Below are positions 1-32,207 of a stretch of DNA of 32,207 nucleotides, one piece after another. The first letter of the stretch is position 1. Every line of letters begins with the position of its first letter. Origin of the DNA: a virus; the IMG/VR virus record IMGVR_UViG_3300030382_000838, positions 1 to 32,207 of that record; one strand, 5' to 3'. The position numbers and the translations under genes were made by a program. The notes beneath the pieces are model-generated. The model saw only the letters and a program-made list of their open reading frames with translations, did not search any database and was not told the DNA's origin.

Positions 1-7
1 GTTTAGT

Positions 8-35
8 AAAAAAAGGCTCTTGTGATGAAAAAGCC
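8..35 (-). terminator. Strong intrinsic terminator at the left edge
   Basis: Read on the minus strand, GGCTTTT and AAGAGCC form a 7-bp stem (one G-T wobble) with a 7-nt loop, followed at once by seven T. It lies downstream of the HNH gene, after the repeat array, so it would end the leftmost transcript. A second weaker stem (AGCCC/GGGCT, 32-36 with 44-48) overlaps it. Confidence 0.75.
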
Positions 36-38
36 CCC

Positions 39-150
39 CTATTGGGCTAAAAACGGCTATACCCCCTGTTTTTGGGCTAATAATGGGCACGCCTTTTTGG
101 GCTAATATGGGGGGGTACCCTGTTTTTGGGCTAAAAAGGGGGAAAAACAG
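39..150. repeat. Four-copy GGGCTAA repeat array with inverted repeat
   Basis: The core GGGCTAA, usually preceded by TTTTT or TATT, occurs at 44-50, 74-80, 99-105 and 128-134, spaced 30, 25 and 29 bp. Two copies carry the longer form CTGTTTTTGGGCTAA (66-80 and 120-134). CTGTTTTT at 120-127 and AAAAACAG at 143-150 are inverted repeats. G and C runs fill the spacers and no credible ORF crosses the region. A further copy lies at 11189-11209. The role is unknown: a packaging or terminase recognition site, a regulator-binding site or an origin are possible by position only. Confidence 0.7.
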
Positions 151-170
151 CCCACTAATTATTTGAAACT

Positions 171-572
171 TCACGGTTTGTCATCGCAACGCTTGTTCTG
201 TGTTCGCTGCTTGTCCTTGTGTGTCTTGATGGCATGGCACTTGTTGCACAGCGGTTGCAAGTTGTCTAGTGCCAAACGTTCACCACCCTGCTTCAACGGA
301 ACAATGTGGTCAACCATTTCAGATGCTGCATACCTGCACATCCTGCACAATGGTTCAGATGCTCGAACATACTTGCTAACCTTAGCCCAAGCCCAATCAT
401 ATCCACGTTCACTTGCACTGCCTTCATGCAGTTTCCGTTTTTGTTCCGCACGTTCTTTTGCTTCTGCAATTTTAGTTTGTCGCTTGGCATAACAATCAGA
501 ACAAAGTCTTGAACCGTGCACGCCTTTACCTGCACAACCGTTAACACAGAATGACTTGATTCGGGTTGGCAT
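171..572 (-). CDS. HNH endonuclease, probably packaging-associated
   Basis: The 133-aa protein has an N-terminal Cys cluster (C9, C13, C24, C27), a basic helical linker (about 30-50) and a C-terminal HNH fold. There C76/C79 and C109/C112 form the zinc site, with DH at 88-89, N104 and H113 in the usual HNH order. HNH proteins of this size in HK97-like phages (HK97 gp74 type) act with terminase in DNA packaging and normally sit near the terminase genes. Here the gene is last at the left end, which puts it just upstream of the ParB/methyltransferase/terminase block if the genome is circular. It starts 3 nt after the preceding stop. The HNH call is firm; the packaging role is inferred. Confidence 0.88.
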   Translation of the reverse strand: MPTRIKSFCVNGCAGKGVHGSRLCSDCYAKRQTKIAEAKERAEQKRKLHEGSASERGYDWAWAKVSKYVRASEPLCRMCRYAASEMVDHIVPLKQGGERLALDNLQPLCNKCHAIKTHKDKQRTQNKRCDDKP

Positions 573-575
573 CTT

Positions 576-872
576 CTATTCCAATTTGCTTATACTTCCC
601 CCACCATGTATTGCCACGATTGCATACGCACATCGTGCACCTTCAAGCCAATAGTCTTTGACGTTATCGGGCAACGCTTCCCATTCAGGAAACGCATCGT
701 CCGTTTCGTTTCTGTCAACTGCTGCTGTACCTGCTACCGATAAATGAATGCCCACTGCCATTTCAAGCAGAAGTTCCTTGGTTGGTTCAGGTACAGATGC
801 TTGGGTATGATCAACCTTTATTGCTTCTGCCTTCTTACGTTTTTTCACAACCACAACCTTAATCTTCTTCAC
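576..872 (-). CDS. Hypothetical protein, basic N-terminus
   Basis: The 98-aa product is not recognised. Residues 2-14 are strongly basic (KKIKVVVVKKRKK) and the rest is acidic to neutral, with a compact C-terminal part containing EWEALPDNVKDYW and ending GGGSISKLE. There is no signal peptide or clear membrane segment. It starts at GTG sharing one base with the stop of the small membrane gene (TAGTG), so translation is probably coupled. It lies between membrane genes and the HNH gene in the last operon. Confidence 0.65.
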   Translation of the reverse strand: MKKIKVVVVKKRKKAEAIKVDHTQASVPEPTKELLLEMAVGIHLSVAGTAAVDRNETDDAFPEWEALPDNVKDYWLEGARCAYAIVAIHGGGSISKLE

Positions 873-1003
873 TATCTACCCAACATGCTTTTCACCCTGT
901 CTGCCATAACTATTCCCAATCCCCATCCAATAATAAAGATCATTGCACTCCACCATACTGTTCCAAGAAAAGAATCTAAACCACTTGCCAATAATACATT
1001 CAT
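872..1003 (-). CDS. Small single-pass membrane protein
   Basis: This 43-aa protein has a short N-terminus, one hydrophobic segment (about residues 15-33, rich in W, I, G and F) and a basic C-terminus ending RVKSMLGR. I chose the start at 1003 because AAGGAG lies 8 nt upstream; an in-frame ATG at 1009 would leave only 2 nt. The ribosome site overlaps the end of the preceding lipoprotein gene. Together with its two neighbours it makes a cluster of three membrane proteins, so a holin or accessory lysis role is plausible but unproven. Confidence 0.65.
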   Translation of the reverse strand: MNVLLASGLDSFLGTVWWSAMIFIIGWGLGIVMADRVKSMLGR

Positions 1004-1008
1004 TGCCA

Positions 1009-1428
1009 TCACTCCTTGTTGTCTTTTAATACCTGCTTGAAGGTAACATAACCCCAAGCCAAACTAATCATACCAGTTATAATAAGCACTGGCACTAGAA
1101 TCCATGTTGCAAATTGTGCCACCAGAAAATTCAATATGCATAAGCACACGCCTATAACCACGGCGCGCATTCCATAACGTCCTGAAGAAATTACTAATGC
1201 ACCGATGCCAATGAGCGTTGAAATACCACCAACAAATGAAAGTATTGCCAACCCGTCACTTGACTTGCCAACTTCACCTGCCACGTGTGTAACTCTTTCA
1301 CCTAGTGTTGGTTCAGGTACAAACAACCTACCAATAGCATTACATCCTTCCAAGAAGAATAGCAACGACAACAGGCACAAGACCTGCAATTGCACCAACG
1401 ACACACGTAACCATCCTAGACTGTGCAT
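1009..1428 (-). CDS. Lipoprotein-like multi-spanning membrane protein
   Basis: From ATG at 1428 the 139-aa protein starts with an Arg-containing N-terminus, a hydrophobic core (about 10-27) and LEGC, which fits a lipobox with Cys as the lipidated residue. Two or three further hydrophobic segments follow (LAILSFVGGISTLIGIGALV; MRAVVIGVCLCILNFLVA; ILVPVLIITGMISLAW), then a charged tail ending KQVLKDNKE. Its first 89 nt overlap the XhlA-like gene in another frame, so the same DNA encodes that protein's membrane segment and this signal peptide. A longer frame opens to 1554, but it would bury the signal sequence. A lysis or envelope role is inferred from context. Confidence 0.6.
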   Translation of the reverse strand: MHSLGWLRVSLVQLQVLCLLSLLFFLEGCNAIGRLFVPEPTLGERVTHVAGEVGKSSDGLAILSFVGGISTLIGIGALVISSGRYGMRAVVIGVCLCILNFLVAQFATWILVPVLIITGMISLAWGYVTFKQVLKDNKE

Positions 1429-1567
1429 TGTGAATTGCAATCTGCCTTTCAATCTTGTCCATACGCTTGCGCATTTGTCTAACATCATGTTCAATTTCTT
1501 CCTGCCTATGTAGCACCAGTTTCTTGTGCTCTGTCCAACCGTTGCCTGTGTCATTCCTACCTGTCAT
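1340..1567 (-). CDS. XhlA-like holin-associated membrane protein
   Basis: The 75-aa product has a charged, heptad-like helical N-terminal part (about residues 13-47, with QEEIEHDVRQMRKRMDKIE) and a C-terminal hydrophobic helix (about 53-74) ending in a short basic tail. This is the layout of the XhlA/haemolysin family of phage holin partners: cytoplasmic coiled coil, then one membrane anchor. The start overlaps the resolvase stop by 11 nt. The overlapping lipoprotein gene recalls the nested Rz/Rz1 spanin arrangement, but the anchor is at the wrong end for Rz. No endolysin is recognisable nearby. Confidence 0.65.
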   Translation of the reverse strand: MTGRNDTGNGWTEHKKLVLHRQEEIEHDVRQMRKRMDKIERQIAIHNAQSRMVTCVVGAIAGLVPVVVAILLGRM

Positions 1568-1913
1568 TAACGCCTGCTTCCTGTTTCATTATCGTGTCAA
1601 CAACTGCTGTGCAAAATCCTTTCAGGTCTGATGCCCGAACAGTTATCAGAATGTCCTGTCTGTTCTTTTTTGAAACAACATAGGGGATTGCATCACCACA
1701 ATCTGCAACTGCCTGTGCCATTGCTTTAAGAAGGTTCAGCGATTCCGTCCACTTGCATTCAGGGTGTGTGTTGGGGAATCCACCAACTACATCTGCGTTA
1801 CCTGCCAAGCCACAGTATTGCTGACCACGCCTTGCATTCAATCCAAAGTTATCCTGCAACCAATGTGCATATTCAAGTTCACCGCGTTTTCCTTTTGCCC
1901 TTGAGTTCGTCAT
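1557..1913 (-). CDS. PDDEXK nuclease, Holliday-junction-resolvase-like
   Basis: The 118-aa protein has the order expected for a small Hjc-like PDDEXK nuclease. KGKRGELE near the N-terminus supplies E12 or E14, then an aromatic/basic stretch, A-D41-V-V-G, then P-E52-C-K54 as the E-x-K pair, followed by a helix with LLKAMAQA. The C-terminal half has IPYVVSKKNRQDILITVR, which fits the later strands of the fold. Such enzymes resolve branched DNA before packaging. The start ATG lies 35 nt inside the sigma-like gene and has only a weak ribosome site. The nuclease fold is fairly sure; the junction-resolving role is inferred. Confidence 0.7.
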   Translation of the reverse strand: MTNSRAKGKRGELEYAHWLQDNFGLNARRGQQYCGLAGNADVVGGFPNTHPECKWTESLNLLKAMAQAVADCGDAIPYVVSKKNRQDILITVRASDLKGFCTAVVDTIMKQEAGVNDR

Positions 1914-2415
1914 TAAGTAATTCTGCCTGTTTTCTTTGCTCTTGGTAATTCATTCCACGCCTGCGTAACTCTAATGCTCCCATGCCCGCCAACCGTGCCT
2001 TCAACCAGTGTTGATCTACACCAGTTGATGTTGGCTTTGCTTCAATAAGTTTCATGGGGCATTCTATCTGTGCCTGTTGAATAATCGTATCATCAACAAA
2101 TTCAGTCTGCCGATATTTTCTTTTGCCATCGGTGCCTGTTAAATATCTTTCACCATTGGCATTTCTGTATCTGTGCCTCACATCCATCGGCAATGCGTGC
2201 CACAGGAACGTGGACAACGCACCCTTTTCTGGTTTGTATCTACCTGCCTTCAATAGATAAATAGCAACCAAGAACGCTTCATTGTGGAGTTCATTAAGTT
2301 CCCAACGTGGAAATAACCGCAGGGCTTGCCGTGCCCAACGCTGTGTTAATTCACATACTTCTTCAGTATCTATTTTCGTATTCTCAACCGTCATATTTAT
2401 TGAACATGTTTCCAT
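1879..2415 (-). CDS. Sigma-70 region 2-like transcription factor
   Basis: After a short N-terminus, the pattern L-x-x-EAFLVAIYLLKAGRYKPEKGALSTFLWHAL, then MDVRHRYR, matches sigma-70 region 2 (xxLxQEAFLALxxAxxRYDPEKGxFSTYLxxxI). The C-terminal third (LELRRRGMNYQEQRKQAELLN) resembles a worn region 4 helix-turn-helix. The product is 178 aa from the ATG at 2415; an ATG at 2394 gives 171 aa, and neither has a clear ribosome site. An upstream GTG at 2469 is rejected because it lies inside the terminator stem. Its position just behind that terminator suits a late-gene regulator. The promoters it would recognise are unknown. Confidence 0.6.
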   Translation of the reverse strand: METCSINMTVENTKIDTEEVCELTQRWARQALRLFPRWELNELHNEAFLVAIYLLKAGRYKPEKGALSTFLWHALPMDVRHRYRNANGERYLTGTDGKRKYRQTEFVDDTIIQQAQIECPMKLIEAKPTSTGVDQHWLKARLAGMGALELRRRGMNYQEQRKQAELLNDELKGKRKTR

Positions 2416-2448
2416 TACTATTATTGCATCGACACATTGTTTACTTAA

Positions 2449-2492
2449 CCAAAAAAAAAAGCCCCGCACAACAATTAAGTTGTACAGGGCTT
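2449..2492 (-). terminator. Strong rho-independent terminator of the middle operon
   Basis: On the minus strand a 14-bp stem (2479-2492 with 2459-2472, two G-T wobbles, no mismatch) closes a 6-nt loop and is followed by a run of ten T at 2451-2460 that begins within the stem base. It sits 23 nt after the 58-aa membrane gene and 34 nt before the sigma-like ATG, so it separates the replication operon from the sigma/lysis/HNH operon. Confidence 0.92.
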
Positions 2493-2514
2493 GCCTTAAC
2501 TTACGCTAGATCAC

Positions 2515-2691
2515 TCATAGCGTTACTCCAATCATTTTCAAGAACACCCAAGCACCAAGTGCATACAAGAAACCTTTGAATGCTGTAAATACAAACACCC
2601 AAAAGATGTAATTCAATGAGTACATACAACCCTTTTGTTCTTTACGCTTTTCAAGACCGTCAATCCAACTTGACCATTCTCTGTAATTCAT
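2515..2691 (-). CDS. Small membrane protein, 58 aa
   Basis: This short gene starts at ATG 2691 and stops at TGA 2515-2517. The N-terminal 22 residues are charged (NYREWSSWIDGLEKRKEQK) and the rest is strongly hydrophobic and aromatic (about 24-50), with one or two membrane spans. AAAGGA lies 5 nt before the ATG, and the start overlaps the preceding stop as ATGA, the junction used throughout this genome. It is the last gene before the strong terminator. The function is unknown. Confidence 0.7.
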   Translation of the reverse strand: MNYREWSSWIDGLEKRKEQKGCMYSLNYIFWVFVFTAFKGFLYALGAWVFLKMIGVTL

Positions 2692-3032
2692 CGTGTTCCT
2701 TTCGTTTCCATTTCATCCGCTTGCATTGTTCGTAAAGTGGTGTCTAATTCTTCTATCCTGTGCATCGGGTACATAACAAGTGTTTCTCCTTCGTAGCCAA
2801 TTTCCCATGTTGCCAATACAACGTGGCTATCGCAAATGTATTCAAGCCTGTAACCAAACTCATTTATCCCATTGATACACCTTGTTTCCCCATCAATAAA
2901 TACCATGACATTCTTACCAAGCAGAGGGTGTTTCATTTCTGTTGTTTGTTTATTTGTATTCATGTGTTTTCTTTCGTTTGGGTTTGTGTTCACACTGAGT
3001 CCTGAGTTGTATTGCTTTTTTGCACATTTCAT
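2688..3032 (-). CDS. Hypothetical protein
   Basis: The 114-aa product is not recognised. From about residue 35 it looks like a small beta-rich domain (GKNVMVFIDGETRCINGINE, then YICDSHVVLATWEIG), possibly SH3- or KOW-like. The N-terminal 23 residues are polar and basic. I chose the start at 3032 because GGAG lies 7 nt upstream and it forms an ATGA overlap with the previous stop; a second start at 2963 with a GAAAG site would give 91 aa. It belongs to the replication operon. Confidence 0.6.
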   Translation of the reverse strand: MKCAKKQYNSGLSVNTNPNERKHMNTNKQTTEMKHPLLGKNVMVFIDGETRCINGINEFGYRLEYICDSHVVLATWEIGYEGETLVMYPMHRIEELDTTLRTMQADEMETKGTR

Positions 3033-3544
3033 CGCCGTGCTCCAACTTTCATCTTGCGTAGGCAATAGATGAATCCACAGGCACTACGGCTCCATGTTTC
3101 AGGTTTTGTCGGGTCATACTTTTTCAAGAACGGATACTTGTTCATTGCAAGCGTTGCCCACTTCAATCTGGCTTCATCGCTCCAAGCCATCACAGAGGCT
3201 TGCATTCGCTCTTGGTCGCTCTCCGCTTCAAGTTGTTCTTGTTCGGAAACCTGCATTCGTTGGTTCTGGTGCATTTCCGCTTGCCCGCCTTCATCAATCG
3301 GGATTCCTGTCATGCCCGCTTGCACTTCACGAAAGCATTGTTGCAACCACTTCGGCTTTGGATCAATGCCGCTGTACCTGTGGTACATGAGATCGATTGC
3401 TTGCCTAAGCCATACAGGATTCAGAATTGAGAACGCTTCCCGCCACGAATCAATTTGCGCCTGTGATGTTTCCCATTTTGGATACAGCCCACGCAACAGT
3501 TCCTTCGTCTTTTCCCATTCATGGGGTCTATCTATTTCAGACAT
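3029..3544 (-). CDS. Hypothetical replication-operon protein, possibly helicase-loader-like
   Basis: The 171-aa protein starts at ATG 3544, which has GGAG 7 nt upstream; earlier in-frame starts lack a site. Residues 5-65 read as a helical domain, WEKTKELLRGLYPKWETSQ, then WREAF, then a region with PKPKWLQQCFREV. This resembles small phage proteins that control the replicative helicase (G39P-like: Trp-rich helices followed by a pP-x-x-L motif). A Gln/Glu-rich linker follows (about 88-115), then a basic C-terminus (ACGFIYCLRKMKVGARR). It lies two genes after the putative initiator. The loader role is a guess. Confidence 0.55.
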   Translation of the reverse strand: MSEIDRPHEWEKTKELLRGLYPKWETSQAQIDSWREAFSILNPVWLRQAIDLMYHRYSGIDPKPKWLQQCFREVQAGMTGIPIDEGGQAEMHQNQRMQVSEQEQLEAESDQERMQASVMAWSDEARLKWATLAMNKYPFLKKYDPTKPETWSRSACGFIYCLRKMKVGARR

Positions 3545-3557
3545 TGTTTGTCTCCAA

Positions 3558-3935
3558 TCAATTTTCTGTGAGTGTGCCATCATTAGGATCAACTTGGAAG
3601 TTAGTTGTGCCGACACAATCGCCAAAGAATCCAACGCCCTTCATGACAAGTTCCCCCACTTCATCGCCTTTGTCATTTATCACAATCAGCGTTGTGGTGG
3701 CTTGCATGACTTCTGCTTGATCCCATGACGGTGCTTCCACATCAGGATCATACGAAGTAGTTTCGATTTCCAAATCCGCTGACAGATGGCAGAGATATTC
3801 GATTCCGTCCACGTTGATCTTGACTTCTTCCTTTTCAAAAGTTCTTTCAGACATTGTAATTTCCTTTATTCGTTTATAGTTTTTGTATCCCTTGAATGGG
3901 ATTTTGTTTCCACCTGTACAAAAGTTGTATGGCAT
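3558..3935 (-). CDS. Hypothetical acidic protein
   Basis: The 125-aa product is not recognised. The first 27 residues are basic and aromatic (NFCTGGNKIPFKGYKNYKR). The remainder is acidic and beta-rich with IEYLCHLSADLEIETTS and TTTLIVINDKGDEVGELV. Two in-frame starts both have AAAGGA sites at good spacing: ATG 3935 (8 nt) and ATG 3854 (7 nt), so a 98-aa form may be the true or an additional product. It begins 3 nt after the stop of the initiator gene. Confidence 0.6.
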   Translation of the reverse strand: MPYNFCTGGNKIPFKGYKNYKRIKEITMSERTFEKEEVKINVDGIEYLCHLSADLEIETTSYDPDVEAPSWDQAEVMQATTTLIVINDKGDEVGELVMKGVGFFGDCVGTTNFQVDPNDGTLTEN

Positions 3936-3938
3936 TAT

Positions 3939-4778
3939 TTATTTCCTTTCAATTGAATCCCAACCTGAAGTTGGTTTTGGTTTTGCTCTTGATTCCCAAC
4001 AACTAGGATCAGCAAGGTGGCAATCCTCGTCAAGAAAACAGTGTGGCGATTTGTGAATTGTGCTTTGCCCTGCCGAGGATTCAAAGTACATTTTCATTCT
4101 TTCACCAAGTAGAATTGCAGCCTGAATCCGATCACCGTTGCACCTATTGAGTGCGCTGACAATTGCCGCCCTAGTTTTCAAAAGATTGTCAAGCCTGTTT
4201 TTAGGTATACATTCAAGGACTATTTCAACCTCATCTTTTTGCTCAACCATTCTTGCTTCTCTTTGGTCGATGTAATTATTATTAGAATCATGGCTTCTTG
4301 GAATAGCCAACTCTGCGGTTATATTCTGTTCTGTATTTTTCTGTTCTGTTGTGTCTTGTTCTGTTATGTTATGTAGTGTAGTACCTACTGCGGTAATACC
4401 TTGCTCACACTCTGGTGATACCGTGGTAACACTACGGTGTGAAACCCATCGCAACGCTACAAGAAATGGGATTGCGTATTCAATCGCTTCGGTTTTGCAG
4501 CAAGCGTACAGGGCAAGATCATCGAATGAATACGGTTCGCCGTCCTCATCTGCAAGCCTACCACGGATGGGTGCTTTGCTTGCAATCTGAACCAGAAGAA
4601 TCCAAACCGCGAAGATTTCCAACCCCCGATCATCCCGCATGATCTTCTTGAACCCAAGACCTTCATGCTTGTTGGGCATCGCTACCCAAGAATGCTTGGC
4701 AACTGGTTTGCTCCGAGTTTGTGCCTTCTCGAAATGTTGATTCCAATTTGTAATTTCGTATATTTTATTTGTAGCCAT
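3939..4778 (-). CDS. Putative phage replication initiator (O-like winged helix)
   Basis: In this 279-aa protein, residues 28-115 follow the pattern of phage replisome organisers: WVAMPNKHEGLGFKKIM, FAVWILLVQIASKAPIRGRL, then FDDLALYACCK and ALRWV, a winged-helix DNA-binding domain. A low-complexity linker rich in TEQ repeats follows (about 138-155), then a helical C-terminal domain with two CH/C clusters that could contact a helicase or loader. AAAGGA precedes the start. Its neighbours (SSB-like, Sak4-like, possible loader) support replication. As in lambda O, the DNA coding for the linker is itself repetitive and might hold the origin. Confidence 0.65.
   Translation of the reverse strand: MATNKIYEITNWNQHFEKAQTRSKPVAKHSWVAMPNKHEGLGFKKIMRDDRGLEIFAVWILLVQIASKAPIRGRLADEDGEPYSFDDLALYACCKTEAIEYAIPFLVALRWVSHRSVTTVSPECEQGITAVGTTLHNITEQDTTEQKNTEQNITAELAIPRSHDSNNNYIDQREARMVEQKDEVEIVLECIPKNRLDNLLKTRAAIVSALNRCNGDRIQAAILLGERMKMYFESSAGQSTIHKSPHCFLDEDCHLADPSCWESRAKPKPTSGWDSIERK
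4325..4374. repeat. Short direct repeats inside the initiator gene; possible origin
   Basis: On the plus strand TTCTGTT or close variants (CTGTTCTGT, TTGTTCTGTTATGT) recur about four times, coding the TEQ-rich linker on the other strand. An A+T-rich stretch with TAATAATAATTA follows near 4268-4285. Repeats plus an A+T-rich block inside an O-like gene resemble the lambda origin layout. The repeats could equally be just low-complexity coding sequence. Confidence 0.35.
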
Positions 4779-4861
4779 TTGATTCCTTTCACTGGCTTTG
4801 CGTTCCCATAAATCACCGACCCACCCAGAAGGTGAGCCGATGAGAAAGGAAACAAGTTGTA

Positions 4862-5335
4862 TCAGAACGGCACATTGTCATCCGTGAAAGATGGCGTTTC
4901 GTCCGTTGCTACTATTCCACATTTCAGTGTACCAGAGTTCGTTGCTTGCGTGGGAGTCGTGGAAGATAAACCTTCCAAGTACGCAACCACTTCATTCTTT
5001 TCACTGTACTTGTCAGTCGCAGGGCGAACTTTCAACTTCACCGTCATTCGCTTACCAACCAACAACTGCTCGTCAATTTTTCCCTCGTTGAAGTCCATGC
5101 CACAACATCGGCAAATTGATTTCAACTTCCACAAGGAACTAGGATTGACGACATAATCGAACACCCGAACTGCGTTGCCATCCGTGGCGTGGCAATTCAT
5201 TTGCAATTCAATCATGGGATTGCCAGACGATTTCGATACCTTGTTTTCTGCGGTCATGATCTCCGCTTCGTACTCTCCTGCGGGTAGGCAGATAAAAGTT
5301 TTATCTTCCGCTTCTTTGGGGTTAAACTCAAACAT
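4862..5335 (-). CDS. DUF669-like single-stranded DNA-binding protein
   Basis: The 157-aa protein has FNPKEAED, then CLPAGEYEAEIMTAE, SKSSGNPMIELQM and later LVGKRMTVKLKVR, the pattern of phage DUF669 proteins, which have an OB-like fold and accompany Sak4-type recombinases. A Cys pair (CRCCG) lies near the middle. The tail after about residue 125 is Ser/Thr-rich and ends DDNVPF, like the acidic tip of SSB proteins that docks partner enzymes. I chose ATG 5335 because GGAGG lies 5 nt upstream and it overlaps the Sak4 stop by 8 nt. Single-strand binding during recombination and replication is the likely role. Confidence 0.72.
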   Translation of the reverse strand: MFEFNPKEAEDKTFICLPAGEYEAEIMTAENKVSKSSGNPMIELQMNCHATDGNAVRVFDYVVNPSSLWKLKSICRCCGMDFNEGKIDEQLLVGKRMTVKLKVRPATDKYSEKNEVVAYLEGLSSTTPTQATNSGTLKCGIVATDETPSFTDDNVPF

Positions 5336-6176
5336 GAAGTCCTCCAATTGCTTTCGTAAAATGTGCAACCATCTTGGTTGCTTGTTCAGTGGTTAGATCG
5401 GCAAGTGTATCAACACCCGCCTTGCTCAAACATTTGCTGACAAACTCATTGCCATCGGTCATCATGTTTGTAAGCGTTTCAATTTCCTTCACCTGTGAAG
5501 GCGTGGCAACCTTGACAACCGTTGCACTTCTTTCCATCTCTTTTAAGTCGTAACGCTCGGCAAGTGCTTCGCGTGTCCATTCAAAAGTTTCACCATCTGG
5601 GAATGTTTCAATGCGTGTTTTCTTAACACAAGCGTATCGCTGCGTTGGTGAACCACGCCGCAATTCCAATACCAGATCAAAGATATAATCCAACTTTTTC
5701 CAACCGTCAAATGTTACCGATAGGATTTTCATATCGTCACCGTACACAGGTTTAGAATGTGCGGTGATTACGATGTTCATATCCAACCCCATCATCAGGT
5801 TCACAAGCCTTCTCATATCTTTGTTGGCTTCGCCGTAATGCCTACCGTACTCCGCGCCAACTTTCGCCTCTGCCTTTTCTAGCAGATCGAAGTAGAACGG
5901 TGTAAGTGAATCGAACACCAAAGTTTTGAAGTCATGCTTCTCACTTCGTAGCGTTCGGATTTCTTCAATGATCTCATCGCTGTCGATGGATTGAAACACT
6001 GAACCACCAACACTATCAATCAAGTCGGCGTAGTTATCCGTACCGCGTTCCGTGTCAATAATGTACGGGCAGGGCATTTGACAAGCGGCGGTTGTCTTGC
6101 CCACTCCTGCTTCGCTGTACATGAATAATTTGAGCCGCTTATCCTTTTGTTGCGGCTTCTTTCCTTTTAGTGCCAT
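5328..6176 (-). CDS. Sak4-like RecA-fold ATPase / recombinase
   Basis: The 282-aa protein has a Walker A loop SEAGVGKTT (21-29), an early IIDTERG motif and a Walker B strand TLVFDS (85-90, D89), followed by ITAHSKPV near 150. This is the Sak4 class of phage single-strand annealing or RecA-like proteins (ATPase domain plus short C-terminal helical part, usually 220-300 aa). It probably drives homologous recombination with the SSB-like protein encoded just after it. The start at 6176 has a perfect AAAGGAGGT site; the in-frame codon at 6212 has no such support. Confidence 0.85.
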   Translation of the reverse strand: MALKGKKPQQKDKRLKLFMYSEAGVGKTTAACQMPCPYIIDTERGTDNYADLIDSVGGSVFQSIDSDEIIEEIRTLRSEKHDFKTLVFDSLTPFYFDLLEKAEAKVGAEYGRHYGEANKDMRRLVNLMMGLDMNIVITAHSKPVYGDDMKILSVTFDGWKKLDYIFDLVLELRRGSPTQRYACVKKTRIETFPDGETFEWTREALAERYDLKEMERSATVVKVATPSQVKEIETLTNMMTDGNEFVSKCLSKAGVDTLADLTTEQATKMVAHFTKAIGGLHV

Positions 6177-6256
6177 ATAGCACCTCCTTTGTTGTGGTTG
6201 CAGCACCGACAATCGTTGCCGTACTTTTTATATGCTGCAATCCTTTCGTGGTTCAT
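6167..6256 (-). CDS. Possible 29-aa Cys-rich leader peptide before the Sak4-like gene
   Basis: ATG 6256 overlaps the preceding stop by one base (TAATG) and the frame ends at TAA 6167-6169, just inside the Sak4-like gene. The peptide has a basic N-terminus and a CRCCNH cluster near its middle. It has no ribosome site of its own, so it would depend on coupling; its last codons lie over the strong Sak4 ribosome site. It may be a real mini-gene, a leader that tunes Sak4 translation, or chance. Confidence 0.4.
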   Translation of the reverse strand: MNHERIAAYKKYGNDCRCCNHNKGGAIWH

Positions 6257-6645
6257 TATACCAAACGGTTCAAGATAAGTCCCGCTTGTTGCTTGCCTGT
6301 TTCAGTAACATTCCAAACATTTGCCTTGCGACCTGATCGCGTGGGTCTGGTATCGCCCGATGGCACAACAAGGTCTTTCTTCACCAATCCCCTGCGGCAA
6401 GCACTCACAGTCTGATGCCGCATTTTCAGTGTCACTTCCAATTCGTCATCGGTCATCCCGCGCTCGTACAGTTCCAATAGTATCTTGTTCCCGATTGATA
6501 TGGTGTCAACGCTTTTCAATGCCATCAAAGAGCAGGGCTGCTTTACGCCGCGTTGATCTCCAAGTGGATTACGAATTGATTGTACTGAGTTGACAGGTGG
6601 CATTGCCTGTGCAAACTCCCATAGTTTTTCTGTGAAGTCATTCAT
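6256..6645 (-). CDS. Winged helix-turn-helix DNA-binding protein
   Basis: The 129-aa protein has a polar N-terminal third and a winged helix from about residue 50: KILLELYERGMTDDELEV, LKMRHQTVSACRRGLVKKDLV (recognition helix) and a wing RPTRSGRKANVWNVTETG. Proteins with the HQTVSxxRRGLVK core are common in phage replication blocks. AAAGGA precedes the start and the gene follows 2 nt after the preceding stop. It may regulate early transcription, and is the best local candidate to bind the 19-bp palindrome near 11.12 kb, but nothing in the sequence links the two. Confidence 0.75.
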   Translation of the reverse strand: MNDFTEKLWEFAQAMPPVNSVQSIRNPLGDQRGVKQPCSLMALKSVDTISIGNKILLELYERGMTDDELEVTLKMRHQTVSACRRGLVKKDLVVPSGDTRPTRSGRKANVWNVTETGKQQAGLILNRLV

Positions 6646-6647
6646 TT

Positions 6648-7148
6648 TTATTTTTCCTTTTTTTTGTATCTATTACCATATAATTCATATAAACGATTTG
6701 CGTATTTTTCACAACATCGCAATCTGCAAAAATTGCCATAACCCCACTTCTTGTATCCTGTCATCCAGAGACGAACTTCTATGCCCTTGTGTACTTTATG
6801 TTCGCAGGTAGTCCCTTTTTCTGCAATATAACTCTGTTCGCATTTCCATAAAATCTGCCAATCACCAACCAATCCATCAGGTATTTTTTCTTTATCGTCA
6901 AGCAAGGATTCTGGAATGTTTATGTTAAGAATATGCTTTGGGGATTTTTTGCCACACTCAACACAAACATCAGGCTCTTGATTTTCTGTACACCAGAAAG
7001 GATTAAACAAGTGTTGTTTCCATTTCTCAAAATGTTCTTTGTTCATCCTGTTCACCAACAATCGTTGGTCGATGGAATTGGGATCAAGATATTTTTTTCC
7101 TGTTTTTGTTCTTAATCTTCCTGTTGCTGTTCTTGTTAATGTATTCAT
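6648..7148 (-). CDS. Hypothetical zinc-binding protein
   Basis: The 166-aa product is not recognised. It is basic at both ends (RLRTKTGKKYLDP; YGNRYKKKEK) with two likely metal sites: CVEC near residue 62, C102, TCEHKVH near 114, and a CRLRCCEKYANR cluster near 141-152. The aromatic and basic C-terminus suggests nucleic acid binding. AAAGGA lies upstream, preceded by a GNRA mini-hairpin (7165-7174). Confidence 0.6.
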   Translation of the reverse strand: MNTLTRTATGRLRTKTGKKYLDPNSIDQRLLVNRMNKEHFEKWKQHLFNPFWCTENQEPDVCVECGKKSPKHILNINIPESLLDDKEKIPDGLVGDWQILWKCEQSYIAEKGTTCEHKVHKGIEVRLWMTGYKKWGYGNFCRLRCCEKYANRLYELYGNRYKKKEK

Positions 7149-7164
7149 TTGTCGTTTTCCTTTC

Positions 7165-7174
7165 GGCTTTCGCC
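7165..7174 (-). promoter_or_regulatory. GNRA mini-hairpin before a ribosome site (copy 1)
   Basis: On the minus strand GGC-GAAA-GCC folds as a 3-bp stem with a GAAA tetraloop, followed directly by GAAAGGAAAA and then the ATG at 7148. It is the first of five such elements in the early region. A role in translation or mRNA stability is inferred from the repeat pattern. Confidence 0.5.
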
Positions 7175-7181
7175 TTGTTTG

Positions 7182-7451
7182 TTATCCTTCATCGCGGTAT
7201 TGCAATTTACCATCAATGAAACCGATATTTACATACTCGCCATTTTCGCCTTCATCATCTATATCGCCATCGGCGAAGGTGTATTGCGCGACAATTTCAA
7301 CCGTTCCATCCGTTTGCTCTGCAAACTTGATTGCGGTTTTAAGGTTACTGAAACCACTTGCAATCGTGGGGTAACTTTCGTTCTCGCCATCCCCATCTCT
7401 TACCATAAAAGTTATGTAGTATTCTGCTTTTGGTGGGTTTTGCTTATTCAT
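7182..7451 (-). CDS. Hypothetical acidic protein
   Basis: The 89-aa product is not recognised. It begins with a polar stretch and a beta-strand (AEYYITFMVRDGDGE), then a helix (LKTAIKFAEQ), a strand (GTVEIVAQYTF) and a very acidic loop (ADGDIDDEGENGEY). This compact beta/alpha mix is common among small early phage proteins. The start overlaps the previous stop by 8 nt (ATGAATAA). The GNRA hairpin lies just after its stop. Confidence 0.6.
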   Translation of the reverse strand: MNKQNPPKAEYYITFMVRDGDGENESYPTIASGFSNLKTAIKFAEQTDGTVEIVAQYTFADGDIDDEGENGEYVNIGFIDGKLQYRDEG

Positions 7452-7701
7452 TTTCTTTTTCCTTTTCGTTGTTTTCTTTTTGGTTCAATTCAGCACTGAC
7501 CTCTGCCTTGACTGACTCGGTAACTTCATCTCCAAGTTCTAAGGCGAGTTCCCCCGCCCATTGGATGCACCGCTCCCGCTTCTCCAACTCATGATCAGGT
7601 GCGGTGATCGCACAAAGTAGGGCGAGTTTCAGTGCTTCGCGTTTGTTCGTTGGCTCTCTTAGACGTATATCGCGGTGGTGTTTGTTGGTCTGCCTGTTCA
7701 T
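7444..7701 (-). CDS. Hypothetical protein
   Basis: The 85-aa product is not recognised. The first 20 residues are basic (MNRQTNKHHRDIRLREPTNK), followed by two predicted helices (REALKLALLCAI; EKRERCIQWAGELALELG) and a Glu/Lys-rich C-terminal tail. ATG 7701 makes an ATGA overlap with the preceding stop and has an AGGAAG site, so the longer frame to 7749 is not used. It is part of the run of coupled small genes from 11.06 kb to 6.6 kb. Confidence 0.6.
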   Translation of the reverse strand: MNRQTNKHHRDIRLREPTNKREALKLALLCAITAPDHELEKRERCIQWAGELALELGDEVTESVKAEVSAELNQKENNEKEKENE

Positions 7702-8024
7702 GTCGCACACACTTCCTCGCCCGTTGTTCGAAGCATCTCGACTTCCCAATCACCATCGCAAAATGGATCAGAGGTTATGTATTCGCCGCGTGATAATACG
7801 CTGCCGACTTCTAAGGCTTTCGCCACAACTGTTTGTGGTGTTCCCATGAAAGTGTACTTCAAGAATTGCACTTCATCGGTTTTTAGACTACCAGAGAAAA
7901 GCAACTTTGAATATGATTCGTATGCTGTCAATGCGTTTTTCTTATGACGATAGACCGTTGCTTGCAATGATCCATTCACTTCATTTTCTGGTATTAGTTT
8001 CACGATGTAGATTGCTGTTTTCAT
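7698..8024 (-). CDS. Hypothetical protein
   Basis: The 108-aa product is not recognised. It has a beta-strand start (MKTAIYIVKLIPENEVNG), a helix with KKNALTAYESYSKLLFSG, then strands around EVQFLKYTFMGTP and a short C-terminal helix. No catalytic motif is visible. It is joined to both neighbours by ATGA overlaps, so it is almost certainly translated within this operon. Confidence 0.6.
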   Translation of the reverse strand: MKTAIYIVKLIPENEVNGSLQATVYRHKKNALTAYESYSKLLFSGSLKTDEVQFLKYTFMGTPQTVVAKALEVGSVLSRGEYITSDPFCDGDWEVEMLRTTGEEVCAT

Positions 8025-8218
8025 TTGTCACCTTCTTTCTGTTGTTGTTCAATTTCCCATTGTTGGAAATGTAATTTTCTGAAACGATGTTCACGATAGG
8101 TTTGTATCAGTGCGATGCCGACCATCGCGGAAAATCCAAACCACTCCCCAAAGTATGCAAGCACTACTGCCACGAAAAGTGCAAGTGCTATTGATCTGTG
8201 ATTATCAAAGTTGTTCAT
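8021..8218 (-). CDS. Small membrane protein
   Basis: The 65-aa product has a short polar N-terminus, a hydrophobic stretch (SIALALFVAVVLAYFGEW, then FSAMVGIALIQTY; about residues 8-40, one or two spans) and a long charged C-terminal helix (REHRFRKLHFQQWEIEQQQ) probably in the cytoplasm. I chose ATG 8218 because GAGGA lies 8 nt upstream; it overlaps the preceding gene by 14 nt. The ATGA junction with the next gene supports translation. The role is unknown; superinfection exclusion or membrane signalling are only possibilities. Confidence 0.62.
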   Translation of the reverse strand: MNNFDNHRSIALALFVAVVLAYFGEWFGFSAMVGIALIQTYREHRFRKLHFQQWEIEQQQKEGDK

Positions 8219-8486
8219 TTTGTTTGTCCTCATTTTCTTTGCGGATTCTTGCAACCATCTCGGCTGTCAATTCAATTATGGCGCGCCTCCGTTGTGTTTG
8301 AATGCACTGCTCAACTTGCATTGTTGTGACTGGTTGATGGCTGCACACCTTCACTATATCTTCGCCATCCAAAACGTCACAAGCACATTTGTACAACGCC
8401 CATTCTTCAACGCACCCCGCATCGTCTTTTTGGAATGCACAGATCAATGCTGTGCGGGCTTCAATTTTTGATTCTGAAATACTCAT
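8205..8486 (-). CDS. Hypothetical protein
   Basis: The 93-aa product is not recognised. It is helical with Cys scattered through the middle (ALICAFQKDDAGCVEEWALYK, CACDVL, VCSHQ, EQCIQ) and a basic/acidic C-terminal helix (TQRRRAIIELTAEMVARIRKE). The start forms an ATGA overlap with the previous gene, and the ribosome site AAGGAAA is part of an 18-bp element repeated at three junctions. Confidence 0.58.
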   Translation of the reverse strand: MSISESKIEARTALICAFQKDDAGCVEEWALYKCACDVLDGEDIVKVCSHQPVTTMQVEQCIQTQRRRAIIELTAEMVARIRKENEDKQNEQL

Positions 8487-8860
8487 TGTGCTGTTTCCTT
8501 TGGTTCAGTTTTAGTTACATCCATCACTTCTTGAAGCATATTCAATTGCCAATCTATTGAATCGTTGACAATCTGCCTCAGTTCTCTGGGAAGTATTTTT
8601 GAACACACCCAAAGATGGTTGTGGTATTCGTCCATTTCATCTGTTTCAATCCTAATTTGAATATCGTTTTCATTCAACTTACTTTTTTCAATTCTATTTT
8701 TGATCTGAAAGTACAGGCTTCCTTCTAAACTTTTGATAAACATATCTGCCCACTCTAAGTCTGGCAAATCTATAACATTATCCATAGAACCTTCAAAGTG
8801 TTTTGCGATTGTGTTCCTGTTTCCGCATACCCATATTTTGTATCTTTGTTTGTTTCTCAT
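8483..8860 (-). CDS. Hypothetical protein ending KETAQ
   Basis: The 125-aa product is not recognised. It starts with basic strands (MRNKQRYKIWVCGNRNTIA) and has an alternating charged middle (KNRIEKSKLNENDIQIRIE) and a helical C-terminus. Its last residues KETAQ are encoded by the same 18 bp that supply the ribosome site and start of the next gene. The same five residues end two neighbouring unrelated proteins. Confidence 0.58.
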   Translation of the reverse strand: MRNKQRYKIWVCGNRNTIAKHFEGSMDNVIDLPDLEWADMFIKSLEGSLYFQIKNRIEKSKLNENDIQIRIETDEMDEYHNHLWVCSKILPRELRQIVNDSIDWQLNMLQEVMDVTKTEPKETAQ

Positions 8861-9390
8861 TGTGCTGTTTCCTTTTTTGTTATTCCATCCATGTATTCAA
8901 GTTCACCGTTACGGAAGCCGCCGCATACGCCGCCATCTTCCACGCTACCCCACAATCCTGTTTCTGAATCCTTTTCATACTCATCAAGTTCAATCACAGA
9001 CCAGACAGTTGCCAAGGCAAATCGCTTCGCTTCTTCAAGGTCAACAAACTCACCGCAACGCTCTCGCTCATCTTCTTGTTCCCATGCACCGACAACAATC
9101 TTGGTTAAGACAAAGCAAGTGGTTGCTTTGTGGTGCGTGGGTATGGTTGGGATAAACTCCGCGCCAACCCCACCAATCCATCTGGCAACATTGCCACAGT
9201 CATCGTGCCAAAAATCCCATACGATTTTACCGTAAGCATTTTTCATAACCAGTTCGCGTTCAATCCAAAACTCGTTCACCGTTGACCTGTGTTTTCTTAC
9301 CCACAATTTTGATACATCAAACTTCTTTCCAAGTTTTGCTTGGAGTTCAATCAATGTTGTTTTTGTTTTTTCAAACTTTCTAAGACTCAT
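8857..9390 (-). CDS. Hypothetical protein ending KETAQ
   Basis: The 177-aa product is not recognised. It has a basic N-terminus (SLRKFEKTKTTLIELQAKLG), a beta-rich middle with NAYGKIVWDFWHDDCGNVARW, and a C-terminal helix (LEEAKRFALATVWSVIELDEYE) followed by a Gly-rich acidic loop. I preferred ATG 9390 over 9396 because AAAGGA is then 8 nt away instead of 2. It ends in KETAQ, as do the genes on either side of its neighbourhood, because of the shared junction. Confidence 0.58.
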   Translation of the reverse strand: MSLRKFEKTKTTLIELQAKLGKKFDVSKLWVRKHRSTVNEFWIERELVMKNAYGKIVWDFWHDDCGNVARWIGGVGAEFIPTIPTHHKATTCFVLTKIVVGAWEQEDERERCGEFVDLEEAKRFALATVWSVIELDEYEKDSETGLWGSVEDGGVCGGFRNGELEYMDGITKKETAQ

Positions 9391-9392
9391 TT

Positions 9393-9647
9393 TCATTTTC
9401 CTTTTCTGTTTTTGAATCGTCTTTTGCCGATTCGTTTTTTTGATTCTACTTTGTATTCTTCATACGCTTCATTGTTGAGTTTGTGATCGTGGCAATCAAA
9501 CTCCTTCTCGCACATATCATTCCAATCATCCCACCCGCTTCGCGGAATGCAGCCACCAAAACATCTTTGCGGATTCTCTTGTGGTCGCTGCCGATACTTC
9601 TTGAATAGCCGTTGAAGTAATAAGAATGTTGCGGTTGGGTTATTCAT
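9393..9647 (-). CDS. Hypothetical small basic protein
   Basis: The 84-aa product is not recognised. It has Cys/His residues that could bind metal (RCFGGC, DMCEKEFDCHDH, about residues 29-54) and a very basic C-terminal tail (KKRIGKRRFKNRKGK), pointing to nucleic acid binding. The N-terminus is mildly hydrophobic (TATFLLLQRLF). It starts in the repeated 18-bp junction with an ATGA overlap, and its own end provides the GGAAAATGA junction for the next gene. Confidence 0.58.
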   Translation of the reverse strand: MNNPTATFLLLQRLFKKYRQRPQENPQRCFGGCIPRSGWDDWNDMCEKEFDCHDHKLNNEAYEEYKVESKKRIGKRRFKNRKGK

Positions 9648-9901
9648 TGTGCTGTTTCCTTTTGTTCTTCGTTGATGTGTTCAGCAATTTCGTACCAATT
9701 TACATCGGATAGGAAGGCAGAAGCGTAATCCACCATAAACGATGGACAAGGAGCCTCCTCAAAAATAATTTCCTCTGCATATTCCTTCACAGATTCATGA
9801 TCTACTTTTTGCCCATCAGGATCGTACCCATCGAAAATCTCAAGGTTGATTCGCCAAGTGGCGTAATTTGTCCATCCATTATATTTTTCTTGTTCTTTCA
9901 T
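9644..9901 (-). CDS. Small phage protein with GWTNYATW motif
   Basis: The 85-aa product carries GWTNYATWRINLEIFDG near its N-terminus, a hallmark of a widespread family of small phage and plasmid proteins of unknown function (NGWxNYxTWxV...). A helical part with acid-rich segments follows (EYAEEIIFEEAPCPSF) and it ends QKETAQ. Of two ATG codons six bases apart, 9901 is preferred because AAAGGA is 8 nt away; the one at 9907 leaves 2 nt. A GCAA mini-hairpin precedes the ribosome site. Confidence 0.68.
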   Translation of the reverse strand: MKEQEKYNGWTNYATWRINLEIFDGYDPDGQKVDHESVKEYAEEIIFEEAPCPSFMVDYASAFLSDVNWYEIAEHINEEQKETAQ

Positions 9902-9921
9902 TTTCATTTTCCTTTCATTGT

Positions 9922-9931
9922 GCCTTGCGGC
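9922..9931 (-). promoter_or_regulatory. GNRA mini-hairpin before a ribosome site (copy 2)
   Basis: Minus-strand GCC-GCAA-GGC, followed by ACAATGAAAGGAAAATG and the start of the GWTNYATW gene. The loop differs from the GAAA copies but remains GNRA. Confidence 0.5.
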
Positions 9932-9934
9932 GGT

Positions 9935-10105
9935 TTAGTTTACTTTCCATATTCCTGTAACCATAATTTCAGTAACGCCTTTCCAATCTTGCTCCTTCAT
10001 TGAATCTTTTTTCTGTTGAAGTGCCTGTTCTGCTTCTTTCCGTGTTTCCCATGTTCCAAGTACATGTGGGTCGCAACTGTCATTTGTTATTATTATTACG
10101 AACAT
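9935..10105 (-). CDS. Hypothetical 56-aa protein
   Basis: The product begins with a beta-strand (MFVIIITNDS), then a short loop with HVLGTWETRKEAEQALQQKK, a helix, and a final strand (EIMVTGIWKVN). This beta-alpha-beta layout is common in tiny early phage proteins; no function is recognised. The start at 10105 has AAAGGA 8 nt upstream (10111 would leave 2 nt). The mini-hairpin and ribosome site upstream are nearly identical to those of the next gene. Confidence 0.6.
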   Translation of the reverse strand: MFVIIITNDSCDPHVLGTWETRKEAEQALQQKKDSMKEQDWKGVTEIMVTGIWKVN

Positions 10106-10125
10106 TTTCATTTTCCTTTCGTTCT

Positions 10126-10135
10126 GCCTTGCGGC
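10126..10135 (-). promoter_or_regulatory. GNRA mini-hairpin before a ribosome site (copy 3)
   Basis: Minus-strand GCC-GCAA-GGC, followed by AGAACGAAAGGAAAATG. The surrounding 25 bases match copy 2 almost exactly, although the two genes it serves are unrelated. Confidence 0.5.
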
Positions 10136-10142
10136 GGTTTGT

Positions 10143-10517
10143 TTAGTGCGCCCTTGTCTGAACACCACATTCTTCGAGTTGAAGTTGCAGAAGTTTACAA
10201 TCGGAAATTGGAATGATGCAATCGCGGTCTGCATTCAGTTCATCCCGCCTCTTGTACATCTGTTCTAGCCAATGACATTCTAAATCTTCAGCACCATTCC
10301 ACAATGCTTCGCAACCTTCTTTTGGGGAAGAATTAGTACCGCCTGTTGACAACCTGATCTTCATCTGAAAAGCCAATTGGCGAAGTTCCGAATAGAAGTT
10401 GTATACGTTGTCGAGTTCCCACCACGCCAACATACATCGCGGCGCAATAGCGTTCGTGTGTTTCATGTAGTCGTTGAACCTACTATTTTTTATTATTGAT
10501 TCCGTTTCGTTCTTCAT
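10143..10517 (-). CDS. Hypothetical protein
   Basis: The 124-aa product is not recognised. It is helical with several Trp and Cys residues (RCMLAWWELDNVYNFYSELR; CEALWNGAEDLECHWLEQM) and a charged C-terminus with CIIPISDCKLLQLQLEECG. I chose ATG 10517, which has AAAGGA 8 nt upstream and the mini-hairpin further up; the open frame to 10694 runs through a leader hairpin and the preceding gene and has no ribosome site. Confidence 0.6.
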   Translation of the reverse strand: MKNETESIIKNSRFNDYMKHTNAIAPRCMLAWWELDNVYNFYSELRQLAFQMKIRLSTGGTNSSPKEGCEALWNGAEDLECHWLEQMYKRRDELNADRDCIIPISDCKLLQLQLEECGVQTRAH

Positions 10518-10546
10518 CTTTATTTTCCTTTCAAGAAAATCGTTTT

Positions 10547-10556
10547 GCCTTTCGGC
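10547..10556 (-). promoter_or_regulatory. GNRA mini-hairpin before a ribosome site (copy 4)
   Basis: Minus-strand GCC-GAAA-GGC, followed by AAAACGATTTTCTTGAAAGG, so the ribosome site is about 10 nt further away than in copies 2, 3 and 5. Confidence 0.45.
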
Positions 10557-10576
10557 TATTGATCGCACCGAGTTGT

Positions 10577-10609
10577 GCGGTGGTAGGCACTCTTGTGAAT
10601 GCCCACCGC
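10577..10609 (-). promoter_or_regulatory. Long bulged hairpin in an early leader
   Basis: On the minus strand GCGGTGG pairs with CCACCGC and GCATTC with GAGTGC, giving 13 bp with a 3-nt bulge (CTA) and an ACAA loop. No T run follows, so it does not look like a simple terminator. An RNase III processing site or a stability element between 10618 and 10517 is plausible. Confidence 0.6.
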
Positions 10610-10617
10610 CTCGCAAC

Positions 10618-10848
10618 CTAAGCAATAAAGAAATCTTCTGCAAAGTTTGAAAGAGCGACCAATAATAATTCAACCTCTTGGTTGTTATATCCACCTGCTT
10701 GTAATTTGCGAGTCCATTCTACTTTTGTGAGTTCGCCAACTTCGCTTCTGCCTATGTCGATTTCTTCTGAACCGATAGATGAATCGAGTACCCGTATGAA
10801 ACTACGATGGGTGGTTATCTTCATGTTGTTTGTTGTAAGTTGTTTCAT
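10618..10848 (-). CDS. Hypothetical protein
   Basis: The 76-aa product is not recognised. The N-terminal half is mixed (KITTHRSFIRVLDSSIG), the middle contains VGELTKVEWTRKLQAGGYNNQEV, and the C-terminus is an acidic, hydrophobic helix (ELLLVALSNFAEDFFIA). The ATG at 10848 has AAAGGA 7 nt upstream and the fifth mini-hairpin before that. It is the second gene of the operon starting at the 11.1 kb promoter. Confidence 0.6.
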   Translation of the reverse strand: MKQLTTNNMKITTHRSFIRVLDSSIGSEEIDIGRSEVGELTKVEWTRKLQAGGYNNQEVELLLVALSNFAEDFFIA

Positions 10849-10867
10849 TTCATTTTCCTTTCGTTGT

Positions 10868-10877
10868 GCCTTTCGGC
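10868..10877 (-). promoter_or_regulatory. GNRA mini-hairpin before a ribosome site (copy 5)
   Basis: Minus-strand GCC-GAAA-GGC, followed by ACAACGAAAGGAAAATG. It lies just after the stop of the KOW-like gene. Confidence 0.5.
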
Positions 10878-10884
10878 GGTTGTG

Positions 10885-11061
10885 TTATGCGTAAATGCTA
10901 AGATTTAATTTACGCCAATTCGATTTGCTTGTTATTACTTTTCGGCTTTGACCGTTGAGGAAAAACTCAACAACCATTTCCAAGCCTCTGGTTCTTACCA
11001 CTGTACCGATTTGTCCTTTGAAGTTTCCTCGGTGGGCTTGTACTTTTGTTCCTTGTTTCAT
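10885..11061 (-). CDS. Small KOW-like protein, first gene of the early operon
   Basis: This 58-aa gene starts at ATG 11061 and stops at TAA 10885-10887. The sequence KQGTKVQAHRGNFKGQIGTV matches the KOW signature (G-x-x-V-x-V-x-x-G-x-F-K-G-x-x-G-x-V), followed by strands around MVVEFFLNG and a basic C-terminus. KOW domains bind RNA or RNA polymerase partners in NusG-like factors and ribosomal proteins. AAAGGA lies 7 nt upstream. It is the first gene after the operator-controlled promoter, so a role in transcription or translation takeover is possible but not shown. Confidence 0.68.
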   Translation of the reverse strand: MKQGTKVQAHRGNFKGQIGTVVRTRGLEMVVEFFLNGQSRKVITSKSNWRKLNLSIYA

Positions 11062-11103
11062 TGTTCTGTCCTTTCGTTGGGGGTTTGTTTCTTAACTGCT
11101 AGT

Positions 11104-11132
11104 ATTATATCGGCATATTCTGAATATGCCAC
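11104..11132 (-). promoter_or_regulatory. Early promoter (sigma70-like)
   Basis: On the minus strand a perfect TATAAT (-10, 11104-11109) lies 17 bp after GTGGCA (-35, 11127-11132; 4 of 6 matches to TTGACA). An A-rich stretch with a run of nine A (about 11153-11170) lies upstream, like an UP element. The predicted start near 11097 gives a short 5' leader before ATG 11061. Confidence 0.75.
11112..11130. promoter_or_regulatory. Perfect 19-bp palindrome overlapping the early promoter
   Basis: GGCATATTC and GAATATGCC are perfect 9-bp inverted arms around one base. The palindrome covers the promoter spacer and part of the -35 box, the usual place for a repressor operator. It does not match the standard LexA box. 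The binding protein is unknown; the winged-helix protein at 6256-6645 or a host regulator are candidates. Confidence 0.7.
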
Positions 11133-11188
11133 CACTTATTGTGTATTTTTCTTCTTTTTTTTTATTTTTATGCATATTTATTTACGCC

Positions 11189-11209
11189 CTGTTTATTGGG
11201 CTAAAAACG
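11189..11209. repeat. Distant copy of the left-end GGGCTAA repeat
   Basis: CTGTTTATTGGGCTAAAAAC closely matches the copies at 39-54 and 120-137. This one lies about 60 bp upstream of the early promoter, so the same factor could act at both control regions. The 11062-11373 gap also holds the promoter, operator, a stem-loop and a possible 28-aa ORF. Confidence 0.6.
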
Positions 11210-11220
11210 CACCTATCCAA

Positions 11221-11307
11221 TTATTGCGACCTACCTCGCATTTTAAGCCCCTCGATTCTCAGGCGGGTGGTTAGTCGTTTTCTTTCGATGGATGCAGCAC
11301 AAGCCAT
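11221..11307 (-). CDS. Possible 28-aa basic peptide
   Basis: A frame from ATG 11307 to TAA 11221-11223 encodes a strongly basic peptide (IERKRLTTRLRIEGLKMRGR). A G-rich stretch plus AGG lies just upstream but is not a standard site, and the frame sits between the stem-loop and the early promoter. It may be chance. Confidence 0.22.
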   Translation of the reverse strand: MACAASIERKRLTTRLRIEGLKMRGRSQ

Positions 11308-11313
11308 CCTAGC

Positions 11314-11332
11314 CCCCCTATTTTGTAGGGGG
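11314..11332. terminator. G/C stem-loop after the tail operon
   Basis: CCCCCTA and TAGGGGG form a perfect 7-bp stem around TTTTG. It lies 42 bp after the metallophosphoesterase stop on the minus strand. No T run follows on that strand (only TTTGTT on the other), so it may act as a weak or factor-assisted end of the late transcript, or protect its 3' end. Confidence 0.45.
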
Positions 11333-11373
11333 TTTGTTAGGCTGTGGGGTTTCTGGGTTGTGGGGTGGTGAGG

Positions 11374-12165
11374 TCAAGTACGGTGGGGTGGTGGTGAATC
11401 CAAGTCCACAAGTTCTGCTGTCCAAGAATCTTTGCCCATCCGTCCAAGCCTTCCAAGTTGGCACTGCCCGAATAATACGCTTCTGCCCCACGCTTGAATA
11501 TCGAATCTATGTGTGTATGCAGGGCGTTCTTCAAATGCCATGTACCCGACATTGCAGTAATGCCAAGGCAACTTGACCCTTGCACTACGCTTGCACTGCG
11601 TGGGTGGCACAGGACGGTGTGTGTGCCCACGAACAATCAACCTGTGTGCATGTCCACCACATGCCATTGCAAGTTGTATGGCTTCCAACTCATCACTGTT
11701 CGCACCAGTAGAAAATCCGTGACTGAAGATTATTGCACCCAATTGGAAGCAACTTCCGTGGCGATACGGAACATGCTGCCAACGTTTGTATTCATCTGCA
11801 ACACCTTCAATCTTTCTTGGGTTGCACAGTTCCCGCAGATCATATTTTATTCTGCGTGAATCTGGTCGCTGAATGTTGTCATCATGGTTTCCATCCAACA
11901 ACACCAACTTGCAATCTTCGGGCAACGCTTTGCGTATTCTTGAAAGCATATCTGCTGCAACTTTGTATTCTTCAATCAGTGTGTGTCCAACTGGTTCATT
12001 GTCGTTGTGCACGCTTGCTGCTTCTGCATCTACAACATCCCCACAATGAATGAAGTGCGTTAATTTTCTGCCCTTTAATTCTTCAATCAGTTTTGCAATT
12101 GCACGTTCGCTTTGATACGGGCAGTGTGTACAACTGATTGCAGCAAATTGTGCGTAGTCAGGCAT
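11374..12165 (-). CDS. Calcineurin-like metallophosphoesterase with altered first motif
   Basis: The 263-aa protein has the metallophosphoesterase motifs in order: GDVVD (42-46), GNHDD (92-96), SHG (148-150) and GHTH (180-183). The first motif, normally D-x-H (as in SDTHxPY), reads S-C12-T-H14, so the usual first metal-ligand Asp is Cys; the codon is TGT. Phage enzymes of this family may act on nucleotides or nucleic acid. It is the last gene of the tail operon and overlaps the fibre gene by 8 nt. Activity may be reduced or use another metal. Confidence 0.85.
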   Translation of the reverse strand: MPDYAQFAAISCTHCPYQSERAIAKLIEELKGRKLTHFIHCGDVVDAEAASVHNDNEPVGHTLIEEYKVAADMLSRIRKALPEDCKLVLLDGNHDDNIQRPDSRRIKYDLRELCNPRKIEGVADEYKRWQHVPYRHGSCFQLGAIIFSHGFSTGANSDELEAIQLAMACGGHAHRLIVRGHTHRPVPPTQCKRSARVKLPWHYCNVGYMAFEERPAYTHRFDIQAWGRSVLFGQCQLGRLGRMGKDSWTAELVDLDSPPPHRT

Positions 12166-13645
12166 CGAAGGCTAAAGTTCGTCCAACATCAACTAGGAAG
12201 TTACCGCCTCTAATTTCTAAGGCTTCCCCACCTGCACCCTGCCATGCACCTACATTTGTTCGCGGGTCGAACACTCCCTTCTTCCATAATGTTATAGGAT
12301 CAGTTTGTATCTTCGCACTCTCATTATCCTTAAAAGTCAGCGTGCCGTTTGCAATAGATTGGTCGTTAAATCCACCACTGCCCTTGTGGTGAAAAACACT
12401 ACCACCAACAATCCAACTTTGGGACAACCCCATAGAACCTGTTGATGTTTTAGTAGATGTAAGTCTTGTGTTATTTGAAAGTGTGTAAGTACTAATGCCA
12501 CTTTCAACTGTAACTTTTGAGTTCGCTGATTTTAATGGTGATTCATCAGCATCAATAATTATATTTCTGCTTCCGTTTTTGTCATTGGAAAAAACCATTT
12601 CTGCAAAAGCCACCGCACCTGACAAGGTAAGTGCTTCACCTGTCTTGGCTACCATCACGGTTGTTTTGTCTGCCTGCCCTGCAACAATTTCTGAACCAAT
12701 TTCCCGTGGTGTGTTTTCAACGAATACATCAACCTCAGTATCCGCGAAGGTAACTTTAAGGTCAAACCTTCCTGTCTTTTTGTTTATCACCACCTTGTTT
12801 TGTTCGGGGTGCCCTGTTGTTGCAATGGTTAGAAATCCGATGGGGTCACCATTTGTTGCTTCTATTGTACCTGTATAACCTTCACCAATAAAACATGAGT
12901 TACCAAATATTGCACCTGAAGTTACATCAACCGCGCCGTCATTAAAAACTGCATAGTCATAATAATCTGGTGCTGAGTCACCAACCCAATTGCTTGCTGT
13001 CTGTGCATTGCCGTCCCCTGCACTTCCATCCCAAACAATTCTTTCTGCAACTGTGGTTTCTACCTTTGGTCTATTTGTAGCAGTTAATGCTGATGGCGAA
13101 TGCACTTGTACATAGCCACTTGTCGCTGCACTATCCGATAATGGAATGCCCACCCAAAGCATTAGTGTTCCACTGTTTCTGTTTATTGCATCCTTGACTA
13201 ATTCCGTTATGTCAAGTTCAGTTGCATCAGTTACACGAAAACCAACATTAACAGAAGCCTGCAACTTACGCCTAGCGTTTATTGAATACTGAGTTATCGC
13301 ACTATTGTTTGCAGCACCAACATCATTGCCACCTGTCCACAGTGTTCCGGCTGCTGCCCTCTGCCAAGTGGCTTCATCGTTTGTAAAATCTTGGTCAAGT
13401 CGATATGCGTATATTTCCCGAACCGAACCACCACCCATTCCACCCCCTGCACCACTACCCGTAAACTTTAAAACTGATTTTACAACAGTGCTTGCATTCA
13501 AGTCTGATATGTCAAAGTTCAACACTACATTTGCTCTTTCGGTTTGCTGACCAATCTTCATTGTCAACTCGCCGTCATAGTTTGTTCCTTGATTATCGCC
13601 ATCCAACCAAGTGCCTGTTCCGTAATGTGTTTCTGTTGTAGACAT
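12158..13645 (-). CDS. Fibre-like adhesin with DNRLRE/CBM96-like domain
   Basis: In this 495-aa beta-rich protein, residues 1-205 follow the DNRLRE pattern: GTNYDGELTMKIGQ, ANVVLNFDISDLNASTVV, AYRLDQDFTNDEATWQRAA, then LDITELVKDAI and SGYVQVHSP. Such modules occur in secreted carbohydrate-binding proteins. A second region begins with IVWDGSAGDGNAQTASNW and continues as strand repeats with many Gly, Thr and Asn, suggesting a beta-helix. It resembles the N-terminus of the neighbouring fibre gene. It probably binds the host surface at the tail tip. No chaperone or peptidase domain is visible. Confidence 0.65.
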   Translation of the reverse strand: MSTTETHYGTGTWLDGDNQGTNYDGELTMKIGQQTERANVVLNFDISDLNASTVVKSVLKFTGSGAGGGMGGGSVREIYAYRLDQDFTNDEATWQRAAAGTLWTGGNDVGAANNSAITQYSINARRKLQASVNVGFRVTDATELDITELVKDAINRNSGTLMLWVGIPLSDSAATSGYVQVHSPSALTATNRPKVETTVAERIVWDGSAGDGNAQTASNWVGDSAPDYYDYAVFNDGAVDVTSGAIFGNSCFIGEGYTGTIEATNGDPIGFLTIATTGHPEQNKVVINKKTGRFDLKVTFADTEVDVFVENTPREIGSEIVAGQADKTTVMVAKTGEALTLSGAVAFAEMVFSNDKNGSRNIIIDADESPLKSANSKVTVESGISTYTLSNNTRLTSTKTSTGSMGLSQSWIVGGSVFHHKGSGGFNDQSIANGTLTFKDNESAKIQTDPITLWKKGVFDPRTNVGAWQGAGGEALEIRGGNFLVDVGRTLAFDA

Positions 13646-14553
13646 TATGTTACCGTCATGCTCCTGCCCAAATCACATTTAACGATTCCCCCGTTGACTA
13701 AAATTGGGTTGTCGTACGTGGTGTTGGCTAGCCCATTGCGCTCGTCAATCATTGAACCAGAATGGATGGTTGTGTTTGTAATGGTATGTGTTGGTGCATT
13801 GCAGCCACGCATATCAAAGAAGCCACCATACATTACTAAGTTTGACAAAACCGCATTGGCTGTTGGTTTGTACTTGCAGGTGCCTTCGTAAATTGTAATG
13901 GTACCTGTTGTTCCATCTACATTAACCATTTCAAGTGTGCCACCATACAAAACTGCTGTGTCAATTTGTTCTGCACAAATAATCCTTCCTGAATCCATAG
14001 TTATATCAGCAGCAGAAACAACGCTGTTTGGGAAAAGATGCAACCTAACACCACTTGCACCAATAACATTTATTGCACCAGTGACAGTTACCCCTGACTT
14101 CACTTCAACTGATCCCGAACCACCAGTAATAATTAGTGTTCCAATTTCACCGCCGTAAAACTGTAAAGCAGGTGCATCGGTTGAAGTTGCCTGCACGTTG
14201 ACGGTTGAAAAGTCACCATCCAAAATAACAGCACCAATCTTGTTTGCATAATCTAGTTTGGTTGCATTTATTGCTGCTATTCCAAGTTCTGGATCAGAAG
14301 TTGTACCCGATGTAGGATTAACTGCTTCAACAAATGAACCTGTCCACTTTGTGCCAAAGTTCAAACTGTCCAATGCATCCAAATCATCTACCGTATCTGC
14401 CTGCACATCTTGGCTGCCACGTGTAAAGTAAACATCATCATCAGCAGTAGGTTTTGAAGTTGCAACCGCACCATCTTCGTCCAACCAATTTTCGTCTACA
14501 CCCCAATTGCCAATGCTTCCCGCATACGTTCCTAGCCAAACTCTTATTGCCAT
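13645..14553 (-). CDS. Beta-helix tail or fibre protein
   Basis: The 302-aa product starts with a W-x-G...NW...D-D-V-x-F module (RVWLGTYAGSIGNWGVDENW, PTADDDVYF) and continues with short repeating strands (TLIITGGSGSVEVKSGVTVTG; TAVLYGGTLEMVNVDG; NLVMYGGFFDMRG), typical of a right-handed parallel beta-helix. Cys is sparse. The first module recurs in the middle of the adjacent 495-aa protein. It lies between the zinc-finger protein and that adhesin, so it is likely part of the tail tip or a side fibre. The start lies directly after the preceding stop. Confidence 0.6.
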   Translation of the reverse strand: MAIRVWLGTYAGSIGNWGVDENWLDEDGAVATSKPTADDDVYFTRGSQDVQADTVDDLDALDSLNFGTKWTGSFVEAVNPTSGTTSDPELGIAAINATKLDYANKIGAVILDGDFSTVNVQATSTDAPALQFYGGEIGTLIITGGSGSVEVKSGVTVTGAINVIGASGVRLHLFPNSVVSAADITMDSGRIICAEQIDTAVLYGGTLEMVNVDGTTGTITIYEGTCKYKPTANAVLSNLVMYGGFFDMRGCNAPTHTITNTTIHSGSMIDERNGLANTTYDNPILVNGGIVKCDLGRSMTVT

Positions 14554-15123
14554 TTAATTCACCGCTTTCCATTTGGGGTTTGGAGAGAGAGCACAAGCCT
14601 CACCCTTAATCTTGATCTTTGCGGCAACGAAACAACCGCAGCCACCTTTTTCTTCAACACATACTCCGAAGTCATAGATTGGACACTCAAGGCACAACGC
14701 TTTTCTCTTTGCCATTGTTTCTTCATCCGCAGCATCAATACCTAACTCTGATTTTAGAAGTTTTGCACTGCCCTTAATCAAACCCAACAAACCTTTCTTG
14801 GCACAAGACGAACAACCACCCTTCTTCTTTTCTTTCCCAACACGCTTTGCCATTTCTTCTTTTGCAAGTTTATCTGTTTCTTTTCTGCCTTGCATTTCCT
14901 TTTCAATATCCGCAGCCGTTGGTATTGCTTGGGTAAACCTATCTTCTTTGCTTTTGGTAAAACGAATAGATGCAACGTCACCTTGCCTATCGCGTAAAAC
15001 AGACAGACCATCTACAAAGTTTGTGGCAAGCCATTCCTCAAGTTTCACTCTTGCTTCGTCATCGTGTGCAACGAGTTCTTCTTGTGTATCAAAGTTTCTT
15101 GATTTGTTTAATTCATTGGTCAT
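14554..15123 (-). CDS. Tail-region protein with C-terminal zinc-finger-like module
   Basis: The 189-aa product has a charged helical N-terminal part, a Lys-rich stretch, a CSSC pair near 104 and a C-terminal module C-L-E-C-P...C-V-E-E-K-G-G-C-G-C...C-A-L-S-P-N-P-K-W. That layout (CxxCP, C, CxC, C-x-P, W) is a recurrent small metal-binding motif in phage tail-region proteins. The exact function is not known. It is joined by an ATGA overlap to the Cys-rich gene before it and lies directly against the fibre gene after it. Confidence 0.6.
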   Translation of the reverse strand: MTNELNKSRNFDTQEELVAHDDEARVKLEEWLATNFVDGLSVLRDRQGDVASIRFTKSKEDRFTQAIPTAADIEKEMQGRKETDKLAKEEMAKRVGKEKKKGGCSSCAKKGLLGLIKGSAKLLKSELGIDAADEETMAKRKALCLECPIYDFGVCVEEKGGCGCFVAAKIKIKGEACALSPNPKWKAVN

Positions 15124-16478
15124 GGTGGGTCAGCGTCCGTTGTAATTGGGAAACATTCCGAAACTTGCACAAAGTAACCATTTGATCTGAATATTTCATT
15201 TTGAATGCATCCAGTACAATGTCCACTTGCGGCTGTGCAAGCATCGGGGTTGTCATTCATGTCACAATAAGGCAGGCAAGTCCCGTTGACATAGTAAGGT
15301 ATTAGTATGTTTGCCTTAAAAGTTAAGTCAATCGACAAAGCACGGAATCCTGTTTTGCACATGGTAATATAGTATTGAAAATTATGCCTAGTTGTCAGCC
15401 AATAATTTGTAGTTGGACACCACGCTTCTGCACAATGTCCACCTTCTTCAATGCAGGACGGATAACCTGCAAAACATGCTTCACCCGAACTACCTTGCGC
15501 CCAACAAAGGCTCCATTCACCATCACCATCGGGATCACCTGTCACACATCCATCTTGGCAAAGAGAATACGGTACACCTTCACAATCATTTACAGTTTCA
15601 GAAGCACCAAGTGTGTGATGCATACAACCAAACTGTTGTGTGCATTCATCCGCATGTGGTGCTGCTGCTATTGTAAAAGTTATTGACTGTGCAAATGCAC
15701 CACTTGCACAATGTGATGATGGTTGTGGGTCAGTACCACCAAACGGACAAGAAGGGATTGCGTATGTAATTTCCCAACTGCTTAATATGTCAGCCATTAC
15801 TTCACATTCATCTAAGTCATTATCGTTTTCATTATTGCAACATGCTTGACAACCACGCCAAAACTTAATTTCACCCTTTGAAACTTCAGGCACTGTGCAA
15901 TCGTCAGGGTCGTGTCCTGCTGCTGCTGTCCAAATGTCACAACAATCAGGCACTGTTGTAACAATGGTATCTGCTTTCATACAACAACCTGTGCTTGGGT
16001 GTGTCCAAAAGATTTCTTCCACATCATCCATACAAGTACCACCACAACTACCACCTCTTGTAAACACATGGCGTGGTGGAACATATAGAACAAGGTTTTC
16101 ACAATCGGGGTCATCTTCACAATCGCATGCTTCAAACCTATACCACTCACAAGGTGGGTATGCAACATCACCTGTTGCACACGCAGCACAAGAAGCAAAA
16201 GTTCCACCACCTGCACCAATATAATTCATGAGGAATCCATCGGGTGCGGGTGACACTGGCGTTTCATTTCCTGTTAGTTTCCAACACCCACCCATAAATT
16301 GAAAGTACCTTGTAACTGTGCCCTCACTTGTAACTTCATCAGCATAGCACTTGTTGAAGTATGGTTTACAATCTGCTGACCACCCATCAGAACACCCACG
16401 TGAACAAGCAGTTGGCACTACATAACTTTCAGTGAACCCCAAGCATTCGCAACAAGTACATGACCATCGATGTGACAT
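15120..16478 (-). CDS. Very cysteine-rich tail-region protein
   Basis: This 452-aa protein contains about 45 Cys (10%), many in pairs or short clusters: SCTCCEC at the N-terminus, FASCAACATG, EACDCEDDPDC, CQACCNNE, PSCIEEGGHCAEAWC and CTAASGHCTGC. No signal peptide is present and no family is recognised. The clusters alternate with beta-like segments rich in aromatics (WEITYAIPSC, NFQYYITMC). Its place between the distal tail and fibre genes suggests a virion protein, with Cys bridged by disulfides outside the cell or bound to metal. The composition is unlike the neighbouring structural genes. Confidence 0.6.
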   Translation of the reverse strand: MSHRWSCTCCECLGFTESYVVPTACSRGCSDGWSADCKPYFNKCYADEVTSEGTVTRYFQFMGGCWKLTGNETPVSPAPDGFLMNYIGAGGGTFASCAACATGDVAYPPCEWYRFEACDCEDDPDCENLVLYVPPRHVFTRGGSCGGTCMDDVEEIFWTHPSTGCCMKADTIVTTVPDCCDIWTAAAGHDPDDCTVPEVSKGEIKFWRGCQACCNNENDNDLDECEVMADILSSWEITYAIPSCPFGGTDPQPSSHCASGAFAQSITFTIAAAPHADECTQQFGCMHHTLGASETVNDCEGVPYSLCQDGCVTGDPDGDGEWSLCWAQGSSGEACFAGYPSCIEEGGHCAEAWCPTTNYWLTTRHNFQYYITMCKTGFRALSIDLTFKANILIPYYVNGTCLPYCDMNDNPDACTAASGHCTGCIQNEIFRSNGYFVQVSECFPITTDADPP

Positions 16479-16987
16479 TAGCAGGCTGTCCCATCGTTGC
16501 TGTTTGCTAAACTGAAAACATATCTTGGAACACCACCATTGTCCACAATCCTGTGCATTACCACCACGACTTCTAAATAAACAGTATCAATACAATCACC
16601 TATTGCTCGCATTCCAAAACCATCAGGATAAGTTGCACCATTCAAATCAATCGCAGGTGCAACATTGTCAATAGTGTTTGGTATTTCACAAAGATTGATT
16701 GCTTCATCACCTGACCTGCCACCCAACTTTTCTTCTACGGTGTTTTCGTCTACCATATTTATTTCTTCCCATTCATAGTAATACCGATTGTCTGTACTAC
16801 CTATTGCGTTTGCCTTAGTAAGTTGTGCAAGGAATATGGTTGCGTTTGAGTTTTGCTTAAATGTTTTGCGTGTTTCGTTTTTATTATCTTTCTCATAGGC
16901 ACGCAACATTACCATCAATCTTTCCCACAGTTGTGGCGTAAGGTTTCCAAGTCCTTGTGATATTGTTGGGTATTGTCCTGCGGTCAT
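16478..16987 (-). CDS. Hypothetical tail-region protein
   Basis: The 169-aa product is not recognised. It has a helical N-terminus (LTPQLWERLMVMLRAYEKDN) followed by beta-like segments (TIFLAQLTKANA, YYYEWEEINM, TVYLEVVVVMHRIV) and two Cys. It overlaps the previous gene by ATGA and shares a TAATG junction with the Cys-rich gene. A small baseplate or tail-tip component is likely from position only. Confidence 0.58.
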   Translation of the reverse strand: MTAGQYPTISQGLGNLTPQLWERLMVMLRAYEKDNKNETRKTFKQNSNATIFLAQLTKANAIGSTDNRYYYEWEEINMVDENTVEEKLGGRSGDEAINLCEIPNTIDNVAPAIDLNGATYPDGFGMRAIGDCIDTVYLEVVVVMHRIVDNGGVPRYVFSLANSNDGTAC

Positions 16988-17904
16988 GGCGAAAATGCAA
17001 AAGAAGTTGTTTCAGGGAATGGTTGTTTGAAGAAAATATCTAGGGTTGTGCCGTCTGCGTTAAATGATACGTTCCCCGCAGCATCACGATTGCAGACTTG
17101 TCGCATGTGGCTTTGCGCATCCCAAATGAAGTTGTATGTTGAATCCCAACTGTTTTCAGATTGTCGTGAAACGGACATACCTTTGAACAAAACAGAACCT
17201 GCGTTGAACCCATACCAAGTTCCTGCATTCCTTTTACCTGCTTTCAGTTGGACATTGTTAAGGTAGTAGTGTGTTCCAAATGTTGTAACAGATAAACTGA
17301 TGTCTGTGGTTGGAACAGGCACGGTTACAGATTCACCGCCTACTTGCACAACAGTTCCATCGGCTATTGCTGCACCTGTTTCTGTTCCGTTTGTTGGTAT
17401 TGTTGCACCCGCAACATAACCATCAACAAGTGCAAGTCCTGTTGTAATGCTGACACCAGTGAATAATCTTTCGGGCACTTCTTCGGCGGGTTCATCCTCA
17501 CCAGTGCCTTCATCCCCAATTTCATCTTCGCCATCACCTGTATCATCACCGCCACCAATAGGGGGGTCAAAGTCACCTGCATCAACAGGGTCAATGTCTG
17601 TGTTGTCACCATCAAAGGGGTCATCTTCGCCACCTGCATCGGTTGGGCTAAGTGGTTGTGCATACGACCAAGTTAATTCCCACGTGTCTGATCTTGCACT
17701 ACTGGCTTTGATGCTAAAACTGTTTGCAAAGATTCCATCAATGTCAGGATGTTGGTCACTAAAACTAACACCACCTGAATAATTAACAGCATCTTCAAGT
17801 GATAGGTTTCCACTGTTTTCATACACAAGGAATGTTCTGCTTGCCGTGTATGAACCTTGACTTCTTGAAACTTCCCTGCTTCCAAATAGTTCGACGTAGT
17901 TCAT
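16984..17904 (-). CDS. Distal tail-like protein with acidic linker
   Basis: The 306-aa protein comes directly after the tape measure, where distal tail proteins normally lie. The N-terminal part (1-90) is beta-rich (SYTASRTFLVYENSG, NSFSIKASS, TWELTWSYAQPL). A striking acidic linker follows (about 90-145, nearly all D, E, G, P), and then a second beta domain with SWDSTYNFIWDAQSHMRQVCN near the C-terminus, common in distal tail or upper baseplate proteins. The acidic linker may bind calcium. It is joined by ATGA overlaps to both neighbours. Confidence 0.55.
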   Translation of the reverse strand: MNYVELFGSREVSRSQGSYTASRTFLVYENSGNLSLEDAVNYSGGVSFSDQHPDIDGIFANSFSIKASSARSDTWELTWSYAQPLSPTDAGGEDDPFDGDNTDIDPVDAGDFDPPIGGGDDTGDGEDEIGDEGTGEDEPAEEVPERLFTGVSITTGLALVDGYVAGATIPTNGTETGAAIADGTVVQVGGESVTVPVPTTDISLSVTTFGTHYYLNNVQLKAGKRNAGTWYGFNAGSVLFKGMSVSRQSENSWDSTYNFIWDAQSHMRQVCNRDAAGNVSFNADGTTLDIFFKQPFPETTSFAFSP

Positions 17905-20357
17905 GTCAACGACCCGCCACTATTCATTGCAAGAAGATTTTGGTTAATGTTTTGCAATTGAGTTAGTTGGTTATTGCTAAGTTCATTGGAAGTGCCCAAC
18001 AGTTGTTCTGTTGCATCCATCTGACTGGAATTTGCAATGTTGTTAATTGAAGTATCAATTGTGTCCAACATGTTTTCTACACCATTCACATCTGTTGACA
18101 GTGTTGATGCTACTGCTGCGGTTTCTTGTTGCACACTTTCAACCGCTTCCAAGTTTTGTTCTGTGTTTGATTTAACAGCATCCATAACTGATTGAATTTT
18201 TGTTTGTATATCAACAGACTTTTCAGCAATCTGTTCTGCTTTGTTTACCTGTCCTGCAACCTTGATTGAACCCATTGCGGTTGATAGCCCTTCAACAAAT
18301 CCCTTGCTTTCAATGTGTATTTCTATTTCCTCTTTCTTTTTGGTTGTAACTTCCAAACCTTTTTTGTCTAATTTATTAACCGCACCTTCAAACTGTTCAA
18401 GTGTTAGCAGGTTTGCATCCATCAACTTTCTTAGTTTATCTTCTTCAGCATCGTAAACTTCTTGTGGTGTACGCAATGATTCAATGATTTTATCCGCAGC
18501 AGATTGCATGGCATCCGCTTTTGATTTAGCAAGTGCAATTGCATCTTCTGCTGCCTGCTTGCTTGCATCCATCGCTACCTGTTCTGCTTTCAATGCTTCA
18601 AGTTGTTTTTCAAGTGCCAATGTTTGTTCAACGGTTGCAGATGTTAAACCCGCTTCTGCCGTTTTTGCATTAAGTATTTCCGCAGCACTCATGCCAAAGT
18701 ATGTGATTTGTTCCTGCAACTTGTCATTTAGTTTTGTTCCTTCCTCAATCAATCCCATCTGTACTTCAGTCAATTCTTCAACTGCTGCAACAACTGCGGG
18801 TGTTCCTTCTTCAAGTCCTTCTGCCAACTTTTCTGCTACTTGTTTGCCTGCATCTTTACTGTGGTCTTTAATGCCATCCATCGAATCATTGAATGCACCA
18901 GACGCTTTTTCACCCGCAACTTCTGCACCACCTACAAAACCCATCACAAAATTGTCGCCTGCTGCTTTTGCTGCATCAACTGCACTGGTTGCCAAATCTT
19001 CAACCAACGCATCACTGGTGTTCACGATGGCATCGTATGTGTCTGTTGATATAACACCAATCGCATCCAAGCCCCATGCAACCGCTTTCACAACGTTTGT
19101 TACATTAAAAACAACCAATGAAACCAATCCTAGAACAAGTGCCTTGATTGTATTAACAACAAACGCGACCCTGTTGTAAAACTTAGCAACCTGAACAACA
19201 ACCCAAATGATGATTTTACCCAATACTTTGAAAACTGTCATCAAAGTTTCTGTGCTGATAATTGAACCTTCAACCGAACCAAACACCTGTGAGAATGCTG
19301 CTTGCAATCCACCAATAAACTTTGTTGCAACCTGTACTATTGCACGGAATGTTGGTGCAAGTTTCTCACCAAGTTCTGTTTGCAAACCACTCAATGCAGA
19401 TTGGAAAAGCGTTGCATCACCCGCCAATGTGTCCAACCTAGTATCTGCCATGTTTTGCACGACATCTTGTGCATCTACCATTGAGTTTTTCAACGCTTCT
19501 GTTTCCTCAGTAACAAGTGACAATACACCTGCTGCGGTTACAGCCCTTGCACCAAACTTGTCAAAGTTTTCTGTAACACTGTGACCTGCTTCCAGATAAT
19601 CGTAAAACGCTTCTGTTCCACTTTCTTCTATTTCTTTACCAAGTGACAACATCATCTTCCGCAATGCTGTACCACCCGCACTGCCTTTGATACCTGCGTC
19701 AGCAAGTTTACCCATCAACGCAGTTGTTTCTTCCATTGAGAAACCAAGTTGTTTTGCAACGGGTGCAACATAGGCAATGCCCTGACCCAAATCATCAATG
19801 GTGGTGTTTGTCTTACTTGCTGCAAGTGCAAGAACATCTGCTGCGTGTCCTGCTTCTGAAGCATCCAAACCAAAACCACGAACAGCAACAGCAACGATGT
19901 CTGCTGATTGTGCCAAGTCCATACCGAAAGCAGCAGCAAGGTTCAGCGTTGGGGTAATGGCGTTTTGGATTTCATCTTTCAATGGGTTAAAACCTGCACG
20001 GGCTAGGTTCGCCATTCCCTCAGTTGCTTCTGCTGCGGTGAACGCAGTGGTTGACCCAAGTTGCTTGGCTTGGTCTGTTAAGTTTTGAAGCGTTATCTTA
20101 TCTGTACCAATCAGAATGGACTTCACTTCTGCCATGCCTGCTTCAAATGCCATAAACTCTTTTAGTGAAGCACTGATTGCTTTGGTTGCAAGCACTACAC
20201 CTGCTGTCAATGCAGCGAACGCAGCAACAGCAATGCCCGCAGGGCTTGCAGCAAACTTACCAAACTTGCCCAACATGCCCCTTGCTTTGCCAAGACCTTT
20301 GGAAAGACCACTGGTATTACTCTTAACGTTAATCCAAAGTGAACCGATTGTTGCCAT
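17901..20357 (-). CDS. Tail tape measure protein (TP901-like)
   Basis: The 818-aa protein starts with a basic Gly-rich helix (SGLSKGLGKARGMLGKFGKF) and a hydrophobic segment (AVAAFAALTAGVVLATKAI). It then carries the TP901-type tape-measure domain (FEAGMAEVKSI, AFTAAEATEGMANLARAGF, LAQSADIVAVAVRGFGLDA, TALMGKLADAGIKGSAGGTALR). A later hydrophobic block (about 370-420) and long coiled-coil stretches follow. It sets tail length and helps DNA entry; at roughly 0.15 nm per residue it predicts a tail near 120 nm. GAGGTG precedes the ATG, which shares its first base with the preceding stop. Confidence 0.9.
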   Translation of the reverse strand: MATIGSLWINVKSNTSGLSKGLGKARGMLGKFGKFAASPAGIAVAAFAALTAGVVLATKAISASLKEFMAFEAGMAEVKSILIGTDKITLQNLTDQAKQLGSTTAFTAAEATEGMANLARAGFNPLKDEIQNAITPTLNLAAAFGMDLAQSADIVAVAVRGFGLDASEAGHAADVLALAASKTNTTIDDLGQGIAYVAPVAKQLGFSMEETTALMGKLADAGIKGSAGGTALRKMMLSLGKEIEESGTEAFYDYLEAGHSVTENFDKFGARAVTAAGVLSLVTEETEALKNSMVDAQDVVQNMADTRLDTLAGDATLFQSALSGLQTELGEKLAPTFRAIVQVATKFIGGLQAAFSQVFGSVEGSIISTETLMTVFKVLGKIIIWVVVQVAKFYNRVAFVVNTIKALVLGLVSLVVFNVTNVVKAVAWGLDAIGVISTDTYDAIVNTSDALVEDLATSAVDAAKAAGDNFVMGFVGGAEVAGEKASGAFNDSMDGIKDHSKDAGKQVAEKLAEGLEEGTPAVVAAVEELTEVQMGLIEEGTKLNDKLQEQITYFGMSAAEILNAKTAEAGLTSATVEQTLALEKQLEALKAEQVAMDASKQAAEDAIALAKSKADAMQSAADKIIESLRTPQEVYDAEEDKLRKLMDANLLTLEQFEGAVNKLDKKGLEVTTKKKEEIEIHIESKGFVEGLSTAMGSIKVAGQVNKAEQIAEKSVDIQTKIQSVMDAVKSNTEQNLEAVESVQQETAAVASTLSTDVNGVENMLDTIDTSINNIANSSQMDATEQLLGTSNELSNNQLTQLQNINQNLLAMNSGGSLT

Positions 20358-20656
20358 TAGTGATCCACCTCTTTTGGTTCTTGCCCTGTCATTGCTTGGA
20401 GTATGTTTTGCATTTCATCTTCTTCCATTGCTTTATTCTGTGCGTGTTCGCCTACTAACATGAAATCCTTTGGTGTGAAAGTTTTGCTGTTCCTTGTCCG
20501 GTTACAATTTGCCAGTGTGGATGCAACTATTGCAGCAGGCAAATCCGCAGACCTAAAATAACCAAACGGTTCTAGTGAATAGTATGCAGCCCATTCACTG
20601 ATTTCTTTGCTGTCCATTGTTGCCAACATTTGTCGCACGCTCATTTTAAGTTCCAT
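20357..20656 (-). CDS. Tail assembly chaperone, frameshift extension (GT-like)
   Basis: The 99-aa frame has SVRQMLATMDSKEISEWAAYYSLEPFG, then RSADLPAAIVASTLANC and DFMLVGE, the pattern of phage tail-assembly chaperone T-like proteins just upstream of the tape measure. Its first ATG (20656) has no ribosome site. The frame is open back to the slippery site in the preceding gene, so it is probably made as a fusion with the first chaperone (about 230 aa) by -1 frameshifting, as in lambda G/GT. Confidence 0.75.
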   Translation of the reverse strand: MELKMSVRQMLATMDSKEISEWAAYYSLEPFGYFRSADLPAAIVASTLANCNRTRNSKTFTPKDFMLVGEHAQNKAMEEDEMQNILQAMTGQEPKEVDH

Positions 20657-20676
20657 TGCCAGAGTAAAATAGAAAC

Positions 20677-20704
20677 GCCGTTCTGGTCGGCTCTCTAATT
20701 TTTT
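20677..20704 (-). promoter_or_regulatory. -1 programmed frameshift signal for the tail chaperones
   Basis: On the minus strand the heptamer A-AAA-AAT (20698-20704) is in the zero frame and is followed at once by the TAG stop. After a 6-nt spacer (TAGAGA), GCCG and CGGC form a 4-bp stem with a 7-nt loop (20677-20691). Slippage by -1 leads into TTA GAG AGC CGA CCA GAA and joins the second chaperone frame with no stop (14 extra codons before its ATG). Confidence 0.8.
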
Positions 20705-21048
20705 GCTAATTCTTCGACATCATCATTTCCAAGCCCATTCAGTTTCTGTGATACGCTGAAAATTAAATCAAGACACATTGCAGACTTCTTGCCAAGTGCC
20801 TGAATGTCACGTGCATCAAATAACCGTTCACCCTTGTCGTTGCACATGGTAAGCACACACAAGCGTGCACGGATGTTTTCCATGTTCACGCTGCGGTTCT
20901 TGCCTTTGCTTTTAACACAAGAAGCCTCAAATTCGTCACGTTCTGTGCCAGTTAAAGTCCGAACCCAAACGCTTCCCCCCCAAGGTTCAACAACTACTTC
21001 TTCACGTGGTAGGTCATCGCTATTGAGAATCGCCTTTTTGTCTAACAC
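20695..21048 (-). CDS. Tail assembly chaperone (G-like)
   Basis: The 117-aa protein lies between the tail tube and tape measure, the normal place for the first tail chaperone. It has VVVEPWGGSVWVRTLTGTERDEFEASC, then ARLCVLTMCNDKGERLFDARDIQALGKKSA and a helical C-terminus, as in TAC-type chaperones. It starts at GTG with AGGAG 7 nt upstream. Its last codons form a slippery heptamer leading into the second chaperone frame. The chaperone pair coats the tape measure during tail tube assembly. Confidence 0.8.
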   Translation of the reverse strand: MLDKKAILNSDDLPREEVVVEPWGGSVWVRTLTGTERDEFEASCVKSKGKNRSVNMENIRARLCVLTMCNDKGERLFDARDIQALGKKSAMCLDLIFSVSQKLNGLGNDDVEELAKN

Positions 21049-21067
21049 AGTTGTGCTCCTTGTTTAA

Positions 21068-21463
21068 TTATGCAGATGGGAAGGTAATTGAATCTGTAAT
21101 TTTCATTCCCAAACTTGCAACCACAACGGAATCCATTGCGGCAGTAATTGAGAATGACGTGATGACTGCCTTGAATTCAGTTTCTTTTGTATCGCTATAT
21201 ACTACTTTGATGTCTTTCGCTGTTCCATCAATCGCTGCTTCGATTGTTAAGTGCGAAGTTGACGCGGGGTCATAATTGATTTCAAAGGTACATTCACCAC
21301 CATCTTTGATTCCACCTATGAATGTTCGCCATGTTGAATCAAGGTTACTTGTATCCAAGGTTGCCAAACTTAATGACATAGGTGAGATGGATGTAACATC
21401 TGCAAGGGCTGTTGAACCCCCATCAATACTTATTGTTGTCGTGTTTCCTGTAATCGCTGCCAT
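21068..21463 (-). CDS. Major tail tube protein
   Basis: The 131-aa protein is almost entirely beta (TTTISIDGGST, FIGGIKDGGECTFEINYDP, HLTIEAAIDGTAKDIKVVYSD, FKAVITSFSI, VVASLGMKITDSITF), ending PSA, which matches short siphovirus tail tube proteins. The motif GGIKDGGECTFEINYDP is typical of the phage tail tube/TTP family. AGGAG and CAGGA lie just before the ATG. It lies between the tail terminator-like gene and the chaperones. It should polymerise into the tail tube. Confidence 0.8.
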   Translation of the reverse strand: MAAITGNTTTISIDGGSTALADVTSISPMSLSLATLDTSNLDSTWRTFIGGIKDGGECTFEINYDPASTSHLTIEAAIDGTAKDIKVVYSDTKETEFKAVITSFSITAAMDSVVVASLGMKITDSITFPSA

Positions 21464-21484
21464 TTTCCTGCTCCTGTTTTCTTG

Positions 21485-21895
21485 CTAATCTGAGTACCAT
21501 ATTATGTAACCACTTTCAATAATCGAAACGCCGCGACTATTGCCAATTACCGAGTCATCTACCTGTCCTACATCATTATCGTGGACAAGGCTTTTTATAG
21601 CCACACCGTTAGTTGGTGTCCCTGTGTAGCCATTCAACGCATCACGCACATGTTCTGCCAAAGTCTTAGCCCCACCATAAGTTTCTGCAATGTTCCTGAT
21701 GGTTAATGTTGCACGTGTCATTCCACCGTAGCCATCAAGGTCTTGTTCAGGTTCTGTTCCATCAAGTTCGTAAACAATGGCAGGGAACGTTGTGCCCTGT
21801 TGACGCATCCACGGAAATATCCTCGCACCTGTCAACCCAAACACATCCGCGTCTGCTTTTAACAAAGTCACAATTCCCTGTTCTACACTTGCCAT
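21485..21895 (-). CDS. Tail terminator/completion protein (DUF3168-like)
   Basis: The 136-aa protein has EQGIVTLLKADADVFGLTGARIFPW, FPAIVYELDG, ATLTIRNIAETYGGAKTLAEHVRDALNGY and a final strand, which matches DUF3168-type tail completion proteins. These cap the tail tube and join it to the head connector. It lies between the gp10-like gene and the tail tube, the standard order in HK97- and SPP1-like phages. The start overlaps the preceding stop by one base. Confidence 0.75.
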   Translation of the reverse strand: MASVEQGIVTLLKADADVFGLTGARIFPWMRQQGTTFPAIVYELDGTEPEQDLDGYGGMTRATLTIRNIAETYGGAKTLAEHVRDALNGYTGTPTNGVAIKSLVHDNDVGQVDDSVIGNSRGVSIIESGYIIWYSD

Positions 21896-22425
21896 TAGTT
21901 TGCTGCCCTAATCTTTCGTAGTTCTTTTACCAGTGCACGCCTGAATGTGCGGATTGCCTGTGGTGTTCCGGCATCCATACCTTGATCAGCCATCTTCACT
22001 GCTTTTACTCTGCCAACGTTCTGCCTTTTGGCACGTATCCTGTAACCCCTTTTCTTTAATCCACGGAAGTCTTTAATAATTCTTTCATCTGTGCCATACT
22101 CCAACCAGTGCGCTGCGTATCCCTTACGCCCTTTTGTCCTGCCATAATAAACCCTGCCAAAGATAAACCTGCCCTGTTTCTTAACTGACAGGTCAGTTGT
22201 AACAGACTTTCTTAAATTGCCTGTCCTTCCCTTTGGTGTTCGCTTGCGCACTTCCTTACGAAACATCGCGGTAGTTTTCCGCATCGCCTTCTTCATCACC
22301 TTCTTGTTAAACTTCTTTTCAAGTTTTGCAAGTGCCCTGTCAATTTCGGGAATACCTGAAATTGCACCTGCACGACCAGTGCCCATGATTGACTTTGGGT
22401 TTTCACCTAAACTGCCAAAGCCCAT
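21895..22425 (-). CDS. HK97 gp10-like tail-connector protein
   Basis: The 176-aa protein is very basic, with a helical core (RALAKLEKKFNKKVMKKAMRKT), then RKRTPKGRTGNLRKSV, GRVYYGRTKGRKGYAAHWLEYGT and a basic C-terminus. The RTPxxTGxLRxSV and YAxxxEYGT motifs mark the HK97 gp10 family of head-tail/tail completion proteins. It shares a base with the stop of the stopper gene and with the start of the next gene. Confidence 0.82.
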   Translation of the reverse strand: MGFGSLGENPKSIMGTGRAGAISGIPEIDRALAKLEKKFNKKVMKKAMRKTTAMFRKEVRKRTPKGRTGNLRKSVTTDLSVKKQGRFIFGRVYYGRTKGRKGYAAHWLEYGTDERIIKDFRGLKKRGYRIRAKRQNVGRVKAVKMADQGMDAGTPQAIRTFRRALVKELRKIRAAN

Positions 22426-22751
22426 TAGTTTGTTTCCTCTCTACACCGAAGTTGTAGGTATTCATTGCGTTCTTCATGGTTAAGCACTGATTCAATTCCG
22501 AACTTTCTACTGCCAAACAACAAACGTTTCTTGGTTGTTGCATTTGCCGTGTAACGCATGAACACGCGGTGGGTAACAATTCCTGTCTGCCCATCGCCAT
22601 TGTCAACTTCATTACCACTAATGGGTTCAATTGATGCCCACACAGTTTCATCGGTTGTCCAAGTTTGATCTGGTTCGCCATAAGTATCAACAGAAGTTGC
22701 TTGTGTTTGAATAGCAACCCTGTGGCGTAATTTTCCTGCCATCAATGCCAC
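22425..22751 (-). CDS. Head-tail joining (stopper) protein
   Basis: The 108-aa protein has GKLRHRVAIQTQATSVDTYGEPDQTW, VWASIEPISGNE and VFMRYTANATTKKRLLFGSRKFGIESV, the pattern of the SPP1 gp16/HK97 head-closure family (RVxIQxxxxxxDxxGExxxxW...vwAxvexl). The GTG start has AGAGGTGA 6 nt upstream; a later ATG at 22742 is too far from it. It binds the connector ring and plugs the head before the tail attaches. Confidence 0.8.
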   Translation of the reverse strand: MALMAGKLRHRVAIQTQATSVDTYGEPDQTWTTDETVWASIEPISGNEVDNGDGQTGIVTHRVFMRYTANATTKKRLLFGSRKFGIESVLNHEERNEYLQLRCREETN

Positions 22752-22752
22752 G

Positions 22753-23376
22753 TTAATTCACCTCTGGCACTTTGTTTGCTGCAACAATCATTTGCAAGCC
22801 CAACGGCAAATCTTTAACACGATCAATTGTAGTTGCTTCCCTGTTGTTGTAGAAGTGCCCAACAAACATTCTGTGTCCCACAACAAATCCTTCAGGTATC
22901 GCACCACGTGATGCATACCCTGCTGTGTACTCCACTTCAACTTTGTTGAATACACTTGCTGTTGGTGTACTGCCTGTGGTTGGGTAGTTTTCACTTTCAA
23001 TTGGCAGTATTTCCGCAGGCAATTTGCCCAGCGTACTTACTTCATACAACGTGTTAGACCATGTTTGTTGCGTGCCATCGCTGTCCACGTACTTGATCGA
23101 TGTAACACTAATCAACGGTGGTCTTGGCAACCGCATTGGTGTTCCTTCAGGTGGGAATCCATCGAAGTACACTTTCATGGTTTGCTGCAACATTGTTGTG
23201 TTCGTTAAATCTTCAAGCAAGTTTTGGCACGCCATGCCAATAAAAGCAATTTCTGTATCTTCGTCAGATGTATCAACACGCAACCAACTTTTCAAGTCTG
23301 CTGTTGTTGATGAACATTCTGTGCTTGGGGTGCTAACAATAAACCGTTCGTATGAATAGGGGGATTGATAAACCAT
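22753..23376 (-). CDS. Head-tail connector protein (gp6-like)
   Basis: The 207-aa protein begins with Ser/Thr-rich sequence, then LKSWLRVDTSDEDTEIAFIGMACQNLLEDLTN, the N-terminal helical pattern of HK97 gp6 connectors (Lk-x-L-r-v-d...eDe-x-i...li-x-A). A beta middle (LPRPPLISVTSIKYVDSDGT; VEVEYTAGY) and a C-terminal helix follow (KDLPLGLQMIVAANK). It is usual for this family to be about 100-200 aa. It would form the ring under the portal. Confidence 0.78.
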   Translation of the reverse strand: MVYQSPYSYERFIVSTPSTECSSTTADLKSWLRVDTSDEDTEIAFIGMACQNLLEDLTNTTMLQQTMKVYFDGFPPEGTPMRLPRPPLISVTSIKYVDSDGTQQTWSNTLYEVSTLGKLPAEILPIESENYPTTGSTPTASVFNKVEVEYTAGYASRGAIPEGFVVGHRMFVGHFYNNREATTIDRVKDLPLGLQMIVAANKVPEVN

Positions 23377-23579
23377 TATTCTTCTTCAACTGCTTGTTCA
23401 AGGTCTTTTGGTTTTGTAACTGCCCGTTGCTTCTTGGGTTTTCCTGCACCACTTGCTGCAACAACCAAACCTTTTAATATTAAGTGCTCGGCATAATCAG
23501 GATCAAGTTCTAAAACTTTCCCCGCAGTAATGTGTCGCCCATCTTTTGCCATGCCGTTTTTCACACATTCGTATTTCAT
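23376..23579 (-). CDS. Small head-region protein
   Basis: The 67-aa product has a small beta fold (MKYECVKNGMAKDGRHITAGKVLELDPDYAEHLILKGLVV) followed by a basic Ala/Lys tail and an acidic end. The pattern (K-x-x-x-Y-x-A-G-x-V-x-x-L-x-x-x-x-A-x-x-L-x-x-x-G-x-A) is common in small phage proteins between capsid and connector genes, some of them virion components. The exact role is not known. It shares one base with the connector start and lies after the capsid stem-loop. Confidence 0.65.
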   Translation of the reverse strand: MKYECVKNGMAKDGRHITAGKVLELDPDYAEHLILKGLVVAASGAGKPKKQRAVTKPKDLEQAVEEE

Positions 23580-23604
23580 TTTTCAATTTCTCCAGACTGT
23601 GCAA

Positions 23605-23626
23605 GCGGGGTAACGTTTTACCCCGC
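23605..23626 (-). terminator. Perfect stem-loop after the capsid gene
   Basis: GCGGGGTAA and TTACCCCGC form a perfect 9-bp stem with a 4-nt loop (AACG on the minus strand). It lies 31 bp after the capsid stop. No T run follows, so a partial terminator or a structure protecting the abundant capsid mRNA is likely. Confidence 0.65.
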
Positions 23627-23657
23627 CTGCATTTCAAAGTCTAAACACCACAATGGC

Positions 23658-24863
23658 TTATGCCATTAGGATGTGTTTCACTGCTTCACCTTGGGTAAGT
23701 TTACCGTCTACTCTTAGAGAGCCACGGATTCCTACGAGTCCATTTGCAGCATACAGTTCGTCCAAACGTTGAATGGAAACACCTGCGTTGTAAGCGATGT
23801 AATAATAACTCAAGTCACCAAACAGAATTGGTTTCAATCCTGTGGTCATTGCGTTTGCACTGTCACTAATTACAACAGGTCTGCCAAGAATAGTGTCGGG
23901 TGAGCCGACCGCCATATTTGGTTCCCAAATGTATGATTGCGTGCCGCCCGTATAGGTAAGTTGTCGCAATGCTGCCACAACTGTCGTACTCATAAGCCAA
24001 GAACCATTCTGTCTGTAAGATTCTTTGACGGAATAGAATAGGTCTTGCACTTCATCAAATGTTACGGCTGCTGCTCCTGCTGCCGAGACACCCAAATCTG
24101 AGCCATCTGTAACCCCTGTTGGTTGATTAACTCCATTCCCGTTTACAAAAGCGTTTTCCAAAAGTAACGCAAATTTTCTACCAATATTTGATGCCACGAA
24201 CGCCTCAAGATTTACAACTGAGTCCATTAAAAGTTCTTCGGAAATCTGAGTTAGGGTTCCCGCTTTATGTGGCGTAAGCGTCAACTGTCCAAATGCAGGG
24301 TCTGATTCTGTATAAGCATCGCCTTCATTTGTAATCCATCCCGCACTACCTGTTGAAGTTTCAGTTGGTATTGTAACTTGACCTTCAATGTTAAAACTTG
24401 TCGCATTCGGTGAAAAGTTTTGGGCATCGTTCATGGTTTCAATAATCATGTCCTGCATGTTGGCTTGACCGTCTGCAAACATTGGTGCGATGTATCCACC
24501 TGCTGTGTTTGTACCTTCAATCAAATCCCGATATTCTGCATTGCTCAAACTACTTTTGCCACCACGGATAAACTGCATAAATGCAGAACGGTATGCTTCT
24601 GATGCAACACCACGTTCTTCTTGTGGTGCTACTTCTGCAAGTGAAAGTTCTGCAACTTTACCTGCTGATGCTTTTAATGCTCTTTCTTCTGCTTCAATTG
24701 CTTCCACTCTGTCAATGTCTTTCTTCAGTAGATCAGAATCATTTAACATGGTGTCTACCTGTTGACGTTGCTCAGCATCAAGTGTTTCTGTGCTGTCCAT
24801 AATTGTGCGCGCATCTGCAACGAGTTTGCAGCGTTGTTCACGCATGTCTTTTGCTTGTGACAT
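23658..24863 (-). CDS. Major capsid protein (HK97 fold)
   Basis: The 401-aa protein has an N-terminal coiled coil (about 1-70, EQRQQVDTMLNDSDLLKKDIDRVEAIEAEERALK), which serves as the delta/scaffold domain normally removed by the prohead protease. The HK97 fold follows: GTNTAGGYIAPMF, VTIPTETSTGSAGWITNEGDAYTES, TLTPHKAGTLTQISEELLMDSVVNLEAFV, a Gly-rich A-loop, YIWEPNMAVGSPDTILGRPVVISDSA and a C-terminal LVGIRGSLRVDGK. GAGGTG precedes the ATG. The protease gene lies just upstream, separated by a 34-aa gene and a 167-bp gap. Confidence 0.92.
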   Translation of the reverse strand: MSQAKDMREQRCKLVADARTIMDSTETLDAEQRQQVDTMLNDSDLLKKDIDRVEAIEAEERALKASAGKVAELSLAEVAPQEERGVASEAYRSAFMQFIRGGKSSLSNAEYRDLIEGTNTAGGYIAPMFADGQANMQDMIIETMNDAQNFSPNATSFNIEGQVTIPTETSTGSAGWITNEGDAYTESDPAFGQLTLTPHKAGTLTQISEELLMDSVVNLEAFVASNIGRKFALLLENAFVNGNGVNQPTGVTDGSDLGVSAAGAAAVTFDEVQDLFYSVKESYRQNGSWLMSTTVVAALRQLTYTGGTQSYIWEPNMAVGSPDTILGRPVVISDSANAMTTGLKPILFGDLSYYYIAYNAGVSIQRLDELYAANGLVGIRGSLRVDGKLTQGEAVKHILMA

Positions 24864-25030
24864 TTGTCACCTCTTTCTTATTTAATTTCCTAGTTCTTCA
24901 AACGATTATTGCAACGGCAACTTGACAATGAATCAACGGATTCAATAATGTTATAGTGTCAACAAATAAATCAACGCAATGGCTGTTGGTGTTGGTCTTA
25001 GAATTACAATAAGTCTTGACCAGTAAAGCA
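24864..25030 (-). other. Intergenic gap before the capsid gene
   Basis: No credible gene is seen. On the minus strand TTGCGT (24974-24979) and TATAAC (24950-24955) with 18 bp between could be a weak promoter giving extra capsid transcription. A TTGACA also occurs (24957-24962) but has no -10 box at a proper distance. Confidence 0.3.
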
Positions 25031-25135
25031 TCAGTGGCATGCCCTGCAAACTGCAAAAACAACGCCTGCCGCAAACATGGCAACCGTGAACAGTGTTCCT
25101 AATTCAACCAGTTTCAATTTAGTTCTAAAATTCAT
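25031..25135 (-). CDS. 34-aa membrane protein between protease and capsid
   Basis: The frame runs from ATG 25135, forming an ATGA overlap with the protease stop, to TGA 25031-25033. The peptide has a basic N-terminus (NFRTKLK), one hydrophobic segment (LGTLFTVAMFAAGVVFAV) and a short tail with two Cys (CRACH). The overlap form matches most junctions in this genome. It is unusual to find a membrane peptide between protease and capsid genes. The role is unknown; it might be a small holin-like or head-associated protein. Confidence 0.6.
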   Translation of the reverse strand: MNFRTKLKLVELGTLFTVAMFAAGVVFAVCRACH

Positions 25136-25929
25136 GTGTCTTGCTCGGCTATACGTAAACGGTAATTCAGTGTAACCATTTCACCAACAGCATCAAAGTC
25201 TGTTGTTTCAATCACCTGTTCTGCCTTGTGTGCTTCAAGTGATCGCAATGCAGGTTCTGTGCGTACACCACATGTTGCAGCAGGATAGGCGGGATTACAA
25301 ACAATACTTACATCGAACAATCGTGCTGATTTTATTGTGCGAACATCTTTGCCGTCAAGCATTGCCCATGAATCTGTTACATCGTAGAAACCAAAAGACA
25401 TGGAAACCAAATCACCACGCCTTAACAATTCAACTACATCATTGCCAACTGTTGTGTTGGGTGGGTCAAGTTCCATGCGTAAACCGTGGTCATCTTCCCA
25501 CAACCGTAACGTGCCTGAACCTAATCTTCCAAGCACCTTGTCATCATCATGATTGAACAGTGCGTGCACTTCGTCATTGTTTGAAAGTGATTCCTTAAAC
25601 GCACCACGTTCAACCTTTTCAACAAAGCCACCAAGGTCAGTGGACAAAGAATCAAACACAACAGGGTAGCCCACAATCTTGGGTGCTGTTTCTTCTGTGC
25701 CTTCATCACGCACTTCTAATTCAATTGTTGTGCTTGTTCTTGTTTCTTTTGTTTTGATCATACTGTTTGTCTCTTTTCTACTATCGTGACTATACGTTTC
25801 TTCAGTTGGATGTTCTTCGCCTTCCATACACCATTCCCTGTCATGTTCATCATCGGCAGGCATGTTGTGGTATCCAACAGGACATGTGCCATCTTCATCT
25901 GGAAATATTCTTGTAGTTTCATCATTCAT
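25132..25929 (-). CDS. HK97-type prohead protease with N-terminal extension
   Basis: The 265-aa protein has the prohead protease core from about residue 65: VGYPVVFDSLS, FVEKVERGAF, LFNHDDDKVLGR (catalytic H127), then RGDLVSMSFGF (catalytic S178) and FDVSIVCNPAYPAATCG. It processes the capsid delta domain. The first 56 residues are an extra acidic segment with a Cys/His pattern (CPVGYHNMPADDEHDREWC) like small metal-binding tails seen on phage head proteins. An internal ATG at residue 57 (25761) could give the bare core. The start overlaps the portal stop by 8 nt. Confidence 0.88.
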   Translation of the reverse strand: MNDETTRIFPDEDGTCPVGYHNMPADDEHDREWCMEGEEHPTEETYSHDSRKETNSMIKTKETRTSTTIELEVRDEGTEETAPKIVGYPVVFDSLSTDLGGFVEKVERGAFKESLSNNDEVHALFNHDDDKVLGRLGSGTLRLWEDDHGLRMELDPPNTTVGNDVVELLRRGDLVSMSFGFYDVTDSWAMLDGKDVRTIKSARLFDVSIVCNPAYPAATCGVRTEPALRSLEAHKAEQVIETTDFDAVGEMVTLNYRLRIAEQDT

Positions 25930-27484
25930 GTTGTTTGCTCCGTTGTATTAGCACTGTTGCACTATCGCCATTCAGAAAACTTTTTGCCCAATTGTCACAC
26001 GCTTCGACCCGCATCATTGTTGTATCAGCAGTTGCAACAGCAGACTTCCACGTGTTGACCAGTTCATTGCACACTTCTTCTTCACAGAAACCCATGCTTC
26101 TACAACATGGTTCTAAGATAGTTTCTACTTTCTTGCACAAGTGTTCATCACCTTGCACAAATGAATCCCAATCCACTGCACCTTCTTTGTTTGCATTACG
26201 ATTGGATGCGTTGCGTATTATTGAAACTGCCCTGCGCACTGAATCAATTAACCAATCATCTAATGCCTTTGGTTGTTCACGCACTTCATCTTCAATAACT
26301 TCTGAATCAACGTCTGCAAAGTTCAAAGGCATTATGTATTTATCACCTTCTGCACCAATGGTGTTAAGGTTTTCACGCTTCCTAATTTCGTTAATGGAAA
26401 GCCAACCTGATTCACGTGCTGTTCTGTATGCAGCGTATCTGTCAATCGTGTTTCCACGCAACGCTTCTTCCGCAAGAAACTCTGCATAAATACTTTTGTC
26501 ATCAACACCCAACAACTTCCTGCTTATTTCTTCTTCCCATCTACGCAACCAAGGCATCAGTGTGCCTTGCATATACTGAATCTGTTGGCTCTCAATGTTG
26601 GAATAGGTGGCACGTGATAAATCTTGAATCATGTGCGGTGGCATTCTGTAAATCCTGCAAATATCTTGCAGTGCGTATGCCCTTGCTTCCAACCATTGTG
26701 CATCGGCATGTGGAATACTTAAACTATCCCACTTCATTCCTTCTTCTAAAATTGCCGTCTTACCAAGGTTGCCACTGCCCGAATACATGCCATCCCAACC
26801 TTGACGCAAACGTTTGGCTGCATCTTCGGACAACTTGGCAGGATGTGACAATACGCCTGATGGTCTACTACTGTTTGCAAAGAATGTGCCACCACTCTTT
26901 TGCATGGCTTGAGCCATGCCGATGGTTTCTCTGGCGTACCCAATGGGAGAAAATCCCAAAATCCCATCGTGCCCAAGCCCCTTAATGTGCAAGACGTTTT
27001 CACTTGCTATTCTTGTTTGCCCGTTGTACACATAAACAACTTTGCCTTCAGTTATTTCTACCGCCATGTTTTCAGGTAACAGAATCCACAAACCAATTGG
27101 GTCACCACCGTTGTTTCTCTCGACATGTGCGTACGCATTTCCGTACAACAACACATGGGCTGTCATAGTTTCCTTGAAAGTGAATGGTGTCATTTCAGGG
27201 TTAGGTCTGCTGTGCAACAACTTGGCAACAGGGTGTGAGTCTATCGGTTCACGCACCATATCAGACACACGTGAATAGATTTTAATTGGAAGTGATGCAA
27301 CATCCTCACTGATTACACGCACGCAAGCAAACACAGCAGGTTGTCTTAATGCAGTATCCTGTGTTACTGTTTCCCCTGAATATGTTTGTGCACCACCGAA
27401 TACTGTTTTCCACCAACCAACGTCTGTCAATTGGCTTCGGGTTTCTTTATCACCCTTGCCACTGATCCACTTTTTTAATCCCAT
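25922..27484 (-). CDS. Portal protein (HK97 family)
   Basis: The 520-aa protein has TALRQPAVFACVRVISEDVASLPIKIY at the N-terminus, VLLYGNAYAHVERN, LHIKGLGHDGILGFSPI, and ALQDICRIYRMPPHMIQDLSRATYSNIESQ near 270-320, the signature of HK97-type portals. The C-terminal 110 residues extend past the core, with Cys-rich helices (HLCKKVETILEPCCRSMGFCEEEVC). It forms the dodecameric DNA gate. The ATG lies directly against the large terminase stop with no spacer. Confidence 0.92.
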   Translation of the reverse strand: MGLKKWISGKGDKETRSQLTDVGWWKTVFGGAQTYSGETVTQDTALRQPAVFACVRVISEDVASLPIKIYSRVSDMVREPIDSHPVAKLLHSRPNPEMTPFTFKETMTAHVLLYGNAYAHVERNNGGDPIGLWILLPENMAVEITEGKVVYVYNGQTRIASENVLHIKGLGHDGILGFSPIGYARETIGMAQAMQKSGGTFFANSSRPSGVLSHPAKLSEDAAKRLRQGWDGMYSGSGNLGKTAILEEGMKWDSLSIPHADAQWLEARAYALQDICRIYRMPPHMIQDLSRATYSNIESQQIQYMQGTLMPWLRRWEEEISRKLLGVDDKSIYAEFLAEEALRGNTIDRYAAYRTARESGWLSINEIRKRENLNTIGAEGDKYIMPLNFADVDSEVIEDEVREQPKALDDWLIDSVRRAVSIIRNASNRNANKEGAVDWDSFVQGDEHLCKKVETILEPCCRSMGFCEEEVCNELVNTWKSAVATADTTMMRVEACDNWAKSFLNGDSATVLIQRSKQHE

Positions 27485-29104
27485 CTAAAGAATCTCCATG
27501 TCCTGTTGTTCATACACGCTTTCTGTTTCTTCAGCAGTAACATTTGATCTACCCATTCCCATTACTGTTGCAACGAGTCCATCTATTTTTTCGGATGACC
27601 TGTGTTTGTTTAATTTAATATTTCCTGCTGCATCTTCTTGGCACGCCACAACGGTGGCGTTAAATCTTAATACTGGATGACCACCATGCCGTAAACGCTT
27701 ACCCATAATCATGGCTTCCATGTGCTTGCAAGCAGGTGACATTGATCTATAACCTTGACCGAAGAAGCCAACATTCAATCCATCCTGTTCAAGTTGCACT
27801 GCCAACTGTGTTGCGTTCCATCTGTCTAACACTACTTCTCTAATGTTATAGTGGATATGCAAGTCCTGTATCTTCTTTCTAATGAATGCGTAGTCCACAA
27901 CGTCACCTTCCGTTGCAATAAGAAATCCATCATCACGCCACTGGATGTAAGGCACGCCATCATCATGTTGCCTTCTTGCAATGTTTTCATTAGGAACAAA
28001 GAAGAAGGGCAACAGATCAAAGCCATCACCTTCTTCTTCAGTGCGTGGAAACACAAGCACCAGTGCGGTCATATCGAGTGTTGAAGAAAGATCAAGCCCT
28101 GCATAGCAAACACGACCTTTCAGTTCTTCTTCACTGTACGGTTGCTCACATGAGTCCCACGCTTGCATGTCAATCCACCTATTTAATTGTTCCGTTGGTT
28201 GGTTCAAATACAAACGCCTGAAAGCGTTTTGGTAACTTGGAAGTGCCTTGGCTTTGGTGCACTCTTGTTCGTAAAACTCTAATGAAACAGTTGTACCCAA
28301 CGATGGATTACAGCGTGCCCAAACTTCAGGGTCATCCCATTTGTCATCTTTCTTTGCTGCCCATATTGCAGGCATGAATGATGAATCAACCACCGTGCCA
28401 TCTTGCACCTTGCGTGCGTAGTTGTGCAGGTCTAACCAAAGCGTAGGTTCTGCTGTGCCTGCTGTTGTGATGGATATATTTAACGGCTGCTTTCTTGCTC
28501 CCTGACTTGTTAGAAGTGCCTCGTATAATTCGCGTGCATCGGGCTTTGTCCATACGTGCAACTCATCCGCTATAACAGCCGAAGCATTCAAGCCGTGTGC
28601 AGTTCTTGAATCTGATGCGAGTGCCTTCATCGTTGAACCTGTGCTTGGTACAACAATTGCATTTCGATAAATCTTGCAATGCTTAGATAGATATTCGTCT
28701 GCTTCTACAAACCTTTTAGCAATGCCAAATACAATACTTGCTTGGTCACGGTCTGCTGCTGCTGTGTAAACTTCTGCACCTTCTTCGTCGTCACTTGTCA
28801 AACACATCAATGCAAGCCCCGCAGCCAAACTGCTTTTTCCCGCTTTTCTCGGAAGTTCAATCAGGCTTGAACGGAAACGTCTTGTTGAATCTGGACGAAT
28901 CCAACCAAACATATTTGCCACAATTGATATTTGCCAATCAGATAACACAAAACTTTCACCTGCCCATTTTCCCTTGTGGTGTTTCAAAAACAAAGGAAAG
29001 AAATTAACAGCATCTCTCGCCTTTTCTGCTTCAAAAGTACAATCCAAACTTTGTTCATTTGGGTCATAGTCAGGAAGAAGTAAACTGATTTCCTTGTCTG
29101 TCAT
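27485..29104 (-). CDS. terL: Terminase large subunit
   Basis: The 539-aa protein has a Walker A variant PRKAGKSS (85-92), a Walker B VIADE (177-181), coupling motif SITTAGTAE (211-219) and a nuclease domain starting GLDLSSTLDMTALVL (336-350, D338), which fits the Terminase_1 family of HK97-like phages. It cuts and pumps DNA into the prohead using ATP. It overlaps the small subunit by ATGA and lies directly against the portal gene, the classic packaging order. No intein or frame break is seen. Confidence 0.95.
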   Translation of the reverse strand: MTDKEISLLLPDYDPNEQSLDCTFEAEKARDAVNFFPLFLKHHKGKWAGESFVLSDWQISIVANMFGWIRPDSTRRFRSSLIELPRKAGKSSLAAGLALMCLTSDDEEGAEVYTAAADRDQASIVFGIAKRFVEADEYLSKHCKIYRNAIVVPSTGSTMKALASDSRTAHGLNASAVIADELHVWTKPDARELYEALLTSQGARKQPLNISITTAGTAEPTLWLDLHNYARKVQDGTVVDSSFMPAIWAAKKDDKWDDPEVWARCNPSLGTTVSLEFYEQECTKAKALPSYQNAFRRLYLNQPTEQLNRWIDMQAWDSCEQPYSEEELKGRVCYAGLDLSSTLDMTALVLVFPRTEEEGDGFDLLPFFFVPNENIARRQHDDGVPYIQWRDDGFLIATEGDVVDYAFIRKKIQDLHIHYNIREVVLDRWNATQLAVQLEQDGLNVGFFGQGYRSMSPACKHMEAMIMGKRLRHGGHPVLRFNATVVACQEDAAGNIKLNKHRSSEKIDGLVATVMGMGRSNVTAEETESVYEQQDMEIL

Positions 29105-29586
29105 CCACCAAGATACTTCATACGTTCATCTTGCTGCTTGCTTTGCTTGTCATCCGTTGTTTGTACTCGGCTGCGTGCTGATGGTGTTAAACCAAACTCG
29201 CACAACAAATCCTTCAACGCCTTTGCAGAGTTCCTAGCAATTGAAACGTAGGGTGACTGTTGCAGGTATTTAACTTCCTTGCCATCTTGCGTTTTGATTG
29301 GGTACACATCACCATGCTTCTTAATCATGTCATCTGCCCTTCGCCACGTTGCGTATGTTTCTGCAAGCAAATACAACGCAATGCCATCCGCAACTGTCAG
29401 TACCTTCATGTTTTCAAGCAAGGGTACAAGTTGCTCCCAACAATCCTTTGCCATTCCATCAAGACCTGTTGGCATTGGTGGTGGGATCGCTTCTGGTTGT
29501 GGTTCGTTTTTATTTATTTCGCCACGCCAACTGCCACGCAATTTCAGCACGTTTGTTGGTGTTGGTTTAGTTCCACGTCTACCCAT
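29101..29586 (-). CDS. terS: Terminase small subunit (P27 family)
   Basis: The 161-aa protein begins GRRGTKPTPTNVLKLRGSWRG, the hallmark of the P27 small terminase family, followed by PMPTGLDGMAKDCWEQLVPLLENM, LYLLAETYATWRRADD and a C-terminal LLCEFGLTPSARSRV. It recognises phage DNA to start packaging. The start overlaps the third methyltransferase stop by the same 8 nt (ATGGGTAG) used at the methyltransferase junctions, so modification and packaging genes are translated together. Confidence 0.92.
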   Translation of the reverse strand: MGRRGTKPTPTNVLKLRGSWRGEINKNEPQPEAIPPPMPTGLDGMAKDCWEQLVPLLENMKVLTVADGIALYLLAETYATWRRADDMIKKHGDVYPIKTQDGKEVKYLQQSPYVSIARNSAKALKDLLCEFGLTPSARSRVQTTDDKQSKQQDERMKYLGG

Positions 29587-30280
29587 CAGTCACCGCCTTT
29601 CCACCTGTTAAGTTCTCCCATCGCTTCACAACCACATCACAATACAACGGGTCAATCTCCATGCCGTAACATTTGCGGTTCAACTGTTCGCAAGCGATGA
29701 GAGTTGAGCCAGAACCAAGGAACAAGTCAAGTACCGTCTTTGCGGTGTGATTTGATATGGCACGAACAGCAAGTGCAACGGGTTTTTGCGTTGGATGGAA
29801 TGTGTTTTGTGAATCCCTCGGCATTTCCCACATTGTCGATTCGGTAGATTTTCCACACCACCGCAGGGTGCATCCTTTGGGCTTCCAATACAACAACGGT
29901 TCGTGGCGTTGTTTGTACTGAGCATTCAGCGCAGCGTATGTTGCATTTGTCTTGTGCCAAATAATACACGAATGTATTTGTCCAATCGCTTCAACCGCTT
30001 CAAGGAAAGCCAAAGATTTTTCAACCGTAAACCATGTGTAGCAAGCACCATCGACATTTGCTGCGATGATGGGTATTGCTCTTGTGTAGATTTCTGTTGA
30101 ATGGTCATTCTTCAACTTTTTACGCTTGCCGAATGTTCCGCCTTCATAGTTCACCCCATAAGGCGGGTCGGTAAAGCACATATCTGCTTTCTCTCCATCC
30201 ATCAATCGTTCCACATCCGCTTCACTTGTTGAGTCACCACAAAGCAAACGATGTTTTGATTTCAGTTTCAATTCACCCAT
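29579..30280 (-). CDS. DNA methyltransferase paralogue C (N6/N4, beta-type order)
   Basis: The 233-aa protein has DPPY (38-41) near the N-terminus and the AdoMet motif FLGSG (187-191) near the C-terminus, the beta-class order of amino-methyltransferases, with HPTQKP at 162-167. N- and C-terminal segments (LKLKSKHRLLCGDSTSE; LIACEQLNRKCYGMEIDPLY) match the other two copies. The centre differs: it carries IIWHKTNATYAALNAQYKQRHEPLLYW, a pattern of a different methyltransferase lineage. The ATG at 30280 overlaps the previous stop by 8 nt, and the longer frame to 30298 is not needed. It probably methylates a different site from A and B. Confidence 0.87.
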   Translation of the reverse strand: MGELKLKSKHRLLCGDSTSEADVERLMDGEKADMCFTDPPYGVNYEGGTFGKRKKLKNDHSTEIYTRAIPIIAANVDGACYTWFTVEKSLAFLEAVEAIGQIHSCIIWHKTNATYAALNAQYKQRHEPLLYWKPKGCTLRWCGKSTESTMWEMPRDSQNTFHPTQKPVALAVRAISNHTAKTVLDLFLGSGSTLIACEQLNRKCYGMEIDPLYCDVVVKRWENLTGGKAVTDG

Positions 30281-30941
30281 TGCACACCGCCTTCTCACCT
30301 GTAAGATTTTCCCAACGCTTGATAATCACATCACAATACAAAGGGTCAATCTCCATGCCGTAGCATTTGCGGTTGAGTTGTTCGCAAGCGATGAGAGTTG
30401 TTCCGCTTCCCAAGAATGGGTCAATACAACTTTCAAAAGCATAATCCTTAAAAATATCGACACAAAGTTTGATGGGCTTCTGTGTTGGATGAACCCTCTT
30501 TTTACTTTCGCCTTCTCTAATCATTCCATTCCATGTGCAAGAATATTTTTTGACCGCAACCCCATCAAATGAAGTCCAAGCAAGTTCGCAATCTGAAAAT
30601 GTTGTGCCTTCTGGTCTGTTTTTATCCCAAACAAACCAACGACCTTTTGGAAGTTTGCCTGAAAAATAGTTTGCACCAAAAACAATCAAATCTTCTGCCA
30701 TATTGAATAAATGGGTTGGGTCATATTCCTTGTCATCATTTATCACTTTCCTATACTCTTGATTCTTTGCCAATACGCTTCCACCGATTTTCCCGCTTTG
30801 TCCAACAACATCAATTCCGTATGGCGGGTCAGTGAACACCATGTCTGCCTTCTCCCCATCCATCAATCGTGCGACATCATCTTCACTCGTTGAATCGCCA
30901 CAGAGCAAACGATGTTTGGATTTCAATTTCAATTTACCCAT
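30273..30941 (-). CDS. DNA methyltransferase paralogue B (N6/N4, beta-type order)
   Basis: The 222-aa protein has DPPY (38-41), a central target-recognition region with ANYFSGKLPKGRWFVWDKN and CELAWTSFDG, HPTQKP (151-156) and FLGSG (176-180). The ends are almost identical to copies A and C. The centre is closest to copy A (both share G-A-N-Y-x...LP...VWDKN...CELAWT), so A and B are sister copies. The ATG at 30941 overlaps copy A by the 8-nt ATGGGTAA. Methylation would protect phage DNA from host restriction, or mark it. Confidence 0.9.
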   Translation of the reverse strand: MGKLKLKSKHRLLCGDSTSEDDVARLMDGEKADMVFTDPPYGIDVVGQSGKIGGSVLAKNQEYRKVINDDKEYDPTHLFNMAEDLIVFGANYFSGKLPKGRWFVWDKNRPEGTTFSDCELAWTSFDGVAVKKYSCTWNGMIREGESKKRVHPTQKPIKLCVDIFKDYAFESCIDPFLGSGTTLIACEQLNRKCYGMEIDPLYCDVIIKRWENLTGEKAVCNG

Positions 30942-31566
30942 TGCACACCGCCTTTCCACCTGTTAAGTTCTCCCATCGCTTCACAATCACATCACAATAC
31001 AAAGGGTCAATCTCCATGCCGTAACACTTGCGGTTGAGTTGTTCGCAAGCAATAAGCGTTGCACCGCTTCCGAGGAACAAGTCGAGCACTGTCTTTGCAT
31101 CAATCTTTTCAATGCACCAACACAGCAACTGTATCGGCTTCTGCGTAGGATGAACCCTGTTCGTCTTTTCGCTTGCTTGCGTGAATTGCCTCGTCACGCC
31201 CTTAAGATTTGTCCACGCAAGTTCACAGTCCATCTGGTCACTCCCGCCATTGTTCTTATCCCAAACCAACCAACAGGATTGATTCGGCAATTCGTTTGCA
31301 TAGTAATTCGCACCCCACCAGATTTGCGGAACTTCTTTGTCAATCAAATTGAATGACTTGACCGCAGCATTGATTGAATCATCACCCGCAACATCACGAT
31401 ACTTTTCCTTGAGTACGCCAGAGTTCTTGACAGCATCCATTCCATAAGGCGGGTCAGTCACAACGGATTCAATCTTCCCACCATCCATCAAACTTGCAAC
31501 ATCATCTTCACTTGTCGAATCACCACACAGCAAGCGGTGTCTGGATTTCAATTTCAGTTTACCCAC
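30934..31566 (-). CDS. DNA methyltransferase paralogue A (N6/N4, beta-type order)
   Basis: The 210-aa protein has CGDSTSEDD (14-22), DPPY (38-41), a central WWGANYYANELP...VWDKNN...CELAWTN, HPTQKP (139-144) and FLGSG (164-168). It starts at GTG within GTGGGTAA, an 8-nt overlap with the ParB-like gene. In most relatives the HRLLCGDST start is fused to a ParB N-domain in one protein; here the two are separate genes with a zinc-ribbon-like end on the first. Its shared ends with copies B and C suggest gene duplication followed by exchange of centres. Confidence 0.9.
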   Translation of the reverse strand: MGKLKLKSRHRLLCGDSTSEDDVASLMDGGKIESVVTDPPYGMDAVKNSGVLKEKYRDVAGDDSINAAVKSFNLIDKEVPQIWWGANYYANELPNQSCWLVWDKNNGGSDQMDCELAWTNLKGVTRQFTQASEKTNRVHPTQKPIQLLCWCIEKIDAKTVLDLFLGSGATLIACEQLNRKCYGMEIDPLYCDVIVKRWENLTGGKAVCNG

Positions 31567-32116
31567 AGGGACAATCCTTCATCTTCTTGCCTTCATCATA
31601 ATCGTATATCTTCCCGCAGTCATCACATTCATAATACGCACCAAGCAACCACAAGTCGCCAACTTGCGTAATGGCTTCCTCTGGTACTTCTGGCACTTCA
31701 TCTTCTTCGATGTCACCCGATGCGTTTGAAATAAAATCATCAATTTCTTTGTCAGTAAATCCAATGGAATCCATATCAAAGCCCTTGGCTGTCAAGTCTA
31801 ATAATGTTTTGGAAAGTGCATCATCATCCCACGCAGCAAGTTCAGCCGTGCGATTGTCTGCAATGGCAAAGCCCGATTGCTTCACTTCGTCCAACGTGGT
31901 AACAACCACATCTATTTCATCCCATCCTAAACTGGTTGCAGCAAGCAGCGTTCCATTCCCCGCAATAACCTTGTTATCTTTGGTGATGACAATTGGTTTC
32001 TGCTGCCCAAACTCTTGCAGTGATTTTTCAATTGCTTGCAGGTTGCGTGTGTCGTGCGACCTTGCATTATTTTCATCTTCAAGAAGTTCCGCAACCTTGC
32101 GTTTTGTAATTTTCAT
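31559..32116 (-). CDS. ParB-like N-domain protein with zinc-ribbon-like tail
   Basis: The 185-aa protein has a ParB/sulfiredoxin-type domain: NNARSHDTRNLQAIEKSLQE, then KPIVITKDNKVIAGNGTLLA and ALGW-like spacing, with DNRTAELAAWDDDAL and a DIDxIGFTDKEIDDF-like region. This matches the N-terminal half of ParB-methyltransferase fusion proteins. It ends GDLWLLGAYYECDDCGKIY...KDCPCG, a CxxC...CxC zinc-ribbon-like tail, at the point where relatives run on into HRLLCGDST. AAGGA lies 9 nt before the ATG. It may guide the three methyltransferases on DNA. No nuclease motif is seen. Confidence 0.78.
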   Translation of the reverse strand: MKITKRKVAELLEDENNARSHDTRNLQAIEKSLQEFGQQKPIVITKDNKVIAGNGTLLAATSLGWDEIDVVVTTLDEVKQSGFAIADNRTAELAAWDDDALSKTLLDLTAKGFDMDSIGFTDKEIDDFISNASGDIEEDEVPEVPEEAITQVGDLWLLGAYYECDDCGKIYDYDEGKKMKDCPCG

Positions 32117-32207
32117 AAATCAAAATCCTTTTTGTTTAAGACTATCAGAGCATCGTCATCACAGGGCGACCCCCTAGACTAAAAGTCGTGAAAAAAAGTG
32201 CTTCCCA
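32117..32207 (-). other. Leader upstream of the ParB-like gene
   Basis: This 91-bp stretch holds a ribosome site and a short GACT/AGTC stem but no clear sigma70 promoter. If the contig is circular it joins the left-end terminator and repeats. A late promoter of a type read by the sigma-like factor would be expected here, but I cannot point to one. Confidence 0.35.

Follow-up and report, generated by a model that had tools for sequence, protein, structure and literature searches.

A split ParB-methyltransferase operon in an uncultured phage: a proposed shared scaffold with exchangeable methyltransferase cassettes

Why would a phage divide a ParB-methyltransferase (MTase), usually a single fused protein, into separate genes and carry the catalytic part three times? 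The question is raised by the window, i.e., the whole stretch of 32,207 nucleotides analysed here. The coordinates and gene content of the original prediction are correct: a ParB-like gene is followed by three MTase genes and then by the terminase genes (Table 1). The two domains were also rightly described as usually fused and split in the window; the ParB-like protein matches phrog_498 at positions 33-200 and the MTases carry on at 200-430. Fused ParB-MTases (phrog_498; BCE_0392, Verrucomicrobia phage P8625 gp03) likewise begin with the ParB domain (ParB-CTPase fold) and continue with the MTase domain (PF01555), share the linker motifs GDLWLLG and HRLLCGD with the window and often lie directly upstream of the terminase. 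The linker motif of the fused family, GDLWxLGxHRLLCGD, was found in the window divided between the ParB and MTase genes. Whereas the fused form is one polypeptide with one MTase per ParB, the window uses two frames, an 8-nt overlap and three MTases. Compared to phrog_498, a ribbon tail is added to ParB, each MTase has a restart motif and one to three MTases occur per ParB. Precedents exist for flexible phage MTases and for ParB-MTase fusions; what is new is the split form with a ribbon join and several enzymes.

Table 1. Features of the window used in this analysis.
Feature	Position	Strand	Description	Family match
Sak4-like protein	5328..6212	minus	single-strand annealing protein	phrog_124, E 5e-25
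TerL	27485..29104	minus	terminase large subunit	
TerS	29101..29586	minus	P27-family terminase small subunit, bounding the slot downstream	
MTase A	29579..30280	minus	beta-class, 233 aa	PF01555, E 4e-24
MTase B	30273..30941	minus	beta-class, 222 aa	PF01555, E 5e-18
MTase C	30934..31566	minus	beta-class N6/N4 DNA MTase, first after ParB, 210 aa, GTG start, DPPY and FLGSG intact	PF01555, E 5e-17
ParB-like protein	31559..32116	minus	185 aa, C-terminal zinc-ribbon-like tail	
GDLWLLG strand	31640..31660	minus	retained from the linker of the fused protein	
ParB tail	31562..31639	minus	AYYECDDCGKIYDYDEGKKMKDCPCG, C-x2-C...C-x-C ribbon-like motif	
AAGGA	31575..31579	minus	putative Shine-Dalgarno-like site within tail codons, 8 nt upstream of the MTase C GTG	
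Overlap ParB to MTase C	31559..31566	minus	8 nt, GTGGGTAA	
Overlap MTase C to MTase B	30934..30941	minus	8 nt, ATGGGTAA	
Overlap MTase B to MTase A	30273..30280	minus	8 nt, ATGGGTGA, not RTGGGTAR	
Overlap MTase A to TerS	29579..29586	minus	8 nt, ATGGGTAG	
Conserved N-end repeat, 136 nt	31430-31565 (C), 30805-30940 (B), 30144-30279 (A)	minus		
Conserved C-end repeat, 164 nt	29580-29743 (A), 30274-30437 (B), 30935-31098 (C)	minus		

All four joins had been described as RTGGGTAR. Every one is indeed an 8-nt overlap, but the motif itself is present in three of the four and is replaced in the join between MTases B and A. The same overlap length was found at three further gene pairs in the window, which rules out a special meaning for it, and the joins share their letters because the repeated unit is homologous. 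Each MTase would form a separate, complete and translationally coupled cassette. Programmed +1 frameshifting at the GGG-TAA joins, yielding few ParB-ribbon-MTase fusions such that fused and free forms coexist, is highly improbable. The 8-nt overlap does shift the downstream gene into the +1 frame, a GGG.T slip site precedes the stop, and the joined protein folds well in an AF2 model. However, the join between MTase A and the terminase has the same overlap and a fusion would be senseless there, other split loci have overlaps of 4, 13 or 14 nt, and the spacing of AAGGA to the GTG is as expected for ordinary coupled re-initiation. Reading GGGT as G was also applied to other loci, where it breaks the frame; hence, this code was kept solely for joining P0001 in the modelling.

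The three MTases match PF01555 with 63-86 bits (gathering score 26.7). The beta-class order of DPPY (motif IV) before FxGSG (motif I) and motif X (HPTQKP) are intact in all of them. As predicted, their ends are alike and their centres differ: between A, B and C, DNA identity is 80-86% for the N-ends and 79-87% for the C-ends, and the 65-69% of the centres is the level of unrelated centres. Direct repeats of 136-261 nt lie across the joins. Apart from one weak 22-nt pair at 77%, no inverted repeats were found around the exchanged parts, and an invertible or phase-variable shuffling locus was rejected for want of a notable inverted repeat. The prediction that one copy belongs to another lineage was right in that the lineages differ, but in a tree of 153 rows all three copies fall into separate sub-clades on different branches of the fused family, A being farthest from B and C. 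The nearest fused relatives of MTase C are L099 and L100; MTase B is nearest to L126 and L125, and MTase A to L024 (89%) and L025. Split genes are scattered across this tree; its 20 split rows require 16 changes of the split label, and starred branches force 13 of these.

The predicted exchange and copy-number variation were both recovered in relatives, whose pattern is other than that of fixed, vertically inherited single genes. Their pre-terminase slot holds 0 to 3 MTases; in place of one, two or three MTases, a C5-MTase, a TET-like oxygenase or a TET-associated glycosyltransferase can be present. Centres move between phages and the ends stay. The second MTase of L006 (split) and the fused gene of L206 have 638 identical bp in common with flanks at ~65%, and this block starts 63 nt inside one end and stops 58 nt short of the other. 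L004, whose terminase genes resemble those of the window (DNA identity 92% for TerS and 84-86% for TerL), has a single MTase with a centre different from the window's and 94% identical to that of L002, a phage with unrelated terminase genes. Within the lineage of L002, L003, L010 and L013, ParB 1-130 and the terminase genes are 78-100% alike and the cargo is a beta-MTase, a C5-MTase or a TET-associated glycosyltransferase. L008, with a TerS 92% identical to the window's, encodes a TET/JBP-like oxygenase. GenBank phages gave DNA matches of ~100 bp only. For the window's own three centres no close match was found, and exchange of its genes is therefore deduced from the relatives. Metagenome assemblies could be chimeric in principle; L005 and L006, from different samples, agree over 5.8 kb.

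Relatives of both forms, fused and split, would trade centres and whole cassettes with this phage through homologous recombination at the conserved ends. The Sak4-type annealing protein probably helps this exchange; RusA is also encoded in the window. Unequal crossing over would alter the copy number. The variable centre lies between motif IV (DPPY) and motif I (FLGSG), which is the site of the target-recognition region in beta-class enzymes, and would set the methylated sequence.

The ParB-like protein matches phrog_620/phrog_498 with E-values of 1e-44 to 1e-45; its Pfam ParB_N score of 23 bits is under the cut-off of 26.3. Its AF2 model has the ParB-CTPase fold (PF02195) and matches 7bnk (Foldseek E 5e-8). 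The P-motif arginine, required for NTP binding by this fold (PMC12704722), is absent, the window having AGNGTL vs AGHGR or GHTR in others. Two cysteine knuckles are present in the tail; Cys 164, 167 and 182 are invariant in 26 full-ribbon ParBs and Cys 184 is retained in most. By this cysteine pattern, the tail resembles a zinc ribbon and would bind zinc. Four-fold sites identical among relatives amount to 79/96 (82%) in the tail vs 128/335 (38%) in the ParB body. Matches to the ribbon tail were not obtained among 50,697 phage records. The GDLWLLG strand is unfolded when ParB is modelled alone and folded when the MTase is joined (strand pLDDT rising from ~59 to >90, the ribbon also gaining confidence), whereby the packing is biased since the joined model is a single chain, with GGGT read as a single step, and fused homologues were used.

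Such a tail is the probable joint for the MTases. Tandem MTases were counted in 21 of 35 split-ribbon loci and in 0 of 112 fused loci; an N-terminal cysteine knuckle of their own is present in 11/11 downstream MTases when ParB has half a ribbon and in 0/44 when it has a whole one, all these counts coming from mutually related loci and from fused and split sets gathered by different queries. None of 115 fused ORFs encodes a ParB-MTase with a ribbon inside it, the would-be missing link, and no ORF with two MTase domains was found. Judged from sequence, splitting of the ancestral fusion goes with carrying several MTases. The co-variation of the knuckles and the restriction of tandem MTases to the split form indirectly support a shared subunit. 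Of the shared DNA-contact subunit originally predicted, the sharing is thus favoured by this evidence; the role of ParB as the DNA-contact part is not, given that enzymes of such length can contact DNA or act on their own. M1.HpyAVI (5hfj, 232 aa) is a solved relative of similar size. Moreover, the window MTases each begin with a strand, VGKLKLKS, that resembles the linker strand VGDLWLLG, which means that they might dispense with the ParB tail.

This self-sufficiency would also suit ordinary mosaicism, in which three independent orphan MTases stand beside an unrelated ParB-like nuclease in a slot that tolerates modification genes, with no shared subunit. The diverse cargo of the slot fits this, as does L024, which is close to MTase A and has no adjacent ParB; in a survey of metagenomic islands of cryoconite phages (PMC7468147), no flexible phage gene is more common than the orphan MTase. 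Recombination there replaces MTase alleles and leaves the rest of the genome stable, as in the window family, with anti-restriction proposed as the role, and one variable region precedes the terminase and includes a ParB-domain protein. In the passages covered, the genes that vary are single ones, in contrast to the split ParB-ribbon and tandem MTases of the window. We regard mosaicism as rather unlikely: half and full ribbons co-vary completely with the MTase knuckles, tandem copies are confined to the split ribbon form, and ParB keeps the GDLWLLG strand despite the MTase being on a separate chain. The most specific form of the shared subunit is an inter-protein zinc ribbon, where the ParB-like scaffold gives half or all of the ribbon plus a beta strand, each interchangeable catalytic subunit completes it (in half-ribbon phages such as L230 and L241, every MTase brings the knuckle that ParB lacks), and one phage stocks several specificities exchanged as cassettes; this is possible, somewhat short of probable.

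How the split arose is addressed by a further alternative. An HNH homing endonuclease may have inserted at the linker of ParB and MTase and so divided the gene; most lineages would later have lost the endonuclease, with the tail and restart codon left as scars and the halves reassembling. In L202 and L203, an HNH gene sits precisely between ParB-ribbon and MTase, i.e., at the same site; the survey (PMC7468147) commonly finds homing endonucleases among the flexible genes of phages, and the literature describes nucleases encoded where exchanged segments meet as well as split phage genes with mobile elements in them. As in known genes-in-pieces, the window gene is split at a linker; unlike there, the split accompanies multiplication and exchange of one half and the endonuclease is absent. 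HNH genes occur in 2 of 35 split-ribbon loci and may have entered a site already split. We consider this origin unlikely; it would account for origin rather than present function and is compatible with a shared scaffold.

In Type I restriction-modification (HsdM/HsdS) and further systems whose recognition domains can be swapped, function is likewise spread over subunits and recognition parts are exchanged by recombination. In the window, a ParB-like protein instead stays constant and the catalytic/recognition MTase is what is exchanged. HsdS families were absent among the Pfam, NCBIfam or PADLOC matches listed for the proteins.

Overall, we lean slightly towards a split ParB-MTase operon with a shared scaffold and exchangeable MTase cassettes, most likely serving anti-restriction. 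At the level of sequence, its anatomy, exchange among relatives, the association of splitting with multiple MTases and the cysteine-knuckle co-variation are demonstrated. An ancestral fused ParB-MTase would have been split at its linker to give a phage DNA-modification operon, in which a single ParB-like scaffold would dock any interchangeable catalytic subunit that retains both constant ends, N and C, either one by one or in a mixed population. The product most likely shields phage DNA against changing host restriction enzymes, and such defeat of restriction by the MTases is plausible. The terminase-adjacent slot is one in which relatives carry other modification enzymes. Alternatively, instead of resisting restriction, the MTases could place marks on phage DNA that serve replication, packaging or the control of transcription, the neighbouring ParB-like and terminase genes coupling marking to packaging. 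The MTases adjoin TerS, and the prophage ParB-MTase BCE_0392 has been linked to DNA nicking with a suggested role in phage replication or packaging (PMC3459991; PMC5512222). Nevertheless, fast exchange of centres and swaps for unrelated modification chemistries are more easily reconciled with an arms race than with a packaging signal that is conserved, which makes marking distinctly unlikely.

If the shared-scaffold model is true, it explains what phages gain by dividing a functional fusion enzyme: one partner can then serve several exchangeable MTases. The locus would define a clear unit of scaffold, joint and cassette, possibly with a new mode of subunit docking via a shared zinc ribbon. It would also be a natural record of the modification chemistries which phages trade at one fixed slot, and may offer a modular route to MTases with new specificity.

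The ParB-like gene of the window (185 aa) is followed on the minus strand, in 5' to 3' order, by three complete beta-class methyltransferase (MTase) genes, C, B and A, and by the terminase small and large subunit genes (TerS, TerL). The IMG/VR virus record (32,207 bp) stops upstream of the ParB gene, and the operon promoter and any upstream partner lie beyond its edge. As originally predicted for a usually fused and here broken gene, the phrog_498 profile, normally one fused ParB-MTase, is divided between the ParB gene (profile positions 33-200) and each MTase (200-430). MTases A, B and C all score well over the PF01555 cut-off and retain DPPY, HPTQKP and FLGSG; solved structures among their relatives include M1.HpyAVI, M.BceJIV, CcrM and RsrI. 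The linker of the fused form reads GDLWLLG-EHRLLCGD, the window ParB ends in GDLWLLGAYYECDDCGKIYDYDEGKKMKDCPCG and each MTase begins with (V/M)G(K/E)LKLKS(K/R)HRLLCGD. The P-motif arginine, required for nucleotide binding in other ParB-fold proteins (PMC12704722), is absent from the window ParB (residues 52-57, AGNGTL) and is replaced in its clade. Judging from sequence, nucleotide binding of the usual type is doubtful for these ParBs, and a CTP-clamp mode of the window ParB is unsupported because this arginine is missing.

All four joins are 8-nt overlaps (GTGGGTAA, ATGGGTAA, ATGGGTGA, ATGGGTAG), but the motif RTGGGTAR, claimed for every join, fails at one. Three further gene pairs of the window overlap by 8 nt, as do 30/44 junctions of relatives with a full (two-knuckle) zinc-ribbon-like ParB tail, where 14, 13 and 4 nt also occur. 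AAGGA is located 8 nt upstream of the MTase C GTG, within the final ParB codons. We read the 8-nt overlap as ordinary translational coupling, inherited through homology.

Pairwise alignment of A, B and C bore out that the ends are alike and the centres differ: identity is 80-86% for the first 99 nt and 79-87% for the last 141 nt, but 65-69% for the centres, no higher than for unrelated centre pairs in the set. Direct repeats of 136, 164 and 261 nt span the MTase ends and two of the joins. Copy C had been assigned to another lineage; a tree built from 153 catalytic domains, however, places each of the three beside different relatives (A: L024, L025; B: L126, L125; C: L099, L100). The split label changes 16 times across the 20 split rows of this tree, 13 of these changes being forced by starred branches. 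An identical block of 638 bp is common to the split second MTase of L006 and the fused gene of L206. The block starts and stops within the conserved ends, its flanks are about 65% alike, and it recurs in L005 from a different sample. Compared with the window, L004 has 92% (TerS) and 84-86% (TerL) identity and a single MTase with an unlike centre, which is 94% identical to that of L002, whose terminase genes are unrelated. Between distant ParBs, four-fold sites (summed over comparisons, L002-L003 left out) are identical at 79/96 in the last 41 codons versus 128/335 in the body; the ParB tail undergoes exchange too. No near-identical copies of the window's own centres were found; from these relatives we infer their exchange. 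The evidence throughout is sequence, taken mainly from metagenome assemblies.

Of 35 distinct split-ribbon loci with enough sequence beyond the ParB gene, 20 carry two MTases in tandem and the window carries three, whereas none of 112 fused loci is immediately followed by a second MTase of this kind (Fisher 2e-16; the loci are not independent and the sets come from different queries). The ParB tail of six loci (L229, L230, L235, L236, L240, L241) has a single CxxC knuckle. An N-terminal cysteine knuckle is found in 11/11 MTases downstream of these half ribbons and in 0/44 MTases of full-ribbon loci, the loci being related and the queries differing. The simplest reading is one ribbon-centred joint, which ParB tail and MTase N-terminus would build jointly. 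When ParB and MTase C were modelled as a joined protein, with GGGT treated as a single step, pLDDT exceeded 90 in the tail region, which formed a long strand (155-164); for ParB alone this strand is missing and pLDDT is 53-59 at residues 131-160. The predicted structures agree with a shared joint, but are biased. HNH endonuclease genes at the ParB-ribbon/MTase boundary of two loci are possibly a relic of gene splitting.

Positions of features in the window and in loci of relatives (L-numbers)
Source	Positions	Feature
Window	32117-32207	91 bp between ParB gene and record edge
Window	5328-6212	Sak4-like annealing protein
Window	1557-1913	RusA-like resolvase
L002/L003/L010/L013 lineage		Cargo type 1: ribbon tail and beta-MTase, two different centres
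L010	678-2193	Cargo type 2: CPKCG tail and C5-MTase
L013	2822-4239	Cargo type 3: different tail and TET-associated glycosyltransferase (PF20691)
L017	5974-7457	ParB-like with short CxxC tail (CKECG), then C5-cytosine MTase
L002	2303-3622	Second, unrelated N6/N4 MTase in TerS-TerL interval
L202	5602-6213	HNH gene exactly at boundary
L203	1925-2422	HNH gene exactly at boundary
L211, L212, L213		Loci on three contigs of Phycisphaerae MAG JAAYCR01, each with ParB-ribbon and two MTases

The slot beside the terminase also holds other cargo. In the lineage of L002, L003, L010 and L013, cargo differs despite alike ParB starts (first 130 codons 82-94% identical) and terminase genes (78-100%). ParB-like CPKCG or CKECG tails with a C5-cytosine MTase are another tail-cargo pairing. 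In L008, of the window's lineage (TerS 92% identical), a TET/JBP-like oxygenase and a probable glycosyltransferase, the latter without a match in a Pfam search, replace the MTases; a TET/JBP-like oxygenase is likewise flanked by ParB-like gene and terminase in L009. One terminase lineage contains both the split (L007) and the fused form (L034).

No carrier of the ribbon tail was detected in the GenBank phage set at the sensitivity used. Among named relatives, the one closest to the ParB part is a fused enzyme, that of Verrucomicrobia phage P8625, and three split copies, similar yet distinct, are found within one Phycisphaerae MAG; because of these two matches planctomycete or verrucomicrobial hosts are hinted at, which proves nothing. 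In the MAG loci the first MTase has SPPY and the second DPPY, possibly an N4C plus N6A pair.

In the most probable mechanism, a single coupled message would produce several MTases together with one ParB-like scaffold, and each MTase could use the same joint. The MTase centre would set the methylated motif, and recombination within the constant ends would swap centres and alter copy number; the Sak4-like and RusA-like proteins are candidates for driving this shuffling. The likeliest benefit of the MTase set is anti-restriction, which fits how common MTases are among the flexible genes of phages (PMC7468147).
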